From Terriglobus roseus (GTDB lineage: Bacteria; Acidobacteriota; Terriglobia; Terriglobales; Acidobacteriaceae): DNA of 64,000 bases. Position numbers and translations under genes: made by a program. Of this stretch, positions 1 to 64,000 are shown piece by piece. The notes beneath the pieces were generated by a model, which was given only the letters and a program-made list of their open reading frames with translations, was not told the origin of the DNA and ran no database searches. Within the stretch, counting starts at the first letter, position 1; the number at the start of each line of letters is the position of its first letter. The stretch spans positions 3,038,001 through 3,102,000 of the forward strand of contig NZ_FNSD01000001.1 in assembly GCF_900105625.1 (NCBI RefSeq), read 5' to 3'.

Positions 1-95
1 TTGCTGCAGCCGGTGGCAAGGCAAACGACCAGCGAAAGTGCGGCAACGGGCTGCTGCCATGCTCTAAAAGACAGAAAGTTATTGCGAGAGATCAT
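1..95 (-). CDS. N-terminal fragment of a lipoprotein (runs off the left edge)
   Basis: Only the first 31 codons lie in the window. They read as a lipoprotein signal peptide: start MISRNNFLSFR, a hydrophobic stretch AALSLVVCLA, and a lipobox-like ATGC whose Cys is residue 30. A strong ribosome binding site (GGAGGA, 6 nt before the ATG) fixes the start at 95. The gene lies 149 bp downstream of pyrC on the same strand. The mature protein is outside the window, so no function can be assigned. Confidence 0.7.
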   Translation of the reverse strand, partial: MISRNNFLSFRAWQQPVAALSLVVCLATGCS

Positions 96-244
96 GTCGT
101 TCCTCCGGGGGAGACCGCGCCGGAACACGGCGGCAGGAATCTCAACCCTGCGCGTGGGATGCGCGGCGGGAAAACGAACGCTGCCCGACATAGTGAAGTT
201 CGCTGATAATTTTGTTGACGCCGCGCCCGCCTACAACCTTCGTG

Positions 245-1603
245 TTACGCGGAGAAACGGACCGCGCCGTTCACGATCGTGACCGACACGCGGCCAAGCA
301 TCGGGGCACCGTGGAAGGGCGTGTTCTTCGACTTTGAGCGCGTCGTCGCAACATCGTAGGACCACTGCTGCGCAGCATCGAAGACCACCAGGTCAGCCGG
401 TGCGCCGACTGCAATCCGGCCCACATCATGGCCCAGATCGCGCAGGCGGAACTTCTCTGCCGGTGCCGACGTGAACAGCGCCAGCACCTTCAGCAGCGGC
501 ATGCCATGCTCGCCATGCAGGATGCGCAGCGATGCACCAAGGGCAGTCTCAAGTCCGGTGATGCCGTTGGGCGCACGCTCGAACTCCACGTTCTTTTCGT
601 GCTCCGCGTGCGGTGCGTGATCAGTTGCAATCACGTCCACTGTCCCGTCAAGAATCGCCGCGATGCATGCGTCACGATCGCTCGCGGCGCGCAGCGGCGG
701 GTTCATCTTGAAGTGTGTGTCGTAGCGGCGCGAGCGTTGTGCTTCGTCGCCGGCAATGGCTTCATCGGTGAAAGCGATGTGGTGCGGAGCCACCTCGCAG
801 GTCACATGCAGACCGCGCTGCCTGGCTGCGCGGATTGATTCAAGCGCCTTTGCCGTCGACACGTGTTGCACATGCAGATGAGGCTTCAGTTTGTGTTCGC
901 GTTCGATCTTTTCGAGCAACGCAATGTCGCGATCCACAATGCTCGACTCTGCCTCGATCGGCATACCGCGCAGACCGAGACGAAACGCGACCGGGCCAAA
1001 GTTCATGCTGGCGCCCACGGTCATGCGCGTGTCTTCGGCATGCTGCGAGATCGGCAATCCAAGCCGCGCAGAGGCGATCAACGCCTGCTCCATCATGCTG
1101 TCTGCAAGGACTGGCTTGCCATCATCGGTAAAACCGATGGCACCTGCTGCGGCCAGCGCGGCATAGTCCGTCAACTCGCCGCCCATGCTGCCGACCGTCG
1201 CCGCGGGCATTGCGAGCACACGAGCCGACGAGCCACGCGCGGGTGACTGTACAAACTGAAGCCACTCCACCGTGTCAGTGACGGGCACGGTGTTCGGCAT
1301 GGCGACCACTGTTGTCACGCCGCCTGCAACTGCTGCGAGCGTGCCGGTCGCGATGGTCTCTTTGTGCGTCTGGCCCGGCTCGCGCAGGTGCACGTGCATG
1401 TCGATCAGGCCCGGCGCAATGGTCAGGCCGGCGCAGTCGATCACCTGTGCTCCGGTGTCCTTCGCCAGTTGATCCAATTCGCCCGCGCGACCGGAGTAAG
1501 TCATCTGGGTGACGAGACCGCCTTCTATGAAAACATCGCCAAGATCATTCAGGCCGCAGCCGGGATCGACGACGCAGCCGCCGCGAAGAAGTATGGCACT
1601 CAT
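245..1603 (-). CDS. pyrC: dihydroorotase (PyrC), class I type
   Basis: Catalyses cyclisation of carbamoyl aspartate to dihydroorotate, the third step of pyrimidine synthesis, in the cytoplasm. The 452-residue protein has the amidohydrolase metal-binding DMHVHLREPG (His70 and His72), the AGGVTTVVAMPNT segment and the late DVIATDHAPHA motif. The length fits class I bacterial dihydroorotases, although related amidohydrolases can be close. The ATG overlaps the pyrB stop by 4 bases, so pyrB and pyrC are translationally coupled. Confidence 0.95.
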   Translation of the reverse strand: MSAILLRGGCVVDPGCGLNDLGDVFIEGGLVTQMTYSGRAGELDQLAKDTGAQVIDCAGLTIAPGLIDMHVHLREPGQTHKETIATGTLAAVAGGVTTVVAMPNTVPVTDTVEWLQFVQSPARGSSARVLAMPAATVGSMGGELTDYAALAAAGAIGFTDDGKPVLADSMMEQALIASARLGLPISQHAEDTRMTVGASMNFGPVAFRLGLRGMPIEAESSIVDRDIALLEKIEREHKLKPHLHVQHVSTAKALESIRAARQRGLHVTCEVAPHHIAFTDEAIAGDEAQRSRRYDTHFKMNPPLRAASDRDACIAAILDGTVDVIATDHAPHAEHEKNVEFERAPNGITGLETALGASLRILHGEHGMPLLKVLALFTSAPAEKFRLRDLGHDVGRIAVGAPADLVVFDAAQQWSYDVATTRSKSKNTPFHGAPMLGRVSVTIVNGAVRFSA

Positions 1604-2574
1604 GCGTTTGTCTCCGGTCGCAGGGCACGGTCCAGCAGCGCCATGCGGATGGCGAGGCCGTGCTTCACCTGCTCTTCAATGGCGGATTGCGGGCCATTGG
1701 CCACAGCAGAATCAATCTCAAGTCCACGCACCATCGGCCCGGGATGCATCACGAGGGTTTTGGGTGCAATACGCGCAAGCCGCTCCGCATCGAGTTGATA
1801 GCCCGCGATGTAATCGGCGGTATCAATATCGAGACCGGCAAGGCGCTCGCGCTGGATGCGCAGCATCATGGCCACGTTCGCCTGCGAAAGTGCGTGCTCA
1901 AAGTCGCGCTCAATCGCAACACCCGGTGAGATGGAGAGCGCTTCCTTCGGGCAAAGCTCGGGCGGTCCGCACAGGATCACACGCGCACCCAGCCGCGGCA
2001 GCAGCATCGCATTCGAACGCGCTACACGCGAGTGCCGCACATCGCCCGTGATGACCACCGTGAGGCCGCCAAGGGTGTTGGCACTCAATGACTCCGAGAG
2101 TCCCAGCCGCTTCAGCATCGTGCGAAGGTCCAGCAGCGCCTGCGAGGGGTGCTCGTGCATGCCATCCCCCGCGTTCAACACGGGCAGGCCGGTGCATCGC
2201 GCCAGCACTTCGGGTGCGCCCGAATAGTTCGAGCGAAGAATGATCGCCTCGGCACCCAGCGCGCGCAGCGTCACGCCGGTGTCATGCAGGCTCTCGCCCT
2301 TTTCAATCGAGGAAGACTTGTCGCTGACCAGCGTGGTCATGGCGCCCAGCGACTTCGCCGCCAGTTCAAACGAAGTCCGCGTACGTGTGGACGATTCGTA
2401 GAACAACAGCGCAACCTTGCGGCCATCCAGCCGTGCCATGCGCTCGCGGTGCGGCATCGACTCCAGATGGTTCGTCAGCGCCAGCAGGCTGCTGATCTGT
2501 TCGATAGAGATGTCTTGAATCGAAAGCAGCGAACCGGGGTGAGGGGCGTGCGGATTGGCAGCAGTGAGGCTCAT
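1600..2574 (-). CDS. pyrB: aspartate carbamoyltransferase catalytic chain
   Basis: Joins carbamoyl phosphate and aspartate, the second step of pyrimidine synthesis. The carbamoyl-phosphate-binding motif STRTR is at residues 62-66, and HPSQALLDL and MHPGP motifs follow. I chose the ATG at 2574 (324 residues) because AGGAG lies just upstream and family homology begins shortly after it; the frame is open 81 bases further upstream. No pyrI regulatory chain is adjacent. It overlaps pyrC by 4 bases. The start faces a divergent peptidase gene across 61 bp, so no long pyr leader or attenuator fits here. Confidence 0.95.
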   Translation of the reverse strand: MSLTAANPHAPHPGSLLSIQDISIEQISSLLALTNHLESMPHRERMARLDGRKVALLFYESSTRTRTSFELAAKSLGAMTTLVSDKSSSIEKGESLHDTGVTLRALGAEAIILRSNYSGAPEVLARCTGLPVLNAGDGMHEHPSQALLDLRTMLKRLGLSESLSANTLGGLTVVITGDVRHSRVARSNAMLLPRLGARVILCGPPELCPKEALSISPGVAIERDFEHALSQANVAMMLRIQRERLAGLDIDTADYIAGYQLDAERLARIAPKTLVMHPGPMVRGLEIDSAVANGPQSAIEEQVKHGLAIRMALLDRALRPETNA

Positions 2575-2635
2575 GCTCCTGCCGATGTTAGCAGGAAGGG
2601 TCAGGGCAATGCTCCGGTTGGTATAACTATCGATC

Positions 2636-3994
2636 ATGTCCTCGAACCTGCGCATCTACGCCGTGTCTATCGGCCTTGCCCTTGCTGCCGTCAGCCCGCT
2701 GTCCTCCGCAGCCCAGTCGAAGCCGCTTGAGAGTGCAACGTATCGGCTGCCGGCGTGGTCGCAGCAGATCGCCATCCGCGAGGGTTGGCTGGCCAGACAT
2801 CACGCGCTGCTGCTGGACATGATGCGCCGCAACCACGTGGACATGTGGATAGTGGTCAATGAGGAGTTTCACAATGACCCGCTGACGGAGTATGTGGCAC
2901 CGCCACGACCCTACACCGGCAATCGCGACATCTTTGTCTTCATCAACACAGGCACAGATCTTCGCAAGGTCGCGATCACGGGGTATTCGGAAGACAATCT
3001 GAAGAGATTTTTTGAGAATCCCGACGATCCTATTCCCGCGGAGAAGCTCCTGCCGCAGCTCTACGCGCAGTACAAGCCGAAGCGGATTGCGCTGGCGATG
3101 GATGCGAAGCGCGGCGCGCAGCGATCCATCACGCATGACTCGTACCAGTTCCTGGCGAAGGCCATGGGGCCAGAGGCGGAGGGCCACTTCGTTCCTGCGG
3201 CCGACCTTATCGAGGAGTACTGTGCGACACGCATTCCCGACGAGTTCGACACATACAAACTGCTGGTGGGACTGACGGACGAACTGACGAAGCGTGCATT
3301 CTCCAACGAGGTCATCACACCGGGCAAGACGACGGTTGGCGATGTACGCCGTTGGCTCTACGACGCGATGTATGCGAACCATGTGACCACATGGTTTCAG
3401 CAGGACATCCGTCTGCAGCGCAAGGGCCGCGATACTGGCACATCCCGGGGCTTCCTTGCCATTGAGCCCGAGGCGACTGTCATCCAACCGGGTGACCTGC
3501 TGCACGTTGACTTTGGTGTGACAGGCATGGGCCTGAACACCGACTGGCAGAAGATGGCCTACGTTCTGCTGCCGGGAGAGCAGGACGTCCCGGCTGGCAT
3601 GAAGGTGGCGTTCGCGCACACCTCCACGCTGCAGCACACGCTGGAACAGAGCTCGCGGCCCGGACGCAAGGCCGGCGAGGTCTATGCCGAGATTATGGCG
3701 GAGATGAAGAAGCAGGGCATTGAGGCGAAGGTCTACAGCCACCCCATTGGCGTGCAGGGCCACGGCCTCGGCGCGGCCCTGGACTATCGCTCGTCGGAAG
3801 CGGGAGCGGCGCACGACAAGATTCAGCAGGAGGGCATCTACCTGTCCATCGAGCTGAACACGGCAACGCCACTCCCCGAGTGGAACAACCAGAAGGTGTA
3901 CATGATGAACGAGGACGATGCGTACCTGACGAAGGAAGGCTACAAGACCTTCTTTCCGTTGCAGGACCGCATCTACCTCATTCAGTCGAAGTAG
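2636..3994 (+). CDS. secreted M24-family metallopeptidase (Xaa-Pro aminopeptidase/dipeptidase-like)
   Basis: A 452-residue protein with an N-terminal signal peptide (cleavage probably after LSSAA, about residue 26). The C-terminal half carries the pita-bread fold signatures of M24 peptidases: HVDFGVTGMGLNTDWQK supplies the two metal-binding Asp residues, GHGLG the His, and LSIELNT and the later NEDD region the Glu ligands. Exported members of this family probably cleave X-Pro bonds of peptides in the periplasm. It is convergent with bshA (4 bp between stops) and divergent from pyrB. Exact substrate unknown. Confidence 0.8.
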   Translation: MSSNLRIYAVSIGLALAAVSPLSSAAQSKPLESATYRLPAWSQQIAIREGWLARHHALLLDMMRRNHVDMWIVVNEEFHNDPLTEYVAPPRPYTGNRDIFVFINTGTDLRKVAITGYSEDNLKRFFENPDDPIPAEKLLPQLYAQYKPKRIALAMDAKRGAQRSITHDSYQFLAKAMGPEAEGHFVPAADLIEEYCATRIPDEFDTYKLLVGLTDELTKRAFSNEVITPGKTTVGDVRRWLYDAMYANHVTTWFQQDIRLQRKGRDTGTSRGFLAIEPEATVIQPGDLLHVDFGVTGMGLNTDWQKMAYVLLPGEQDVPAGMKVAFAHTSTLQHTLEQSSRPGRKAGEVYAEIMAEMKKQGIEAKVYSHPIGVQGHGLGAALDYRSSEAGAAHDKIQQEGIYLSIELNTATPLPEWNNQKVYMMNEDDAYLTKEGYKTFFPLQDRIYLIQSK

Positions 3995-3998
3995 TGCC

Positions 3999-5132
3999 TT
4001 ACTGTGCCAGCACCTGTTCGTAGTACTGCTCGTACATGGGGATGATGCGGCTGGTGCAGAACTTGTCCTGCGCGGTCTTGCGTGCGGCTTCGGCCATGGT
4101 CTGCTGCAGCGTGTCGTCCTTCAGAATGCGGATCGCCGCTGCTGCCATGGCTGCCACATCGCCCACGGGGAAGAGCATGCCGTTCACGCCGTCTTCCACC
4201 AGCTCCGGAACGCCGCCGACGCGGGTGGCGATGCAGGGAACGCGGCAGGCCATGCCTTCCAGCGCAGCCAGGCCGAAGCTCTCCATCTCGGACGGCATCA
4301 GCATCAGGTCGCCCAGGGGCAGCAGATCCTGCACGCTGTCCTGCTTGCCCAGGAAGTGGATGCGGTCCTGGATGCCGTGCTGCAGCGCGAGATGCTCCGC
4401 GATGGAACGGTCGGGGCCGTCTCCGATCAGCATCAGGCGGCTGGGCACCTCGCGCGCAATGCGGGCGAAGGTCTCCACCACGTCGCCCACGCGCTTGACG
4501 CGGCGGAAGTTCGACAGGTGGATCACGATCTTTTCGTCTGCGCGCGCATACCTTGGCCGCAGCTCGCGGCGCTTGGCCTCGTCGGGCTTGTAGACGTCGC
4601 AGTTCACGAAGTTGCGGATGACTTCGATCTCGCGCGTGATGCCGAAGGAGCGCTCTGTCTCATCCTTCAGGTGGGCCGAGATGCTGGTCACGCCGTCGCT
4701 CTGCTCGATGCCGAAGCGCGTGATGGGCAGGTAGCCGGGATCCTGGCCGACGAGCGTGATGTCCGTGCCGTGGAGCGTAGTGATGAAGGGCAGACGTATG
4801 CCCTTGGCGGCGAGCATCTGCCGCGCCAGCAGCGCGCTGACCGAGTGCGGAATGGCGTAGTGCACATGCAGCAGGTCCAGGCCGTAGAACTCGGCCACTT
4901 CGGCCATGCGGCTGGCGAGCGCGAGATCGTAGGGCGGGTACTGGAAGAGCGGGTAGGTCGTGACGGCGACCTCGTGGAAGAAGATGCCTTCCTCGCGGCC
5001 GGTCAGCCGAAAGGGCTGCTGATAGGTGATGAAGTGCACCTGGTGGCCGCGCGCGGCAAGCTCAATGCCGAGCTCCGTCGCAACAACGCCGCTGCCGCCG
5101 TAGGTGGGATAGCAGGTGATGCCAATCTTCAT
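3999..5132 (-). CDS. bshA: N-acetyl-alpha-D-glucosaminyl L-malate synthase
   Basis: A GT-B fold glycosyltransferase (377 residues) that makes GlcNAc-malate, the first step of bacillithiol synthesis. The N-terminus KIGITCYPTYGGSGVVATE is the recognisable BshA signature. The C-terminal domain has EMESFGLAALEGMACRVPC and VGGVPELVEDGVNG, which bind the UDP-sugar. It starts 24 bp after the pyrR stop on the same strand, suggesting co-transcription. bshB and bshC are not in the window. Bacillithiol use outside Firmicutes is known in Acidobacteria. Confidence 0.9.
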   Translation of the reverse strand: MKIGITCYPTYGGSGVVATELGIELAARGHQVHFITYQQPFRLTGREEGIFFHEVAVTTYPLFQYPPYDLALASRMAEVAEFYGLDLLHVHYAIPHSVSALLARQMLAAKGIRLPFITTLHGTDITLVGQDPGYLPITRFGIEQSDGVTSISAHLKDETERSFGITREIEVIRNFVNCDVYKPDEAKRRELRPRYARADEKIVIHLSNFRRVKRVGDVVETFARIAREVPSRLMLIGDGPDRSIAEHLALQHGIQDRIHFLGKQDSVQDLLPLGDLMLMPSEMESFGLAALEGMACRVPCIATRVGGVPELVEDGVNGMLFPVGDVAAMAAAAIRILKDDTLQQTMAEAARKTAQDKFCTSRIIPMYEQYYEQVLAQ

Positions 5133-5156
5133 TGCGATGTCCCGGCTGCCATGCGG

Positions 5157-5738
5157 CTAGTCCGTCAGTTCCACGAGCAGAACACTGTCGGTGCCGTCGA
5201 CTTCACTCAGCTTCACCTCGATGATCTCCTTCGAGGAGGTGGGCACGACGCGGCCGATGAACTGCGCCTCAATCGGCAGCTCGCGGTGGCCGCGATCGAT
5301 CAGGACCAGCAGGCGCACGGAGCGCGGGCGGCCATGGTCGAAGAGTGCATCCAGCGCGGCGCGGATGGTGCGGCCGGTGTACAGCACGTCATCCATCAGG
5401 ACGATGTCGCGCCCGGCAATGTCAAAGCCGATCGCCCCGGCCTGCACCGTGGGCTTGGGGCCGGCGGTCGACAGATCGTCGCGATAGAACGAAATGTCGA
5501 GCACGCCCGTCTCAACCGGTTGCTTCTCAATGCCTTCAATAATCTTTGCAAGGCGCTGCGCCAGCGGCACGCCACGGCGCTTGATGCCGATCAGGCCCAG
5601 GTTACCGCTGCCTTCGTGCTTCTCAACGATCTGGTGCGCCAGGCGCACGAGCGTGCGGTCGATCTCAGACGCGGACATGAGCCGGCCTTTTTCGCGAATG
5701 CGTGGCGTCGTGGCTGGGGGCGTGGTGTTATCGCTCAT
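5157..5738 (-). CDS. pyrR: PyrR bifunctional pyrimidine regulator / uracil phosphoribosyltransferase
   Basis: A phosphoribosyltransferase-fold protein. The PRPP-binding loop VLMDDVLYTGRTIRAALDA is clear, and the family blocks EIDRTLVRLAHQI and LGLIGIKRRGVPLAQRL are present. PyrR senses UMP/UTP, and in some bacteria attenuates pyr transcription by binding RNA. The start is uncertain: I use ATG 5738 (193 residues), but ATG 5678 is closest to the usual family start. It sits about 2.6 kb upstream of pyrB on the same strand, separated by bshA and an oppositely oriented peptidase. Confidence 0.9.
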   Translation of the reverse strand: MSDNTTPPATTPRIREKGRLMSASEIDRTLVRLAHQIVEKHEGSGNLGLIGIKRRGVPLAQRLAKIIEGIEKQPVETGVLDISFYRDDLSTAGPKPTVQAGAIGFDIAGRDIVLMDDVLYTGRTIRAALDALFDHGRPRSVRLLVLIDRGHRELPIEAQFIGRVVPTSSKEIIEVKLSEVDGTDSVLLVELTD

Positions 5739-5835
5739 CGTGCGCTGATGATACGAGGGCGCGGAAGGGCGCGGCAAGTTTGTGGCTGCCTTCGCCTATG
5801 TCTTCACCCATTAGCTATGTCCCGGAGAGCGCACG

Positions 5836-6549
5836 TCAGCCCAGGTTGCGCTGCCGCCGTGCACGCAAAAGTGCGCCGGCAATCCAGCCGCAGATGGATC
5901 CGGCCAGGATCAGCAGCAGTAGGGTCATGCCATAGCCGGCGATGAAGCTGCCCGCGTGAAATTCTGGAGACTGCAGGAAGCCGAGCAGCTCGGGAGGCGG
6001 TGGCGAGGTGTCGGTGATCTGCTTCATCATCGCGTCCGAGGCGCCCTGGATCTTGTCATCCATGGTGTGCGAGTGGAAGTGGTAGCGCAGCACGAACCCC
6101 ACGATGCCCGTAAGCAATGTGATCAGCGATCCCATCATCAGACCCAGCGTGCCGCCCAGGCGCATGCCGGTGGCAGGCGACATCTCGCGAAGAGGGCGAA
6201 TGCGATGGTAGGCGACCGCAACAGCCAGGGACAACATGGGGACGAGCAACAGGGAAAGGCCGCCCACGGTGCCGTCCGCTACAGAGCTGGGAATAGCTGC
6301 GGCAGGCAGCACGCCCGCCAGTGTTGCCACGCCAAGAATGCGCATGGCGACCGGCCAGTCCAGCGATGTGGAATGCACGGAGCGGCCGGCCGCCGGGCCG
6401 GAGCCAGTGTGTGGCAGGGTTTCGCTGTGCTCGCGTAACGCGTGTTCCGACACCGTGAGTTGGGGCAGGCCGCAATGGGCGCAGAAGGCGGCCGGCCCGT
6501 CATCGACGACCGGCAGCGACGCGCCACAGCGGGGGCAGCTTTGTTCCAT
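5836..6549 (-). CDS. zinc-ribbon membrane protein, unknown function
   Basis: A 237-residue protein that begins with a small zinc ribbon (CPRCG near residue 5 and CAHCG about 18 residues later). A linker follows, then four hydrophobic segments (near VATLAGVLPAAAI, LSLLLVPMLSLAVAVAY, LGLMMGSLITLLTGIVGFVL and MTLLLLILAGSICGWIAGAL). This domain order is common in uncharacterised bacterial membrane proteins. The start at 6549 is chosen because the ribbon begins there; the frame is open further upstream only over the divergent SDR gene. No strong ribosome binding site is seen. Confidence 0.7.
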   Translation of the reverse strand: MEQSCPRCGASLPVVDDGPAAFCAHCGLPQLTVSEHALREHSETLPHTGSGPAAGRSVHSTSLDWPVAMRILGVATLAGVLPAAAIPSSVADGTVGGLSLLLVPMLSLAVAVAYHRIRPLREMSPATGMRLGGTLGLMMGSLITLLTGIVGFVLRYHFHSHTMDDKIQGASDAMMKQITDTSPPPPELLGFLQSPEFHAGSFIAGYGMTLLLLILAGSICGWIAGALLRARRQRNLG

Positions 6550-6618
6550 TAGCAAAAGGCTACAGCAAACGGCGGGTCGCCATCGCCGGCAGGTCATGGT
6601 CGCGGCATTCGTTGCATC

Positions 6619-7437
6619 ATGGACGGTATGAATATTCAGGACAAGGCGCCGGGTGTGGTGCTTTCGCTGACAGGGCGGGTCGCCCTTGTGACGGGTGGAT
6701 CGCGCGGCATTGGTGCCGCAACGGTGCGGCTGTTTCGGCAGGCGGGTGCGCGTGTAGCGTTCAGCTATCGCGTGGCAGAGGAGCAGGCGCTGGCCCTGCA
6801 GGCGGAGATGGGCGGGCCGTCGGTGTGCTACGCCATCCGGCAGGAGCTGGCATCGGCAGGGGACGGCGACGCCCTGGTGGCCGCTGCGGCCGAGCATTTC
6901 GGGCGGCTGGACTGCATGATTGCAAATCACGGCATCTGGCCTCCGCATGACGCACCCGTCGGCAGCATGACAGATACCCAGTGGCGCGGCACGCTCTCGG
7001 TGAATCTGGACAGCGTCTTCGGGCTGGTGAGGGCGGCGGTGGCTCAGATGCAGCGGCAGACGGTCTCGCCGGGGCAGTCGAGGGGGCACATCGTCCTGGT
7101 GAGCTCCACCGCAGGGCAGCGCGGCGAGGCCTTCCATGCCGACTATGCCGCAAGCAAAGGAGCGCTGATCAGCATGACCAAGGGCCTTTCGACGGAGCTT
7201 GCGGGCGAAGGGATTTACGTCAACTGCGTCGCGCCGGGCTGGGTGCGGACCGAGATGTCCGGGGCAACGCTCGACGACCCGGCGACGGCGGGGAAGGTCT
7301 TCGGGGCCATCCCCCTGGGCCGTGTCGCCACGCCGGATGAAATCGCCGGGCCGATCCTCTTCCTGTGCACGCCCTGGGCCGGGTTTGTCTCCGGGGAGAT
7401 CTTCAACGTCAACGGCGGTGCGGTGCTGGTGGGGTAA
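6619..7437 (+). CDS. short-chain dehydrogenase/reductase (SDR)
   Basis: A classical SDR of 272 residues. The nucleotide-binding TGGSRGIG follows VALVTG, the NNAG-type motif appears as NHG, the catalytic Ser lies in VLVSSTAG and the active-site pair in YAASK. The C-terminus (GEIFNVNGG) is typical of 3-oxoacyl-ACP reductase-like SDRs. The substrate cannot be read from the sequence. An alternative ATG lies at 6628. It is divergent from the zinc-ribbon gene with 69 bp between the starts. Confidence 0.85.
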   Translation: MDGMNIQDKAPGVVLSLTGRVALVTGGSRGIGAATVRLFRQAGARVAFSYRVAEEQALALQAEMGGPSVCYAIRQELASAGDGDALVAAAAEHFGRLDCMIANHGIWPPHDAPVGSMTDTQWRGTLSVNLDSVFGLVRAAVAQMQRQTVSPGQSRGHIVLVSSTAGQRGEAFHADYAASKGALISMTKGLSTELAGEGIYVNCVAPGWVRTEMSGATLDDPATAGKVFGAIPLGRVATPDEIAGPILFLCTPWAGFVSGEIFNVNGGAVLVG

Positions 7438-7465
7438 GGTCTCTGTCGCGCAGCAGGACGGTGGA

Positions 7466-7493
7466 CCGGGTGCCTCATCTATCGGGCACCCGG
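7466..7493 (+). terminator. stem-loop after the SDR gene
   Basis: A perfect 9-bp stem (CCGGGTGCC pairing with GGCACCCGG) around a 10-nt loop, 28 bp after the SDR stop. It lies between convergent genes. There is no T run, so it may only stabilise mRNA ends. Confidence 0.4.
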
Positions 7494-7545
7494 TCGGTCG
7501 TCACCCGACCAAAGCGGAGCCACGAACAGAATGGCGACGGTGATT

Positions 7546-8112
7546 TTAGCGGCGCAGGATTCGTGCAGGATTGCCCGCGACGGTCGCCCCTGCAGGCACG
7601 TCATGCGTCACGACTGAGCCTGCGCCGATGATTGCGTTGTCGCCCACGGTAATACCCGGCAGCAGGATTGCTCCGCCGCCGATCCAGCAGTTGCGGCCGA
7701 CCGTCACAGGCTTGCCGCACTCCAGTCCGCTGAGCCGGACGGCCTGGTCCCTCGGGTGGTCGGCTGCGTAGATCTGAACGGCCGGGCCAATCTGGGTGCC
7801 GTCGCCGATGTGGATGGGCATCACGTCCAGCAGGACGCAGTTGAAGTTCAGGAAGACGCCTCTGCCCATGTGGATGTTGTAGCCGTAGTCACAGGCAAAG
7901 CCGCTGCGAACCTCTGACTCGGCGCCGAAGCTGCCGAACAGGATACGCAGCAGTGCCACGCGCTCAGCGGTGTGGTCCGTAGCGTTCAGGCGCAGTAGTT
8001 GGGTCTGGCACCAGCAGCGATCGGCCATTAACTCGGCGTCGTTCGCCAGGTACAGGTCGCCTGCCATCATCTTCTGCTTCTCAGTTGCGGCGGAAGGCCT
8101 TGGTTCGAACAT
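7546..8112 (-). CDS. maltose/galactoside-type O-acetyltransferase (left-handed beta-helix)
   Basis: A 188-residue hexapeptide-repeat acetyltransferase using acetyl-CoA. The N-terminus TEKQKMMAGDLYLANDAEL matches the Maa/LacA/NodL helix region. The repeats follow: NIHMGRGVFLNFNCVLLD, IHIGDGTQIGPAVQIYA with the catalytic His in ADHP, then VTVGRNCWIGGGAILLPG and VVTHDVPAGATVAGNPAR. The start at 8112 gives the usual family length. The sugar acceptor cannot be told. It points away from the secreted-protein gene starting at 8222. Confidence 0.88.
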   Translation of the reverse strand: MFEPRPSAATEKQKMMAGDLYLANDAELMADRCWCQTQLLRLNATDHTAERVALLRILFGSFGAESEVRSGFACDYGYNIHMGRGVFLNFNCVLLDVMPIHIGDGTQIGPAVQIYAADHPRDQAVRLSGLECGKPVTVGRNCWIGGGAILLPGITVGDNAIIGAGSVVTHDVPAGATVAGNPARILRR

Positions 8113-8221
8113 GCACCAGTCTGATGCGGCGCATCTGTTCTGCGGAGGCATGTACCCTCGGATTGGGATTTGCGTCCAACAGCGTGACACTGAGGTTCGA
8201 TTGCCGACTCGATTTCGTTCC

Positions 8222-9046
8222 ATGAAGACCGTTCTGCTCGTCGCAGTGCTGTCCGCGCCCGTGGTGCACGGGCAACAGCCGCAGACGCCCAAGCGTGAAG
8301 AAAACATCGTCGTGACCCAGCCGAAACCCGGTGAGGAGAACGACCAGGTCAAAGCGCGCGCCGCGCTGAACAGCATGTACAACGCGCTGGGCGGAGCGCG
8401 CTGGCTGAACCGTGGCGACTATGTCCTGAAGGGACATACCTCGTCCTTCTACAAGAACGCGCCCACTGCAGTTGGCGACTTCCTCCAGTTCCACCACGCT
8501 CTTCCCGACGGCAAATGGGAGGACCGCATTGAGCTGTCGAAGAAGCGCGATGTTGTGCAATTGTGGACCACCACCGAAGGTGTCGAGATCACCTATAAGG
8601 GCCGCAAGCCCCTGCCGAAGGAGTTGCAGGAAGACTACTTCCGCCGCATCCACTACTCCCTCGATACCATCGCCAATGTGTGGCTGAAAGACCCGGCAAC
8701 GCTGCTGATCTACGGTGGGACGGCGGTCGTCGCGAGACGGCAGGTGGAGCAGGTGACACTGATCGACAAGGACAATAACTCTGTCGAGGTCGACATGGAG
8801 ATGAGCACACACCTGCCCATGCGCCGCATCTTCAAGTTCCGCAACACCACCTATAAGGACTTCGACGAGGACGTTGAGGAGTACAGCGATTTTCACGATG
8901 TGGATGGCATCCCCACGCCCATCGTCACCACGCGTTATTTCAACGGCGACATGGTCGCGCAGCGCTTTGTCGAGGAGATGCAATACAAACCGGTAGACCC
9001 GGCACTCTTCACTCCGACCGCGCCCATCGGGAAGCACAAGTATTAA
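8222..9046 (+). CDS. secreted protein of unknown function, LolA-like flavour
   Basis: A 274-residue protein with a signal peptide (MKTVLLVAVLSAPVVHGQ, cleavage near residue 18). It has no recognised catalytic motif. The mature part alternates charged and hydrophobic beta-strand-like segments (VEQVTLIDKDNNSVEVDME, RRIFKFRNTTYKDFDEDVEE), which recalls outer-membrane lipoprotein-sorting-like proteins. That link is weak inference. Its stop TAA overlaps the next ATG (TAATG), so the pair is translationally coupled. Confidence 0.75.
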   Translation: MKTVLLVAVLSAPVVHGQQPQTPKREENIVVTQPKPGEENDQVKARAALNSMYNALGGARWLNRGDYVLKGHTSSFYKNAPTAVGDFLQFHHALPDGKWEDRIELSKKRDVVQLWTTTEGVEITYKGRKPLPKELQEDYFRRIHYSLDTIANVWLKDPATLLIYGGTAVVARRQVEQVTLIDKDNNSVEVDMEMSTHLPMRRIFKFRNTTYKDFDEDVEEYSDFHDVDGIPTPIVTTRYFNGDMVAQRFVEEMQYKPVDPALFTPTAPIGKHKY

Positions 9047-9588
9047 TGCGGCGGAACGCCCTGATCGCCACTGCCTTGCTGTCACCCGTGCTTGTCTGCG
9101 CGCAGAAGCCGGGACCGAAACTCGAACTGAATCTGGAGGCGCGGGATGTTGTGCGCGGCGTGCCGACCACCTTCCACATCATCCTTCGTAACATCGGGCA
9201 AGAAGACATCCGTCTGCCTGAACCTGCGCTCGGCTGTGCCAGCGCGTTGGACGGAACGGTGCTGCTGGTGGAGAAGTACACGCCCACGGTGCCTGGCCTG
9301 GACGATGGATTCGGACCCGGCTGCACGGCGGACCGACCGTACTCGCAGGATATTCTGAAGCGCGCCAGGTCCTGGGTGTTGCTGCGGCCCGGAGGCTACC
9401 TGGAACGCGTGGCAAGCCCCGGCCGCATGCGCTATCAGAACCATGGCGCGGGCACCTACGACCTGTGCGCCACATACACACCGCCGGTCGTCACGCCCGA
9501 AGAAGCACGTGCGCTGGCCAGCGCGGACTATGTGTTTCCGCGAACAAAGCTGACGAGCAGGCACATTCTCCTGAAGAAGGACCGTTAG
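9046..9588 (+). CDS. small secreted protein of unknown function
   Basis: A 180-residue protein with a signal peptide (ALIATALLSPVLVCAQ, cleavage near residue 19). The mature region looks like an Ig-type beta sandwich: LELNLEARDVVRGVPTTFH, IILRNIGQEDIRLPEP and GTYDLCATYTPP are the pattern seen in intracellular-proteinase-inhibitor-like and DUF4232-like folds. Four Cys after cleavage may form disulfides. It is coupled to the preceding gene by a one-base overlap, which suggests a shared role in the cell envelope. Confidence 0.72.
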   Translation: MRRNALIATALLSPVLVCAQKPGPKLELNLEARDVVRGVPTTFHIILRNIGQEDIRLPEPALGCASALDGTVLLVEKYTPTVPGLDDGFGPGCTADRPYSQDILKRARSWVLLRPGGYLERVASPGRMRYQNHGAGTYDLCATYTPPVVTPEEARALASADYVFPRTKLTSRHILLKKDR

Positions 9589-9745
9589 CCAGCCAGGAAC
9601 TGTGTGGACCTCCAAATCGGGTCAAGACCACAGACCGGGAAGCCCACCCGAGGTCACGACATAGAAGATCCTACGGTTCGACGGAGTTGTAAGCTCGCGC
9701 GTCGAGCGATACCCGCTCTTGCACCGCAGGAATGCTTCATTGCGT

Positions 9746-11056
9746 TTACCGGACATCGAGCGCTACGATCTTCGCCGCGCCGGCGATGCCGTCCACCACG
9801 TCCGTCTGCAGCACTGCCTCAAAGTCCCGGTCACGAGCCGCGGGACCCAACTGCCGTTGCAACTCGCGCATGCTGTCGGGCGATGCAAGGAATTCACCGG
9901 CAGCCGCCGTGCCGCTCATACCAATGCCCGCGGCGATCATGACAACCTGCCCCAGCGCGTCGCTGTGGACGCGGGCAACCAGCGCGTAGTCGCGATTCAC
10001 GGTGGTCATCTTATCGCGCAGGCGGATGGACCACTGCCGTGATTCCGGCGACTTCGCATCCCGAATGTAATACGCAGCAGCGTCGCTACCCGCAAATCGG
10101 TAGCGCAGGGGCTCCAGCAGTTGCAGCGTCCACTGGTTACTCAAGCCACCCAGGAAGATGACGGGGCCTTCCCGCAGGTCGTTCAGGTTCGTGCCCAGGT
10201 TCAGCCGGACACGCACGGGCCGGTGCTGGCGCTCCACCACGGACTCGAGTTTCATCATGGCCAGCACGTCGGAATAGACGACATTCTCGCCCAGCAACTG
10301 GTGATCGAAGAAGGTTCCGGAGGCGGGCAGTTGTTTGTCCGCAAGGTCCAGCGCGTGGGCGATCGCCTCTTCCGTCGTATTGGCGTTACCCGGGCCGTTC
10401 TTCTTGACGCTCATCGGCAGGCAGAAGGTGACGGGGCCGCTGGCAGCGAAGACCGGTTGCCATAGAACGTCGAGCGGGGACGGACGAGAGAGACGCCACG
10501 CCGCCACGCCGCCCAGACAGAGAACCAGGGCCGCCAGCAGGCTGAAGAGTACGAGCCGTGGTGTCTTGCGGCGAGCCGCAGGTGCGATTGGCTCCGCGGT
10601 GCTGACGGCGACTGGCCACGGAGCGGGCTCGGCGATGCGTTCCTCGGACCGCAACTCATGCTTTGAGGCCTCTTCCGTCTCGCGGCCGGGCAGAAACTCC
10701 GGGATGTAAGACCCCGGCGTGAGTTCGATGCGCAACTCGGAGGCGTGCGCCTCCTCGTGGTAGTACTGCGCGATCCGTTTGCGGATCTCCGCCACCGTCA
10801 CGCGGACGATGGGATCGGATGCCGTGTCGTAGTCCAGCGCGCGCCCAAAGACCTCCACGCCCAGGGTTCGTTCCTTCAGGTGCGGTCCGCGACCTTCCAG
10901 GGTCTCTTCCACGATGTATCGCAGCAGGGTGGGATACCGCCGGCTATTCCGAAAGTGAGTCGAGTGCAGCAGCTTTTCCATCTGCGCGCGCACCCTCTCC
11001 CTTTCTTCCGCTGGTGCAGGCGAGGGTGTATTTGGATCGTGGGCTGTAGGCAACAT
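9746..11056 (-). CDS. acidobacterial regulator-like membrane protein
   Basis: A 436-residue protein. The first ~130 residues carry a block common in Acidobacteria: FRNSRRYPTLLRYIVE, LKERTLGVEVFGR, YDTASDPIVRVTVAEIRKRI and LTPGSYIPEF. It resembles a winged-helix or effector-type domain but has no proven function. One transmembrane helix follows near residue 190 (LVLFSLLAALVLCLGGVAAW). A ~230-residue C-terminal domain would then face the periplasm. It is divergent from the Oar receptor at 11311. I infer, without proof, a membrane-bound regulator of that receptor. Confidence 0.75.
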   Translation of the reverse strand: MLPTAHDPNTPSPAPAEERERVRAQMEKLLHSTHFRNSRRYPTLLRYIVEETLEGRGPHLKERTLGVEVFGRALDYDTASDPIVRVTVAEIRKRIAQYYHEEAHASELRIELTPGSYIPEFLPGRETEEASKHELRSEERIAEPAPWPVAVSTAEPIAPAARRKTPRLVLFSLLAALVLCLGGVAAWRLSRPSPLDVLWQPVFAASGPVTFCLPMSVKKNGPGNANTTEEAIAHALDLADKQLPASGTFFDHQLLGENVVYSDVLAMMKLESVVERQHRPVRVRLNLGTNLNDLREGPVIFLGGLSNQWTLQLLEPLRYRFAGSDAAAYYIRDAKSPESRQWSIRLRDKMTTVNRDYALVARVHSDALGQVVMIAAGIGMSGTAAAGEFLASPDSMRELQRQLGPAARDRDFEAVLQTDVVDGIAGAAKIVALDVR

Positions 11057-11107
11057 GTATTTCCGCTTCGAAAGGTCGTGAGCGAGGATAGGCCCGAATC
11101 GGAGCGA

Positions 11108-11136
11108 TTGACAACTTCTTTACCTGCTCTTTACCT
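11108..11136 (+). promoter_or_regulatory. candidate promoter for the first Oar receptor
   Basis: A perfect -35 hexamer TTGACA (11108-11113) is followed 17 bp later by TTACCT (11131-11136), a poor -10. It lies 175 bp before the receptor start. The weak -10 would suit an activated promoter. Confidence 0.4.
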
Positions 11137-11168
11137 CTGCATTTTTCGGCCAAATTCCCGTTTTACCT
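11118..11168. promoter_or_regulatory. helically phased TTTACCT direct repeats (candidate operator)
   Basis: CTTTACCT occurs at 11118-11125 and again at 11129-11136, 11 bp apart; TTTTACCT occurs at 11161-11168, 32 bp further. The spacing of about one and three helical turns puts all copies on one DNA face. They lie between the divergent regulator-like gene and the Oar receptor and overlap the candidate -10. Confidence 0.4.
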
Positions 11169-11310
11169 CTCCGTCCATACCCGTTGGACCTGAACAGCTC
11201 TTTTCCATGGTGCGTAGAGTCCGCTCGTCATTGGAACGACCCGGAATTCCGCGGCGAATGCGCCACGCGAAACGGGGTATTCACAGACAGCCAGAACGGC
11301 AGGGATCCTT

Positions 11311-14300
11311 ATGAATAATCGATATTGCACTATCTTTCGGAGTGGCCAGACGCGCGCAGCACACAGCATCGCCTGTGCAGCGGTAACTCTTATGGTGCTG
11401 GGCGGGGCCAACATGGCACACGCACAGCTGACGACGGCAGACATCATCGGTACCGTCACGGACGCCTCGGGGGCAACCGTCCCGAATGCCCAGGTGGAGG
11501 TCAAGAACCTTGCCACCAACGAAACCCGAACCATCACGTCAGGCGCCAGCGGCGAGTATGTCGTCAGTAACCTGAAGCCGGGACACTACAGCATCACGGT
11601 GACGGCATCTGGATTCAAGGTGACCAAGACCGGCGATCTTGCCGTGGAAGCAGGCGACCGCGCCCGCAACGACACCAGGCTCGAGCTCGGCAACGTGTCG
11701 GAGACGATCAGCGTCGAGGCCCAGACGCCTCTTCTGCAGTCTGAGAATGCTACGGTCAGCTCCACGGTGACGGCACAGGCCGTGCAGGATCTGCCGCTGA
11801 ACGGCCGCAACTACGTCCAGCTCGTCCAGCTCGTCCCCGGCGCGAACGAAGGGCCCGGCAACGGACTTACCTCTGGCGGACGTCCGGATGACCGCCGTCA
11901 GTCCTCCTCGATCTCTGTAAACGGCCAGGACGACACGCTGAACAACTTCACCATCGACGGCTTCGACAACAATGAGCGCGTCATCGGCACCAGCGGTGTC
12001 CGCCCGAACGTGGAGGGCATGCAGGAGATCAGCGTCCAGACCAACAGCTACGCTCCGGAGGCCGGTCGCACCGCCGGCGGTGTCATTAACATCGTGACGA
12101 AGAGCGGCGGCAATCAGTTCCACGGCAGCGTGTACGAGTACTTCCGCAACGACATCTTCGACGCCCGCACCTTCTCCCAAAACACGGGAGCGAAGCCCGA
12201 ACTGCGGCAGAATCAGTTCGGCGGCAGCATCGGCGGACCCATCTTCAAGGACAAGACGTTTTTCTTCGGAGACTACGAAGGCCTGCGGCAGGTCATTGGT
12301 GTCACCTATAAGAGCACCGTCCCGACCATCGACGAGTACAACAACATCAACAGCATCGGCGGAGGTTCGCCGCAGGCACTGGTGGCGGCGGGCGCGGGCA
12401 CTGCGGGTCGTCCCATCGACCCGATTGCTCTCAACTACCTGAAGCTCTTCCCGGCACCGAACGAGCCGGGGCTGACGAACAACTACATCGTCAGCCCCAG
12501 CAAGACCGCGACCAGCAACCTGTTCGATGTGCGCATCGACCACCACTTCAACGCCAACAACCTCTTCTTCGGCCGGTACACCTACAACAAGGTGGACAGC
12601 ACGATTCCACCGGCACTTGGCACCCGGAACGGCCTGGACATCTCGGGCGGGCGTTACATCTTCGCGGGACCGGCGAGCGATGCGGCGCAGCAGTATGCCT
12701 TCGACTACACCCACATCTTCAGCCAGAACCTGCTGGTGGACCTGAAGGCTGGCTATACCCGCATCAACAACCTGTCGCTACCGCTGAACTATGGCAAGAA
12801 CGCAGCGACGCAGGTGGGCTTTGGCCCCAACATGAACTTCAACGCCACCAGCAACGTTCTGCCGCCGATCTCCTTCGGCCCCTTCGCAGATATCGGCGAC
12901 GGTGCTTACGTTCCGCTGCAGGACATCGACAGCACCTTCCAGTATGCGGCCATCGTGAACTGGACCAAGGGCAATCACAACCTGAAGTTTGGCGCCAGCT
13001 ACATCCGGCGACAGGCACGCAACCTGCAGAGCGCGTTCCCGGGTGGCCAGTATGGCTTCAACCTGATCTCGGATAACGTGTCTTCCACACAGATTCCGGA
13101 TGCCAACGCCCGCCAGAAGAAGCAGCAGGATAACCAGCTGGCCAGCTCGCTGGTTGGCGCCTTCTCCTCCGAAGGCCGCAACTATAACCTGAACACGCCG
13201 GACTACCGCACGTACGAGCCGAGCTTCTTCATCCAGGACAGCTGGAAGGCGATGCCGAATCTGACGGTACTGTACGGTGTGCGGTATGACCTGTTCACAC
13301 CGTTCACGGAAGCGCACGGTCACATCTCAAACTTTGACTTTAACCAGGCGCTGACGCTGACCTCGGCGACAGTCGGCCAGGCTTTGAAGATTCCCGGGGT
13401 GAACGGTGTCGATGGCCACGCGGGCATTGGTGTCGATCACAGTAACTTTGCGCCGAGAATCGGCTTTTCCTACTCACCTAACGCAAGAACGGTTTTGCGC
13501 GGAGGCTACGGCCTCAGCTTCTTCCCTGGCAACTACACCTCCAATGCCGATCTGAAGAATGCGCCTTTTGTCTCGGTCTACTCGCCCAACTGCGTCTCCA
13601 GCGTCGGCTACCAGATCCAGAGGCAGCAGGGCGTGGCGGCAAGCGCTTCCAACCCGGATTGCGCCACGGTCGCCGGTGCCGTCCCGACCTTCGACGCGGG
13701 CCTGCCGCTGCCGGCAGCACAGACCATCAACAGTCCGGCACTCTCGTTTACAGCGGAGAGCCCGAACTTCCGTTCGGCGATGATCCAGCAGTTCAACCTG
13801 CAGGTGCAGCAGCAATTCGGGGCGAACGTCCTGACGGTCGGTTATGTGGGCAACATCGGCCAGCACCTGCCACAGACCATCAGCGACATCAACGTGCCGA
13901 AGCCGGGTAACTCCGTCAATGGCGGTGCATCCTCGGCTCGTCCGCTCAGCACGATTCTGCCGAATCTGGGCGGCGTTAGCTGGATCATCAGCGAAGGCGT
14001 CTCCAACTACAGCGCTTTGCAGGTTTCCTTCCAACGGCGGTTCGTTCATGGCCTGTCGTTCGACGGCAACTACACCTGGGGCCGCGCGGCAAACGACGTG
14101 ACCGGCTTCAGTCAGGAGGGTGCGCAGGGTGCCTATAACGCGGATCCGACCCGGATTCGCCTGATCGACTACGGCTTGGCGGAGAACGACATCAAGAACC
14201 GCTTCGCCCTGTCGCTCAACTACGCCATCCTGGAAGGCCACCACTTCAGCAACGCGTTCGAGACGTTCGCGCTGGGCGGCTGGCAGGTCAACACCATCAC

Positions 14301-14769
14301 CGTGTGGCAGGGCGGCAAGCCGGTCTCCATCCTGAACAGCAGCTCCGCTTCGCTGCCAGGGGATTCCGGGTATAACAACCGCGCCACTCCGATCAACAAC
14401 GGCGGTACTGATCGTCCCAACCAGATCGCATCGCCCGGTCTGGGGAGTCCCACCAACAGCCGGTACTTCAACACGGCGGCGTTCGTTCCGCAGCCGCTTG
14501 GCACCATTGGCACCACGCAACGGAACAATGTCTTCGGACCGCACTTCCGTCACGTGGATCTGTCACTGTTCAAGGACTTCCGAGTCACGGAGCGTACCAA
14601 GGTGCAGTTCCGCGCGGAAAGCTTCAACATCTCCAATACGCCCAGCTACCAGCTGACGCAGGGCAGCGGCAACGTGCAGCTTGGCAACTCCGCCTTCGGT
14701 ACCGTTACCGATGCGGACTCCAACTACACGCCGCGGCTCTTCCAGTTCGCACTCAAACTCAACTTCTAA
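11311..14769 (+). CDS. Oar-type TonB-dependent outer-membrane receptor with carboxypeptidase-like domain
   Basis: A 1152-residue outer-membrane protein. The signal peptide ends near AHA (residue 38). A carboxypeptidase-regulatory-like domain follows (IIGTVTDASGATVPNAQVEV, then SGEYVVSNLKPGHYSITV), then a plug domain (LPLNGRNYVQLVQLVPG, FTIDGFDNNERV) and a long beta barrel ending in a C-terminal aromatic strand (LFQFALKLNF). This architecture is expanded in Acidobacteria and is thought to import large or polymeric substrates. Ligand unknown. It has its own terminator at 14810. Confidence 0.9.
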   Translation: MNNRYCTIFRSGQTRAAHSIACAAVTLMVLGGANMAHAQLTTADIIGTVTDASGATVPNAQVEVKNLATNETRTITSGASGEYVVSNLKPGHYSITVTASGFKVTKTGDLAVEAGDRARNDTRLELGNVSETISVEAQTPLLQSENATVSSTVTAQAVQDLPLNGRNYVQLVQLVPGANEGPGNGLTSGGRPDDRRQSSSISVNGQDDTLNNFTIDGFDNNERVIGTSGVRPNVEGMQEISVQTNSYAPEAGRTAGGVINIVTKSGGNQFHGSVYEYFRNDIFDARTFSQNTGAKPELRQNQFGGSIGGPIFKDKTFFFGDYEGLRQVIGVTYKSTVPTIDEYNNINSIGGGSPQALVAAGAGTAGRPIDPIALNYLKLFPAPNEPGLTNNYIVSPSKTATSNLFDVRIDHHFNANNLFFGRYTYNKVDSTIPPALGTRNGLDISGGRYIFAGPASDAAQQYAFDYTHIFSQNLLVDLKAGYTRINNLSLPLNYGKNAATQVGFGPNMNFNATSNVLPPISFGPFADIGDGAYVPLQDIDSTFQYAAIVNWTKGNHNLKFGASYIRRQARNLQSAFPGGQYGFNLISDNVSSTQIPDANARQKKQQDNQLASSLVGAFSSEGRNYNLNTPDYRTYEPSFFIQDSWKAMPNLTVLYGVRYDLFTPFTEAHGHISNFDFNQALTLTSATVGQALKIPGVNGVDGHAGIGVDHSNFAPRIGFSYSPNARTVLRGGYGLSFFPGNYTSNADLKNAPFVSVYSPNCVSSVGYQIQRQQGVAASASNPDCATVAGAVPTFDAGLPLPAAQTINSPALSFTAESPNFRSAMIQQFNLQVQQQFGANVLTVGYVGNIGQHLPQTISDINVPKPGNSVNGGASSARPLSTILPNLGGVSWIISEGVSNYSALQVSFQRRFVHGLSFDGNYTWGRAANDVTGFSQEGAQGAYNADPTRIRLIDYGLAENDIKNRFALSLNYAILEGHHFSNAFETFALGGWQVNTITVWQGGKPVSILNSSSASLPGDSGYNNRATPINNGGTDRPNQIASPGLGSPTNSRYFNTAAFVPQPLGTIGTTQRNNVFGPHFRHVDLSLFKDFRVTERTKVQFRAESFNISNTPSYQLTQGSGNVQLGNSAFGTVTDADSNYTPRLFQFALKLNF

Positions 14770-14809
14770 CGACTTCACTGCACCACGAATAAGTTGTGTC
14801 ACTGGCCTC

Positions 14810-14846
14810 CTGCCGGACAGCGGAAATGCTGTCCGGCAGCTTTTTT
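14810..14846 (+). terminator. rho-independent terminator of the Oar gene
   Basis: A perfect 11-bp GC-rich stem (CTGCCGGACAG with CTGTCCGGCAG) around an 8-nt loop, followed by C and six T. It lies 41 bp after the receptor stop. A textbook intrinsic terminator. Confidence 0.9.
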
Positions 14847-14963
14847 GCAAGCGACAACGATCCCAGGTGTCCTGCATCCCTGCTCTTCTGCATGAGATCC
14901 GTGCGCAGGAGATCGCACCCACCTCTCGAGTACGTGACGTGGGGTGTCCGCATCCAAGGGGTG

Positions 14964-15548
14964 ATGAGGAACGTTTGCTCGATCGTGATGCTCTCGACGG
15001 TGGCACTGCTGGCGCCGCTGGTGGGATGTAGTGCAGGTTCCACAAACGCCGCCCGCACCGCGAAACGGGCGGAAGCGCAGCCGTCTCCCGCGGCGACGGT
15101 GGACTGTTCCGCCGGTGACGTGACACTGAGTTTCGACGGCCGCAACGGCGACTACACCGGCATGTCCCACGATGGCGCTCTGCTGGTGCTCCGCAACACC
15201 AGCTCGAAGACGTGCCGGGTGCCGAAGCGGCCACAAATCACTCTTACGGACGCCACGGGAAAGCCGGTTGCAGCGAAAGCCAACGTCCCGCCCGGCATGC
15301 ATCCGGGCCCGGTCCTGGTGCCAGTGGCCCTGGCACCAGGAGCATCCGCGCAGGGATCTTTGCGATGGGTGATGGGGCCCGTCTATGACAGGAACACCTG
15401 CGTCGACACTGCCCATGCCGCCATTACGCTGCCGGGCGGTACCGTTGCTGCGGATCTTCGCGCACACCTCTGCGGACAGACTGGCTCGCCCATGGAGTAT
15501 GAGCAGGAGTGGTTGCAGCTGTCGACCGCTGCGAAGGAGCAACCGTAA
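14964..15548 (+). CDS. lipoprotein with DUF4232-like domain
   Basis: A 194-residue lipoprotein. The signal sequence MRNVCSIVMLSTVALLAPLVGC ends in a lipobox with the Cys at residue 22. The mature domain has paired Cys and beta-strand segments (ALLVLRNTSSKTCRVPKRPQ, then SLRWVMGP) in the pattern of DUF4232. The frame is open upstream through the terminator region, but AAGGGG just before the ATG at 14964 and the lipobox fix the start. It ends 30 bp before lpxI; co-transcription is possible. Confidence 0.75.
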   Translation: MRNVCSIVMLSTVALLAPLVGCSAGSTNAARTAKRAEAQPSPAATVDCSAGDVTLSFDGRNGDYTGMSHDGALLVLRNTSSKTCRVPKRPQITLTDATGKPVAAKANVPPGMHPGPVLVPVALAPGASAQGSLRWVMGPVYDRNTCVDTAHAAITLPGGTVAADLRAHLCGQTGSPMEYEQEWLQLSTAAKEQP

Positions 15549-15578
15549 GCAGACGCCCGACGCGATACAGTCTTTGAT

Positions 15579-16463
15579 GTGGAGAAGCCGATCGACAAGC
15601 TGGGATTGATTGCAGGGAACGGACGCTTTCCGTTTCTGCTGCTGGACGCCGCGCGTGCTCGGGGGCTGCATGTGGTCGTCGCTGCCATCAAGGAAGAGAC
15701 CGATCCGGAGATGGACATGCGCGCCGCCGCGGACCGCGGGATGGAAGTCCACTGGATGAGTCTGGGCGAATTATCCCGTCTGATTGAAACGTTTCAAAAA
15801 GCGGGCGTAACGAACGCTGTAATGGCCGGTCAGGTCCGGCATAAGCAGATCTTTTCTGCCATCCGCCCGGACTGGCGGCTGGCCAAACTGCTGCTGAGTT
15901 TGCGCACTCGATCTACGGATATGCTGCTGGGCGCGGTCGCGAAAGTGCTAAGCAACGAGGGAATCGAACTCATCAGCTCCACCGCATATCTTGAGCCGAT
16001 GCTGGCGCGCACGGGCGTGTTGACCGCGCGCACGCCCAATGATGCCGAGCGCAATGACATCGCCTATGGGCTCACCGTCGCGCGCGGCATCGCCGGCTTC
16101 GACCTCGGCCAGACGGTCGTCATCGCAGCGGGCGCATGCGTTGCGGTGGAAGCGATGGAGGGCACGGACGCAACCATCGAACGTGCGGGCGCATTGATGG
16201 GGACCGTCGAGGAAGAAGCGTCCACGCTGGCGCGATCATTGACGGTGGTGAAGGTGGCAAAGCCGAAGCAGGATCTACGCTTTGACGTGCCGGTCGTAGG
16301 CGTTCCCACCATCCGGGCGATGGCCGCCGCAGGTGCCACGTGTCTTGCGGTAGAGGCTGGGCGCACGCTGCTGTTCGATGAAGCGTCGATGTTGCGTGAG
16401 GCCGACGCTGCCGGCATCGCCGTTGTCGGTGAATCGTCCAGCGGCGGTGTAGCAAACCGTTGA
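15579..16463 (+). CDS. lpxI: UDP-2,3-diacylglucosamine diphosphatase LpxI
   Basis: Hydrolyses UDP-2,3-diacylglucosamine to lipid X in lipid A synthesis. It replaces LpxH in many bacteria. The 294-residue protein has the family (DUF1009) features: the N-terminal LGLIAGNGRFPFLLLDAAR, then MAGQVRHKQIF, the TDMLLGAVAKVLSNEGIE block and KPKQDLRFDVPVVG near the C-terminus. The start is GTG. lpxA and fabZ lie 7 kb away instead of in one lpx cluster. Confidence 0.9.
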   Translation: MEKPIDKLGLIAGNGRFPFLLLDAARARGLHVVVAAIKEETDPEMDMRAAADRGMEVHWMSLGELSRLIETFQKAGVTNAVMAGQVRHKQIFSAIRPDWRLAKLLLSLRTRSTDMLLGAVAKVLSNEGIELISSTAYLEPMLARTGVLTARTPNDAERNDIAYGLTVARGIAGFDLGQTVVIAAGACVAVEAMEGTDATIERAGALMGTVEEEASTLARSLTVVKVAKPKQDLRFDVPVVGVPTIRAMAAAGATCLAVEAGRTLLFDEASMLREADAAGIAVVGESSSGGVANR

Positions 16464-16625
16464 ACAGTTTTTAACGGGTGACAATGTTTTTACAATTCGC
16501 CACGGTTGGCGCTTCCCGAGCCCATTGTGCTGAGTCATACTGATCACCGATTGCAAAATCACCGCCGCGGCTGCACGTCTTGCCACGGCTTGAAGCAATG
16601 AGCCAGAGGCTAAGGGAGATTCACC

Positions 16626-17186
16626 ATGCAGCGTGCAGGATTGTGGTCGATGGTATTGGTTGCGGTGCTGGCAGTGGGTGCCACCGCGCGTTTGGCAATG
16701 GCAGCGGGCGCTGGCGCCATGCTGGAACCGGGCGCAACCGCGCCGAACTTCACACTGCCCTCGCAGGAGGACAAGCAGGTGAGCCTGTCGCAGTACAAGG
16801 GCAAGTGGGTCGTTCTGTACTTCTACCCGAAGGATCAGACCGCCGGCTGCACGCTGGAGGCGCATAACTTCCAGCGCGACCAGGCGATGTATGACAAGGA
16901 CAACGCGGCCGTTCTGGGCGTGAGCCTGGACACGGCCGAAAGCCACAAGGTTTTCTGCACCAAGGAGAACCTCACCTTCAAGCTGCTGGCCGATCCTGAC
17001 CACAAGGTTGTGGATGAGTATGGCGTGCCGGTGATGGCGATGGGACCGATGAAGGCCGCGAAGCGCGTCACCTACCTGATCTCGCCAGCGGGCAAGGTCG
17101 TCAAGGTGTGGCCGGATGTGAAGGTTGCGAACCACAGTGAGGAAGTTCTCGCCGCCATCGCAGAAGCCAAGGCTGCCAAGTCGTAA
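16626..17186 (+). CDS. exported Bcp/AhpC-family peroxiredoxin
   Basis: A 186-residue thiol peroxidase. The core matches the BCP/PrxQ family: APNFTLPSQ, VVLYFYPKDQTAGCT with the peroxidatic Cys75, and a likely resolving Cys111 in FCTKENL. Unlike cytosolic Bcp, it begins with a signal peptide (LVAVLAVGATARLAMA), so it should reduce peroxides in the periplasm. GGGAG lies 7 nt before the ATG. It stands alone, with a terminator 23 bp after the stop. Confidence 0.88.
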   Translation: MQRAGLWSMVLVAVLAVGATARLAMAAGAGAMLEPGATAPNFTLPSQEDKQVSLSQYKGKWVVLYFYPKDQTAGCTLEAHNFQRDQAMYDKDNAAVLGVSLDTAESHKVFCTKENLTFKLLADPDHKVVDEYGVPVMAMGPMKAAKRVTYLISPAGKVVKVWPDVKVANHSEEVLAAIAEAKAAKS

Positions 17187-17209
17187 GTCAGAAGTTTTGA
17201 ATCAGAGAA

Positions 17210-17238
17210 GGGGTACGGCAGATGCCGTGCCCCTTTTT
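17210..17238 (+). terminator. rho-independent terminator of the peroxiredoxin gene
   Basis: An 11-bp stem (GGGGTACGGCA with TGCCGTGCCCC, one G-T wobble), a 2-nt apex that opens to a normal loop, and five T. It lies 23 bp after the stop. Confidence 0.85.
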
Positions 17239-17267
17239 GTCTTCTTCCGAGGTCTTATATCAAGTCC

Positions 17268-19766
17268 ATGCCCCGAACAATCTTCCGCAAAGCCTTCACA
17301 CTCACATTGCTGACGACCGCGTCATGCGTGGCGCAGACGGCAACCTCCCATGAATCCGCAGACGTGCTGTGGTATCGGCAGCCCGCGGCAATATGGGATC
17401 ATGCGTTGCCCATTGGCAACGGCAGACTTGGAGCCATGGTCTTCGGCGGTGCAAACAGCGGTGTGAACAATGGAGATCAGCAGGATGAAGCGAAGAACGC
17501 CGACGTCCTGGATGGCAGCAAGACCTCCGGTGCCGATGAGCATCTGCAGTTGAATGAGTCCTCTCTGTGGCAGGGAAGCCGGAAGGATCGCCTCAATCCA
17601 AAGGCGCACGATGCCTTCCCACAGATTCGCAAGCTTCTGCTCGATTCCAGGGGTGTAGACGGCGCAAAGATCGCCGCGGCAGAGAAGCTTGCGCAGGAGA
17701 GCTTGCTCGGTATGCCTCGAGGCATGCCCGGCTACAGCACCCTGGGCGATCTCTATTTACGAAGCACGGCGAAGTCAGCGGTCACGGAGTACCGCCGCCA
17801 GCTTGACCTCGACACCGGCGTTGTTCGAGTGACCTACACGAGTGCCGGTGTGCACTACCGGCGAGAGGTCTTTGCTTCCATTCCAGGACAGGTCCTCGTC
17901 GTTCGACTCACCGCTGACCGCAAGGGAGCCATCAGCTTCCGCGCCAGCATGGATCGGCCGGCGGACTTTCAGGTACGAACCCGCGGTGACAACACGCTCG
18001 TCCTTCGTGAGGGAGCCACGCACAGCGACCAGATTCGTTTTGCCGGCGAAGCCACTGTGCTGCCCAGCGGAGGGCGCGTCCGCACCGAGGGGACGGAGGT
18101 GGTGGTAACCGGCGCCGATAGCGCAACGGTTCTGATCGCCATGGCTACGGATTTCAAGGGCGGTCCGTTTACCGGGGGAGATCCTGAGACACTCTGCGCA
18201 GAGGTCCTGGCGAAGGCCGCGAGGCAGCAGGTGCCGGCCCTGCTGGCCGCACAGGAGGCCATCTCGCAGCCCATGTATCGCCGAATGTCTCTGCAGCTTG
18301 GAACCGCGGACGCAACGTTGGAAGCTTTGCCCACGGATGAACGCGTCAAGCGCGTCAGCGGCGGCGCCGATGACCTTCGTCTTCAGCAGCTTTACTTTGC
18401 ATTCGCCCGGTACCTGTTGCTCAGCTCTTCGCGAACGGATGGTCTGCCCGCCAACCTGCAGGGTATCTGGGCAGCGGGCATCAGTAATCCATGGGGATCG
18501 AAGTGGACGATCAACGTGAACACCGAGATGAATTACTGGCTGGCCGAACCTGCCGGTCTCTCTGAAACGACCCTGCCGTTGATCAACCTGGTCGATATGG
18601 TGCGCACGCCCACAAGCGGTACCGGCACGCAGGTGGCGCAGAAGTACTACGGCGCGCGTGGCTTTGTGATTCATCACAATACCGACCTGTGGGGCGACGC
18701 GGAACCGATCGACGGCTATCAGTATGGTGTATGGCCCATGGGCGGTGCATGGCTGGCGCTGCACGCCTGGGAACACTATGCCTTCACACTCGACAAGGAC
18801 TTCCTGCGGTCGCGCGCCTGGCCCATCCTGCACGATGCTTCTCTCTTCTTCCTGGACTATCTTGTGGACGATGGCGCGGGGCATCTCGTGACGGGACCTT
18901 CTCTATCACCGGAGAACATGTACGTTCTGCCGGACGGTTCGAAGCATGCGCTGACCATGGCACCCACCATGGACGTTGAGATCGTCCGTGAGTTGTTGAC
19001 GCGCACCCTGGATACCGGGCACCTGCTGGGCGAGGATCCCGCATTCTTACAGCAGGTCGAGACAGCGCGGGCAAAATTGCCGTCGTTCGCCGTGGGCAAG
19101 CTGGGGCAGTTGCAGGAATGGCAGCGCGATTATGACGAGAACGCGCCGGGGCACCGTCACATCTCTCACCTGTGGGCGCTCTATCCCGGGACGCAGATCT
19201 CTTTGAGCCATACACCCGACCTGGCGGCGGCCGCACGTATTTCCTTGGAGCGGCGGCTTGCCAACGGCGGCGGACAGACCGGCTGGTCGCGTGCCTGGGT
19301 CGTCAACTACTGGTATCACCTGCACGACGGCCAGCAGGCCTATGACAGCCTGCAGGTCCTGTTCCGTCAGTCGACCTTTCCCAACCTGATGGATACACAT
19401 CCGCCGGGCGTCTTCCAGATCGACGGAAACCTCGGCGCAGCCAACGGCATGCTTGAAGCGATTGTGCAGTCGCGTTGGGCGAGTGATGCAGCGGAGGTAG
19501 AACTGCTACCCGCCCTGCCAAAGCAATGGATGCAGGGAGAGGTGCACGGTGTACGGGTGCGTGGCGGTGCTGCGCTGGACCTGCGCTGGAAGGATGGTCG
19601 CATCGTCTGGATGAAGATCCATGCCGATCACGACGAAGCATTCCGCCTGTTGCCGCCCGTCGGCCAGACCATTGCGCGGGTTGAATCCGCGGGCCGTAGA
19701 GTTGCCGCAGCCGGCGATCCCGTCGCGCTCAAGGCAGGAGCGACTTACGAGGTCGTCTTCCAATGA
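17268..19766 (+). CDS. secreted GH95 alpha-L-fucosidase
   Basis: An 832-residue glycoside hydrolase of family 95, which removes terminal fucose (some members act on L-galactose) with inversion. The signal peptide ends near residue 22. Family motifs seen: WDHALPIGNGRLGAMVFGG, the catalytic Asn pair N416/N418 in NVNTEMNYW, HNTDLWGDAEP, general acid Glu549 in SLSPEN, and Asp719 in QIDGNLGA. An insertion of about 28 residues (GVNNGDQQDEAKN and onward) sits before the LQLNESSLWQG motif and is not typical. It points to plant or algal polysaccharide use. Confidence 0.92.
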   Translation: MPRTIFRKAFTLTLLTTASCVAQTATSHESADVLWYRQPAAIWDHALPIGNGRLGAMVFGGANSGVNNGDQQDEAKNADVLDGSKTSGADEHLQLNESSLWQGSRKDRLNPKAHDAFPQIRKLLLDSRGVDGAKIAAAEKLAQESLLGMPRGMPGYSTLGDLYLRSTAKSAVTEYRRQLDLDTGVVRVTYTSAGVHYRREVFASIPGQVLVVRLTADRKGAISFRASMDRPADFQVRTRGDNTLVLREGATHSDQIRFAGEATVLPSGGRVRTEGTEVVVTGADSATVLIAMATDFKGGPFTGGDPETLCAEVLAKAARQQVPALLAAQEAISQPMYRRMSLQLGTADATLEALPTDERVKRVSGGADDLRLQQLYFAFARYLLLSSSRTDGLPANLQGIWAAGISNPWGSKWTINVNTEMNYWLAEPAGLSETTLPLINLVDMVRTPTSGTGTQVAQKYYGARGFVIHHNTDLWGDAEPIDGYQYGVWPMGGAWLALHAWEHYAFTLDKDFLRSRAWPILHDASLFFLDYLVDDGAGHLVTGPSLSPENMYVLPDGSKHALTMAPTMDVEIVRELLTRTLDTGHLLGEDPAFLQQVETARAKLPSFAVGKLGQLQEWQRDYDENAPGHRHISHLWALYPGTQISLSHTPDLAAAARISLERRLANGGGQTGWSRAWVVNYWYHLHDGQQAYDSLQVLFRQSTFPNLMDTHPPGVFQIDGNLGAANGMLEAIVQSRWASDAAEVELLPALPKQWMQGEVHGVRVRGGAALDLRWKDGRIVWMKIHADHDEAFRLLPPVGQTIARVESAGRRVAAAGDPVALKAGATYEVVFQ

Positions 19767-19781
19767 GTGATGCAGGCACGC

Positions 19782-19823
19782 AAAAAGGCCCGGAGCCTCT
19801 TGGATGAGGAGCCGGGCCTTTTT
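19782..19823. terminator. bidirectional terminator between the fucosidase and H1-like genes
   Basis: AAAAAGGCCCGG pairs with CCGGGCCTTTTT around an 18-nt loop that can itself extend the stem (GCCTC with GAGGA, imperfect). The A and T runs on both sides allow termination from either strand, as expected between convergent genes. Confidence 0.85.
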
Positions 19824-19864
19824 GCTTGCCTTGACTTCAGTGGTGCGGGTTAGGGAAGAACCAA

Positions 19865-20905
19865 TTACTTGGCGGTCTTCTTGGCTGCCTTCTTCGCGGT
19901 GGTCTTCTTTGCCGCGGTCTTCTTCGCAGGAGCCTTCTTGGCCACTGTCTTCTTTGCTGCTGTCTTCTTTGCTACGGTCTTCTTCGCTACGGCCTTCTTG
20001 GCCACAGCCTTCTTCGCTACGGCCTTCTTCGCCACAGCCTTCTTTGCAGGAGCTGCCTTCTTCGTTGCCAAAGTTTTGCCTCGCTGATTGGATTTTGCCG
20101 CCTTGCTGCTGACGACCTTGCCACCACGTTTCGTCACCGACGGTTTCGTGGCAGACTTCTTTGCACCGGACTTCTTCGCGGTCGACTTCTTCACGACAGC
20201 TTTTTTCGTGGAGGTCTTCTTCGCGACAGTCTTCTTTGCGGGTGCAGATTTCTTAACAGCCACCTTCTTCGCGGCCTTCTTGGCTACTTTCTTTGCAGCC
20301 TTCTTCGCGGGTGGTGGGGGAGTCTTTTTCGCAGCCTTCTTCGCCGCGGGAGGTAGAGTCTTCTTCGCCGCCTTCTTTGCGGCGGGCGGAGGAGGCGTCT
20401 TCTTTGCGGCCTTCTTCGCTGCTGGCGGCGGAGTTTTCTTCGCTGCCTTCTTCGCTACAGCCTTTGCAGGTGCAGTCTTCTTCGCGACCGTCTTCGCGGG
20501 TGCTGCCTTCTTTGCAGGAGTGGAGACGCTGCTCAGCGTGGCCGCGACCGGAACCTCGGTAGCACTCTGCTCGGGAACGATCGACTCTTCGTCTGCGGGC
20601 GTATAGGGATCCACCTGGCTGGACGGGGGCGCCTTCAGCGTGGCCTCTTCCGCGTGGTGTTCACTGTGCAGCATCTTGTCGCTGCCCTCGGCGTCGGTAT
20701 CGTCGTCGCGGTCTTCCTCGTCGTCGATGTCATCTTCTTCATCGTCCAGAGTGACGTCGTCATCATCGTCGTCGGAGGTCGTGGTGACTTCATCCTCTTC
20801 GTCTTCGTCGTCGTCGAAGTCTTCGTCCTCATCCGTGTCGAGCTCGGGCTCGTCGTAATCGTCTTTGGGTGAGGCGTACAGCTTCAACTCTTCATCGAAC
20901 ATCAT
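19865..20905 (-). CDS. histone H1-like Lys/Ala-rich DNA-binding protein with acidic N-terminus
   Basis: A 346-residue low-complexity protein with two halves of opposite charge. Residues about 14-75 are almost all Asp/Glu (for example [17 protein letters not shown]). Residues about 108-346 are repeats of the [17 protein letters not shown] type, as in bacterial histone H1-like proteins that bind DNA or RNA non-specifically. GGAGG lies 7 nt before the ATG at 20905. The coding DNA holds many near-identical short repeats (AKK units), so its length probably varies between strains. It is divergent from hisS. Confidence 0.85.
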
Positions 20906-21189
20906 GGTTCAACCTCCAGCTACCGTTGCAGGTAGGATGCAACAAACCCAGCGGACGCGTGACGCAATCGCAGACGAAATCACACGATTGCAACACAGCA
21001 TTATGGTGCACCGCAGATGGTGCAATGGCAAGAAGAAGTTTTGTGTGTGCGCAGATTTTGGTTCTGCTCCTTCTTCCTACGGCACCGCAGTAGTTGCTCG
21101 CGTTCTGCGCACAACGTTCTATCGCAACTGTAGCGCTCTTGCAAAGCCTGTGCGCATACGTCCTTAGAGTCATTCGCTAAACTGGATGG

Positions 21190-22533
21190 ATGGCTTCGAT
21201 CGTTAAAGCAATCCGCGGCACGCGTGACCTGCTGCCCCCTGAGACGGCACTGTGGAATCGCGTGGAGAGTACCGCGCGCAAGGTATTCGCACGCTACAAC
21301 TTCGGTGAGATCCGCACGCCCGTCCTCGAAGCTACCGAGCTCTTTGCACGCGGCGTCGGTGAAGAGACCGACATCGTCAGTAAAGAGATGTACACGTGGG
21401 AAGACCGCGCACGGGCTGCGAGCGAGAAGGCGCAGTCGCTGACGCTGCGGCCCGAGAACACGGCCGGCGTCGTCCGCGCCTACATTGAGCACAAGCTTGG
21501 CGACACGGGACAGCTGCAGAAGCTGTATTACATCGGACCGCAGTTCCGTCGTGAGCGGCCACAGAAGGGCCGCTATCGCCAGTTCTTCCAGATCGGTGCA
21601 GAGGTTATTGGACCTGCAACGTCCGGCAGCGAATCGCCGCTGCGCGATGCGGAGATCCTGGAGATGCTGGCCACGCTGCTGGATGAACTCGGCATTCCAC
21701 GCGCCAGTGCGGAGAATGAGTACAAGGGCTGGCGGCTGTTGCTGAACTCGGTTGGTTCGTCGACCGACCGTCCCCGCTACGTCGCTGCACTACGTGAAGC
21801 ATTGCTGCCGGTGAAGGATCAGATGTGCCCCGACAATCAGCGGCGCGCCGAGACGAATCCGCTGCGCGTGCTGGATAGTAAGGACGAGGCCGACCAGGAG
21901 ATCATCAACGCTCTGCCGAAGATCGCGGACTATCTCGACGAGGCATCGACACAGCACTTCAATGAGGTCAAGGCGGCTCTGGATGCGTGCGGCGTGCCGT
22001 ACACGGTCAATCCGCGGCTGGTGCGTGGCCTGGATTACTACACACGCACAACGTTTGAATTCACGGTCGACCTTGGTCTGGGCACGCAGAATGCGTTGCT
22101 GGGCGGTGGCCGCTATGACGGCCTAAGCGAGATGCTGGGTGGACCGAAGGCGCCGGGCATCGGCTTTGCCATTGGTGAAGATCGTTTGATTCTGACCCTG
22201 CAGGCTCTGGAAGAAGCTCGCGTTGCGGCGGAAGGTGAGGCGGATATGGCAAAGATCGACGCGTACATTGCGCCGCTTAGCCCCGCGCAGAATGCTGCCG
22301 CCCTTGCGCTTGCGCGGACGCTCCGTGCCGGTGGTCTGAGTGTCGAAGTGGGCGACGGCACCTTCCGCCTGAAGAAGAGCTTCGACGCTGCGGACCGCGT
22401 CGCTCGCAGCATCGTGATCCTCGGCGAGGACGAGGTCAATGCGAAGTCCGCGACGGTGAAGACGTTCAAGACTGGCGATCAAGCGAAGGTCGCGTTTGAG
22501 GATCTGCCGCAGGCGCTGAGCGGCCAGGCGTAA
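21190..22533 (+). CDS. hisS: histidyl-tRNA synthetase
   Basis: A class II aminoacyl-tRNA synthetase (447 residues) that charges tRNA-His. Seen: the N-terminal IVKAIRGTRDLLPPET, motif 1 region FGEIRTPVLE, motif 2 around QFRRERPQKGRYRQFFQIG, the histidine-specific LVRGLDYYTRTTFEF and motif 3 GIGFAIGEDRL. The C-terminal anticodon domain (DAYIAPLSPAQ onward) is complete. Confidence 0.97.
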   Translation: MASIVKAIRGTRDLLPPETALWNRVESTARKVFARYNFGEIRTPVLEATELFARGVGEETDIVSKEMYTWEDRARAASEKAQSLTLRPENTAGVVRAYIEHKLGDTGQLQKLYYIGPQFRRERPQKGRYRQFFQIGAEVIGPATSGSESPLRDAEILEMLATLLDELGIPRASAENEYKGWRLLLNSVGSSTDRPRYVAALREALLPVKDQMCPDNQRRAETNPLRVLDSKDEADQEIINALPKIADYLDEASTQHFNEVKAALDACGVPYTVNPRLVRGLDYYTRTTFEFTVDLGLGTQNALLGGGRYDGLSEMLGGPKAPGIGFAIGEDRLILTLQALEEARVAAEGEADMAKIDAYIAPLSPAQNAAALALARTLRAGGLSVEVGDGTFRLKKSFDAADRVARSIVILGEDEVNAKSATVKTFKTGDQAKVAFEDLPQALSGQA

Positions 22534-22539
22534 CCCGGA

Positions 22540-22568
22540 ACCCACGTCTCAGAAAGCGAGACGTGGGT
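22540..22568. repeat. GTCTC/GAGAC hairpin repeat, copy A
   Basis: A perfect 11-bp stem (ACCCACGTCTC with GAGACGTGGGT) around a 7-nt loop, 7 bp after the hisS stop. There is no T run. A related element occurs at 33731, also just after a stop codon, and both are followed by ACCCG. Confidence 0.6.
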
Positions 22569-22613
22569 ACCCGCTTTGTTGCCCACCGCGCGTCCCTTCT
22601 GTACCCTGCTGCC

Positions 22614-23246
22614 ATGCACGAAGTCCATCCTGCAGATCATCCCATCCACGGTGTGCGCGACTTCCTTCTCCACCTTTTCACCATCACGGTGGGTCTGCTC
22701 ATCGCGCTGGGACTGGAGAACATCGCGGAGTACGTTCATCACCGCCACCTGGTGCATGAGGCGAGAGAGAATCTTCATCACGAGATCGAAGACAACCGCA
22801 AGGATCTGAAGGACGTACTGGAAGCCATCCCAAAAGAACAGGCGCGGTACAAGGACCTGCTGACGTATCTGCAGGCACGTGCCGAGGGCAGGCCGTCCGA
22901 GATCCACAAGGTGATGATCGGTGTTGAGATGATTACGCCGCAGGACGCCAGCTGGCAGACCGCCAACGCAACGGGTGCACTGAGCTTCATGCCATATAGC
23001 GAGGTCCAGCGTTATGCCACTGCCTACCAGCTGCAGAAAAAGCTCGATGCGCTGCAGGAAGCTGCGATACAGCCTGTAATCCTGCTCATTGCGACGGTCG
23101 GTGGCGGTGACCCGGAGAAGCTCAGCAAAGAGGATCTGGCAGGCGCCATCCCGCAGGTGAGGCAGGTCGCGGCGCATCTGGAATCGGTGCGCGAGATTGG
23201 TGCCGATCTCGACAAGCGCTATGCGGATGCTCTGAAGGGCGAATAG
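22614..23246 (+). CDS. membrane-anchored coiled-coil protein, unknown function
   Basis: A 210-residue protein. One hydrophobic segment near residues 15-35 (FLLHLFTITVGLLIALGLE) is followed by a charged helical region likely to form a coiled coil (HEARENLHHEIEDNRKDLKD). The rest is helical with no known catalytic motif. Similar proteins occur widely in Acidobacteria and Gammaproteobacteria as hypotheticals. The ATG at 22614 is the first one suited to this layout. It is convergent with lpxA (5 bp between stops). Confidence 0.7.
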   Translation: MHEVHPADHPIHGVRDFLLHLFTITVGLLIALGLENIAEYVHHRHLVHEARENLHHEIEDNRKDLKDVLEAIPKEQARYKDLLTYLQARAEGRPSEIHKVMIGVEMITPQDASWQTANATGALSFMPYSEVQRYATAYQLQKKLDALQEAAIQPVILLIATVGGGDPEKLSKEDLAGAIPQVRQVAAHLESVREIGADLDKRYADALKGE

Positions 23247-23251
23247 CCGAT

Positions 23252-24037
23252 CTACTTGATGACGCCACGCTCGCTCTTGGCGATGAAGTCGGCGAGGTAG
23301 CCGACACGCTCACCAAACTCGCCGCTGGCGATCTTTTCCCGGATGGTCTCAAGTGCCTGCGAGGTATTCAGCTTGCTGCCCTGCAACAGACGATAGGCCG
23401 CGCGAAGCTGCTTGATCTCGTCCGGTGTAAAGCCGCGACGTTCCAGCCCAACCTTGTTGATGCCGAAGGCGCGGTTCTCGCGCCGGACGCTGGTCAGGGA
23501 GTAGGGCATCACGTCCTGCGTGATGGTGGTACCGCCGCCAATGTAGGCGTAGGCGCCAATGGTGCAGTACTGGTGCACGGGCGCGTTGGCGCTCAGAACG
23601 GCGTAGTCCTCCACGATGACGTGGCCGGCAAGCGTCGCACCATTCGGCAAAATGCAGCCGTTGCCGATGTGGCTGTCATGGCCGATGTGGACGTACGCCA
23701 TAATCAGGCAGCCATCGCCGATGGTCGTTTCTCCCCCGCCGCCGACGGTCCCACGGCTGACCGTGATGCTCTCGCGGAAGGTGTTGCCGTTGCCGATGGT
23801 CAGCTTCGTCGGCTCGCCCTTGTACTTCAGATCCTGCGGGCTGCAGCCGAGCGATGTGAAAGGGAAGACGCGGTTGTCATCGCCCATGGTCAGGTGACCG
23901 TGGAGCACGACGTGACTGATCAGTTCGCAGCGCTCGCCCAGCACGACGTTCGGCCCCACGATGCAGAAGGGGCCTACGGTGCAGCTCTCCGGCACCACGG
24001 CACCGGTGGCGACAATCGCGCTGGGATGGATTGGCAT
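23252..24037 (-). CDS. lpxA: UDP-N-acetylglucosamine O-acyltransferase LpxA
   Basis: Adds a 3-hydroxyacyl chain to UDP-GlcNAc, the first step of lipid A synthesis. The 261-residue protein is a left-handed beta helix of hexapeptide repeats (AIVATGAVVPESCTVGPFCI and onward). The catalytic His corresponds to His120 in YVHIGHDSHIG. The C-terminal helical domain (RRGFTPDEIKQLRAAYRLL) is typical. It starts 2 bp after the fabZ stop, an order common in Gram-negatives. Confidence 0.95.
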   Translation of the reverse strand: MPIHPSAIVATGAVVPESCTVGPFCIVGPNVVLGERCELISHVVLHGHLTMGDDNRVFPFTSLGCSPQDLKYKGEPTKLTIGNGNTFRESITVSRGTVGGGGETTIGDGCLIMAYVHIGHDSHIGNGCILPNGATLAGHVIVEDYAVLSANAPVHQYCTIGAYAYIGGGTTITQDVMPYSLTSVRRENRAFGINKVGLERRGFTPDEIKQLRAAYRLLQGSKLNTSQALETIREKIASGEFGERVGYLADFIAKSERGVIK

Positions 24038-24039
24038 GG

Positions 24040-24582
24040 CTAGACTGCGGCCTCAGGCAGCGCAGTCGGATCCTGCTGGGGATTCGATTCGCCGACCGTG
24101 GTCGCGGCAGGTGCGGCTGCCGGTGCAGAGGGACGCGGCACAAGCTGGCACATCACTGTGGCCTCGCAGGCGACCTTGCCATCGACGGTCGCGACGCCAT
24201 GCATCTTGACGGCGCGCGAACGCCACTGCAGTACCGTGACCTCGATGCGTAGCTGGTCGCCCGGCGTGACGGGACGGCGGAACTTTGCGCCGTCGATGCC
24301 AGTGAAGACCATCAGCTTGTTTTCGCGGTCGGGGATCTCGTTCAGCAGCAGGCAGCCGCCGGCCTGCGCGATGGCTTCGACGATGAGCACGCCGGGCATC
24401 AGCGGATAGTCGGGGAAGTGACCTGTGAAGTGCGGCTCATTCGCCGTCACATTCTTCAGGCAGACGATGCGCTGCTTCGGGTCTACCTCGATCACGCGGT
24501 CGATCAGCAGAAACGGGTAGCGGTGCGGCAGCAGCTTCATAATCTGCTGGATATCCATTACGGGGGTATGGCTCTCACTCAT
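24040..24582 (-). CDS. fabZ: 3-hydroxyacyl-ACP dehydratase FabZ
   Basis: A hot-dog fold enzyme that removes water from 3-hydroxyacyl-ACP in fatty acid synthesis and competes with LpxA for the same substrate. Motifs: [13 protein letters not shown], the catalytic His55 in [11 protein letters not shown] and Glu69 in [11 protein letters not shown]. At 180 residues it is about 30 longer than usual because of a Pro/Ala-rich, probably disordered tail (from [13 protein letters not shown]). It forms a tight pair with lpxA. Confidence 0.95.
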
Positions 24583-24626
24583 GGCTCCCAGCAGTATAGT
24601 TTGCCGCCGTGTCTGCGGGTGGGTGC

Positions 24627-27464
24627 CTAGTCGTCGTCATCGTCCTTGTGGGCGTCCTTGGGATGCAGGATCATCTGCGGCACCGCGGCGCTGTTGCCCA
24701 TGGCGTCCTGCCACAGAATGACGTTAAGTTTGCGTGGGTCCGCGCGATCTTCGTGGGTGAAGTCCATCTTCGCGGAGGTCTTCGCGCCAATGGCCTGCGG
24801 CGTGTTCGCCGTGTAGATCAGCTTGTTATCACGGTTGCTGTAGTCCGCGGCGTAAGGTGCAACGGAGCCGTCGCCACTGAAGATCTGGATGAGCGGCGCG
24901 AGGGCGTCGTTGTTGTTCATGGGCGGCAGGCCCAGCAGGTCTTCCATGGTGCGCAGGACGCTCACGGTGGTGTAGAAGTTGTGATCGACCGTAGCGGTCG
25001 TGCCGTGCGGTGCGTACTTGCTGGCGATCAGGGCGATGCTGCGGTGCGCATCTACATGATCGGCACCATCCTGTGCGTCGTCTTCCAGGAAGAAGACCGC
25101 GGTGCTGTCCCACAAGTTGCTGTGCGACACGGCGTCGACCAGGCGGCCTACAGCCAGATCGTTATCCGCCACGGAGGCACGTGGTGTGGGGCTGCCGGCC
25201 TTGGTGCCCGCGGTGTGGTCGTTGCCCATCCGCATCATGATGAAGTTGGGCATGGTGTCGTGTCCGGCAGCCATATCGGTCTGCCACTTTGCCAGGTGCG
25301 TGCGGAACTCCTCGAAACGCAGTTGCTCCGGGAAGCTGAGTTCGAAGTCCGGATAGAGCGGATCGTAGTGGTTCTGCAATTCGGGCTTAGTTGCTGTGTT
25401 CTTCGCGATGAGCGGAATCGGCCACGGGTAGGGGCTGGTGCCGCCACCGTAGTTTGTGGGGATGGGTTCGCCCGGTCGGATGGCTGTGCGTGGGCAGCCG
25501 GTCGCCTGGCCTTCCGGCGTGCCGAGCAGCGGGCTTCTGTCCTGGGCCTTCGGCTTGTCCGTGCAGAAGTCCGTGTTGATGAACTCGCCGAAGTGCATCA
25601 GCGACTTGCCGTGACGTGCAAGATTCGTCCAGATGTAGCCGCTTGCCGGCTCGTTGACATCGCTGATGCCTTCGGCCAGCGGATAGCCCTGCTCGACCAC
25701 GCCCTCGAAGTCATACATGCGCTCGTCGCCGCGGTAGCTCTGTTGCCAGATGCGTTCGGTGTAGTCGCTGGTGATGCCTGCGGTTGACCAGACGTGGCCA
25801 TTGCCGGAGACTTCGCCGGAGTCATAGAAGTTGTCGAGCACACCGTACTGCAGCGCCAGCTTGTGTTCGTTGGGCGTGATGCTCTTGCCGTACATGGCCA
25901 GTGAAGGATCGCCGTCGCCCACGCCGAGGTCGCCGAGAATCTGGTCGTATGTGCGGTTCTCCTTGATGACGTAGATCACATGCTTGATGGGATTGGTGCC
26001 GCCGGCGAAGCGGAGGTGCTCCTGCGCGGCATTCATGCGGTTGCTGGTCATGACCGCTGCGGAAAGCTTCGCGAGGTCGGGCATCGCCTTGGTCAGGTCG
26101 ATGGAGGCGACGGAGCCGTAGAGCAGTGTGGCGATGTACGCATGGGCGCGTGGCTTGAAGAGCTTAGCCGCGGCAGGATCGCGGGGAGCCACGGCGGGAG
26201 CGGCATTGGGGCCGGTGCTCTTGCCTTTGCCGGTGGCGACCAGAAGATGGCCGGCGTGCACGGTGACGGCAGTTGGAAACCACTCAGTGGGGATGAAGCC
26301 TGCGGCGGTGGCCGGCGTTTTCAGGCTGAGCTTGTCGCCTGTGTGCAGTACCGCGATGGCGTTGGAGCCGGAGTTCGCGACGAAGAGATCTTTGCCGTCG
26401 TCGCTAAAGGCGAGCGCGGAGGGAATCGCTCCGAAGAGCGTCTGGCCGGGGAGACGTGTGTCCCATGTGCCCATCAGCTTCATGCGTGCGCCGTTCAAGC
26501 CTACGGCTGCGACCGCGTCGCGATTCGCAAGGGCGATGTACAGGCGCGACTCATCCGCGCTAAGGCGCATCGCCGCCGGGTGTGAGCTTGGGTCAATGGG
26601 CCGCGTGGGCGGCATCAGTGGAAGTGTCTGTACGGTTCGGCCTGAGACGAGATCAAGCTCGGCAACTGCGGAGCCATTCCACAGACCAACGAAGGCGCGG
26701 CGGCCATCGCGGCTGACCGCGAGACTGATGGGGTAGGTCGAGGGCACCACCGGACTGCTCGCCAGGTCGAAGCGCTTGAGTGTGGCGCCGGTGGCCGTGT
26801 CCATCAGCAACACGTCGTCGGAGTAGACGTCGGCGATCAGCAACTGGTCGGCTGCGCCGCTCCTGCCGGGAACGAGTGCAAGGCCTGTGGGAACGGGGAT
26901 TGCCTTGCCCGCGGGCGTGTCCTTATTCAATTCATTCTGCTTGCGACCGGGTGCGAGCGTTTGCAGCGGTACCTTCAGAAGGCGTTCCGGAGTGATGGAG
27001 CCATCGTGGAAGCTGTAGACCGCGATCGCGTTCCCAGTGGCCTCTTTGCCCTTGCCTTCAGGGTCCGTCAGGGAATCGAGGCTGGCGTACAGATGCGTTC
27101 CATCGGCCGAGAAGACAAGCCCCGTATACAGCGTCTGCGGCATGTTGCGCGAGGTGCGCCGCTCCGGAAAGTCCTGCACGGCGTCCGTCGCTGCATTAAT
27201 GATGGCGATGGATTGCTGGTAGTCACTCTCCGCCGTGCCGTAGCCGCCATTGACGACCGCGACATAGCGCCCGTCGGGCGAGGTTGCCATGGCCATGGGC
27301 AGGCTGTTCAGGCGCTGCGGGGCGCCCGGCACGGGGAGCAGAAGCTGCTTGCTGGTGGGCAGGTTCAGGACTGTCTGCGGCTGCTGCGCAAGGGCCAAAG
27401 GTGAGGCGAACGAAGCAGAGAAAAGAGCTGCCGTGAGAACACGCTGGGGACGCATGCCGAGCAT
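24627..27464 (-). CDS. secreted beta-propeller / alkaline-phosphatase-superfamily phosphoesterase fusion
   Basis: A protein of about 945 residues. The signal peptide ends near SPLALA. The first half is a YVTN/YncE-like beta propeller with repeated strands ([51 protein letters not shown]). The second half is a phosphoesterase of the alkaline phosphatase superfamily: [19 protein letters not shown] supplies the first metal motif, and [12 protein letters not shown] and [18 protein letters not shown] later ones. The tail ends in five Asp. Substrate unknown. Starts at 27464 or 27455 fit. Confidence 0.82.
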
Positions 27465-27493
27465 GATACTCAAGGAATGTGAAACTGGTATTC

Positions 27494-28366
27494 CTACCGG
27501 TTGCGTGCGTTCCCGGAAAGCCAGTAAGGCTCTCCCGCGGGAATGAAATCGATTTTCGTGTCGTGGAAGACGGTCTTCAGCCAGGTGGCGCAGTTGTCCA
27601 TGCCTGGCTCTTCCGAGGTGTAGTGACCCAGCAAGATCATGGCTTTGTGGCGGCCCTGCTGTTGCGCATCCCAGACGTAAGAGATGGTCTCCCACTCAGG
27701 AATTTCGCCAGCAATCAGGACTTCGACATCCTCGCGTTCCAGAGCCTGAATCTGTCGGGCCTCGCCGGAAGCTCCCGGCGCGTAAGCTGCCTTGGATACC
27801 TTCATATTCGGGTCGCCCACCACGCGCACAATGCGGTTCCCCATGCTTGCCTGTAGCTGCTGCGCCAGCGCCTTCACGGTTGTCGTGGGGATCGTGTAGA
27901 GGTATTGATTGTCCGCGTTCTGGAACTGCTTCCATCCAGCCTTCTTCGTCCAGCCCTCTGCAATGCCATCCGGCTTGCGCGCGTGCCAGCCGTCATGCCA
28001 GCGGAAGATGACGAGGCCGTGCTCGCGGATGTACGCCATCTTTTCGGCGTAGACCGGATCGTTCTTGAAGAGGGTGTCTGCATCCTGGTGGTTATAGAAG
28101 GTCGGCTCGTGCGTGATGATGAGATTCTCATGCGCCGCAACAGCCTTGCGCAGTACGTCCATCGAAGGTGCAATCACCGTTGCGATGCCCGTGACGACGG
28201 TGGCCGGGTCACCCGCCTTGATGGTGTCCACGGTGTTCGGCACCGCTGTGACGCCTGCGGCCTCGCGCATCTTCGCGATAACCTGTTCTGCGGTGAGGGA
28301 CTGTTGGGCTTGCGCGGAGAGTGTCAGTACGAACAGAGCGAGCGAGACAGGGCGAAGGAGTGGCAT
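27494..28366 (-). CDS. exported NIF3-like dinuclear-metal protein
   Basis: A 290-residue protein with a signal peptide (LLRPVSLALFVLTLSAQAQ). The mature part matches NIF3/GTP cyclohydrolase I type 2-like proteins: DTIKAGDPATVVTGIATV, the metal-binding LIITHEPTFYNHQD, and GHYTSEEPGMDNCATWLK near the C-terminus. NIF3 proteins are normally cytosolic, and their reaction is not firmly known. Export is therefore unusual. The start at 28366 is set by the signal peptide. It ends 29 bp before the propeller gene start, so the two exported proteins may share a transcript. Confidence 0.78.
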   Translation of the reverse strand: MPLLRPVSLALFVLTLSAQAQQSLTAEQVIAKMREAAGVTAVPNTVDTIKAGDPATVVTGIATVIAPSMDVLRKAVAAHENLIITHEPTFYNHQDADTLFKNDPVYAEKMAYIREHGLVIFRWHDGWHARKPDGIAEGWTKKAGWKQFQNADNQYLYTIPTTTVKALAQQLQASMGNRIVRVVGDPNMKVSKAAYAPGASGEARQIQALEREDVEVLIAGEIPEWETISYVWDAQQQGRHKAMILLGHYTSEEPGMDNCATWLKTVFHDTKIDFIPAGEPYWLSGNARNR

Positions 28367-28457
28367 CGAGGACAGTGTCGTCCTGAGTGATACCGAATGA
28401 CAAGGGGGCAGGGACAGTAGTGAAAGAAGTTGACTTCCGATTACAAATATCCGCCTA

Positions 28458-28486
28458 GTTTCCGAAAACACCGTTTTGCGGGAGCG
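28458..28486. repeat. island repeat, copy 1
   Basis: Begins GTTTCCGAAAACACCGTTTT and continues GCGGGAGCG. CGAAAAC and GTTTTGCG form an imperfect hairpin. The 25 bases from CCGAAAAC onward are identical to part of copy 3. It sits between the NIF3-like gene and the first island gene. Confidence 0.7.
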
Positions 28487-28509
28487 CCTGAAGGCAGTAA
28501 TTTGAAGGT

Positions 28510-28959
28510 GTGACATACGCTACGGTGGTTTCGGAGATGTTGAGCCGCCTTCCCCGGCTAGCGACTGCTTACCATGCGAAGTTTGCATATATGGACGATG
28601 AGGAACCCGGTCCCTATATTGTCTTCGGATCCGTCCTCATTCCAGCTTTGGCTGAGGCTCTGGAAGAGGGCGATCTAGGAACAATCCTTCCTATTTGCGC
28701 CTTCTTGGAAGACGCCTCATTCGATGCGCGCAAAGACAACGGATTGGCGGCTCTTATTAAGGTCGAGGTATCTGAGTGGCTTGGGTGGGCTGCAAATGAG
28801 GATCGGCTTGCCCCTTGGCTTGGCTCAGAGACGAAGCTCATTTGCAACTATGTTCCTGGTCTTGCGACGCAGCGGAGGCAGCTACGAGATGAAAAGAAAG
28901 AGCAAAGCCTTTTCTCCCGATTCGTGGCAAACTTCAGGGGATCCAGCCCGGAAGGGTGA
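28510..28959 (+). CDS. small acidic protein of unknown function (island gene 1)
   Basis: A 149-residue soluble helical protein (MLSRLPRLATAYHAKF, VFGSVLIPALAEALEEGD, ICAFLEDASF, VSEWLGW). The pattern recalls small DUF7674-type or immunity-like proteins, but this is from memory and weak. The first start is GTG 28510 with GAAGG very close; ATG 28537 is a real alternative. Codon use is more AT-rich at third positions than in neighbours, as in the next two genes, which suggests acquisition. It is flanked by repeat copies 1 and 2. Confidence 0.6.
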   Translation: MTYATVVSEMLSRLPRLATAYHAKFAYMDDEEPGPYIVFGSVLIPALAEALEEGDLGTILPICAFLEDASFDARKDNGLAALIKVEVSEWLGWAANEDRLAPWLGSETKLICNYVPGLATQRRQLRDEKKEQSLFSRFVANFRGSSPEG

Positions 28960-28985
28960 CCGCCCCCGCCGCATGAGCACTCACT

Positions 28986-29014
28986 GTTTCCGAAAACACC
29001 GTTTTCTGCGAACG
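28986..29014. repeat. island repeat, copy 2
   Basis: The same GTTTCCGAAAACACCGTTTT core as copy 1, then CTGCGAACG. It sits between island genes 1 and 2, 26 bp after the gene 1 stop. Confidence 0.7.
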
Positions 29015-29080
29015 AGGCAGTTCCGAGTTGCCGTGCCCAGTCACAATTGGGCCTCAGCGCGATATGCTGTCACTCAAACT

Positions 29081-29515
29081 ATGTCGGCCAGGAAAGAAGT
29101 CACGTTTGGATCGCGTCCCAAGATCCTCTTTGTCAGGATCTCCCAATGTGCTGTAGCGCTCTGCTTTATCGCGGTCCTGTTTGACGGACAGAGCGTCGCT
29201 TCTTTGGTTTTGATGGGCGTTCCGTTACTGTTTTTTGAGACTTACATGTCCGGGATGGTGCTCGCCCGCTTGAGTGACGACGGACTTGCGTATAAGCGTT
29301 TGGGAACGTGGAAGGAGTTGCGGTGGACAGAGTTCGCTTATGGCGGTGTATCGCCCCTTGGGACGATCCGGGTGAAGCTGCCAAGTCAGCCCATTTGGCG
29401 ACGCTATCTCCTGCTTTTAGTCCCTAACCCACCACTTGAAGACCAAGAGGCATTTTTACCCGGAGCTCGTCGTTTCTGCGAAATCATGGAACCTCCCAGC
29501 GGGCGTACCAACTGA
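29081..29515 (+). CDS. small membrane protein of unknown function (island gene 2)
   Basis: A 144-residue protein with two close hydrophobic segments (ISQCAVALCFIAVLF and SLVLMGVPLLFFETYM). A ~90-residue mixed region follows (LSDDGLAYKRLGTWKELRW, PIWRRYLLLLVP) that could be a PH-like domain on the cytoplasmic side. The frame is open upstream across copy 2, but the ATG at 29081 fits the membrane layout. Its codon use is less GC-biased than that of the core genes. Function unknown. Confidence 0.55.
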   Translation: MSARKEVTFGSRPKILFVRISQCAVALCFIAVLFDGQSVASLVLMGVPLLFFETYMSGMVLARLSDDGLAYKRLGTWKELRWTEFAYGGVSPLGTIRVKLPSQPIWRRYLLLLVPNPPLEDQEAFLPGARRFCEIMEPPSGRTN

Positions 29516-29546
29516 CAGCGTGCGTGTTACAAGCCCAACGCTCTTG

Positions 29547-29608
29547 TAAAGTCGGGTTTGCGGAAACAGTGACCTCGGAGCTGCCGAAAACACCGTTTTG
29601 CGGGAGCG
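29547..29608. repeat. island repeat, copy 3 (composite)
   Basis: The left half reads TAAAGTCGGGTTTGCGGAAAC, nearly identical to copy 4. The right half, from 29584, reads CCGAAAACACCGTTTTGCGG and then GAGCG, identical to copy 1. The reverse complement of GGTTTTCGGAAAC gives GTTTCCGAAAACC, so the two halves are opposite-facing versions of one core. Confidence 0.7.
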
Positions 29609-29619
29609 GAGGATGTAAG

Positions 29620-30006
29620 CTATTCGCCTGCTGCAGTCATGACCCAGAAGGCCAGCGTGCCTAACGCACAGGCAGGCGCATACCATCGAAGCACGTTCGG
29701 CCTCAAAAAACCAGCGAGGGAAAGAAGCAGGGAGATGCAGGACAAGACCGCACCGCATCCGTAAATCCTCATCAACACTGGATCGTAAAAGCCGAAATAG
29801 TGAATCTGAGCGAAAGCTATCGTAGCCAAGCCCAAGGCTGCCGAGCCTGAAGTAAACGCGAAGGACACAAGAGACACAGTGACGCCTTCCGCCGCCGCTG
29901 CCCGCTGCTTCGACCAGCGAACCCATCCGAAAATCAGCGCTGCTGGAGTGACCAAGTAAGCCAAGGGAAGAAGCGTGTAGACGATTAAGGTGTTCACTCT
30001 GCTCAT
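29620..30006 (-). CDS. small four-helix membrane protein of unknown function (island gene 3)
   Basis: A 128-residue hydrophobic protein with four predicted membrane segments (LIVYTLLPLAYLVTPAALIF, SLVSFAFTSGSAALGLATI, GCGAVLSCISLLLSLAGFL, YAPACALGTLAFWVMTAA). It has no recognised motif. It lies on the opposite strand to the other two island genes, between repeat copies 3 and 4. No good ribosome binding site precedes the ATG at 30006, so expression is less sure. Confidence 0.5.
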   Translation of the reverse strand: MSRVNTLIVYTLLPLAYLVTPAALIFGWVRWSKQRAAAAEGVTVSLVSFAFTSGSAALGLATIAFAQIHYFGFYDPVLMRIYGCGAVLSCISLLLSLAGFLRPNVLRWYAPACALGTLAFWVMTAAGE

Positions 30007-30036
30007 GATCGGGCACTCGTTGAACTAATCATCCTT

Positions 30037-30057
30037 TAAAGTCGGGTTTTCGGAAAC
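30037..30057. repeat. island repeat, copy 4
   Basis: TAAAGTCGGGTTTTCGGAAA then C; it differs from the left half of copy 3 at one base. It marks the right boundary of the three-gene patch, before the acnA terminator. Confidence 0.65.
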
Positions 30058-30136
30058 TGCGTGAATTGCGAACGCTAATGCCGTTCCCGTCGCTAGGTGA
30101 ACGTTCGGCGTCGTCGGTTTGTATAACCTTCTTCGC

Positions 30137-30170
30137 AAGAAAAGGCCCGGATTGCTCCGGGCCTTTTCTT
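30137..30170. terminator. bidirectional terminator downstream of acnA
   Basis: A perfect 15-bp inverted repeat (AAGAAAAGGCCCGGA with TCCGGGCCTTTTCTT) and a TTGC tetraloop, 16 bp beyond the acnA stop. It works for acnA on the minus strand and would also stop plus-strand transcription leaving the island. Confidence 0.9.
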
Positions 30171-30186
30171 GTTGCTCGTGATCGGG

Positions 30187-33018
30187 TTATGCCTTGCCAG
30201 CCAACTGACGCAGTACGTACTGCAGGATGCCGCCGTGCTGGTAGTAGAGGATTTCCTGCGGTGTGTCGATGCGGACGGTTGCGGGGATGCTGGTTATGGT
30301 CCCGTCAGCGTGCTTGGCTTCCACGGTGATCTGCTTGCCGTCGGCGAACTTGCCTTCCAGCATCGCCTTGAGGCCCGGGACCGAGTAGGTCTCTTCACCG
30401 GTCAGGCACAGCGATTCTGCGCTGTCTCCCGTCTGGAACTGCAGTGGCAGGATGCCCATGCCGACCAGGTTGCTGCGGTGAATGCGCTCGTAGCTCTCCG
30501 CCAGCACGAAGCGGATGCCGAGCAGGCGAGGACCCTTGGCAGCCCAGTCGCGCGACGAACCGGAGCCGTACTCCTTGCCCGCAAGGATCGCGAGCGGCGT
30601 ACCGCGCTTGGCGTACTCGACCGACGCATCGTAGATCGACATGCCGGTGCCTTCGGGCAGCAGACGCGTCACGCCACCCTCGGTGCCTGGTGCCACCTTG
30701 TTACGCAGACGAACGTTCGCGAAGGTTCCGCGCACCATGACCTCATGGTTGCCGCGACGCGAGCCGTAGCTGTTGAAGTCACCCGGCTTCACACCGTTGT
30801 CCGTCAGGTACTTGCCGGCGGGGCCGTTCAGCTTGATGCTGCCTGCGGGCGAGATGTGATCGGTGGTGACGGAATCGCCCAGCACTGCGAGCACGCGTGC
30901 GTCGGCAATATCGACGACCGGAGCGGGCGTCGCAGGCATGCCATCGAAGTACGGTGCCTTGCGAATGTACGTGGAGTCGGGCTCCCATCCGTACACGTCG
31001 CCCAGCGGGAACTTCAGGCCTTGCCAGTTCTTGTCGCCGTCGCTGACGGTGCTGTACTGCTTGCGGAACATCTCGGCGTCGATGGAGTCGGCAACGGTCT
31101 TGTTGACCTCTTCCTGCGACGGCCAGATGTCCTTCAGGAAGACTGCGGTCTTATCCGGCGAGAAGCCGATGGGTTCCTTGTCGAAGTCGAAATCAATCGT
31201 GCCGGCGAGCGCGTACGCCACGACGAGCGGCGGGCTCATCAGGTAATTGGCGCGCACGTCCGAGTTGATACGGCCTTCGAAGTTTCGATTGCCGGACAGA
31301 ACAGAGACAGCGACCAGACCGTGATCTTCGATGGCCTTGGAGACATCGGTGGGCAGCGGTCCGCTGTTGCCGATGCAGGTGGTGCAGCCATAGCCGACGG
31401 TGTTGAAGCGCAGGGCATCCAGGTACTGCGACAGACCGGCCTTGTCGTAGTAGTCGGTTACAACGCGCGATCCCGGCGCGAGTGAGGTCTTGACCCATGG
31501 CGGGGTCATCAAGCCCTTCTCGACTGCCTTCTTCGCCAGCAGGCCGGCCGCGATCATGACGTACGGATTGCTTGTGTTGGTGCACGAAGTGATGGCAGCG
31601 ATGACAATACTGCCGTGGTGCAGGTACGGATCGACATCGATGCCGAGGCGCTCTTTGATGGAACCGATGACCTCCATGCCTGTCTCCAGGTGACCAGCCT
31701 TGCCGGGTTCCGGCATACCCACCGTGGATTCAACCGAGCCGTCTGCGGACGAGTGGCCGCCTTCACCCTGCCAGCGCGTGATCTGGCGGTCGCCCTTGAC
31801 GTTGGCGTTGGGGCCGTAGAGCGTGGGAAGAACCTTGGCGAAGCTCTCCTTTGCCTGTGAGAGTGCAACGCGATCCTGCGGGCGCTTGGGTCCTGCAACA
31901 GAAGGTTCAACGGTTGCCAAGTCGAGCGAGAGCGTGCTGCTGTATTCAGCCTCGGGCGCGTCGGCGGTGTGGAACATGCCCTGGGCCTTCTGGTACTCCT
32001 CGACCAGCTTGACCTGGTCTTCGGTGCGGCCGGTCAGGCGAAGGTAGGTGAGCGTCTCTGCGTCGACGGGGAAGAAACCGCAGGTGGCGCCGTACTCCGG
32101 AGCCATGTTCGCGATGGTGGCGCGATCGGCCAGCGGCAGTTCGCTGATGCCCGATCCGAAGAACTCGACAAACTTGCCGACGACGCCGTGCTTACGCAGC
32201 ATCTCGGTCACGGTCAGAACGAGGTCGGTTGCGGTGGTGCCCTGCTTCAACTTGCCGGTCAGGCGGAAGCCAACGACCTGCGGAACCAGCATGGAAACCG
32301 GCTGGCCCAGCATCGCTGCCTCGGCTTCAATACCGCCAACACCCCAGCCCAGTACGCCCAGTCCATTGACCATGGTGGTGTGGCTGTCGGTACCGACGAG
32401 CGTGTCGGGGTAGGCGACGTTGTCCTTCGTGGTGAAGACCACGCGGGCCAGGTACTCCAGGTTCACCTGGTGGCAGATGCCCATGCCGGGCGGTACAGCG
32501 CTGAAGTTGTCGAAGGCCGTCTGGCCCCACTTCAGGAAGGCGTAGCGCTCACGGTTGCGCTGGAACTCGAGCAGCGAGTTCAGGTCATAGGCGTTCTTCA
32601 GGCCATACTCGTCGACCTGCACCGAGTGGTCAATGACCAGCTCCGCTGGCTGCAGCGGGTTGATCTTCTGTGGATCGCCGCCGAGTACCTTCATGGCATC
32701 ACGCATGGCGGCGAGGTCGACGATGGCGGGCACGCCGGTGAAGTCCTGCATCAGCACGCGGGCAGGCATGTAGGCGATTTCGCGGCTGGGTTCGGCGGCG
32801 GGCTGCCACTTGGCCAGGAACTCAATGTCGTCTGCGGTGACAGTCACACCATCTTCGCGGCGCAACAGGTTCTCAAGCAGAACGCGTAGCGAGAAGGGCA
32901 GGCGCGAGAGTTCGACGCCCTTGTTGGCCAGCGAATCGAGACGGTAGTAGGTGTAGCTCTTGCCGCCGCTTTGCAATGTGGCGCGTGCGTCGAAGGTGTT
33001 CAGGGAAGTCGTGCTCAT
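30187..33018 (-). CDS. acnA: aconitate hydratase A
   Basis: Isomerises citrate to isocitrate in the TCA cycle. The 943-residue protein matches AcnA/IRP-type aconitase: [40 protein letters not shown], the 4Fe-4S ligands in TSCTNTSNP and [14 protein letters not shown], and [18 protein letters not shown] in the swivel domain. All three cluster Cys are present. It stands alone with its own terminator. Confidence 0.97.
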
Positions 33019-33296
33019 GGTGATGTCAGATCCTCAAGCGTGCCGTTGATGGCTCGTGGGCTGGCCGCAGACACTGTGCTTCACAAGGTGAAACGTGGCC
33101 CGAGCGGCGTGGTGAGAAAGAGTAGCAAAGGGAGGCGACGTTTGTGCGACCGAGGTCGCTAGGCGGCGACGCGGCCGCGATCATGCTTGCCGTGACGAAA
33201 GCGCTTCAACCTGTCGAGGGAGCGGCACATGCGAACCATGTTAGCGCGGATGACCTTGGTTTCGCGAGTTCCGCCGGCCGTCGTATCGTGATTTCC

Positions 33297-33725
33297 ATGA
33301 GCATCAACCGCACACGCGATTACCTGCTGACGCTGCCGCGTGTGGAGGAGACGCTACAGTGGGACAACCTCGTCTACTGGGTTCTGGACAAAGCGGTCGG
33401 CGGCAAGATGTTCGCCATGATCGAGCCGGAGCCGGGCGGCGCACATGTCGCCGGTTTTGCGGTGCCTCCGGATCACTATGAATCGCTGTTGGAGATTGAG
33501 GGTGTTCGCCCCGCTCCCTACCTGGCCAGAGCACACTGGGTTGTGGTGGAACGGTGGGACGTCTTCACAGCCGCCGAGTGGCAGACGCACCTGAAAGCAG
33601 CGCACGCACGTGTCGAGGCGAAGCTGCCGCCCCGAGTGCAACGCATTATGGAGCTAAAACAAAGGGAGTACCGTGCGCTCGTTCGCGAAAACCGCGCCAC
33701 TGCAAAAGCCGCACGGAAGAAATAA
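33297..33725 (+). CDS. MmcQ/YjbR family protein
   Basis: A 142-residue CyaY-like fold protein. Characteristic blocks are the N-terminal TRDYLLTLPRVEETLQWDN, a KMFAMIEPE strand, the AVPPDHYESLLEIEGVRPAPYLARA turn region and a WVVVER strand. Members are called DNA-binding by structure only; the cellular role is not established. The frame is open for 153 bases upstream, but homology starts at the ATG at 33297. The lysine-rich end (KAARKK) is unremarkable. Confidence 0.8.
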   Translation: MSINRTRDYLLTLPRVEETLQWDNLVYWVLDKAVGGKMFAMIEPEPGGAHVAGFAVPPDHYESLLEIEGVRPAPYLARAHWVVVERWDVFTAAEWQTHLKAAHARVEAKLPPRVQRIMELKQREYRALVRENRATAKAARKK

Positions 33726-33730
33726 GGGTG

Positions 33731-33756
33731 GCCAAGTCTCAAATGCGAGACGTGGC
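33731..33756. repeat. GTCTC/GAGAC hairpin repeat, copy B
   Basis: GCCAAGTCTC pairs with GAGACGTGGC (one mismatch) around a 6-nt loop, 5 bp after the MmcQ-like stop. With copy A at 22540 it shares GTCTCA, GCGAGACGTGG and a downstream ACCCG. Confidence 0.6.
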
Positions 33757-33775
33757 GCACCCGTTCCGTAAGTCG

Positions 33776-34387
33776 TTAGTCGTTCTTGCTGTCGCCGCGC
33801 GGCAGTTCCAGGGCCACCAGCCCAAAGCGCGTTCCGCCGCCGCTGCTCTTGATGGACACGATGTGCTGGCGCGACGGAGAACCTGACTTCAATTCAGTCT
33901 CATCCGCGTCGTCATCGTCCCGATCCCGCTTGTCGCGGTTGCTGACGTGATTGTCGTCGTTGCAGGTCAGGCCCAGGCCGGTCTTCGCTGGAGTACCGAC
34001 AGGCTGCTTGTGACGGCAGGTAATCACATCGCTGTATTGCGAGAGAGCCTTCTTGTAGAAGTCCGTAATCTTCGCGGGCGAGTCGGTCGACTCAAAGCTC
34101 AGCGCAAGGACGCGCAGATGGAATGCTCCGAAGTTCATGTCCACATCGGCCGATCCACTGTCGTTGTCCTTTTCCTTTTTCTTCTTCTCCAAGACGGCTC
34201 CCGGATAGAGCGGCAACCCAACCTTCTTGCTGACGGAATCACTGTCGGTCTTGACGCTCATGCCACCCAGCGGCGTGGAGATGGCAACGTCTTTGTCACC
34301 GTTGTCGCCCTTGCGGGACTGGACCATGCAACCGGCCAGCGGCAGCAGGAGTATGAGAGCGGCGGTCGTGCGGAAGGGGACGTGCAT
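33776..34387 (-). CDS. lipoprotein of unknown function
   Basis: A 203-residue lipoprotein with a clear signal and lipobox (ALILLLPLAGC, Cys at residue 20) and an excellent GAGGAG ribosome binding site. The mature part has a Lys stretch (EKKKKEKDN), a central LRVLALSFESTDSPAKITDFYKKAL that recalls small periplasmic sensor-like folds, and a charged RDKRDRDDDDADE linker. No function can be assigned. Its upstream region also holds the divergent small-RNA promoter. Confidence 0.75.
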   Translation of the reverse strand: MHVPFRTTAALILLLPLAGCMVQSRKGDNGDKDVAISTPLGGMSVKTDSDSVSKKVGLPLYPGAVLEKKKKEKDNDSGSADVDMNFGAFHLRVLALSFESTDSPAKITDFYKKALSQYSDVITCRHKQPVGTPAKTGLGLTCNDDNHVSNRDKRDRDDDDADETELKSGSPSRQHIVSIKSSGGGTRFGLVALELPRGDSKND

Positions 34388-34528
34388 GGGATGACTCCTC
34401 GGCAATTCTGAAAGCAGCATACGGTGGAACGTCTCGCAAGGTTCCATGACCGTTCGGGATATTTGCGCACCGCGTCGAACACCATTGGGCCTCCAGAACT
34501 CTGTAACAGAAATTGTGCAATTTTGCGC

Positions 34529-34557
34529 TTGACAATGTTGGTACGCTACCCCAATAT
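34529..34557 (+). promoter_or_regulatory. promoter of the candidate small RNA
   Basis: TTGACA (34529-34534) is a perfect -35; 17 bp later CAATAT (34552-34557) is a fair -10. No gene follows for 280 bp, but a strong terminator does. Confidence 0.5.
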
Positions 34558-34562
34558 CTAGG

Positions 34563-34727
34563 GTGGCTGGCAACCTGTGTCCCATCTGTAGCGTTGGCGT
34601 AGTAGATTCGGGTCTTTCGTCAGGGAGATGACTCGCTAGGAGGCACCCAACGTCCCTTGGAATGCTGCAAGCCCGCTGTTCCTGTCCATGAGCAAGGCCC
34701 CGCACATCGTTGCGGGGCCTCTTTTTT
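34563..34727 (+). ncRNA. candidate small noncoding RNA (~165 nt), family not identified
   Basis: This 165-base stretch lies between a consensus-like promoter and a perfect intrinsic terminator and has no credible ORF. It contains possible internal pairings (CGTTGG near 34592 with CCAACG near 34647; CATCT with AGATG; GGAA with TTCC in the 3' half). It lacks the SRP RNA core and the RNase P and tmRNA landmarks I know. 6S RNA or an Acidobacteria-specific RNA motif (Acido-1, Acido-Lenti-1) are possible but unproven. A terminated leader of the MerR gene is another reading. Confidence 0.45.
34695..34727 (+). terminator. rho-independent terminator of the candidate small RNA
   Basis: A perfect 10-bp stem (AGGCCCCGCA with TGCGGGGCCT), a 6-nt loop, then C and six T. 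No protein gene ends near it on this strand, which is the main reason to propose an RNA gene. Confidence 0.9.
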
Positions 34728-34790
34728 GGAGAATGCCGTATGCCGGAGCCAATTTCATCTCGCGATGCGGGGTGGGCGGGAATACACTTG

Positions 34791-34803
34791 AGGCGAATCG
34801 CCT
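34791..34803. promoter_or_regulatory. candidate MerR operator inside its own promoter
   Basis: AGGCGA-A-TCGCCT is a perfect 13-bp palindrome. It starts within a possible -35 (TTGAGG, 34788-34793) and lies before a T-rich -10-like stretch, 41 bp upstream of the MerR start codon. MerR proteins typically bind palindromes in the promoter spacer, so autoregulation is a reasonable inference. Confidence 0.35.
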
Positions 34804-34843
34804 ACGGCATTTTTCATAGGGAAATGGGTCACGAGGAGCGGAT

Positions 34844-35446
34844 TTGGCTGGGGCGGATGCAAACCGGAAAAAGTCGAGCGGACCTTTCCCGGAGATTCCG
34901 GACAAGCTCTACTTCCGTATTGGCGAGGTCGCCCGCCTGCTGGATCTGCCGGCCTATGTGCTGCGCTTCTGGGAGAGTGAGTTTCCTCAGCTAAAGCCCA
35001 ACAAAGGCGGCACCGGTCAGCGTCTCTACCGTCGGCGAGATGTAGAAACTGCGCTCGAGATTCGCAAGCTGCTTTATGACGAGGGGTACACCATCCCCGG
35101 CGCTCGCCAGGCTTTGAAGGGCGAATCCCGCGGCTTGCGCGCGCTGTCACCGGCGAAAGCTCCAAAGGATCCACAACCCATCCGATCGGTGGAGCAGGCC
35201 GCCGCGGCTCTGGCAGACGAAGGGCCGGCCAGCCGGCTTCGCCGTATGAAGGCAGAGCTGCAGGCGATCGCTGCACTGCTGGATCGTCCCGCACCCGGCG
35301 CGCGACCCAAGGCGAATCCGGCGCACCGCGGCTTGCAGATCACGGCAAGGCGGCGTCTGGCAGAGGTGCCACCACCACTCTTCGCAAGCAGCTTTGATCT
35401 CGAGCTCGACCAGCTGTTGAATCCCAAAAAACCAAGCGATCAGTAA
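34844..35446 (+). CDS. MerR-family transcriptional regulator
   Basis: A 200-residue DNA-binding protein. The MerR winged helix spans about residues 22-90: YFRIGEVARLLDLPAYVLRF, WESEFPQLKPNKG, YRRRDVETALEIRKLLYDEG and TIPGARQAL. The C-terminal ~100 residues are basic and Ala/Pro rich, with no metal-binding Cys, so it is not a metal sensor of the classical type. The start is TTG, supported by GAGGAG 5 nt upstream. A palindrome sits in its likely promoter. Confidence 0.85.
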   Translation: MAGADANRKKSSGPFPEIPDKLYFRIGEVARLLDLPAYVLRFWESEFPQLKPNKGGTGQRLYRRRDVETALEIRKLLYDEGYTIPGARQALKGESRGLRALSPAKAPKDPQPIRSVEQAAAALADEGPASRLRRMKAELQAIAALLDRPAPGARPKANPAHRGLQITARRRLAEVPPPLFASSFDLELDQLLNPKKPSDQ

Positions 35447-35547
35447 TGTCGCCTGAGAGTCCTGCCTGTCCCCATTTGGGAGGCGGTGGTCAATCAGCAG
35501 CGTCAATGCTTGCGGCCACGCAGGCTAGACCTTAGGCTGTGAGCATC

Positions 35548-35979
35548 ATGACGCAACCCAAAGACCCGCAGGACCACACCATCGGTGTCACAACGGCCGA
35601 AGTCAACGACCGCAGATACCTGGTGCGTCCCTACGACGACAAGCCCGTCGTAGAAGTAGCGGAGGGGGTTGTTGCCTGCCTGCATTGCGGTAACCCAAGC
35701 TTCCGAAGGTCGCGTCTGCGCTTTACGGACATCCTCGAAGTTCTGATGATGCGTTACCCCGTGCGCTGCACCCGCTGCGGCCAGCGGCAGTACACCGACT
35801 TTAATGTCGCCATGCTCTCATTCCCGCCACGGTCCGCAGGCCCGCGAGCCGACGATCAGGAATCATGGAAGCGGTGGACGGACCCGTCTCTGCCCGGCCA
35901 GGCTCTTGCGCGCCCGCTCTCCACCGCCCTCGGGCCGCGCGCACAAAGGCTTGAAGCGAACTCGCTGCGTCGCGACTAG
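35548..35979 (+). CDS. small zinc-ribbon protein, unknown function
   Basis: A protein of about 143 residues whose centre holds two CxxC pairs, CLHCG and CTRCG, about 35 residues apart, which probably bind one zinc. Between them lies SRLRFTDILEVLMMRYPVR. The C-terminal third is Pro/Arg rich and likely disordered. It has no known family that I can name. GTG 35539 is an alternative start. It precedes murJ by 74 bp on the same strand. Confidence 0.65.
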   Translation: MTQPKDPQDHTIGVTTAEVNDRRYLVRPYDDKPVVEVAEGVVACLHCGNPSFRRSRLRFTDILEVLMMRYPVRCTRCGQRQYTDFNVAMLSFPPRSAGPRADDQESWKRWTDPSLPGQALARPLSTALGPRAQRLEANSLRRD

Positions 35980-36053
35980 CGATGCCGGAGCGTACCGTGA
36001 CCTGCGGGGCAGACAGAGACATCTGACATCGCCCGCAGTTCTGCCGGTGCGAG

Positions 36054-37712
36054 TTGGCTAGAATCAATCCAGCTTTGACTGACACCACACCATCCAGAGG
36101 CAGGATCGCAGCGCTGTTGCGCCCAGGCGGTTCGTCGTCCGCTTACTCCGCATCGTTGCTGCTCATGATTTCCGCGCTGCTCAGTGGCGTACTCGGGCTG
36201 GTGCGCAGCAGCCTTATCGCGTACTTCTTCGGCGCGGGCGGCTCCGTCGACGCTTATAACGCTGCCTTCGAACTGCCGGAGACGATCAACTACCTGCTGA
36301 TTGGCGGCGTCGCGTCGACAACCTTTATCAAGCTGCTGACGCAGTATGAGGCCGAGGGTCGGCAGGAAGAGGGCGACCGGGCACTCTCAAACATCCTGAA
36401 CGTGATGTTGACGGTTCTGGCCGTGGCCGCGCTGCTGGGGATGGCGATTGCGCCGCTCTATGTGAAGTACAAGTTCCACAACTTCTACTCGGAAGAGACG
36501 GCGCGGCAGTGCGTCTGGATGACTCGTTGCCTCCTTTTCAATCCGCTGCTGTTGCTGTCAGGTGGTGTCTTTGGCTCGCGGCTGATGGCGAAGAAGATCT
36601 TCTTCTACCAGGCACTGCAACCGCTGGTCTACAACGGTGGCATCATCCTGGGGCTCGTGCTGCTGCATGCTCGCTTTGGTATCTATTCGCTGGCGATCGG
36701 CGCCGTGACCGGCGCAGTCCTTGGCATGTTTGCCCTGAACCTGGTGGGGGCGCGGTCCATCGGAATGCGGTGGTCGCCGGAGTATGACTGGAAACACCCG
36801 GCCCTGCGGGAGTGGATCCGGCTAAGTCTGCCCCTGATGCTTGGGCAGTCGCTGGTCACCCTGGATCCCCAGATCCGCAGCTATTTCGCGAGTGAGGTGA
36901 AGGGCGCGGTTGCCTTGATGAGCTACTCGCGCCAGTTGTTCAACTCGCCCATGACGGTGATCGGCCCGGCTGCGGGCGCGGCGTCACTGCCGTTTTTTGC
37001 GTCACTCTGGGCGAAGGCGGATGTTGCAGCCTTCAGTGCGGCGGTGAATCGCTCGGTCTCTCGCCTCCTGTCGGTCAGCCTGTTGCTCACGGCATTGTTG
37101 ATCGCCCTGGCCTATCCGATCGTCGATGTGGCGCTGCGCCGTGGACGTTTCCACGCCAGTGACGCTTCCGCCGCAGCACAGTTGTTCGTGCTGTTCTGCC
37201 TGTCGCTGATCTTCTGGACCTCGCAGAACCTCTACGCGCGAGCCTTTTACGGCGCGGGCAATACATTGACTCCCATGATCTCCGGCACGGTCGTTACGGT
37301 GCTTTCCCTACCGGTGTACTGGCTCCTGTTCCACACGAACGGTGTGCGTGGACTGGTCATCGCATCCGACCTCGGCATTGGGGCGCACATGATCTCGCTG
37401 GCCGTCCTGTTGCATCGCAAGCGCATGGTCAGCCTTACGGAACTGCAGTGGCTCGAGCTGGGCAAGGCGCTGCTGGCATCGCTCGCAAGCGGATCTGCCG
37501 CGGCGCTTGTGCTGCACGTGCTCCCGCTTGGCACAAGCCACGCAGCCAATTTCATCCGACTGGTGCTCGGTTCCGCTGTCTGGCTGGGTGTGGCCCTCGG
37601 TCTGTTGGTGGCCATGAAGTCCTCGCTGCCCGCAGCGGTGTTGAGGCGCCGGTCTGCGAATGTGCAACTGCCTATCCGCGTCAACGCAACGGACGCACCG
37701 GATCGGAACTAG
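36054..37712 (+). CDS. murJ: lipid II flippase MurJ (MviN)
   Basis: Moves lipid II across the inner membrane for peptidoglycan synthesis. The 552-residue protein has about 14 hydrophobic segments and MOP-superfamily landmarks: SALLSGVLGLVRSSLIAYFF, DAYNAAFELPETINYLLIGG, and the later QNLYARAFYGAGNTLTPM repeat-like block. The start is TTG with no strong ribosome binding site, so the exact N-terminus is uncertain. Core charged residues such as the Arg in GLVRSS are present. Confidence 0.9.
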   Translation: MARINPALTDTTPSRGRIAALLRPGGSSSAYSASLLLMISALLSGVLGLVRSSLIAYFFGAGGSVDAYNAAFELPETINYLLIGGVASTTFIKLLTQYEAEGRQEEGDRALSNILNVMLTVLAVAALLGMAIAPLYVKYKFHNFYSEETARQCVWMTRCLLFNPLLLLSGGVFGSRLMAKKIFFYQALQPLVYNGGIILGLVLLHARFGIYSLAIGAVTGAVLGMFALNLVGARSIGMRWSPEYDWKHPALREWIRLSLPLMLGQSLVTLDPQIRSYFASEVKGAVALMSYSRQLFNSPMTVIGPAAGAASLPFFASLWAKADVAAFSAAVNRSVSRLLSVSLLLTALLIALAYPIVDVALRRGRFHASDASAAAQLFVLFCLSLIFWTSQNLYARAFYGAGNTLTPMISGTVVTVLSLPVYWLLFHTNGVRGLVIASDLGIGAHMISLAVLLHRKRMVSLTELQWLELGKALLASLASGSAAALVLHVLPLGTSHAANFIRLVLGSAVWLGVALGLLVAMKSSLPAAVLRRRSANVQLPIRVNATDAPDRN

Positions 37713-37853
37713 CGTCCAAAGCTCCGCGGGAGGGTATCGTTAAGGCGCGATGCAGGGCATCCGCGGCATGCTCGCAGGCCTGCAAACTGACGATGGCACG
37801 CCGATAATCGCTCTTACGCTGCTACCCTTGAAGGTGGGAAGCAGGCACGCGCA

Positions 37854-39728
37854 ATGGCACAGGAGAAAAAACGGCTCGGCAAGAAACACAGACTGGCGCA
37901 GACACGTCCGCACAAGGGCGCGACGCCGAAGGGCGCAAAGGCATCTGCAACATCAGTTGGCGGAGCTTCGCCGAAGGGCCGCAAGACCGTCTCCGCAAAG
38001 AAGTCGGCCGCGTTCACGAAGAGCAAGGTCCGCACGCAGTCACCGACGCGCATCAAGGGCAAGGCCGTCACCGGCGCCCAGATGGCCGGAGCTGCACAGC
38101 CCGCGGAGAAGGCGCCGTCGAATCGTCCGGTGCGTGGATCGCGTGGCATGGGTGGCGACGAAGGCGTCCGGTCGCGCGTCAATATTGCGTCGCTGAGCGA
38201 CCCGGAGACGGAAAACGCATTCGCGGCGATGCTGCCGCTGATCGAAGATGTCCAGCGCTCGAGCGATTCCATCGTGGCGCCGCTCTTCGCCATCTGCGGC
38301 CGACCGAATGTGGGCAAGAGCACGATCTTTAACCGGCTGACAGGCACCCGCCGCTCCATCGTAGGCGACGAGCCCGGCATCACGCGCGACCGCATCTACG
38401 GCGAAGTCGAGTTCGACGGACGCCTGCTGCGCATCGTGGACACCGGCGGCGTTGTGCCTGATGATGAAGCACTCATTCCATCCGAGATCTTCCGGCAGGC
38501 GCGCATCGCGCTCGAAGAAGCCGAGGCGATTGTGCAGGTGGTCGACGGGCGCGCGGAGCTGACGCAGCCTGATATCGAACTCGCTCGCATTCTGCTCAAG
38601 AGTGGCAAGCCGATCTTCCTGGCCGTAAACAAGATGGACACGGAGAAGATCTCGACCGACGCGGAGAACTTCCGCCAGCTTGGCTTCAAGCAGGTGTTTC
38701 CCGTAAGCGGCGAGCACGGCCTTGGCATGGGAGATCTGCTGGAGGCACTCTCTGCAGCGCTGCCGATGGACGAGGTGGAAGAAGTCGAGGACCTCGGCGA
38801 CATTTATGTCGAAGAGGTAGAAGAGACCGACGAGACGAAGCGTGAGCGCAAACTGCGCAGCCACGGCGAACACATCAGCAAGGAGACGCGCGTCGCGATC
38901 ATCGGCCGGCCAAACGTTGGCAAGTCGACGCTGCTGAACGCGCTCACCGGCACAGGCCGAGCCATTGTGTCACCCATTGCGGGAACGACGCGCGACGCCG
39001 TGGATGAAGTGGTCATGCGGAATGATCACAGCTTCCGCTTCGTCGATACCGCCGGTATTCGTCGCAAAGGCAAGACCACGCTAATGGCGGAGAAGCTCTC
39101 GGTCATCATGGCGCGCAAGCATCTTGAGGCGGCGGACGTTGCGCTGCTGGTGATTGATGCGACCGAAGGTGTCACCGGTCTGGACGCGAACATCGGCGGC
39201 TACGCGCATGAGAGTGGTCGCAGCGTCATCATTGTCGTCAACAAGTGGGACGAAGTCACGACCGGTCGCATGCGTCCGGACGGCAAGGACGACTACGAGG
39301 ACGGCAAGGCCCCGGCCGACATCAAGGCCTACACCGAGCAGGTCCGCGATGCTCTGAAGTATCTCGACTATGCACCGCTGCTGTTCATCAGTGCGAAGGA
39401 CGGCATCAACGTCGAAGAGGTCTTTAAGAAGGTGCAGCTGGTTGCGCGCGAACGTCGCAAGCGCGTCACGACTGGCCAGATGAATCGCTTCCTCGACACG
39501 GTCGAGTTCGAGAAGGCCGGAGTACCGTACAACAAGCGTCTGCGGATCTATTACATGACGCAGGCTGCGGTTGCGCCGCCGACGTTCGTGCTGTTCACGG
39601 ATCGCGACGTGAAGCTGCACTTCTCCTACGAGCGCTTCCTCGAGAACCAGATCCGGGCCAGCTTCAAGTTCATTGGCTCACCCATCTGGTTCAAGGTGCG
39701 CGCACGCAACAAGAAGAAGGAAGAGTAG
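37854..39728 (+). CDS. der: GTPase Der (EngA) with long basic N-terminal extension
   Basis: A ribosome-assembly GTPase with two tandem G domains: GRPNVGKS at residues 149-156 and at 351-358, with DTGG/DTAG, NKMD and NKWD motifs, then the C-terminal KH-like domain (TTGQMNRFLD, RIYYMTQ, RASFKFIGSPIWFKVR). The core length is normal. The first ~140 residues are an extra Lys/Ala/Ser-rich, low-complexity stretch (AQEKKRLGKKHRLAQTRPHK), likely disordered and RNA-binding. ATG 37854 is the first start. Confidence 0.93.
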   Translation: MAQEKKRLGKKHRLAQTRPHKGATPKGAKASATSVGGASPKGRKTVSAKKSAAFTKSKVRTQSPTRIKGKAVTGAQMAGAAQPAEKAPSNRPVRGSRGMGGDEGVRSRVNIASLSDPETENAFAAMLPLIEDVQRSSDSIVAPLFAICGRPNVGKSTIFNRLTGTRRSIVGDEPGITRDRIYGEVEFDGRLLRIVDTGGVVPDDEALIPSEIFRQARIALEEAEAIVQVVDGRAELTQPDIELARILLKSGKPIFLAVNKMDTEKISTDAENFRQLGFKQVFPVSGEHGLGMGDLLEALSAALPMDEVEEVEDLGDIYVEEVEETDETKRERKLRSHGEHISKETRVAIIGRPNVGKSTLLNALTGTGRAIVSPIAGTTRDAVDEVVMRNDHSFRFVDTAGIRRKGKTTLMAEKLSVIMARKHLEAADVALLVIDATEGVTGLDANIGGYAHESGRSVIIVVNKWDEVTTGRMRPDGKDDYEDGKAPADIKAYTEQVRDALKYLDYAPLLFISAKDGINVEEVFKKVQLVARERRKRVTTGQMNRFLDTVEFEKAGVPYNKRLRIYYMTQAAVAPPTFVLFTDRDVKLHFSYERFLENQIRASFKFIGSPIWFKVRARNKKKEE

Positions 39729-39775
39729 TCGCCAGGCGAAGAGGCCGGGAAGTTCGGAAGTCTGTTGTGAAGGAG

Positions 39776-39815
39776 GCCCTGGTTGCCGGGTTCTGAGCCC
39801 CGGTAACCAGGGCCA
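39776..39815 (+). terminator. long stem-loop between der and gnd
   Basis: A 16-bp stem (GGCCCTGGTTGCCGGG with CCCGGTAACCAGGGCC, one G-T wobble) and an 8-nt loop, 47 bp after the der stop. Only ATATTC follows, not a T run, so it may act by Rho, or as an mRNA 3' end. Confidence 0.5.
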
Positions 39816-39909
39816 TATTCGTGAGACGTTCGTCATCCTTTGCGACGGATGCCTGACGGTCCCTTGCCGCTGAATCCTGTATTCTTTCCGTTTTATGGGA
39901 GGGAATCAG

Positions 39910-41370
39910 ATGCCGGAAGCAGCGTGTGACATTGGACTGATCGGTCTTGCCGTGATGGGGCAGAACCTCGTTTTGAACATGAACGACCACGGCTTCACTG
40001 TGGCTGTCTTCAATCGCACCACGTCCAAGGTCGATGACTTTCTGGCCGACGAGGCGAAAGGGACCAAGGTTGTGGGTACGCACTCCATCGCGGAGTTGTG
40101 CCAGAGTTTGAAGCGGCCTCGCCGCATCATGATCATGGTGAAGGCCGGAGCTGTCGTCGATGAGACGATTCAACACATCGTCCCTTTTCTTGAAAAAGGC
40201 GACATCATCATCGATGGCGGCAACTCGCTGTACACGGACAGCACCCGCCGCACGAAGGAGCTGGCGGACAAGGGAATCCTCTTCCTGGGCACTGGGGTCT
40301 CGGGTGGTGAAGAGGGTGCTCGCTTCGGTCCGTCGATCATGCCTGGCGGCAACCCCGAGAGCTGGCCGCACCTGAAGGAGATCTTCCAGTCCATCGCGGC
40401 GAAGGTGGAAGACGGCACGCCCTGCTGCGACTGGGCCGGTCCCGACGGCGCCGGGCATTACGTGAAGATGGTCCACAACGGTATCGAGTACGGCGATATG
40501 CAGTTAATCGGCGAGGCCTACCAGATGCTGAAGGATGGTCTGGGCCTGAGCCCCGACGAGCTGCACGAAGTCTTCGCCGAGTGGAACAAGGGCGAGCTCG
40601 ACAGCTTCCTCATTGAGATCACCGAGAAGATCTTCGCGAAGAAGGATGAGGACGGTAAGCCCATGGTCGACAAGATCCTGGACACGGCCGGGCAGAAGGG
40701 CACGGGCAAGTGGACGGCGATCAATGCGCTGGACCTGGGCCAGCCGGTGACGCTGATCGGCGAGAGTGTCTTTGCGCGATGCCTGTCTTCGTTGAAGGAG
40801 GAGCGTGTTGCTGCGTCGAAGGTCTTCGGCGGCCCTCCAGATATTCCCGCGATCGCGGACAAGGCTGCGTTTATTGAGGATGTTCGTTGCGCGCTGTACT
40901 GCTCCAAGATCATCAGCTACGCACAGGGTTACATGCTGCTGCGGGCTGCGGAAAAAGAGTATGGATGGAAGCTCAACCTTGGCGGCATTGCGCTGATGTG
41001 GCGCGGTGGATGCATCATTCGGTCGGCCTTCCTGGGCAACATCAAGGAAGCGTATGACAAGAATCCTGACCTGACGAACCTGTTGCTGGATGACTTCTTC
41101 AAGGATGCTTTGACGAAGTACGTCGGTCGGTGGCGACGGGCGATTGGGCATGGTGTGGCTGCGGGGATTCCGATGCCGGCGTTTACGACTGCGCTTTCGT
41201 TCTTCGATGGGTATCGGACGGCGACTTTGCCTGCGAATCTGTTGCAGGCTCAGAGGGACTTTTTCGGTGCGCATACGTTTGAACGGGTCGATCAGCCGCG
41301 TGGGAAGTATTTCCATGTGAACTGGACTGGGACGGGCGGGCGCGTGGCTTCTTCTACGTATAACGCCTAG
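39910..41370 (+). CDS. gnd: 6-phosphogluconate dehydrogenase (decarboxylating)
   Basis: Oxidises 6-phosphogluconate to ribulose 5-phosphate with NADP in the pentose phosphate pathway. The 486-residue protein has the Rossmann start IGLAVMGQNLVLNMNDHG, the substrate site GTGVSGGEEGARFGPSIMPGG (within 18 residues of 138), and the HYVKMVHNGIEYGDMQLIGE signature. I chose ATG 39910 because GGGAGGG lies 6 nt upstream; an in-frame ATG at 39895 overlaps that site. The length fits the dimeric enzyme. Confidence 0.95.
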   Translation: MPEAACDIGLIGLAVMGQNLVLNMNDHGFTVAVFNRTTSKVDDFLADEAKGTKVVGTHSIAELCQSLKRPRRIMIMVKAGAVVDETIQHIVPFLEKGDIIIDGGNSLYTDSTRRTKELADKGILFLGTGVSGGEEGARFGPSIMPGGNPESWPHLKEIFQSIAAKVEDGTPCCDWAGPDGAGHYVKMVHNGIEYGDMQLIGEAYQMLKDGLGLSPDELHEVFAEWNKGELDSFLIEITEKIFAKKDEDGKPMVDKILDTAGQKGTGKWTAINALDLGQPVTLIGESVFARCLSSLKEERVAASKVFGGPPDIPAIADKAAFIEDVRCALYCSKIISYAQGYMLLRAAEKEYGWKLNLGGIALMWRGGCIIRSAFLGNIKEAYDKNPDLTNLLLDDFFKDALTKYVGRWRRAIGHGVAAGIPMPAFTTALSFFDGYRTATLPANLLQAQRDFFGAHTFERVDQPRGKYFHVNWTGTGGRVASSTYNA

Positions 41371-41389
41371 ATGGTTGTTGGTTTGGGGA

Positions 41390-41415
41390 GGGCGCCGCGA
41401 ACGCGGCGCCCTTTT
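41390..41415 (+). terminator. rho-independent terminator of gnd
   Basis: GGGCGCCGC pairs with GCGGCGCCC around a GAAC tetraloop, followed by four T. It lies 19 bp after the gnd stop. Confidence 0.85.
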
Positions 41416-41651
41416 GTGTTGGAGACCGTGCAGGATGGCGACGCGGCGTCGCGAGGTGTTGGAAGCGGAGACGTAGGTTTATTTCCGGCCGGTACGAAAA
41501 ACTAAACCTCAGTTGCTAAAGCCCGTTTTGTTGGTGAGGTCCTTGGCACAGCTGAAGCTGTGCCCTTCCGGGCGCCTGGCATTCGTGGTTGGGCGCGGAA
41601 CGCGGGAGACGATGTCTCCGCTTCGCTGCGGGATGACAAGCGTTGGATAGC
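41416..41651. repeat. intergenic stretch with REP-like hairpins
   Basis: No ORF is credible here. A perfect palindromic hairpin GGCACAGCTGAAGCTGTGCC is at 41545-41564, and GGAGAC-GAT-GTCTCC at 41605-41619. The first follows the same GGCA..GCT..AGC..TGCC pattern as hairpins near 63684 and 63789. Confidence 0.5.
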
Positions 41652-42038
41652 TTAGATTCGTCCGGCGGAACGTAGCGCGGCAATCTCATCATCCGTGAAG
41701 ACGCGCGAACGGATGTGAAACCGCACGCCTTCGCCGTTATCCAGCGAGAACATGCCGCCGCGACCCGGCACAACGTCCAGCGTGAGTTCGGTGTGTTTCC
41801 AGTATTCGAATTGCGGGCCGGACATGTAGAAGGGCGTCTCGCCCAGTGTGCCGAGCAGGACGTCCTGATCGCCCACGAGGAACTCGCCGCGCGGATAGCA
41901 CATGGGGGACGAGCCGTCGCAGCAGCCGCCGCTCTGATGGAACATGAGTGGGCCGTGCTTCGCTTCGAGCTTCTCCATGAGCACGCTTGCCGCAGGCGTG
42001 CGAAGGACCTGTATCGGGATGGTTGGTGTTGCGCTCAT
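41652..42038 (-). CDS. DUF779 protein, partner of aldehyde dehydrogenase
   Basis: A 128-residue protein of the DUF779 family. The Cys-rich block HQSGGCCDGSSPMCYP and the later GPQFEYWKHTELTLDVVPGRG are recognisable. Genes of this family usually sit directly after AldB-type aldehyde dehydrogenases, as here, and are thought to help that enzyme; the mechanism is unknown. The start at 42038 is preferred by homology, but its ribosome binding site is poor. An in-frame ATG at 42074 lies at the edge of a 19-bp inverted repeat. Confidence 0.85.
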   Translation of the reverse strand: MSATPTIPIQVLRTPAASVLMEKLEAKHGPLMFHQSGGCCDGSSPMCYPRGEFLVGDQDVLLGTLGETPFYMSGPQFEYWKHTELTLDVVPGRGGMFSLDNGEGVRFHIRSRVFTDDEIAALRSAGRI

Positions 42039-42054
42039 GGGTGTCGGTCGTTTC

Positions 42055-42164
42055 GCCCTCCCGCAGCGCAGCATCGAGTTGGCTGCATGCCTGCTTCAGT
42101 AATCCGGAGCATCTGCTTGGCGGATCAGCATTCGTGCAGGCCCGGTGCTGCGCTGCGGGAGGGC
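42055..42164. repeat. 19-bp perfect inverted repeat in the ald-DUF779 gap
   Basis: GCCCTCCCGCAGCGCAGCA (42055-42073) is matched by its exact reverse complement at 42146-42164, with 72 bp between. The pair brackets almost the whole gap between the two genes. It could fold the intergenic mRNA or be the remnant of a small mobile element. Confidence 0.6.
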
Positions 42165-42171
42165 AAACCCT

Positions 42172-43701
42172 TTAAAAGAAGCCCAGCTTGTTCGGACTGT
42201 AGCTGACGAGAACGTTCTTCGTCTGCTGGTAGTGATGAATCATCATCTTGTGGTTTTCGCGGCCGATGCCGCTCTGCTTGTAGCCGCCGAAGGCTGCGTG
42301 GGCGGGGTAGAGGTGATAGCAGTTGGTCCAGACGCGACCTGCTTCAATGCCGCGGCCGAAGTTGAAGGCGCGATTCATGTCGCGTGTCCAGACACCGGCG
42401 CCCAGGCCGTAGAGGGTGTCGTTTGCGATCTCGAGCGCTTCGTCTTCTGTCTTGAAGGTGGTGACCGAAACGACCGGTCCGAAAATTTCCTCTTGGAAGA
42501 TGCGCATCTTGTTATTGCCTTCGAAGACAGTGGGCTGCACGTAGAAGCCATTGGCGAGGTCTCCCGGCATGTCGGCTCGCTTGCCGCCTGTGAGTACCTT
42601 CGCGCCCTCCTGCTTGCCGATGTCCATGTAGCTCAGGATCTTTTCAAGCTGCTCGGACGAGGCCTGCGCGCCGATCATGGTGGATTTGTCGAGCGGTGAG
42701 CCCTGCTTGATGGCCTCGACGCGCTGGATAGCGCGTTCCATGAAGCGGTCATAGATGCTCTGCTGGACGAGTGCTCGTGAGGGGCAGGTGCAGACTTCGC
42801 CCTGGTTGAGGGCGAACATGGCGAAGCCTTCCAGAGCCTTATCGAAGAACGCATCGTCTTCGCGCATGACGTCTTCGAAGAAGATATTCGGGCTCTTGCC
42901 GCCGAGTTCGAGTGTGACGGGGATCAGGTTCTGCGAGGCGTACTGCATGATCAGGCGGCCGGTCGTCGTCTCGCCGGTGAAGGCGATCTTCTTGATGCGC
43001 GGCGACGATGCGAGCGGCTTGCCTGCTTCCAGACCGAAGCCGTTGACGACGTTGAGCACGCCCGGCGGCAGGATGTCTTCGATGAGGCCCATGAAGACGA
43101 GGATGGAGAGCGGTGTCTGTTCTGCGGGCTTCAGCACGACGGTGTTGCCGGCGGCCAGTGCGGGTGCGAGCTTCCATGCGGCCATCAGCAACGGGAAGTT
43201 CCACGGGATGATGAGGCCGACGACGCCGAGCGGTTCGTTGTAGTGGTAGGCGACGGTGGTCGCGTCGATCTCGGAGATGGTGCCCTCTTCCGCGCGGATG
43301 ACGCCGGCGAAGTAGCGGAAGTGATCGATCATCAGCGGCAGGTCGGCAGCCATGGTCTCGCGGATGGGCTTGCCGTTATCCCACGTCTCGACGGTTGCGA
43401 GCAGCTCCAGATTGTCCTCGATCCGCTGTGCGATGCGCTCAAGCAGGCGGCCGCGCTCCGTGGTGCTGGTGCGACCCCACGCGGCGCGGGCGGCGTGTGC
43501 GGCGTCGAGTGCCTTGTCGACGTCGGCGGCGTTGGAACGGGCGATCTGGCAGAGGACTTCGCCGGTGACGGGTGTGACGTTGTCGAAGTACTGGCCGCTG
43601 GCCGGCGCGATCCATCGACCGCCGATGTAGTTGTCGTACTGCTTGCGCAGGTGCAGGGGATGGTCGCCGGTGGCGGGATTCAGTGCAGGTGTCGTGGCCA
43701 T
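42172..43701 (-). CDS. NAD(P)-dependent aldehyde dehydrogenase, AldB/ExaC type
   Basis: Oxidises aldehydes to acids. The 509-residue protein has all ALDH features: the [20 protein letters not shown] cofactor motif, [10 protein letters not shown], the catalytic Glu in [11 protein letters not shown], and Cys304 in [12 protein letters not shown], a form typical of AldB/ExaC acetaldehyde dehydrogenases. The start at 43701 has AAGGAG upstream. Downstream DUF779 supports the AldB-type call. Exact substrate not shown. Confidence 0.92.
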
Positions 43702-44031
43702 GTCAATGGGCTCCTTCGCTGCGAACACAGGGCACGTCGGCCCCGGGGAGATCGCAGCGGCGAAAATCTTACTCCCGCTGCGGCTGTGATGTCGCGCGGA
43801 GTTAGAAATGTCGCATCTCGAACAAACGCATCTGTCGCTGTCTGTCCAGAAAACGGTGAACGGTCCGAGAGTTCGGGTGCCCCATTCTTCGGCGGTCTCA
43901 TCGCGAGAGGGTAGGGTTCACACACCGTGCGAATCGTTTCTCCGTTTCAGCCTGACATCATGGATGGTCGCGCTTCGCGCGACACCCATCCTTTGCTTCG
44001 CAAAAGATGGGGCGCCCGGAGGGGGCACAAC
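43702..44031. repeat. 330-bp intergenic region with REP-like hairpins
   Basis: No gene is seen. The right half holds stacked hairpins: GTCGCGC-TTC-GCGCGAC at 43967-43983 and CCCATCCTTTGC-TTC-GCAAAAGATGGG at 43985-44011. An imperfect one around 43880-43920 starts CCCATTCTTCGGCGG. These look like dispersed acidobacterial repeats and could also end the msrA-side or ald-side transcripts. Confidence 0.5.
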
Positions 44032-44703
44032 TTACTGGCCCTTGTAGTCCACGAAGAGGTCCGGGTACTCGCGCTTCAGTGCGTCGATTTTTGGGCGGTC
44101 GCAGGTCTGGATGTAGGGGTTGTTTGGGTTATGGAGGGCGTAGTCCTGGTGGTAGTCTTCGCCGCGGTAGAAGCCCTTCAGTGGTGTCACCTCGGTCACG
44201 ATCTTCGACTTGAAGGCATGCGCCGCGTCGAGTTGTGCGATGTAGGCCTGCGCGATACGCTGCTGCTCCGGTGTGTTGAAGAAGATGGCTGAGCGATATG
44301 ACGTGCCTTCATCCGGTCCCTGGCGATTCAGTTGTGTTGGGTCGTGCGCGACGGAGAAGAAGATGCGGAGCAGGCCGCCGTAGGTGATGATGGCGGGGTC
44401 ATAGGTGACCTCGACCGACTCGGCGTGGCCGGTGGTCTCGGTGGTGACCTGGTCATAGGTGGCAGTGGAGGCTTTACCGCCTGCGTAGCCGACGACAGTC
44501 TTCTTCACGCCCTTGACGCGCTCAAAAACGCTCTGCGTGCCCCAGAAACATCCGCCGGCGAAGACGGCCACCTGCAACTTGCCCGGAGCCTTCGCAACAT
44601 CCTGTGACGGAATCGGGAAGGTGCCGCGATCCACCGCGTGGCCGTACAGCGGCACAGCGAGTGTGGTGGCGAGAACGGCGAAACGGATCGAGCGAGCGAA
44701 CAT
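44032..44703 (-). CDS. msrA: exported peptide-methionine (S)-S-oxide reductase
   Basis: Repairs oxidised methionine. The 223-residue protein has a signal peptide (RFAVLATTLAVPLYGHA) and the MsrA active site AGGCFWGTQ with Cys52, then GYAGG, TGHAESV and the YHQDY block. Further Cys near the C-terminus (QTCDRPK) could act in recycling. TGAGG lies 7 nt before the ATG at 44703. Export suggests repair of envelope proteins. It follows the beta-lactamase-fold gene by 39 bp on the same strand. Confidence 0.92.
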   Translation of the reverse strand: MFARSIRFAVLATTLAVPLYGHAVDRGTFPIPSQDVAKAPGKLQVAVFAGGCFWGTQSVFERVKGVKKTVVGYAGGKASTATYDQVTTETTGHAESVEVTYDPAIITYGGLLRIFFSVAHDPTQLNRQGPDEGTSYRSAIFFNTPEQQRIAQAYIAQLDAAHAFKSKIVTEVTPLKGFYRGEDYHQDYALHNPNNPYIQTCDRPKIDALKREYPDLFVDYKGQ

Positions 44704-44742
44704 GCGAAACCTCACGCAGAATTGGACGCACGCGCTGCTGCG

Positions 44743-46185
44743 TTAGTCGCCGTTAACGAGGAACTGTTCGATCCTGCCGTCCTTCTGCGTGTACGAATTC
44801 AATGACAGTGTGCGTGTGGCGAACTTCACCTCGTAGGTGCGGTAAAACATTCCGCCACGCAGGGCTTCGCTGGTTTGTCTGACGTCAACGATGGAACCGA
44901 GCGGAGCGAGACTCTTCGCGAAATCGGCGAGCGTGCTGTCGCTGAAGTAGTAGTTTGCATCCGGCGTGAAGAGCGATCGGTCGATCGTAGAGGTCTGCAG
45001 ACCCGTCAGGATGGACCTCGCCTGTTGGGATGGAGCGGGCGAATACAGGGCCGCAGCAGGCACGCTCGTCTGCTCGGGTGCGGCAGCACGCTTTGCCGCT
45101 GGTGGAGCAGTAGAGCGGATCAGGATCGGGCGTATCGCACTGGTGATGCCTTCTGCGCCGGGACCTTCGAAGTTAGTCAGCGCAGCGAAGGCGATGTCGT
45201 CCGTGAGATCGACAACGTTGTTCGAGACGAAACCGCCAACCTCGCCACTGTGGAAGAGAATGTCTCGTCCGCCGGAGTGACTTACAAAAATACCCAGGCC
45301 ATAGTGCGAACTGCTGCCATCCTTCAACTTGAAGTCGGTTTCCATTGCGTCATAGCTCTCAGGCTTCAGCAGCGTGCGGTGCACGATGCTCTCATCCCAT
45401 GCCAGCAGCGTAGAAACGGGCATGGCAAGGGTCGCATCTCCGCTATACCAGCCCGGCGCTTCCAGAATTGCGGGCCGCGGCGGACTGAGCGCGTGGCGCT
45501 CGTAGCCGTGTGGCTTGAGCTGATCGCGTTCATTGTCAAGATCAAGCACGCCTTCGAGCTTCAGCGGCTTGATGACGTTGACCCACAGGTAGTTGTGAAA
45601 GCTTTGGCCTGTGACCTTTTCGATAATGAGCGCGGCGAGCTGGAAGTTCGTGTTGCTGTACTGCCACTTTGTTCCGGGATCGAAGTCGAGCGGCTTCGTA
45701 GCCCACTCGTGGATGAGCTTGTAGCTGTCGACGGGTTTTGTCCATGCAGGGATGGTGTAGTCCTGCGGCGCATAGTCGCTGTAACCGCTGGTGTGGGTCA
45801 GCAGGTTGCGGATGGTGACTTCGTCGGCTCGGGTGAACTCCGGAAACCACTTGGAGACGGGATCGTCGAGTCGCAGCTTGCCTTGCTCCTGCAGCAGCAG
45901 GATGCAGGCCGCGGTGAACTGCTTCGAGATGGAGCCGACAGGGTAGGCCATGGACGTTTGCGCGGGGACATTCTTCTCGATGACGGCGCTGCCAAAGGCC
46001 TTCGTGTAGACGAGTTTGTTGCCGCGACGGATACCGACAACGGTGCTGGGAATGCCGCTCTTGTCGAAGGCGGTTTTGACGGCAGTGTCGACCTTTGTGG
46101 TCTCGTCCGGGGTGAAGGCCGTCTGCGCGAGCGACGTGCTCGCCGAGGCCATCAAAATCGTCAGTGCCGCTGCAGCAAATCGCAT
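44743..46185 (-). CDS. secreted serine hydrolase, beta-lactamase/class C fold
   Basis: A 480-residue protein with a signal peptide (cleavage near residue 21). The catalytic SxxK is SISK at 85-88, the Tyr motif is YSN in KWQYSNTN, and the third motif is HSG in LFHSGEVGG. It belongs to the large beta-lactamase-related/EstB/PBP4* group; resistance to antibiotics cannot be inferred. A C-terminal ~100-residue domain (from DRSLFTPDANYYF) resembles lipocalin-like tails in this family. It is likely co-transcribed with msrA. Confidence 0.85.
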   Translation of the reverse strand: MRFAAAALTILMASASTSLAQTAFTPDETTKVDTAVKTAFDKSGIPSTVVGIRRGNKLVYTKAFGSAVIEKNVPAQTSMAYPVGSISKQFTAACILLLQEQGKLRLDDPVSKWFPEFTRADEVTIRNLLTHTSGYSDYAPQDYTIPAWTKPVDSYKLIHEWATKPLDFDPGTKWQYSNTNFQLAALIIEKVTGQSFHNYLWVNVIKPLKLEGVLDLDNERDQLKPHGYERHALSPPRPAILEAPGWYSGDATLAMPVSTLLAWDESIVHRTLLKPESYDAMETDFKLKDGSSSHYGLGIFVSHSGGRDILFHSGEVGGFVSNNVVDLTDDIAFAALTNFEGPGAEGITSAIRPILIRSTAPPAAKRAAAPEQTSVPAAALYSPAPSQQARSILTGLQTSTIDRSLFTPDANYYFSDSTLADFAKSLAPLGSIVDVRQTSEALRGGMFYRTYEVKFATRTLSLNSYTQKDGRIEQFLVNGD

Positions 46186-46315
46186 GATTCCCTCAACACT
46201 TTTGTAAGTGGGTAAACAGGTCTACGCATGGTTATACGCGATGGCCTCGGTGTCGTTTTCGCTGCCATGCAGAGCGTCTCGAAGTGACCGCAGCGATTGC
46301 CTACAATGGATCCTG

Positions 46316-47560
46316 ATGGACAACACCTTCGACATCATTATTGTGGGCGGTGGCCCTGCGGGTGCCACTGCCGCGTATCAACTGGGCCTCGCTGGCGTGA
46401 AGGTCCTGCTGCTGGATAAGGCTGCCGGGTTTCCGCGTGAAAAGCCCTGTGGTGGCGGCCTGACCGCGCGCCTGCTGGATCGCTTTCCCTACGTGCGCGA
46501 GTTCCTCGCAGCAGGCGAGGTGTCGGTCAATCCGCTGAGCCGCATCCACCTGGAATCGCCGGATGGTACGCGTGCGACCTATCAAGCCGATTACACGTGC
46601 CTCCACCTGATCCGTCGCTGGGAGTTTGACGCGGCGCTCTTCCGCCGTGCCGAGAGCGTGTGCACCGTTCGGACGGGTGTGATGATCCGGCGCTGCCTTG
46701 TGAAGCCCGACCATGTTGAGTTGGAGAGCAGCACCGGCGAGCTCTTTACGGCGCCCATGATCATCGGTGCCGACTCCGCAAACTCAGTCGTCGCGCGACA
46801 CACCGGGCTGCGCGATGAAGCCGCGCATAAGCTGTACGCCATCGACATGATGGAAGAGACCACCTACGACCGTCTCGACGTGAAGGATCGCGAGAGCATC
46901 TACATCTTCCTCACGTTGAAGGAGGCCTTCGGGTACGGCTACATCTTCCCGAAGACCGAACACCTGAACCTGGGCTATGCATGCAAATTGGACTGGTATC
47001 TGACGAAGCTGCGTGGCAAGGGAGCGGAGTTTCACGGGGAGTGGGTCGACACGCTGAAGGCGAAGGGCGATGTGACCGGTGAGACGAACCCTGACGGCTA
47101 CAAGGCCTTTCCCATTCCCATCAGCGGGCCGCTTGAAAAGACGTATACGGACCGCGTTCTGCTGGCAGGGGACGCAGGTGGCTTTGTGAATGCCTTCACG
47201 GCTGAGGGCATCTATTACGCCATGACCAGTGGCTCGCTTGCTGCGGATGCAGCGCTGGCGGCGATCCAGTCGAAGCGCTACGACGCACAGTTCCTGAGCA
47301 GCTATCAAGCCGCCTGGCAGCGCGAGATCGGCAGCGACCTTCAGCACTCCGTGGACATTCAGCACCGGCTGTTCAACGGCAGCGATCGGATTGATGCGCT
47401 TGTGCGTAAGTCAAAGGAAGACCCCGAATTGCTGCGGCTGATCCTTGGTTACAGCATGGGCACATCGACTTACGAGGCGCTTCGAAATCACATGGTTCGA
47501 TCGACCATGCCCAAGTGGGTGTGGGGCAAGATGAAGGCGGCTGTCGGCTTGAGCCGATAG
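46316..47560 (+). CDS. geranylgeranyl reductase-like FAD-dependent oxidoreductase
   Basis: A 414-residue flavoprotein. The N-terminal dinucleotide-binding IIIVGGGPAGATAAYQLG is followed by DKAAGFPREKPCGGGLTARL, typical of the geranylgeranyl reductase family, and by VLLAGDAGGFVNAFTAEGIYYA, which binds the FAD ribityl. Members reduce isoprenoid chains or other lipids. The substrate here is unknown. The ATG at 46316 starts the Rossmann fold; the upstream extension has no support. Confidence 0.85.
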   Translation: MDNTFDIIIVGGGPAGATAAYQLGLAGVKVLLLDKAAGFPREKPCGGGLTARLLDRFPYVREFLAAGEVSVNPLSRIHLESPDGTRATYQADYTCLHLIRRWEFDAALFRRAESVCTVRTGVMIRRCLVKPDHVELESSTGELFTAPMIIGADSANSVVARHTGLRDEAAHKLYAIDMMEETTYDRLDVKDRESIYIFLTLKEAFGYGYIFPKTEHLNLGYACKLDWYLTKLRGKGAEFHGEWVDTLKAKGDVTGETNPDGYKAFPIPISGPLEKTYTDRVLLAGDAGGFVNAFTAEGIYYAMTSGSLAADAALAAIQSKRYDAQFLSSYQAAWQREIGSDLQHSVDIQHRLFNGSDRIDALVRKSKEDPELLRLILGYSMGTSTYEALRNHMVRSTMPKWVWGKMKAAVGLSR

Positions 47561-47594
47561 ACCGCCTTTGCCGGCGGATCGATACAGTCCCGCG

Positions 47595-48257
47595 CTAGTC
47601 CATCTTCTCTCTGGAAGGCTGACCTGCGATCACGATTTCGTTATCGACAGAGAACACCCCAGGCGTGCCATTCGCCTGCATGGATGCGATGTTCGCATCC
47701 GACTCGCGATCGACCACGCCGGTGAGTGTGACGTGACCGTGGTCCACGATGATGTGGATGGCATGGTAGCCGCGCGGTGGGTCGGCCGTGATGCCGCCGG
47801 CTTCCAGCGCGACGGACGGCGCGGCGCCAAAGCCTACAGGGGCACCGGTGTACTTCCGTAGCGCGGGTTGCGTGTAGATGCGGCGATATACACCGATGCG
47901 GATGCCGTCATCCATGGGCGAGGTCGGCAGCACCTTGATCTGGTTGTTGACGGTCTCAACTCCGGGTATATCCTTCACGGCGCGCTGTGCGTCCTGCTTC
48001 AGCGTGGGCCGCGAGGCGAAGCCGCGCAGCACGATGGTACGGCCCTGCATGCCGAACGAGAGCGAGTCGAAGACGCTGTAGTTGGACAGGCTCAGCAGGC
48101 GGTGACGCACCTCCTGCACAATGCGGCCGGCATCTTCCTGCGACCAGGTCTTGCTGTTGTACTCCTGTGCGGCGGTTGCCTTTGACTGTGCCCCAACGAT
48201 TGACGGTGCCAGGGCCAGCCCGGCACAAAGAACGGTAATTGCGAGCGGTTGTTTCAT
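47595..48257 (-). CDS. exported protein with two BON domains
   Basis: A 220-residue protein with a signal peptide (LAITVLCAGLALAPSIVGAQ). Two BON domains follow, about residues 45-110 (IVLRGFASRPTLKQDAQRAV, KDIPGVETVNNQI) and 155-215 (VTLTGVVDRESDANIASMQA, GVFSVDNEIV). BON proteins bind membranes or phospholipids and are often linked to osmotic or envelope stress. TGAGGTG lies before the ATG at 48257; a GTG at 48266 is in frame. Confidence 0.85.
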   Translation of the reverse strand: MKQPLAITVLCAGLALAPSIVGAQSKATAAQEYNSKTWSQEDAGRIVQEVRHRLLSLSNYSVFDSLSFGMQGRTIVLRGFASRPTLKQDAQRAVKDIPGVETVNNQIKVLPTSPMDDGIRIGVYRRIYTQPALRKYTGAPVGFGAAPSVALEAGGITADPPRGYHAIHIIVDHGHVTLTGVVDRESDANIASMQANGTPGVFSVDNEIVIAGQPSREKMD

Positions 48258-48381
48258 GGTGTTCACCTCACGGCATCTCCGATTTCATAGGACGCTGCGA
48301 GCCCACGTTTGGGTAGGCGGATTTGCGCCATGTTCGTTAGCGGACGGAGATGGTATGGGCGTCCCTGGCATCCGTAGGGAC

Positions 48382-49566
48382 ATGAAACGCACGCTCGCTT
48401 CGCTCGCCACTGCCGCAGTCCTACTCTCCTCTTGCTCGCTGTATGGGCAGACCATGCCGAACCCGAACAAGGACACGCACGAGGTCAGCGTGGTGCTGCC
48501 TGCACCGCTGCCTGCGACGCCGGAGAACATCGCAAAGCTGAAGCTGCCCGCAGGCTTCCATATCGCGAAGTTTGCTGAGGGGCTGCAGAGCCCGCGTGTC
48601 GTCGTCGTCTCTCCGGCCGGAAACATCTACGTTAGTAGCCGCGATGCCGGAACCATCACAATGGTCTCGCCGGACGGCACGACGAAGAAACAGGTACTTG
48701 CTCTGCAGGATGTGCACGGCATGGTCGTTCACAACGGCACCCTGTACTACGTCACCATCAACGAGGCCTACAGTGCGCCCATCAATGCGGACGGCACGTT
48801 GGGCACTTCGAAGCTCATCATCCGGGGTCTGCCGGACGCAGGTCAGCACGTCGATCGCACGCTGGCTGTTGGGCCGGATAACAAGCTGTATCTCTCGGTG
48901 GGCAGCACCTGCAACACCTGCGATGAACACAATAAGGCTCAGGCGACCATGCAGCGATTCAATCTGGATGGAACTGGCCAGGAGACCTTTGCTACCGGGC
49001 TGCGAAACACCATCGGTTTCAACTTTCAGCCGAGTACCGGGTCCATGTATGGCTGGGATGACGGTGTTGACTGGCAGGGCGACAAGGTACAGCGCGAGGA
49101 GTTGAACAAAATTGAGATGGGTAAGGAGTATGGCTGGCCTTACATCCTGGCGGATGGCGAGCGCAACCTGTACCTGACGCCTCCGCATGGCGTCACGATG
49201 GAGCAATGGGACGCGAAAACCACGCGCCCGGTACTGACGTGGACGGCGCATGCGTCGGGCATGCAGTTGATCTTCCTGAACGGCGCAGGTCTTCCGGCGG
49301 ATTACAACGGAGACGCGCTGGCCAGCATGCACGGCTCCTGGGGAGCGAATCCGCCCAGCGGGTATGAGGTGGTTCGCATCCACTTCGAGGGTGCCACTGC
49401 GAAGACGATCACACCCTTCGCCGAGGGCTTTCTGATGCCCGCCAGGGGCGGAAGCGGCTGGGCAAGGTTCGCGCGCCCGTTCGGCCTGGCGCAGATGCAG
49501 GATGGCAGCATCCTGCTTGGCGACGAACAGAACGGCATTCTGTACCGGATCAGCTACAGCAAGTAA
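48382..49566 (+). CDS. sorbosone/PQQ-type sugar dehydrogenase-like lipoprotein
   Basis: A 394-residue beta-propeller protein. The N-terminus ends in a lipobox-like LLSSC (Cys18), so it may be a lipoprotein. Propeller strands include VVVVSPAGNIYVSSRDAGTI, LAVGPDNKLYLSVGSTCNTC and GLRNTIGFNFQP, with PFGLAQMQDGSILLGDEQNG at the end; this is the L-sorbosone dehydrogenase/GSDH pattern. PQQ binding and substrate cannot be confirmed by eye. Confidence 0.82.
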   Translation: MKRTLASLATAAVLLSSCSLYGQTMPNPNKDTHEVSVVLPAPLPATPENIAKLKLPAGFHIAKFAEGLQSPRVVVVSPAGNIYVSSRDAGTITMVSPDGTTKKQVLALQDVHGMVVHNGTLYYVTINEAYSAPINADGTLGTSKLIIRGLPDAGQHVDRTLAVGPDNKLYLSVGSTCNTCDEHNKAQATMQRFNLDGTGQETFATGLRNTIGFNFQPSTGSMYGWDDGVDWQGDKVQREELNKIEMGKEYGWPYILADGERNLYLTPPHGVTMEQWDAKTTRPVLTWTAHASGMQLIFLNGAGLPADYNGDALASMHGSWGANPPSGYEVVRIHFEGATAKTITPFAEGFLMPARGGSGWARFARPFGLAQMQDGSILLGDEQNGILYRISYSK

Positions 49567-49632
49567 GTCAGCACCCAGAAAATAATTCGAGCGCGATGGC
49601 GGCCGCACCGTCTTTCCCTGTAGAGAGTAATC

Positions 49633-50187
49633 ATGATCTACGCGGAAGGGTGCGGCCTGTCGTTGTCTCAAACAGAGGAAGCCGTGCCAGCCATCACGGT
49701 CGAGTCGCTGGTACCCGCGTACACGCCGCTGCTCTTCCGCATGGCGCATGCGTTACTGCGTAATCGAGCGGAGGCGGACGACGTCGTGCAGGACACGTTT
49801 CTGCGCGTCCTGCAGCATCGCCGATCGCTGCCTGACGTCCGGGACATGCGAGTCTGGCTGGTGCGGATCGCGTGGAATCTCGCCCTGGATCGACGGAGGA
49901 AGCTACGGCCGGACCAGATGGAGGACGCCTTTGCGCAGTCGCTGGTGGCGGTTGATCTGCCGGCAGACCGCGCCATTGCGGAAGCGCTGGAACTGAAGGC
50001 CGTGATGGCAGAGATTGAGCGACTGCCCGAGGCGGAGCGGCACGTGCTCCTGCTGGCGGCCGTGGAAGAGATGAGTCATGCAGAGATGGCGGCCGTGCTG
50101 GGTCGCAGTGAATCAGCCGTGCGCGCACTGCTGTTCCGTGCACGAACGCGGCTGCGCGAACGTTTGAATCGGAGGTCAGCGCGATGA
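49633..50187 (+). CDS. ECF-family RNA polymerase sigma factor
   Basis: A 184-residue sigma factor. Region 2 spans LLFRMAHALLRNRAEADDVV, QDTFLRVLQ and WLVRIAWNLALDRRRK; region 4 spans LPEAERHVLLLAAVEEMSHA and AVLGRSESAVRALLFRAR. The stop overlaps the next start by 4 bases (ATGA), so it is coupled to the downstream membrane protein, the usual position for an anti-sigma factor. The signal it responds to is unknown. Confidence 0.88.
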   Translation: MIYAEGCGLSLSQTEEAVPAITVESLVPAYTPLLFRMAHALLRNRAEADDVVQDTFLRVLQHRRSLPDVRDMRVWLVRIAWNLALDRRRKLRPDQMEDAFAQSLVAVDLPADRAIAEALELKAVMAEIERLPEAERHVLLLAAVEEMSHAEMAAVLGRSESAVRALLFRARTRLRERLNRRSAR

Positions 50188-50795
50188 ACGAGGACGATAA
50201 GAATCTGGAGACAGTACTGCGCGGCCTGCGCGAGGTTCAGCCTGATGCATCGCTGGAGACGCGCATCGCACGGGTGTTACGCGAAGCGCAGGCCGAGCCG
50301 GTTGCCGTCCCGTGGTTTGGAGGCTGGTTACTCGCGCTTCGCATCACCGGTGCAGGGGTTGCGTGCATCTTCCTTGCCGCGATTGTGCTTCGTTCTTCGC
50401 ATCATCCGCGGACGAGCCATGTCGCGCATACCGCGCCACTCGTGCAACAGAAGGCACTGCCGCAGAGGGCCATTGCGTCTGCTGGAAGGACGAAGCTGCG
50501 AGGACGAGTTGCCGTTCCTGGAATGCAACCCACCGTTTCAGCATCGCGCGTAGAGACAAACATGACTTCCCAGCAGCAGAGTTTCCCGGCCCCGCCCCTG
50601 CCACTGACCGAACAGGAAAAGCTACTGATAAAGCTGGCGCATCGGGACGATCCGGTGCAGTTGGCGCGACTGGCGCCCGGTCCGCGCGCTGCCCGCTATC
50701 AGGCCGAAAAGGATCAGGTGAGCGAGTTCTTCACGCCGCCAGCACCACTCGATCAACCTGACATGACCTTGGAATCCGGAGGAGGAACCCAATGA
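50184..50795 (+). CDS. probable anti-sigma factor, single-pass membrane protein
   Basis: A 203-residue protein. The N-terminal ~45 residues are soluble and charged (ETVLRGLREVQPDASLETRI). One membrane helix follows near residue 60 (ALRITGAGVACIFLAAIVLR). The rest would lie in the periplasm and is Gln/Pro rich. It has no zinc-binding anti-sigma motif. The call rests on position: ATGA overlaps on both sides with the sigma factor and the next gene. Confidence 0.6.
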   Translation: MNEDDKNLETVLRGLREVQPDASLETRIARVLREAQAEPVAVPWFGGWLLALRITGAGVACIFLAAIVLRSSHHPRTSHVAHTAPLVQQKALPQRAIASAGRTKLRGRVAVPGMQPTVSASRVETNMTSQQQSFPAPPLPLTEQEKLLIKLAHRDDPVQLARLAPGPRAARYQAEKDQVSEFFTPPAPLDQPDMTLESGGGTQ

Positions 50796-51544
50796 AGATC
50801 TCTCTCGCGACCACTGCACTCTGTGTGCTCCTGCTCCCAAGTGGCGCCGCATCCGCCCAGTCGGCGGTAGCTACCACCAACGCGCCAGCACCGCCACAGC
50901 AGACGGGGCCGCACATCCTGCGCACCTTCCACCTGCATTACACCGATACGCAGGCGGATCAGAACGAGATCGTCACAGCCATCCGGAACCTCTCGTCGCC
51001 GCAACTGCGGGTCTACCTGGTTCCGTCGCGCAACGAGATTGCAGCGAATGGCAGCCCTGAAGACCTGAAGATGATCGAAGATCTGCTTGCCAAGCTTGAT
51101 GTTCCGCACAAACTCTATCGACTCACTTATACCTTCACGGAGAGCGACGGAGGCAAGCGCATCGGTGTGTCGCGCTACGCTATGACGCTCGCGCCGGGGC
51201 AGCGCATGCAGATGAAGCAGGGTAGCCGCGTGCCCTTGGTCACCGGTTCCGTAGGACATGATGCCCAACCAATGAAGCAGACACAATACATCGACGTCGG
51301 GCTCAACTTCGACTCTGAGGTCGAGGAGTATGGTGCGGGGATCCGACTGAAATCAATGGTGGAACAATCCTCGGTGGCTGAAGAGAAGTCCGGCATGGGG
51401 CCGGAAGATCCCGTAATCCGGCAGACCAAGGTTGAGGGAGTTTCAATCCTCACGGAGGGAAAGTCGATGTCGCTTGGAGAACTGGACGTCGTAGGCAGCA
51501 CCCGCCACATGCAGGTAGATGCGGTGATCGAAGCCGTGAAGTAA
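50792..51544 (+). CDS. secreted protein with secretin N1-like domain
   Basis: A 250-residue protein with a signal peptide (ALCVLLLPSGAASAQ). Residues about 45-110 (FHLHYTDTQADQNEIVTAIR, then VYLVPSRNEIAANGSPEDLK) read like the short N-domain that precedes secretin rings. The rest is beta rich and has no secretin channel domain. It is translationally coupled to the putative anti-sigma factor. It may be the periplasmic sensor or target of this sigma system; that is inference. Confidence 0.65.
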   Translation: MKISLATTALCVLLLPSGAASAQSAVATTNAPAPPQQTGPHILRTFHLHYTDTQADQNEIVTAIRNLSSPQLRVYLVPSRNEIAANGSPEDLKMIEDLLAKLDVPHKLYRLTYTFTESDGGKRIGVSRYAMTLAPGQRMQMKQGSRVPLVTGSVGHDAQPMKQTQYIDVGLNFDSEVEEYGAGIRLKSMVEQSSVAEEKSGMGPEDPVIRQTKVEGVSILTEGKSMSLGELDVVGSTRHMQVDAVIEAVK

Positions 51545-51658
51545 GTTGCATGCGCTTCCGCACCGGGGTTTCGCAGGTAAACTCGATCTCGAAAAAAAGC
51601 CCGCGATCGGACTGCAAGATATCTAGGTCGTGCTCGCGTCAGCTCGGACGGTGAAAGC

Positions 51659-51693
51659 AGAGAAGGCCGGGGCATGTAGTTCCGGCCTTCTCT
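51659..51693. terminator. bidirectional terminator between the ECF operon and the second Oar gene
   Basis: AGAGAAGGCCGG pairs perfectly with CCGGCCTTCTCT (12 bp) around an 11-nt loop, followed by TATTTT on the plus strand. It lies between convergent stops at 51544 and 51715. Confidence 0.8.
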
Positions 51694-51714
51694 ATTTTCG
51701 TCCTCGGCTCTTCG

Positions 51715-54700
51715 TTAGAAGGTAATTTTCGCGCCGAACTGCGTGTTGAAGGGCTCACCCGCACCAATGCCAGGGGCCCCGTTGTAGTCGCCGATGGTGT
51801 CATTGAGCGTAAAGGTTCCACCGGAGTTATTGCTGGATGGTGGGGCAAAGTTAATGCGGTTCCCCAGGTTAAAGAGTTCGGCACGGAACTGGATGTTCAC
51901 ACGTTCAGCGATGCGTGTGTTCTTAAAGAACGACAGATCCATGTCGCCATAACCGGGGCCGTAAAACTGGTTACGACGCAGCGTGCCGAAGGTTCCCTGA
52001 GGAGCATCGGAGAATGCGGCCGGATTCAGCCACGAAGCGCCAGTCTTGCGCTGACGAAAGCCAGCATAAGGATCAGGCAATATTTGCACTGCTCGATCCG
52101 TCCCCTCGTTGGTGCCGCTGACATTCCCAGACGCAGCAATATTGAAGGGTTGGCCACCGTGATAAGACGCGAGTGCATTGACCTGCCATCCGCTGGTCAG
52201 CATTTTCAGGTAGTTTGAGCCGGGTAGTTCATACGAGGCAAACATCACGAACGTGTTGCGAACATCGTAATCGGAATTACCGTACTGACCTTTGAAGTTA
52301 CGGCTATCCTGCGGCAACTCACCACGATACTGCGAAGTTTCATCCAGATTATGACTCCAGGTGTAAGTCCCCGAAGCCGAGATGCGGTGCCAGTTGTTGA
52401 CACGAAGCTGTGTCTGCAGTGAGTTGTAGTTGGAGGTGCCGATGCTCTGAACTTCATTGATATTGCCGTACTGCGGATAGAGAGAGAAGTAAGGGCGGGT
52501 CACTTGTCGCGCACTGTTGTTTGCGTAGACGCCCGGCAGCGCCTGGTTAATGTCAAGCAGCGCAAGCAGATGCCTCGCCTGGCTACCCACGTACCCGACC
52601 TGTGCGATGACGCCCGGGGCGAGCGTCTGTTCCACGTTGAGGGAATAGTTCTGATTCACCGACGGGCGGAAGTTCTTGTTGATGCTGAAAACTCCACAGG
52701 GTGCCGCGGTCGTGCAACTCACGCCTGTGGACGTGCCAAAGATGTTTTGTCCCTGCGCGATCTGGACCTCACCCACGTCGATTGTGAAGACGGGATTGGG
52801 ACCTACAGGGTTACCTTCTACACCATTGGGGGCAGCATTGCCGGGCCGGTTGTCGAGGAAAGGATTTAGGTTCGGTGTGTCGTAATAAAAGCCATAACCC
52901 GCACGCAATACCGTTGTGTTACTGAGTGAGTAATTCAACCCAAGGCGGGGACTAAACGCGCCGTAGTACTTCTGATAGAGACTATCGATCTGATTACCCT
53001 GGAATGCGATGCCGGAGGGCGTGAGGCCTGGGCGAAAGACCGAAAGATCCTGCAGGCCATTATGTAGCGGACCCACATAGTCAAAGCGCGCTCCGTAGTT
53101 GAGTACAAGCTTTGGCGTGACCTTCCAGCTATCCCCTGCAGACAGGAACCAGGTGTTTACGAATACCTGCCGTTCGGGATCGCCGATGGCGATGGTCGCG
53201 TCTGACGTGCGTCCGGAAAGGAAGTCGGCCAGCGGCGCGATGTATTGGTCCGGCGTGTAACAGTTGGTTGCGGTCTGTGGCGTCGTAGCGCAACCCGGTA
53301 GTTTCGCGTTGATGGTTTGAGCGATCTGACTGCCGTCGAAGGTGAACGATCCGACAGAATGGCGCTTGTAGAACTCGTCGAGTTGCGCCTGACGAAATTC
53401 GCCACCGAACCGGAGCTCGTGGTTGCCGATGATCCACGACACCTGGTCGGTCAGGTGCCCGGTAATGTCATTGCGGCCTTCCGGCGGGGTCAGGCCGGCA
53501 GGATCGAAGGAACCGATATTGATATTGGGTGCATTGGTGTACTTTGCGCTGGTGACGAAGCCCGCGGTCTGAATGCTGCCGAAGTTCGTGTTGGCATCAT
53601 TGAAGACCTGGTTGAAGTAGTTGACGCCCATCAGGACCTGATTGGAGATATGCGGCGTAATGGAGCGGTTGTAGACAATCGCGATGTTGTGCACATGAAG
53701 CGGAGCGACCTCGTAGTAATCCGCCAGTTGCGATCCGACGGGCGCCACCTGGTTGCCCTGACCCGTAAACCAGTGAGCGGACAGGCTGTCCTTATCCGAG
53801 ATGTGCCAGTCAAGCTTGCCAATGCCATTCCAGCTATAGCCGTACTCCGGTACTGGCGAGTGGAAGTTATCCGGTGTTGTGTCGGTTGAACCCAGGTTGC
53901 CGCTGGTGTACAGGGTGTTCAGTGTGCTCTGCATAACGCCCAGCGATGCGAGGCCGTTCATTGCAAGCAGAGCCTTGGCCTGCGTCTGCCAGCCCGTATT
54001 GGGCTCCGTCGCGGTGCCGGATTCGCCGATGACAAAACGCTGATGCTCAAAGCTCAGGAAGCCGAATAGCTTGTCCTTGAGGAATGGGCCTCCCACTGAG
54101 AAACCGGTGTTGTAATTACGGACCTTTTGCTTAATGTCGGCAAAAGGGCTCTTCGTGCCGAAGAGTTCATTTCGGTTGAAGTAATACACCGAGCCATGCA
54201 ATGAATTCGAACCGGCCTTAAGTGACAGGTTGACTGTGCCGCCGGGATTGCGTCCGCCCTCCGGTCCTGCCTGGGTTTGTGCGCTGAACTGATCTACAGC
54301 GTCGATGGGAAGCACGATCCCTGCAATCCCGGATACGCCACCCTGATTGACTGCCGGAACGTTGTGCCACAGATCGTTGTTGTCGACGCCGTCAATTTGC
54401 CAGTTCATCTGGTTTGCGCGCGTCCCGTTCAGCGATCCAAATCCTCCGCCGACGTAGCCCGCAAAGCCCGGCGTCAATTGAACCAACTGCGTGAAGTCGC
54501 GGCCGTTCAGCGGCATGTTGTCCACGGCTTTTTGATCGAGCACGGTTGTCTGCGTGACCGTGGTTGTGTCGAGCGCGATTGCGGCTGCATTGACTTCCAC
54601 GGTCAAGCTCTCGCTGGCGACGGCGAGTTTTACCGGTAGCGTATACATCGTGCCGGCGGCGACCTGGATCTTGTCGTACTTCGTCTTGCCGAATCCACCC

Positions 54701-54947
54701 GCAGAGATTTCTGCGCTGTAGATCCCCAGCGGAAGATCCTGGAAGAGGAATTCGCCACTGGAAGAACTCACGGAGGAACTGACGACGCCGGTGGCAACGT
54801 TGGTGACCTTCACGGAAGCGTTAGGACCGAGGCACCTGTGGAGTCAGTGACCGATCCATTGATACCGCCACGGAATGTCTGCGCTTTCGCAAACGGCGTG
54901 AGCAGAAGCAAGAGTAAGAGCAGCGAACAGCGCAATGGCATTTGCAT
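51715..54947 (-). pseudogene. Oar-type TonB-dependent receptor with a one-base frameshift near the N-terminus
   Basis: From ATG 54947 (GGGAGG just upstream) the frame gives a signal peptide (LLLLLLLLTPFAKAQ) and ITNGSVTDSTGASV-like sequence, then shifts and stops at 54810. From 54813 the next frame continues KVTNVATGVV, SGEFLFQDLPLGIYSAE and a complete plug (MPLNGRDFTQLVQLTPGFAG) and barrel for 1031 residues to a normal C-terminus (FNTQFGAKITF). Adding one C in the GTCCTAAC run near 54824 restores SVPNASVKVTN, the family consensus. So either a very recent mutation or a sequencing error. Without repair the protein lacks a signal peptide. Confidence 0.88.
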
Positions 54948-55320
54948 ATTCCTCCCGGAAACGACAACAGTGCCTTACCCGCTCTGTAGAGAGCAGTTGG
55001 TTCGTGGCTGAATATCGGGCGGGTCAGTTCGGAATCCGAACTAACCTCTCTCGCAGAGCTTCAGTCTCTTCCGCATGCGTTCACGTGCACGCAGCGGTTA
55101 CATTTTGGTGAATTGCACAGAAGATACAAACACGCAGATACCCACGCAAGCTTTATTGCGAGCTATTCATGGTATGTGGCGCTAATAGGCGCTTTGTGCT
55201 CTGTATAAGTCGTCTTCACGACGGAATCCTGCTGAATCACTCGCAGGTTAGAGTTTGAATAACTCCAACGCAAAGTCACGCACAGGTCACAGCGGCGACG
55301 CAAAACAGTATGCGGATTTT
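54948..55320. other. 373-bp intergenic region
   Basis: No credible ORF or RNA gene is seen. It holds the promoter region of the second Oar gene and the 3' end of plsX. Small inverted repeats such as GTCGT-CTTC-ACGAC near 55208 are present, but no convincing terminator follows plsX. Confidence 0.5.
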
Positions 55321-56337
55321 CTACTTGATGCGGCTGAGCGAGGCTTCGATGTGATGGGCGACATCGGCCTGCGCGAATTGCGATGCGACGCGGATCGCGT
55401 TCAGGATCGCGACCTCGTTCGAGGATCCATGGCCGATGATGCACGCGCCACGAACGCCCAGCAGCGGCGCTCCACCATATTCGGAGTAGTCGAGGCGCTT
55501 CTTGAAGTTCTTGAATGCCTTGCGGCTCAGCAGCGCACCGACCTGGGAGGTGATGGTCGCCTTTAAGGTCTGCTTCAGGCTCTCGGAGACAAGCTTCGCG
55601 ATGCCTTCGGTGGTCTTGATCGCCACGTTGCCCACGAAGCCGTCGCAAACTACGACATCGCAGCGGCCGTTGAACAGGTCGCGGCCTTCGACGTTGCCGA
55701 TGAAGTGATAGATCTGCTCACCCTCAAGGGCACGGAGGAGCGGCAGGGTTTCGCGGGTGAGCGCGTTGCCCTTGCTGTCTTCTTCGCCGATCGAGAGCAG
55801 GCCCACACGCGGCTTGGGGATGCCAAGCACGTTCTGCGCGTAGATCTGGCCCATCAGGGCAAACTGCACCAGGTTCTTCGGATCACTATCGACGTTGGCG
55901 CCGACGTCCAGCATCACGCAGGGCGAACCGGTCTGCGTGGGCAGAATAGTTGCCAGCGCGGGCCGATCGACACCTTCCAGCGTGCCCAGCACCATCTTGG
56001 CCGTGGCCATGGCGGCGCCAGTATTGCCGGCCGTGACGAAACCCCGAGCCTTGCCTTCGCGGACCAGTTTCAGGCCCACGCGCATGCTGGAGTCTTTCTT
56101 GGATCGGACAGACGCTGCCGCCTTGTCGTCCATGCTGATCCATTCACTGGCGTGAACCACGTGAATAGGCAGACGCTCGCCCTGGAGGTGTTCCTCCAGC
56201 AGCGGCCGGATCATGTTCTCCGGTCCAACAAGATGTACGCGAACAGGAAACAGACGGCACGCGGCGATGGCGCCGCGTATCTCCGGTTCCGGGCCCTTTT
56301 CAGAGCCCATCGCGTCAAGAACGATATCAGTCAGCAT
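55321..56337 (-). CDS. plsX: phosphate acyltransferase PlsX
   Basis: Makes acyl-phosphate from acyl-ACP, the entry to phospholipid synthesis with PlsY. The 338-residue protein shows IVLDAMGSEKGPEPEIRGA, RGFVTAGNTGAAMATAKMVL, CVMLDVGANVD, CDGFVGNVAIKTTEG and the APLLGVRGACIIGHGSS block. The start at 56337 fits the family; the frame is open further upstream with no support. It lies 17 bp after rpmF in the classical yceD-rpmF-plsX order. Confidence 0.95.
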   Translation of the reverse strand: MLTDIVLDAMGSEKGPEPEIRGAIAACRLFPVRVHLVGPENMIRPLLEEHLQGERLPIHVVHASEWISMDDKAAASVRSKKDSSMRVGLKLVREGKARGFVTAGNTGAAMATAKMVLGTLEGVDRPALATILPTQTGSPCVMLDVGANVDSDPKNLVQFALMGQIYAQNVLGIPKPRVGLLSIGEEDSKGNALTRETLPLLRALEGEQIYHFIGNVEGRDLFNGRCDVVVCDGFVGNVAIKTTEGIAKLVSESLKQTLKATITSQVGALLSRKAFKNFKKRLDYSEYGGAPLLGVRGACIIGHGSSNEVAILNAIRVASQFAQADVAHHIEASLSRIK

Positions 56338-56354
56338 CCGGTGGGATTCGACGC

Positions 56355-56543
56355 TTACGCTTCCTTCGTCGCAGCGGCAACCACGGCGCGGCCGCGGTAC
56401 TCGCCGCACTTGGGGCAGGCGTGGTGCGGCAACTTGCGCTCGCCACAGTTGGGGCAGTTACCCGAGTTGGGAGCGGTGAGGAAGTCATGCGAGCGGCGCT
56501 TGGCGGTCCGCTGCTTGGAATGGCGACGCTTGGGATTCGGCAT
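56355..56543 (-). CDS. rpmF: 50S ribosomal protein L32
   Basis: A 62-residue ribosomal protein. The N-terminus PNPKRRHSKQRTAKRRSHD is the L32 signature. Two CxxC pairs (CPNCG, CPKCG) make it the zinc-binding form. AAAGG lies upstream of the ATG. It is flanked by yceD and plsX on the same strand. Confidence 0.97.
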   Translation of the reverse strand: MPNPKRRHSKQRTAKRRSHDFLTAPNSGNCPNCGERKLPHHACPKCGEYRGRAVVAAATKEA

Positions 56544-56672
56544 CGTATTACCTTTCAGAAACGCTAAAAATCAGCACAATCGCTCCCGTTCACGCTCATA
56601 TCATCCGCGTGTTCGGAAGCTCAGTGCTTCAAACCTTGGTCGGCTTCCCACGCTTGGTAGCTGCGTGTCGAG

Positions 56673-57233
56673 TTACTTGCTTTCGGACTTGCTTGCCGCA
56701 CCGAATCCCTGAAGCGCAGCCCAACGCGTATCGACTTCCGTCTCGACGCAGTTACAGGCTGTTTCATTCAGGTTTCCGCCACACCGCGCGCAAATACCCT
56801 TGCAATCGTCCCGGCAGAGTGAGCGATCGGGCAGGGAAAGCAACACCTGCTCGCGCACCACGTCTTCCAGGAGAAGGCCGTTCTGTTCATAATACCCGAT
56901 TTCCGTCTCAGCTTCACTGATGGCGCGCTCGCCGGCTTCCGCATCGACGCCAGAGGGCCGGAAGATCAGGTCAAAGTTCTGGTCGGCGTGGTACGCAATG
57001 GGATCCAGGCAGCGGGCGCACAGCAGTTCGAAATCGCCGATGAAGGCTGCCCGCACGCGAATGTCTTCGACGATGTCCTTCGGCCCGCGGTTCTCTTCAA
57101 TGCGGTCGGCCTCGCCCTTAACGGTCAGGGGACCGATTTGGCGAACGTCCGGAGCGTAGTCGATGGTGCCGGGCTGGATCGTCTCAGCAAGAGGCAGAGG
57201 GTCGGGGATAAGGTCGGCAGGGGTAATGCGCAT
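56673..57233 (-). CDS. yceD: YceD/DUF177 family protein
   Basis: A 186-residue protein found upstream of rpmF in most bacteria and linked to 23S rRNA metabolism. Features: VRAAFIGDFELLCARCLDP in the middle, and the Cys-rich end CRDDCKGICARCGGNLNE with CNC, which may bind zinc. GGAGG lies just before the ATG. It heads the yceD-rpmF-plsX operon. Confidence 0.9.
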   Translation of the reverse strand: MRITPADLIPDPLPLAETIQPGTIDYAPDVRQIGPLTVKGEADRIEENRGPKDIVEDIRVRAAFIGDFELLCARCLDPIAYHADQNFDLIFRPSGVDAEAGERAISEAETEIGYYEQNGLLLEDVVREQVLLSLPDRSLCRDDCKGICARCGGNLNETACNCVETEVDTRWAALQGFGAASKSESK

Positions 57234-57705
57234 AGCACCTCCATTATCGCAGCTTGTACAGGTGGGGCGTTCGACTGACCCCGTTGCGGGATTGCAAGTT
57301 GAAGGGGCCTGCAGCTCAATCTACGGAATTCTATAGATCGACATGTACCAAATCTGGGATATTCCGTGTTCGCGCCGCCCGAAACGCTGAATTACCGGCA
57401 TAAAACGAAGCTTGTAACTTTGGCACGACACCTGCTCTAAAGGATTGCGGGAAGAGCGTGCGGATAGGTGCTGCTGACACGATCAGCTGTTCCAATGTGC
57501 GAAGAACCAGCCCGGGGAGTTGCAGATCGCGCCAGATTTGGGCCACAGCCTGAACTGAGCAGCGGCGGACTTCACCGGAGGGCACCAAAATTTTAGGAGG
57601 CCGTGACAGGCCATTCGAATCAGGACAGGAACGGCCACCCGCAGAGGTGGCCGTTTCGCCGTTCTGGAAGTACTCCCTGCCTCACTCTCTGTGCAAAACT
57701 GGTGC
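57234..57705. other. 472-bp region without a clear gene
   Basis: A minus-strand frame of 85 codons (57331-57588) is open but has no recognised family and no good start, so I do not call it. A hairpin ACGGCCACC/GGTGGCCGT with a 6-nt loop and a short T run is at 57631-57654. The base composition is closer to noncoding. Confidence 0.4.
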
Positions 57706-57734
57706 TTGACCATTCCGGGGACCTGGAGTAGCAT
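57706..57734 (+). promoter_or_regulatory. candidate promoter upstream of the 57803/58227 genes
   Basis: TTGACC (57706-57711), a 17-bp spacer and TAGCAT (57729-57734). Transcription would begin near 57741, about 60 bp before the small ORF and 485 bp before the large one. Confidence 0.45.
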
Positions 57735-57802
57735 CAGCATTGCCTGACGAAGACGCTGATGCACGGTTCGCAACAGTAGCGCGAACAACCGCTCGCTAAA
57801 CG

Positions 57803-58162
57803 GTGGCTCAAACGAGCCTGCAGGCCGAACGACATCGACACAGAAAGTTGATTCCTTCCGATCTGGGCTTGGTCATGCCCGGCGCGAAGGCAAAGAGGAT
57901 CGAGGCGCAGAGGATCGCACCCGGCTCGCAGCCAAAACTCTGCAGCCCCCTTTCCAAAGCGACCATCGTCTGCAAGCCCGTAGTGATCACGCTGCCCCGC
58001 GGCAAACGCCTGCCCGGCAGCACGCTGCACCAAGAGATTGCCCGCCCGGACGAAATGCCTTTGGCGTGCGCTCGTATTTCGAGTGAGAGCTTGAGTACCT
58101 CCCTTCTGAACGCATCCCGTGTCTGCCGGCCGTCCGCCGCCCGCCCTACCAGCGGTCGCTGA
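57803..58162 (+). CDS. possible small basic protein, unknown
   Basis: An open frame of 119 codons starting at GTG. Third codon positions are strongly G/C through most of its length, as in true genes here, and a promoter-like site precedes it. The product is basic with several Cys (KLCSPLSKATIVCKPVVITL). There is no ribosome binding site and no family match that I recognise. If it is not a gene, the stretch is an unusually long leader for the gene at 58227. Confidence 0.35.
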   Translation: MAQTSLQAERHRHRKLIPSDLGLVMPGAKAKRIEAQRIAPGSQPKLCSPLSKATIVCKPVVITLPRGKRLPGSTLHQEIARPDEMPLACARISSESLSTSLLNASRVCRPSAARPTSGR

Positions 58163-58226
58163 CGTGACCAGAAACAGGCCTTCGCGCGTGTCTGCGCTGA
58201 CGACCTGAAGAGAAGAAAGAAGAAGC

Positions 58227-59306
58227 ATGAACGCAGAGCAGAACCTTCCTGAGTCGCACGTCTCCGTTGCGCCTCCGCCGCCTCCCTCGCACGACTCTGA
58301 GGAAGGCGCCTCCAACGGATCACAGACAGCAGCACCGGGAAAGAGCCGCCGCCGCCGTCGCAAGCGTAAGAACCGCCCCGGCGAGGCTGGAGCAGCTCCC
58401 CAGATCAACGCGGGCGCAGAGGGCGGCGAAGCCGCAGCTCCGGCTGCTGCCGCTGAGGGCAGTGCGCCGCCGCAGCAGTCCAACGGGCAGCCGCAGCAGC
58501 GCTCGCGCCAGCAGAATGCCAACAACCAGCAGGGTCAGGGCCAGGCACAGGGTCCGGGCAAGCGCTGGAAGAAGAAGAAGTTTGGCGGCCGAGCCGGTGG
58601 TGGGGATGGTCAGCCGCGGCCCGAACCGGGTAACAGCGTTCAGGGCAGCACCGGCTCCATGGGCGCACGCGGCCGCAATCGCAAGCAGCAGAGCCGCGGT
58701 CCTCGCGCCTTTGTCGGTCCCATGGATCACAGCTATCGCGAAGCCAATGGCAATTATGCCGATGTGCCCGCAAGCACGATCGAGCTGCATGGCAATGGCG
58801 GTCGCCGCCCGAGCAATCACCGCAATAACAATCACGGCAATGAGGACCGCATGCCGCCAGAATTGCTGACGAATTTCCGCGCCGTCGCCATTCCGGAAGG
58901 TGCTCCGACGCACATCTACTTCTTCATTGAAGACCTGTTCTTCACGGCGAAGATCCAGGAGGCCGCGCGCCAGCAGGGCGTGAAGGTCGCCTTCATGAAG
59001 CCGGACAAGGACATCGTTGCGCACCTGGCGGAGCTGCACGATCACGAGCATCCTTCGTTGATTGTGTTTGATCTGAACAATGTTGCCGCGAAGCCGCTGA
59101 CGCTGATTCCGAAGCTGAAGAGCAAGCTCAAGAAGGGCACCTCCATCGTGGGCTTCCTGTCGCATCTGCAGGGTGACCTGAAGGCGAAGGCCGTCGAAGC
59201 AGGTTGCGACTCCGTGATGCCGCGTGCGGCCTTCTCGCAGAATCTGCCAAACCTTCTACGCCGTTACGGTGCAGAAGACGAGCACGAGCCGAACTACAAC
59301 CAGTAA
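58227..59306 (+). CDS. receiver-like domain fused to a long basic disordered tail
   Basis: A 359-residue protein. Residues 1-220 are low complexity: RRRRRKRKNR at 41-50, Gln/Gly-rich stretches and GKRWKKKKFGGRAGGG near 111-125, as in RNA-binding tails. Residues 228-348 look like a response-regulator receiver fold: acidic pair E235/D236 (YFFIEDLFF), D282 at the phospho-acceptor place (LIVFDLNN), S312 at the Ser/Thr switch (VGFLSH) and R333 where Lys is normal. No HTH follows. I infer a pseudo-receiver with a nucleic-acid-binding tail. It has its own stem-loop downstream. Confidence 0.75.
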   Translation: MNAEQNLPESHVSVAPPPPPSHDSEEGASNGSQTAAPGKSRRRRRKRKNRPGEAGAAPQINAGAEGGEAAAPAAAAEGSAPPQQSNGQPQQRSRQQNANNQQGQGQAQGPGKRWKKKKFGGRAGGGDGQPRPEPGNSVQGSTGSMGARGRNRKQQSRGPRAFVGPMDHSYREANGNYADVPASTIELHGNGGRRPSNHRNNNHGNEDRMPPELLTNFRAVAIPEGAPTHIYFFIEDLFFTAKIQEAARQQGVKVAFMKPDKDIVAHLAELHDHEHPSLIVFDLNNVAAKPLTLIPKLKSKLKKGTSIVGFLSHLQGDLKAKAVEAGCDSVMPRAAFSQNLPNLLRRYGAEDEHEPNYNQ

Positions 59307-59320
59307 GTCTGACGTATCCA

Positions 59321-59351
59321 AGTGAGGGCACCCATTGCGGGTGCCCTCACT
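59321..59351 (+). terminator. stem-loop after the receiver-like gene
   Basis: A perfect 13-bp stem (AGTGAGGGCACCC with GGGTGCCCTCACT) and a 5-nt loop, 14 bp after the stop. It is followed by CATTT only, so it is a weak or Rho-aided terminator. Confidence 0.6.
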
Positions 59352-59373
59352 CATTTCCGAGATAGAAAACCTC

Positions 59374-59901
59374 ATGGCAATTAGTCCCGAACGTAAGTTC
59401 ACGCCTGTTCGCATCGCCGCGCTTACCGTAAGTGATACGCGCACGGCTGCGACCGACCGCTCTGGCGATGTGCTGGTGCAGCGCATTGCAGAAGCGGGCC
59501 ATACGCTCGCGGCGCGCGAGCTCCTGCGTGACGATGCCGATGCGATCGAAAGCCTTCTGCAGCGCTGGATTGCGGACGCTTCCATTGACGTCGTGATCAG
59601 CACCGGCGGTACAGGAATCACCGGCCGTGACGTGACGCCTGAGGCCTTTCATCGCGTGCTCGAAAAGCAGATCGAGGGATTTTCCGAGCTCTTCCGGATG
59701 ATCTCGTTCCAAAAGATCGGACCGAGCGCGATTTTATCGCGCGCTGTGGCGGGTGTGGCTGCGGGGACATACTTATTCGCCCTACCCGGTTCGCCCGGTG
59801 CCGTGGTCGACGCGTGGGACGAGTTGCTTTTGCCGCTGCTCGACAGCCGCAATACGCCGTGTAATCTGGTCGACCTGATGCCGCGCCTGCGGGAACGGTA
59901 G
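59374..59901 (+). CDS. molybdenum cofactor synthesis protein, MoaB/MogA family
   Basis: A 175-residue protein of the MoaB/MogA fold, which adenylates molybdopterin. Seen: IAALTVSDTRTAATDRSGD, the IDVVISTGGTGITGRDVTPE motif, and LFALPGSPGAVVDAWDELL. MoaB and MogA are hard to separate by eye. The start at 59374 follows the stem-loop. No other moa or moe gene is in the window. Confidence 0.9.
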   Translation: MAISPERKFTPVRIAALTVSDTRTAATDRSGDVLVQRIAEAGHTLAARELLRDDADAIESLLQRWIADASIDVVISTGGTGITGRDVTPEAFHRVLEKQIEGFSELFRMISFQKIGPSAILSRAVAGVAAGTYLFALPGSPGAVVDAWDELLLPLLDSRNTPCNLVDLMPRLRER

Positions 59902-59910
59902 GAGGAAACG

Positions 59911-60270
59911 ATGCCAACGAAGATCATCGACACGACCAACGCCGAGCACTATAAGTGGGGCGGCCCTTCCGGTACCGATTGCGATGGCTGGCACCTGGTG
60001 AAGACCGAGCACCTAAGCGTCATCGAGGAGCTGATGCCGCCGGGCACGAAGGAAGAGCGGCACGCCCACGCGAAGTCGCGGCAGTTTTTCTTTGTGCTGG
60101 AAGGTGAGTTGACCCTTGAGGTGGAGCGCCACGACTTCGTGATCGCTGCGGGGAAGGGTGTTGAGGTGCATCCGGGGCAGGCGCACCAGGCGCTGAACCG
60201 CAGCGGAGCGCCAGTTCGAATGGTCGTCACCAGCCAGCCGCCGAGCCATGGCGACCGCACAGCTGCCTAG
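59911..60270 (+). CDS. cupin-domain protein
   Basis: A 119-residue single cupin. Motif 1 is HAHAKSRQFFFVLEGELTLE, which supplies His and Glu metal ligands; motif 2 is HPGQAHQALNRSG. Small cupins include isomerases, dioxygenases and sugar-binding proteins, so the function is open. GGAGG lies 6 nt before the ATG, and the gene starts 9 bp after the MoaB-like stop, so the two are likely co-transcribed. Confidence 0.85.
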   Translation: MPTKIIDTTNAEHYKWGGPSGTDCDGWHLVKTEHLSVIEELMPPGTKEERHAHAKSRQFFFVLEGELTLEVERHDFVIAAGKGVEVHPGQAHQALNRSGAPVRMVVTSQPPSHGDRTAA

Positions 60271-60326
60271 TGTTCTTACAGTGGACGGGTTTCCAGCCTG
60301 ATTGATTGTTACCCTTGCAGTGAGCC

Positions 60327-62105
60327 GTGTCCGATAACTTTGCACAGACCGTAAAGCAGGCCACCGACATCGTGAAGGTGATTGGCGAGTACGTGCGTCT
60401 ACGCAAGAGCGGCGCGCAGAACTTCAGTGGCCTGTGTCCGTTTCACCAGGAGAAGTCGCCTTCTTTCAGTGTGAACGTACAGCACAGCTACTTCTACTGT
60501 TTCGGTTGTCATGCGAAAGGCGATGTCTTCACCTTCGTGCAGAAGATCGAAAATATCAGCTTTCCCGAGGCGGTTCGCGCAGTGGCGCAGAAGAGCGGTA
60601 TCCCACTGCCGAAGCGTGAGTGGAACTCGCCGGAAGAGGCTGCGCAGGCCGGTTTGCGGCGCCAGTTAATCGACATCCACGAGGCGGCGACGCAGTATTT
60701 TCAGCAGGCATTGCAATCACCAGAAGCGGCGCGCGCGCGTGAGTACATCAGCAGCCGCGCATTGACGCCGGAGACGATTGCGCAGTTTCGCATTGGTTAC
60801 GCGCCGGACGACTTCAACCACATGCGCGATGCGATGGGGAAGCACTTCAACGACGAGACCATGCGCGCCAGCGGCCTGTTCAGCAGCAAGGAGCAGAACG
60901 ACGAGGGCAGGCCTACGGGCAACATGTACGCCCGTTTCCGCAAGCGTATTACGTTCCCCATCTGCAATGAAGCGGGCAAGACCATCGCCTTCACGGCGCG
61001 CGCGTTGGACAGTGACGAGAAGAGCGGGCCGAAGTACATGAACTCGCCCGAGACGCCGCTGTATACGAAGGGCCAGGTGCTCTTCAATCTCGACAAGGCG
61101 AAGGCCGCGATCCGCACGCAGGATTATGCGCTGCTGGTGGAAGGTCAGATGGACTGCATCCGCGTCTTCACCTCGGGTATTCAGCCGGTCATCGCGACGA
61201 GCGGCACTGCATTTACAGAACACCAGGTGCGACTGCTGGGCCGCTTCACCAAGCGTGTCGTCGTCAACTTCGATCCGGATACGGCGGGAGCAAATGCCGC
61301 GGAAAAGTCGTTAGCGTTGCTGACCGAAGCGGAGTTCGAAGTTCGTATCGTCACGCTTGAGGGAGGCCTTGACCCGGATCGCTTTGTAAAGGAGATGGGC
61401 ATCGTTGCCTACGCCGAAGCGCTGAAGACTGCGAAGCCGCTGGCGGAGTACCTGATCGATCGCGCGCGCGCCCTGTTCCCGCAGCGCACGGCCGAGGCGA
61501 AGGTGAAGGCAGTGAACTTTCTGCTGCCGCATATTCGTCGCCTGCCATCGGCCATTCAGCGGACGCAGTTTGTGGATGATGCCGCACAAAAGCTCGGCAT
61601 CGACTCATCACTGATGCGGCAGGAGCTGCAGCACGCGGCGACGCATCGGCTTGAGAGTGTGCGCAGTACGTCCGCCCAGGCAATGCATGAGACGGAGCGC
61701 ATCCTGCTGCGGGCGCTGGTTTTGCCGGAGACGGATAAGGCGCGGCAACGTGCGGCGGCAGAGGTCAACGCTCATCCCGAGTGGCTGGAGGGTATGGCGG
61801 TGGCCGACTTGATTGAGGCGCTCGCCGCGAATCCGGTGGGTGACAATCCTCTGGACGTGGCGCCGGATGATCGTAGTCGCGAGGTGCTGGCCCGTCTGCT
61901 GAGCGAGGACCAGATCAGCGACCCAACGATGATGCTGGTTGAAGTGGGCAACGTGCTGCATACGCTGGAACGCCGACGCCTCGAGCGACGGCAGCGCGAG
62001 ATCCGGTCGATGCTGGCAGAGGCAGAGCGCCGCAGCGATCAGAGCATGATCGAAAAACTACAGTCGGAGTCGGTGCAGATCAATCGCGCGCTGCGCACGG
62101 TTTAG
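60327..62105 (+). CDS. dnaG: DNA primase DnaG
   Basis: Makes RNA primers at the replication fork. The 592-residue protein has the CHC2 zinc finger (C37, H40, C58, C61 in LCPFHQEKS and YCFGC), the RNA polymerase domain with FRKRITFPICNEAGKTIAFTAR, and the Toprim motif LLVEGQMDCIR with VVNFDPDTAGANAAEKSL. The start is GTG. The C-terminal helicase-binding part is present. rpoD and rpsU are not adjacent. Confidence 0.95.
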   Translation: MSDNFAQTVKQATDIVKVIGEYVRLRKSGAQNFSGLCPFHQEKSPSFSVNVQHSYFYCFGCHAKGDVFTFVQKIENISFPEAVRAVAQKSGIPLPKREWNSPEEAAQAGLRRQLIDIHEAATQYFQQALQSPEAARAREYISSRALTPETIAQFRIGYAPDDFNHMRDAMGKHFNDETMRASGLFSSKEQNDEGRPTGNMYARFRKRITFPICNEAGKTIAFTARALDSDEKSGPKYMNSPETPLYTKGQVLFNLDKAKAAIRTQDYALLVEGQMDCIRVFTSGIQPVIATSGTAFTEHQVRLLGRFTKRVVVNFDPDTAGANAAEKSLALLTEAEFEVRIVTLEGGLDPDRFVKEMGIVAYAEALKTAKPLAEYLIDRARALFPQRTAEAKVKAVNFLLPHIRRLPSAIQRTQFVDDAAQKLGIDSSLMRQELQHAATHRLESVRSTSAQAMHETERILLRALVLPETDKARQRAAAEVNAHPEWLEGMAVADLIEALAANPVGDNPLDVAPDDRSREVLARLLSEDQISDPTMMLVEVGNVLHTLERRRLERRQREIRSMLAEAERRSDQSMIEKLQSESVQINRALRTV

Positions 62106-62155
62106 ATTCGCCAACGCTGCGCTATGCTCTCCCTATCCTTACCTAGGAGAGCCCT

Positions 62156-62608
62156 GTGCCGATGACCCGCCGTATGCTTGCCAGCTCTGCAGCCGCTATT
62201 GGTGCTGCCGCCTTCACGCCGTTTGCCCGCGCCGCTGCAACCGTGCGCAAGAAGGTACTTGCGGCTAACCCGAATGCGACGCCCAAGCCGCCGTATTCAC
62301 CTGCCGTGGCGTATGGAAATCTTGTCTTCGTGTCCGGTAAAGCGAGCTATGGGGCACCAGACCCGAAGGACATTCGCGCCTGCACGAAGTACGCGCTGGA
62401 AGAGGTTGCGAAGGAACTGAAGAACGCGGGCTCATCCATGGAGAACGTGCTGAAGGTGCAGGTGTTCCTGCGCAACATTGAGGACTATGCCGCGATGAAT
62501 GAAGTCTTTGCCGCGACCTTCGTGAAAGAACCGCCGGCGCGCACGACCATCGCCGCAATCATTCCGCGCGAGAGCCTGGTCGAGATCGACGTCGTCGCCT
62601 ACATCTAG
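62156..62608 (+). CDS. RidA-family protein with Tat-like signal
   Basis: A 150-residue YjgF/YER057c/UK114 protein. RidA enzymes hydrolyse reactive imines. The core is PPYSPAVAYGNLVFVSGKAS, AGSSMENVLKVQVFLRNIED and PPARTTIAAIIPRESLVEID, with the substrate-binding Arg in PARTT. Before it sits TRRMLASSAAAIGAAAFTP, a twin-arginine-like signal, so this copy is probably exported. GTG 62156 has AGGAGA upstream; ATG 62162 is an alternative. Confidence 0.88.
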   Translation: MPMTRRMLASSAAAIGAAAFTPFARAAATVRKKVLAANPNATPKPPYSPAVAYGNLVFVSGKASYGAPDPKDIRACTKYALEEVAKELKNAGSSMENVLKVQVFLRNIEDYAAMNEVFAATFVKEPPARTTIAAIIPRESLVEIDVVAYI

Positions 62609-62664
62609 TCGGCATGAAGGGCCGTGCGTTGGACGTGCAGCCCTGCGAGCGAGAGAATCGAAGT

Positions 62665-63048
62665 ATGTCGAACGAGAACAGCCCGAAACGGGAGTACTTC
62701 AGCGCCACCAATCCATTTCCCAACGCCGCCGTCTACACGCCTGCCGTGGCCTTTGGCGACCTGGTCTTTCTTGCGGGTAAGACCTCGTGGAATGCACCGG
62801 ATCCGACGGACATTCGCAGTTGCGCGCAGCACGTGCTGGACGGGATTGAGAAGGAACTGATCCACGCCGGATCCAGCATGGAACAGGTGCTGAAGGTGAC
62901 GGTCTATCTGCGCGATATAGAAGACTGGGATGCTCTGAACGAAGTCTACGTCGGCCGCTTCGGTCCCAATCCGCCGGCTCGCACGACCATCGCTGCGGTT
63001 CTGCCGCGCGACAGCCGCGTCGGCATCGACGTTATCGCACACCGCTAG
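62665..63048 (+). CDS. RidA-family protein, cytoplasmic copy
   Basis: A 127-residue RidA-like protein without a signal. It is a close paralogue of the preceding gene: AAVYTPAVAFGDLVFLAGKT, AGSSMEQVLKVTVYLRDIED and PPARTTIAAVLPRDSRVGID match block for block. The two lie 56 bp apart, so they probably arose by tandem duplication, with one then exported. The start at 62665 gives a standard length. Confidence 0.88.
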   Translation: MSNENSPKREYFSATNPFPNAAVYTPAVAFGDLVFLAGKTSWNAPDPTDIRSCAQHVLDGIEKELIHAGSSMEQVLKVTVYLRDIEDWDALNEVYVGRFGPNPPARTTIAAVLPRDSRVGIDVIAHR

Positions 63049-63070
63049 ACCAGGACGGGACAGACAACAC

Positions 63071-63655
63071 ATGAGTGAGAGAACGCCTGAACTGTGGCTC
63101 ATCCGCCACGGCGAAACCGAGTGGTCGAAGAGCGGCCAGCACACCAGCTTCACGGATCTTCCTTTGACACCCTTTGGGGTAGAGCAGGCGAAGCGTCTGC
63201 AGCCTGTTTTGGCGAAGGTCGACTTCGACCTTGTCTTGACCAGCCCGCGCCAGCGCGCCATGGTGACCGCGGAGCTTGCGGGGATTCACCATCGTGCGGA
63301 GGTCGACGAGGATCTGCAGGAGTGGAACTATGGCATCCACGAAGGCGTTACCACGGCGCAGGTGCATGAGACCGATCCCACGTGGAATGTTTGGCGCAGT
63401 GAGAACCCGGGCGGCGAGTGGCTGGCGCAGGTTGAGAGTCGCACCGAGCGTGTCATCGAGCGCTGCATGGATAACGGCGGTCGCTGCGCGCTGATTGCAC
63501 ATGCGCATGTTTTTCGCGTGCTGGCCGGCATGTTCCTGGTGAAGGAAGGTATCTTCGGCGAGCACCTGATGCTGTCGACCGCGAGCATCAGCGTGTTGGG
63601 TATCGATCGCGGCGTGCGTGTCATCAAGCGATGGAACGAGATGCCGCCGGAGTAG
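63071..63655 (+). CDS. histidine phosphatase superfamily protein
   Basis: A 194-residue branch-1 histidine phosphatase (phosphoglycerate mutase-like). The catalytic LIRHGETEWSKSGQHT is near the N-terminus; TSPRQRAMVTAELAG, LQEWNYGIHEG and LIAHAHVFRVLAG supply the second Arg, Glu and His. It may act on a sugar phosphate or other small phosphate ester. It follows the RidA genes by 22 bp. Confidence 0.9.
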   Translation: MSERTPELWLIRHGETEWSKSGQHTSFTDLPLTPFGVEQAKRLQPVLAKVDFDLVLTSPRQRAMVTAELAGIHHRAEVDEDLQEWNYGIHEGVTTAQVHETDPTWNVWRSENPGGEWLAQVESRTERVIERCMDNGGRCALIAHAHVFRVLAGMFLVKEGIFGEHLMLSTASISVLGIDRGVRVIKRWNEMPPE

Positions 63656-63670
63656 CGCTTTCGTTCGCAG

Positions 63671-63820
63671 TTGCTTTCGGAGGGGCATGGCTTTAGCCGT
63701 GCCATATCCGTCGCGGGGAAGATTCGGCTTTAGCCGCTGGAGCGAAATCCCTCAGGGGCTAAAGCCCATCTCCTCTTCGCGGTTGATAGCAGGGCTGAAG
63801 CCCTGCTCCTCCGAAAGCAA
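63671..63820. mobile_element. MITE-like element with hairpin terminal inverted repeats
   Basis: The ends are inverted repeats: a perfect 13 bp (TTGCTTTCGGAGG at 63671-63683, CCTCCGAAAGCAA at 63808-63820) that extends imperfectly to about 33 bp. Each end is also a hairpin: GGCATGGCTTTAGCCGTGCC (63684-63703) and GCAGGGCTGAAGCCCTGC (63789-63806). Two smaller ones, CGGCTTTAGCCG (63725) and GGGCTAAAGCCC (63756), lie inside. It codes for nothing, and no target-site duplication is obvious. Confidence 0.55.
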
Positions 63821-63875
63821 AAGCCGTTTGCTCTGCGGAGACTCCTGAGCTGATGGTGGCGATTCATCTCTACTG

Positions 63876-64000
63876 GTGAGAGTTGACCTCTGTTCGTGAG
63901 AGTTGACCTCTGTTCTTGACGCTTGACCTCTGTTCGTGAGAGTTGACCTCTGCTCTTCACGCTTGACCTCTGCTCATGACGCTTGATCTCTGTTGTGACG
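63876..64000. repeat. 20-bp tandem repeat array, continues past the window
   Basis: At least six 20-bp units from 63876, plus a degenerate one at 63856 and a partial at the edge. Two unit types alternate: type A GTGAGAGTTGACCTCTGTTC and type B TTGACGCTTGACCTCTGTTC, in the order A A B A B B. The TTGACCTCTG core is almost invariant. The 20-bp period does not keep a reading frame, so this is not a protein repeat. Confidence 0.85.

What the first reader, a model, noticed from the sequence alone, without database searches (positions are those of the whole stretch)
28458..30057. Three unrelated small genes punctuated by one repeat family
Four repeat copies (28458, 28986, 29547, 30037) with the core GTTTCCGAAAAC or its reverse complement mark every gene boundary in a 1.6-kb patch between an exported NIF3-like gene and acnA. 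Copies 1 and 3 share 25 identical bases; copies 3 and 4 share 20 of 21. The three genes are small, on mixed strands, two are membrane proteins, and their codons are less GC-rich than the surroundings. This looks like stepwise insertion of single-gene units at a repeat, or a repeat that moves with genes. No integrase is nearby.
Basis: partly seen in the sequence, partly recalled or inferred. Interest (0 to 1): 0.6.

Follow-up and report, generated by a model that had tools for sequence, protein, structure and literature searches.

The report
Mobile single-gene cassettes in Terriglobus
A soil bacterium appears to carry three small genes as separate movable cassettes, each bounded by short paired recombination sites; relatives carry other cassettes at the same spot and elsewhere, and no known integron enzyme was found in the genomes checked.

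Summary
The repeats are real and mark single-gene cassettes. The window has five half-sites: three "R" (GTTTCCG^NAAACRCCGTTTT) and two near-mirror "L" (AAAGTCGGGTTTN^CGGAAAC). An intact boundary is L plus R, a ~67-bp imperfect inverted repeat. At ≤1 mismatch the L core occurs 33 times in Terriglobus roseus, in about nine clusters, 3 times here and in none of 17 other genus members; relatives occur in Acidobacteriaceae KBS 89, Edaphobacter and other genera. Six units found in two or more places end within 15 bp of an exchange point at 12 of 12 ends (0 of 20,000 random placements). Exchange maps to CCG^NAAAC. Gene 2 lies in another array in T. roseus; gene 1 has a relative elsewhere in a third species between decayed half-sites. 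T. roseus has different cassettes at the same nif3-acnA site; another species has none. The anatomy recalls integron cassettes, but no integron integrase passed cut-off in 25 genomes, 0 of 43 sites carry the attC motif, and both halves are used. The enzyme is unknown and no movement was observed. Best reading: a non-integron gene-cassette system, undescribed in the open-access papers I could search.

The parts
28458..28485 (+). Site 1, R half-site; exchange point after 28464. Left (nif3-side) edge of the array.
   Evidence: the flank is homologous to T. roseus L034 up to this half-site
28422..28445 (+). Possible decayed L half of site 1 (read by eye; clearer in T. roseus as AGAAGTCGACTCCCGATTGCA)
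   Evidence: inference
28510..28959 (+). Cassette gene 1, 149 aa; weak DUF7674 (below Pfam cut-off)
   Evidence: relative 65% aa in G013 between decayed half-sites
28986..29013 (+). Site 2, R half-site; exchange point after 28992; no clear L half
29081..29515 (+). Cassette gene 2, 144 aa, no Pfam family
   Evidence: 89% aa in T. roseus at 3.85 Mb as a cassette in another array
29542..29567 (+). Site 3, L half-site; exchange point after 29560
29561..29586 (+). 26-bp linker between L and R exchange points; identical linker in T. roseus L032 (6789) between other genes
29580..29606 (+). Site 3, R half-site; exchange point after 29586
29620..30006 (-). Cassette gene 3, 128 aa, no Pfam family
30032..30057 (+). 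Site 4, L half-site; exchange point after 30050; right (acnA-side) edge of the array
30064..30089 (+). Decayed R half of site 4 (exchange point would be after 30074)
   Evidence: found at <=3 mismatches; near-identical sequence in T. roseus L034
27494..28366 (-). nif3-like backbone gene (PF01784), left neighbour; an inner start codon is used here, the longest ORF runs to 28516 across site 1
30187..33018 (-). acnA backbone gene, right neighbour; its 3' side also carries a cassette array in KBS 89

Best explanation
The patch is a short array of mobile single-gene cassettes. Each boundary is, when intact, a ~67-bp double site: L (TCCYnnAAAGTCGGGTTTN^CGGAAAC), a short linker, and R (GTTTCCG^NAAACRCCGTTTTnnGGGA), with L the near mirror image of R. 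A site-specific recombinase, most likely of the tyrosine type and acting in trans, would recombine pairs of half-sites at ^, cutting out a cassette (probably as a circle) and inserting it at another half-site. Either half can serve, so units run R-R, L-L or R-L and linkers get separated from their genes. Shown by sequence: conserved half-sites, modular units, the exchange point, different content at a shared site, distribution over several genera. Inferred: the enzyme and its type, the circular intermediate, present-day activity. The region past the acnA 3' end is one preferred place.
For: L core (<=1 mismatch): 33 in T. roseus, 3 in the own genome, 0 in the 17 other genus members, reversed-pattern control 0. 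One of those 17, G006, has an R half-site matching 26 of 26 bases and an L-like half with 3 mismatches about 0.9 kb apart. Copies elsewhere in KBS 89, Edaphobacter and Terracidiphilus, and in G180 and G185, 2 of the 149 other family genomes scanned. Six distinct units shared between places: 12 of 12 ends within 15 bp of an exchange point, against mean 0.90 and maximum 7 in 20,000 random placements. Exchange at CCG^N: the 80-aa unit has three copies whose left flanks differ up to CCG/CCC and whose right flanks differ from N on; two blocks upstream of R, each shared by two arrays, show the same. In 31 of 38 R-L units the longest ORF fills >=70% of the unit, against 21% of random window segments (copies of one unit counted apart). 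Same site, different cassettes in T. roseus; none in G001. The own genome has another single unit (DUF4440 gene, L098).
Against: No enzyme is identified and no movement was observed. Many half-sites in the arrays are decayed, so the system may be dormant in this strain. No exact empty version of an occupied site was found: the G001 interval shows no recognisable counterpart of the flanks. T. roseus has internal duplications (contamination estimate 10; paper passage), which could inflate within-genome copies; the T. roseus/window and G013/window sharing does not depend on that. Half-sites resemble each other, so alignments run a few bases into them and breakpoints are exact only where letters differ.
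Confidence: 0.78

Rival explanations
1. These are true integron cassettes (a CALIN): the sites are strongly diverged attC sites, moved by an integron integrase that is distant, lost or unrecognised.
For: Same layout: one ORF per unit, ~67-bp imperfect palindromes, three of five folded strands with z below -2.9, mispaired positions in the outer stem (0.49 and 0.04 paired), arrays, mostly unknown genes. KBS 89 inner arms pair somewhat better than shuffles (0.658 against 0.626; 71 of 1000 shuffles reach it). Acidobacteriota are listed among phyla with integrons (PMC8618304 passages), and an Acidobacteria attC model was published (PMC8352920 passages and sections 6 and 12).
Against: TIGR02249 above cut-off (265 bits) in 0 of 19 genus genomes and 0 of 6 other carriers; best sub-threshold matches 111.5 bits in G009 and 116.3 bits in E. 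aggregans; none of the 14 control genomes is over cut-off either, so no positive control was run. 0 of 43 sites have G^TTRRRY at either exchange point or the RYYYAAC...GTTRRRY pair. Both halves are exchange points. ORF orientation is mixed, 15 to 16. No pairing covariation beyond shuffles over all 43 sites.
Confidence: 0.2
2. Cargo-bearing miniature transposons (mobile insertion cassette or MITE type): terminal inverted repeats NAAACNCCGTTTTnnGGGA...TCCYnnAAAGTCGGGTTTN moved by a transposase in trans into a palindromic target.
For: Unit ends are inverted repeats conserved across genera, while the inner flanking arm differs by genome (GTTTCCG, TTGCCG, TTACTG), as a target would.
Against: The empty palindrome GTTKCCGN{0,2}CGGMAAC is rare: 2 places each in T. 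roseus and G001, 0 in G000, G003, KBS 89 and E. aggregans; the reversed control gave 1 place each in G000 and KBS 89. No direct target duplication at the window array ends (read by eye). No transposase-bearing element with these ends in the arrays I read (not a whole-genome search). Some units end at R on both sides.
Confidence: 0.12
3. The repeats are passive intergenic elements (REP-like or terminator-like), and genes were exchanged between them by ordinary homologous recombination.
For: In KBS 89 larger ordinary genes also lie between half-sites. Sites can fold.
Against: The shared identity is about 20-30 bp, very short for homologous recombination (established knowledge); the break maps to one step, CCG^N; breaks occur at L and R alike; the L core is absent from 17 of 19 genus members at <=1 mismatch.
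Confidence: 0.08
4. dif modules of the Acinetobacter type: genes flanked by inverted Xer sites and moved by the host XerC/XerD.
Against: dif sites are 28 bp with 11-6-11 layout (PMC6449649 passages). Here intact boundaries are double sites, and the sequence does not resemble the dif consensus as I recall it (not from a call).
Confidence: 0.07

Closest known systems
Integron gene cassettes with attC sites (including CALIN clusters without integrase)
   Same: Arrays of one-ORF units, each boundary an imperfect palindrome built of two half-sites around a variable loop, of attC-like size (size range recalled); mostly unknown genes; content differs between relatives.
   Different: No integron integrase over cut-off in 25 genomes; no GTTRRRY/RYYYAAC boxes; exchange at CCG^NAAAC between inner and outer arm; both half-sites are used; ORFs in both orientations; several clusters per genome and no recognised platform.
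dif modules (pdif modules) of Acinetobacter plasmids
   Same: Genes flanked by short inverted recombination sites and moved without their own enzyme.
   Different: Double sites at intact boundaries, different sequence, chromosomal arrays in Acidobacteriaceae; Xer dependence untested.
Mobile insertion cassettes and cargo MITEs (known to me from recall and a search listing)
   Same: Passenger gene between inverted repeats, no transposase of its own.
   Different: No parent insertion sequence and no direct target duplication seen; units can end at R on both sides; rare empty targets.

Membership tests
Integron / CALIN | Integron integrase (IntI) in the genome (CALIN excepted) | tested here: not met
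   TIGR02249 above cut-off in 0 of 19 genus genomes and 0 of 6 other carriers; no positive-control genome was run
Integron / CALIN | attC boxes R'' RYYYAAC and R' G^TTRRRY (motif recalled) with exchange at G^TT | tested here: not met
   0 of 43 cleaned sites (12 of 55 raw dropped as mirror images, poor L cores or duplicates); exchange maps to CCG^NAAAC
Integron / CALIN | Imperfect inverted repeat that folds as a hairpin | tested here: met
   Three sites, five strands folded as DNA: z -1.97 and -0.69 (window site 3), -2.92 and -3.76 (T. roseus), -6.12 (KBS 89), so weak for the window site; no pairing covariation beyond shuffles over 43 sites
Integron / CALIN | Array of one-ORF cassettes | tested here: met
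   31 of 38 R-L units with longest-ORF share >=0.7
Integron / CALIN | Match to published attC covariance models | not testable with these tools
   The models are not held; Rfam gave no match in window, L031, L032, L086
dif (Xer) module | 28-bp site of 11-6-11 layout with dif-like XerC/XerD arms | tested here: not met
   Half-site consensus GTTTCCGNAAACRCCGTTTTnnGGGA compared by eye with the layout in PMC6449649 (passages) and a recalled consensus
dif (Xer) module | Mobility depends on XerC/XerD | not testable with these tools
   needs mutants
Mobile insertion cassette / MITE | Direct target-site duplication or repeated empty target | tested here: not met
   No direct duplication at the window array ends by eye; empty palindrome rare or absent in 6 genomes
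Mobile insertion cassette / MITE | Parent element with the same ends and a transposase | tested here: inconclusive
   None in the units read; no genome-wide search

The most novel reading that the evidence does not exclude
A gene-cassette system separate from integrons: single-gene cassettes carried between double sites in which each half is a complete exchange point, so that genes and linkers shuffle independently and genes sit in either reading direction, served by an unidentified recombinase and spread through several genera of Acidobacteriaceae.
Probability: 0.5. Interest if true: 0.86.

Novelty: new variant of a known kind. Interest (0 to 1): 0.72.

Why it matters
Integrons are the textbook way in which bacteria collect single genes as cassettes. 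A second, unrelated way with double exchange sites would mean cassette capture evolved more than once, would give a handle on the many unknown small genes of soil Acidobacteria, and would offer new recombination sites. T. roseus DSM 18391 has a complete genome with dozens of sites, so the idea can be tested directly.

Tried and rejected
Random spread of the repeat: rejected. Insertion into pre-existing dispersed palindromes: disfavoured. Hairpin under pairing selection: over 43 sites, outer arms 0.721 paired against 0.713 shuffled (172 of 1000 shuffles reach it), inner arms 0.651 against 0.661 (752 of 1000); within T. roseus and window 365 and 973 of 1000, within KBS 89 214 and 71 of 1000. So not supported, with a slight hint in KBS 89; an earlier run with mirror duplicates gave 498 and 424 of 500. 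Classical attC: motif absent (shuffles average 0.03, so this says only that it is absent, where a true attC set should hold it). Defence genes: no PADLOC match for 8 proteins. Plasmid relatives of the patch: none at E 1e-3. Viral contigs: 0 for the T. roseus-type L core, 1 stretch for the KBS-type core. Empty sites for the T. roseus 5.06-Mb cluster and the own-genome L098 unit: flanks not conserved on both sides in the genomes searched. Recombinase: a 312-aa XerC-like protein has two intact copies in T. roseus, at 3.77 and 3.86 Mb, and relics beside arrays L032 and L092. One intact copy lies beside ORFs that look like parA and a replication gene by eye, so it may be a plasmid resolvase; no copy of 60% or more identity was found in the KBS 89 stretches fetched. 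Kept as a lead only. A resolvase-like serine recombinase motif at T. roseus 3.72 Mb is not near an array.

Counts that lean on my thresholds: half-site scans used 1-3 mismatches depending on the call; several 'L-only' and 'R-only' sites may be full sites with one decayed half. Linker lengths were sought only between 18 and 50 bp. Two MAG matches (L079, L083) look like chance and were not used.

Full report
Observation. Reading and repeat searches confirm the repeats and show that the third is a pair. The five half-sites are R at 28458, 28986 and 29580, and L at 29548 and 30038. They exceed chance (16 matches against 3.0 expected, 0 of 100 shuffles). The R core (<=1 mismatch) is confined to this locus in the own genome (3 of 3). 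The L core has one more copy at G000:C1:2134515, where a DUF4440 gene sits between an R-like half-site read by eye and an L half-site.

Anatomy. From 37 R and 43 L half-sites in 14 loci (<=1 mismatch to the seed; a few near-palindromic places count twice) the consensus is R: GTTTCCGNAAACrCCGTTTTnnGgGA, and L: TCCynnAAAGTCGGGTTTTCGGAAACag. R and the reverse complement of L share both arms and differ in the centre (RCCGT against CCGAC). An intact boundary is L, a linker, then R; exchange points are 19-46 bp apart over 55 raw sites within a search range of 18-50, mostly 24-27 in T. roseus. In KBS 89 the outer arms are the same but the inner arm is CGGCAAGTTCG, and one linker recurs with small changes at four junctions. 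In G180 the inner arm is CAGTAA.

Units. Of 38 R-L units (window, T. roseus, L098, E. lichenicola, KBS 89; copies of one unit counted apart), median length is 567 bp and the median longest ORF 146 aa. In 31 the longest ORF fills at least 70% of the unit; random window segments of equal length reach that in 21%. In those 31, ORFs run with the R-to-L direction in 15 and against it in 16. I gave 40 of the unit ORFs to Pfam; 10 reach a curated cut-off. Named hits: LMWPc, DUF6334, CrtO and Rce1-like in T. roseus, DUF4440 in L098, TonB_C in E. lichenicola, and metallo-hydrolase, S41 peptidase, SDR and acetyl-CoA hydrolase in KBS 89. Gene 1 of the window has a sub-threshold DUF7674 hit; genes 2 and 3 have none.

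Mobility. All-against-all comparison of ten T. roseus loci and the window patch gave 22 matches of at least 90 bp. Eight are whole units matching at both ends (six distinct units, one in three copies); four are array edges; the other ten do not follow half-sites, apart from one end of two matches that lies 4 bp from an L point, and one that is the upstream continuation of an edge match. Taking one copy of each of the six units, 12 of 12 ends fall within 15 bp of an exchange point; random placement in the same arrays gives mean 0.90, maximum 7, and 0 of 20,000 reach 12. Because half-sites are alike, alignments run a little way into them, so the tolerance is needed.

Exchange point. The 80-aa unit has three copies in T. 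roseus. On the left the flanks read GTTTCCG, GGTTCCG and GTTTCCC and the copies agree from the next base on; on the right they agree through GTTTCCG and differ at N. Two blocks upstream of R, each shared by two arrays, end at the same step and are followed by different units. Other units break at the mirror point in L, less sharply resolved. So both halves act.

The locus in relatives. Six of 19 genus genomes could be compared. In T. roseus the nif3 and acnA flanks are homologous to the window right up to the first R and the last L (91% and 92%), but the two cassettes between are different. G001 has the nif3 and acnA matches about 165 bp apart without half-sites between. G003 and G007 have other genes and no half-sites, and G013 has other genes plus a duplicated acnA end. 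KBS 89, named as another Acidobacteriaceae strain, has an array after acnA, with the first R 437 bp past the acnA match. Gene 2 is 89% identical (aa) to a cassette gene in the T. roseus array at 3.85 Mb, with 17 synonymous and 16 non-synonymous codon differences and changes by codon position 10, 5, 19, which fits a gene under modest constraint. Gene 1 has a 65% relative in G013 at another place, between decayed R and L (4 mismatches each).

Distribution. Exact L core in genome contigs: T. roseus (11 of 17 stretches), Edaphobacter aggregans, E. lichenicola, KBS 89, Terracidiphilus gabretensis, and two MAG singletons that look like chance. With up to 2 mismatches: KBS 89 26, E. aggregans 10, E. 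lichenicola 2, T. gabretensis 2; reversed control 0. In the genus, at <=1 mismatch, only T. roseus and the own genome have the L core, but G006 holds an R half-site identical over 26 bases with an L-like half about 0.9 kb away. The covariance model of the T. roseus-type double site hit 3 of 150 family genomes (own, G180, G185); it is tuned to T. roseus, strict filters were used, and T. roseus was not among the matches, so presumably not in the sample drawn. No plasmid match. One viral-collection contig carries a unit at what looks like a prophage edge.

How it works and what it resembles. The layout matches integron cassettes and attC: two half-sites around a loop, one gene per unit, arrays. 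Membership fails on tested points: no IntI over cut-off in 25 genomes (best sub-threshold 111.5 bits in G009 and 116.3 in E. aggregans against a cut-off of 265; no integron-bearing control genome was run), no attC boxes and no G^TTRRRY at the exchange point (0 of 43), two exchange points per site, mixed ORF direction. The sites can fold (weak for the window site) but pairing does not covary over the 43 sites (a slight hint in KBS 89 inner arms), so I favour recombination of double-stranded half-sites by an unknown tyrosine-type recombinase. A serine recombinase is not excluded, because the exchange falls near a central CG. Which enzyme acts is open; a 312-aa XerC-like protein with relics beside two T. 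roseus arrays is only a lead.

Literature. Searches for Terriglobus with integron or mobile, Acidobacteria or Acidobacteriota with attC, cassettes, CALIN or integrase, cassette arrays, mobile insertion cassettes, and the core letters themselves showed no description of these sites in their listings (open-access full texts only, long lists shown in part). PMC5900883 (passages) discusses mobile elements of T. roseus and KBS 89; its main text holds the words integron and cassette 0 times. PMC8352920 (passages, sections 6 and 12) built an Acidobacteria attC model; whether it covers these sites could not be checked, and that is the main doubt about novelty. PMC9024848, PMC8618304, PMC6449649 and PMC3414803 were seen as passages.

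Noticed in passing
L122:4757-5695 and L197:8397-9335 (T. roseus 3.86 and 3.77 Mb): Two intact copies of a 312-aa XerC-like tyrosine recombinase (94% aa), with C-terminal relics beside cassette arrays L032 and L092; one intact copy lies beside ORFs that look like parA and a replication gene, suggesting an integrated plasmid.
   Followed up: partly
L174:5115-6236 (G013): A gene that looks trypsin-like (by eye) next to acnA, with the last 23 codons of acnA duplicated on its other side: another kind of insertion at the same hot spot.
   Followed up: partly
L032:14100-14430, L093:4545-4768 (T. roseus): A 200-300-bp repeat with TTAATTAGCAAAACGAC-type ends beside arrays, probably a MITE; it seems to truncate the recombinase relic.
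   Followed up: no
L032:8983-9195, L092:7157-7356, L094:4440-4605: A ~200-bp repeat with long inverted ends; in L094 it starts 4 bp from an L exchange point.
   Followed up: no
L036:5893-6799 (G006): An R half-site (26 of 26 bases) and an L-like half with 3 mismatches about 0.9 kb apart in a further genus member, probably one more cassette.
   Followed up: partly
L190:1817-2389 (IMGVR_UViG_649633002_000001): One R-gene-L unit (168-aa ORF) next to a transposase ORF that looks IS30-like, at what looks like a prophage edge.
   Followed up: partly
L032:13256-13732 and L092:4817-5293: A 158-aa ORF directly before the first R of two arrays and next to the recombinase relics, perhaps an array leader; paralogues occur at 3.60 Mb (L191).
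   Followed up: partly
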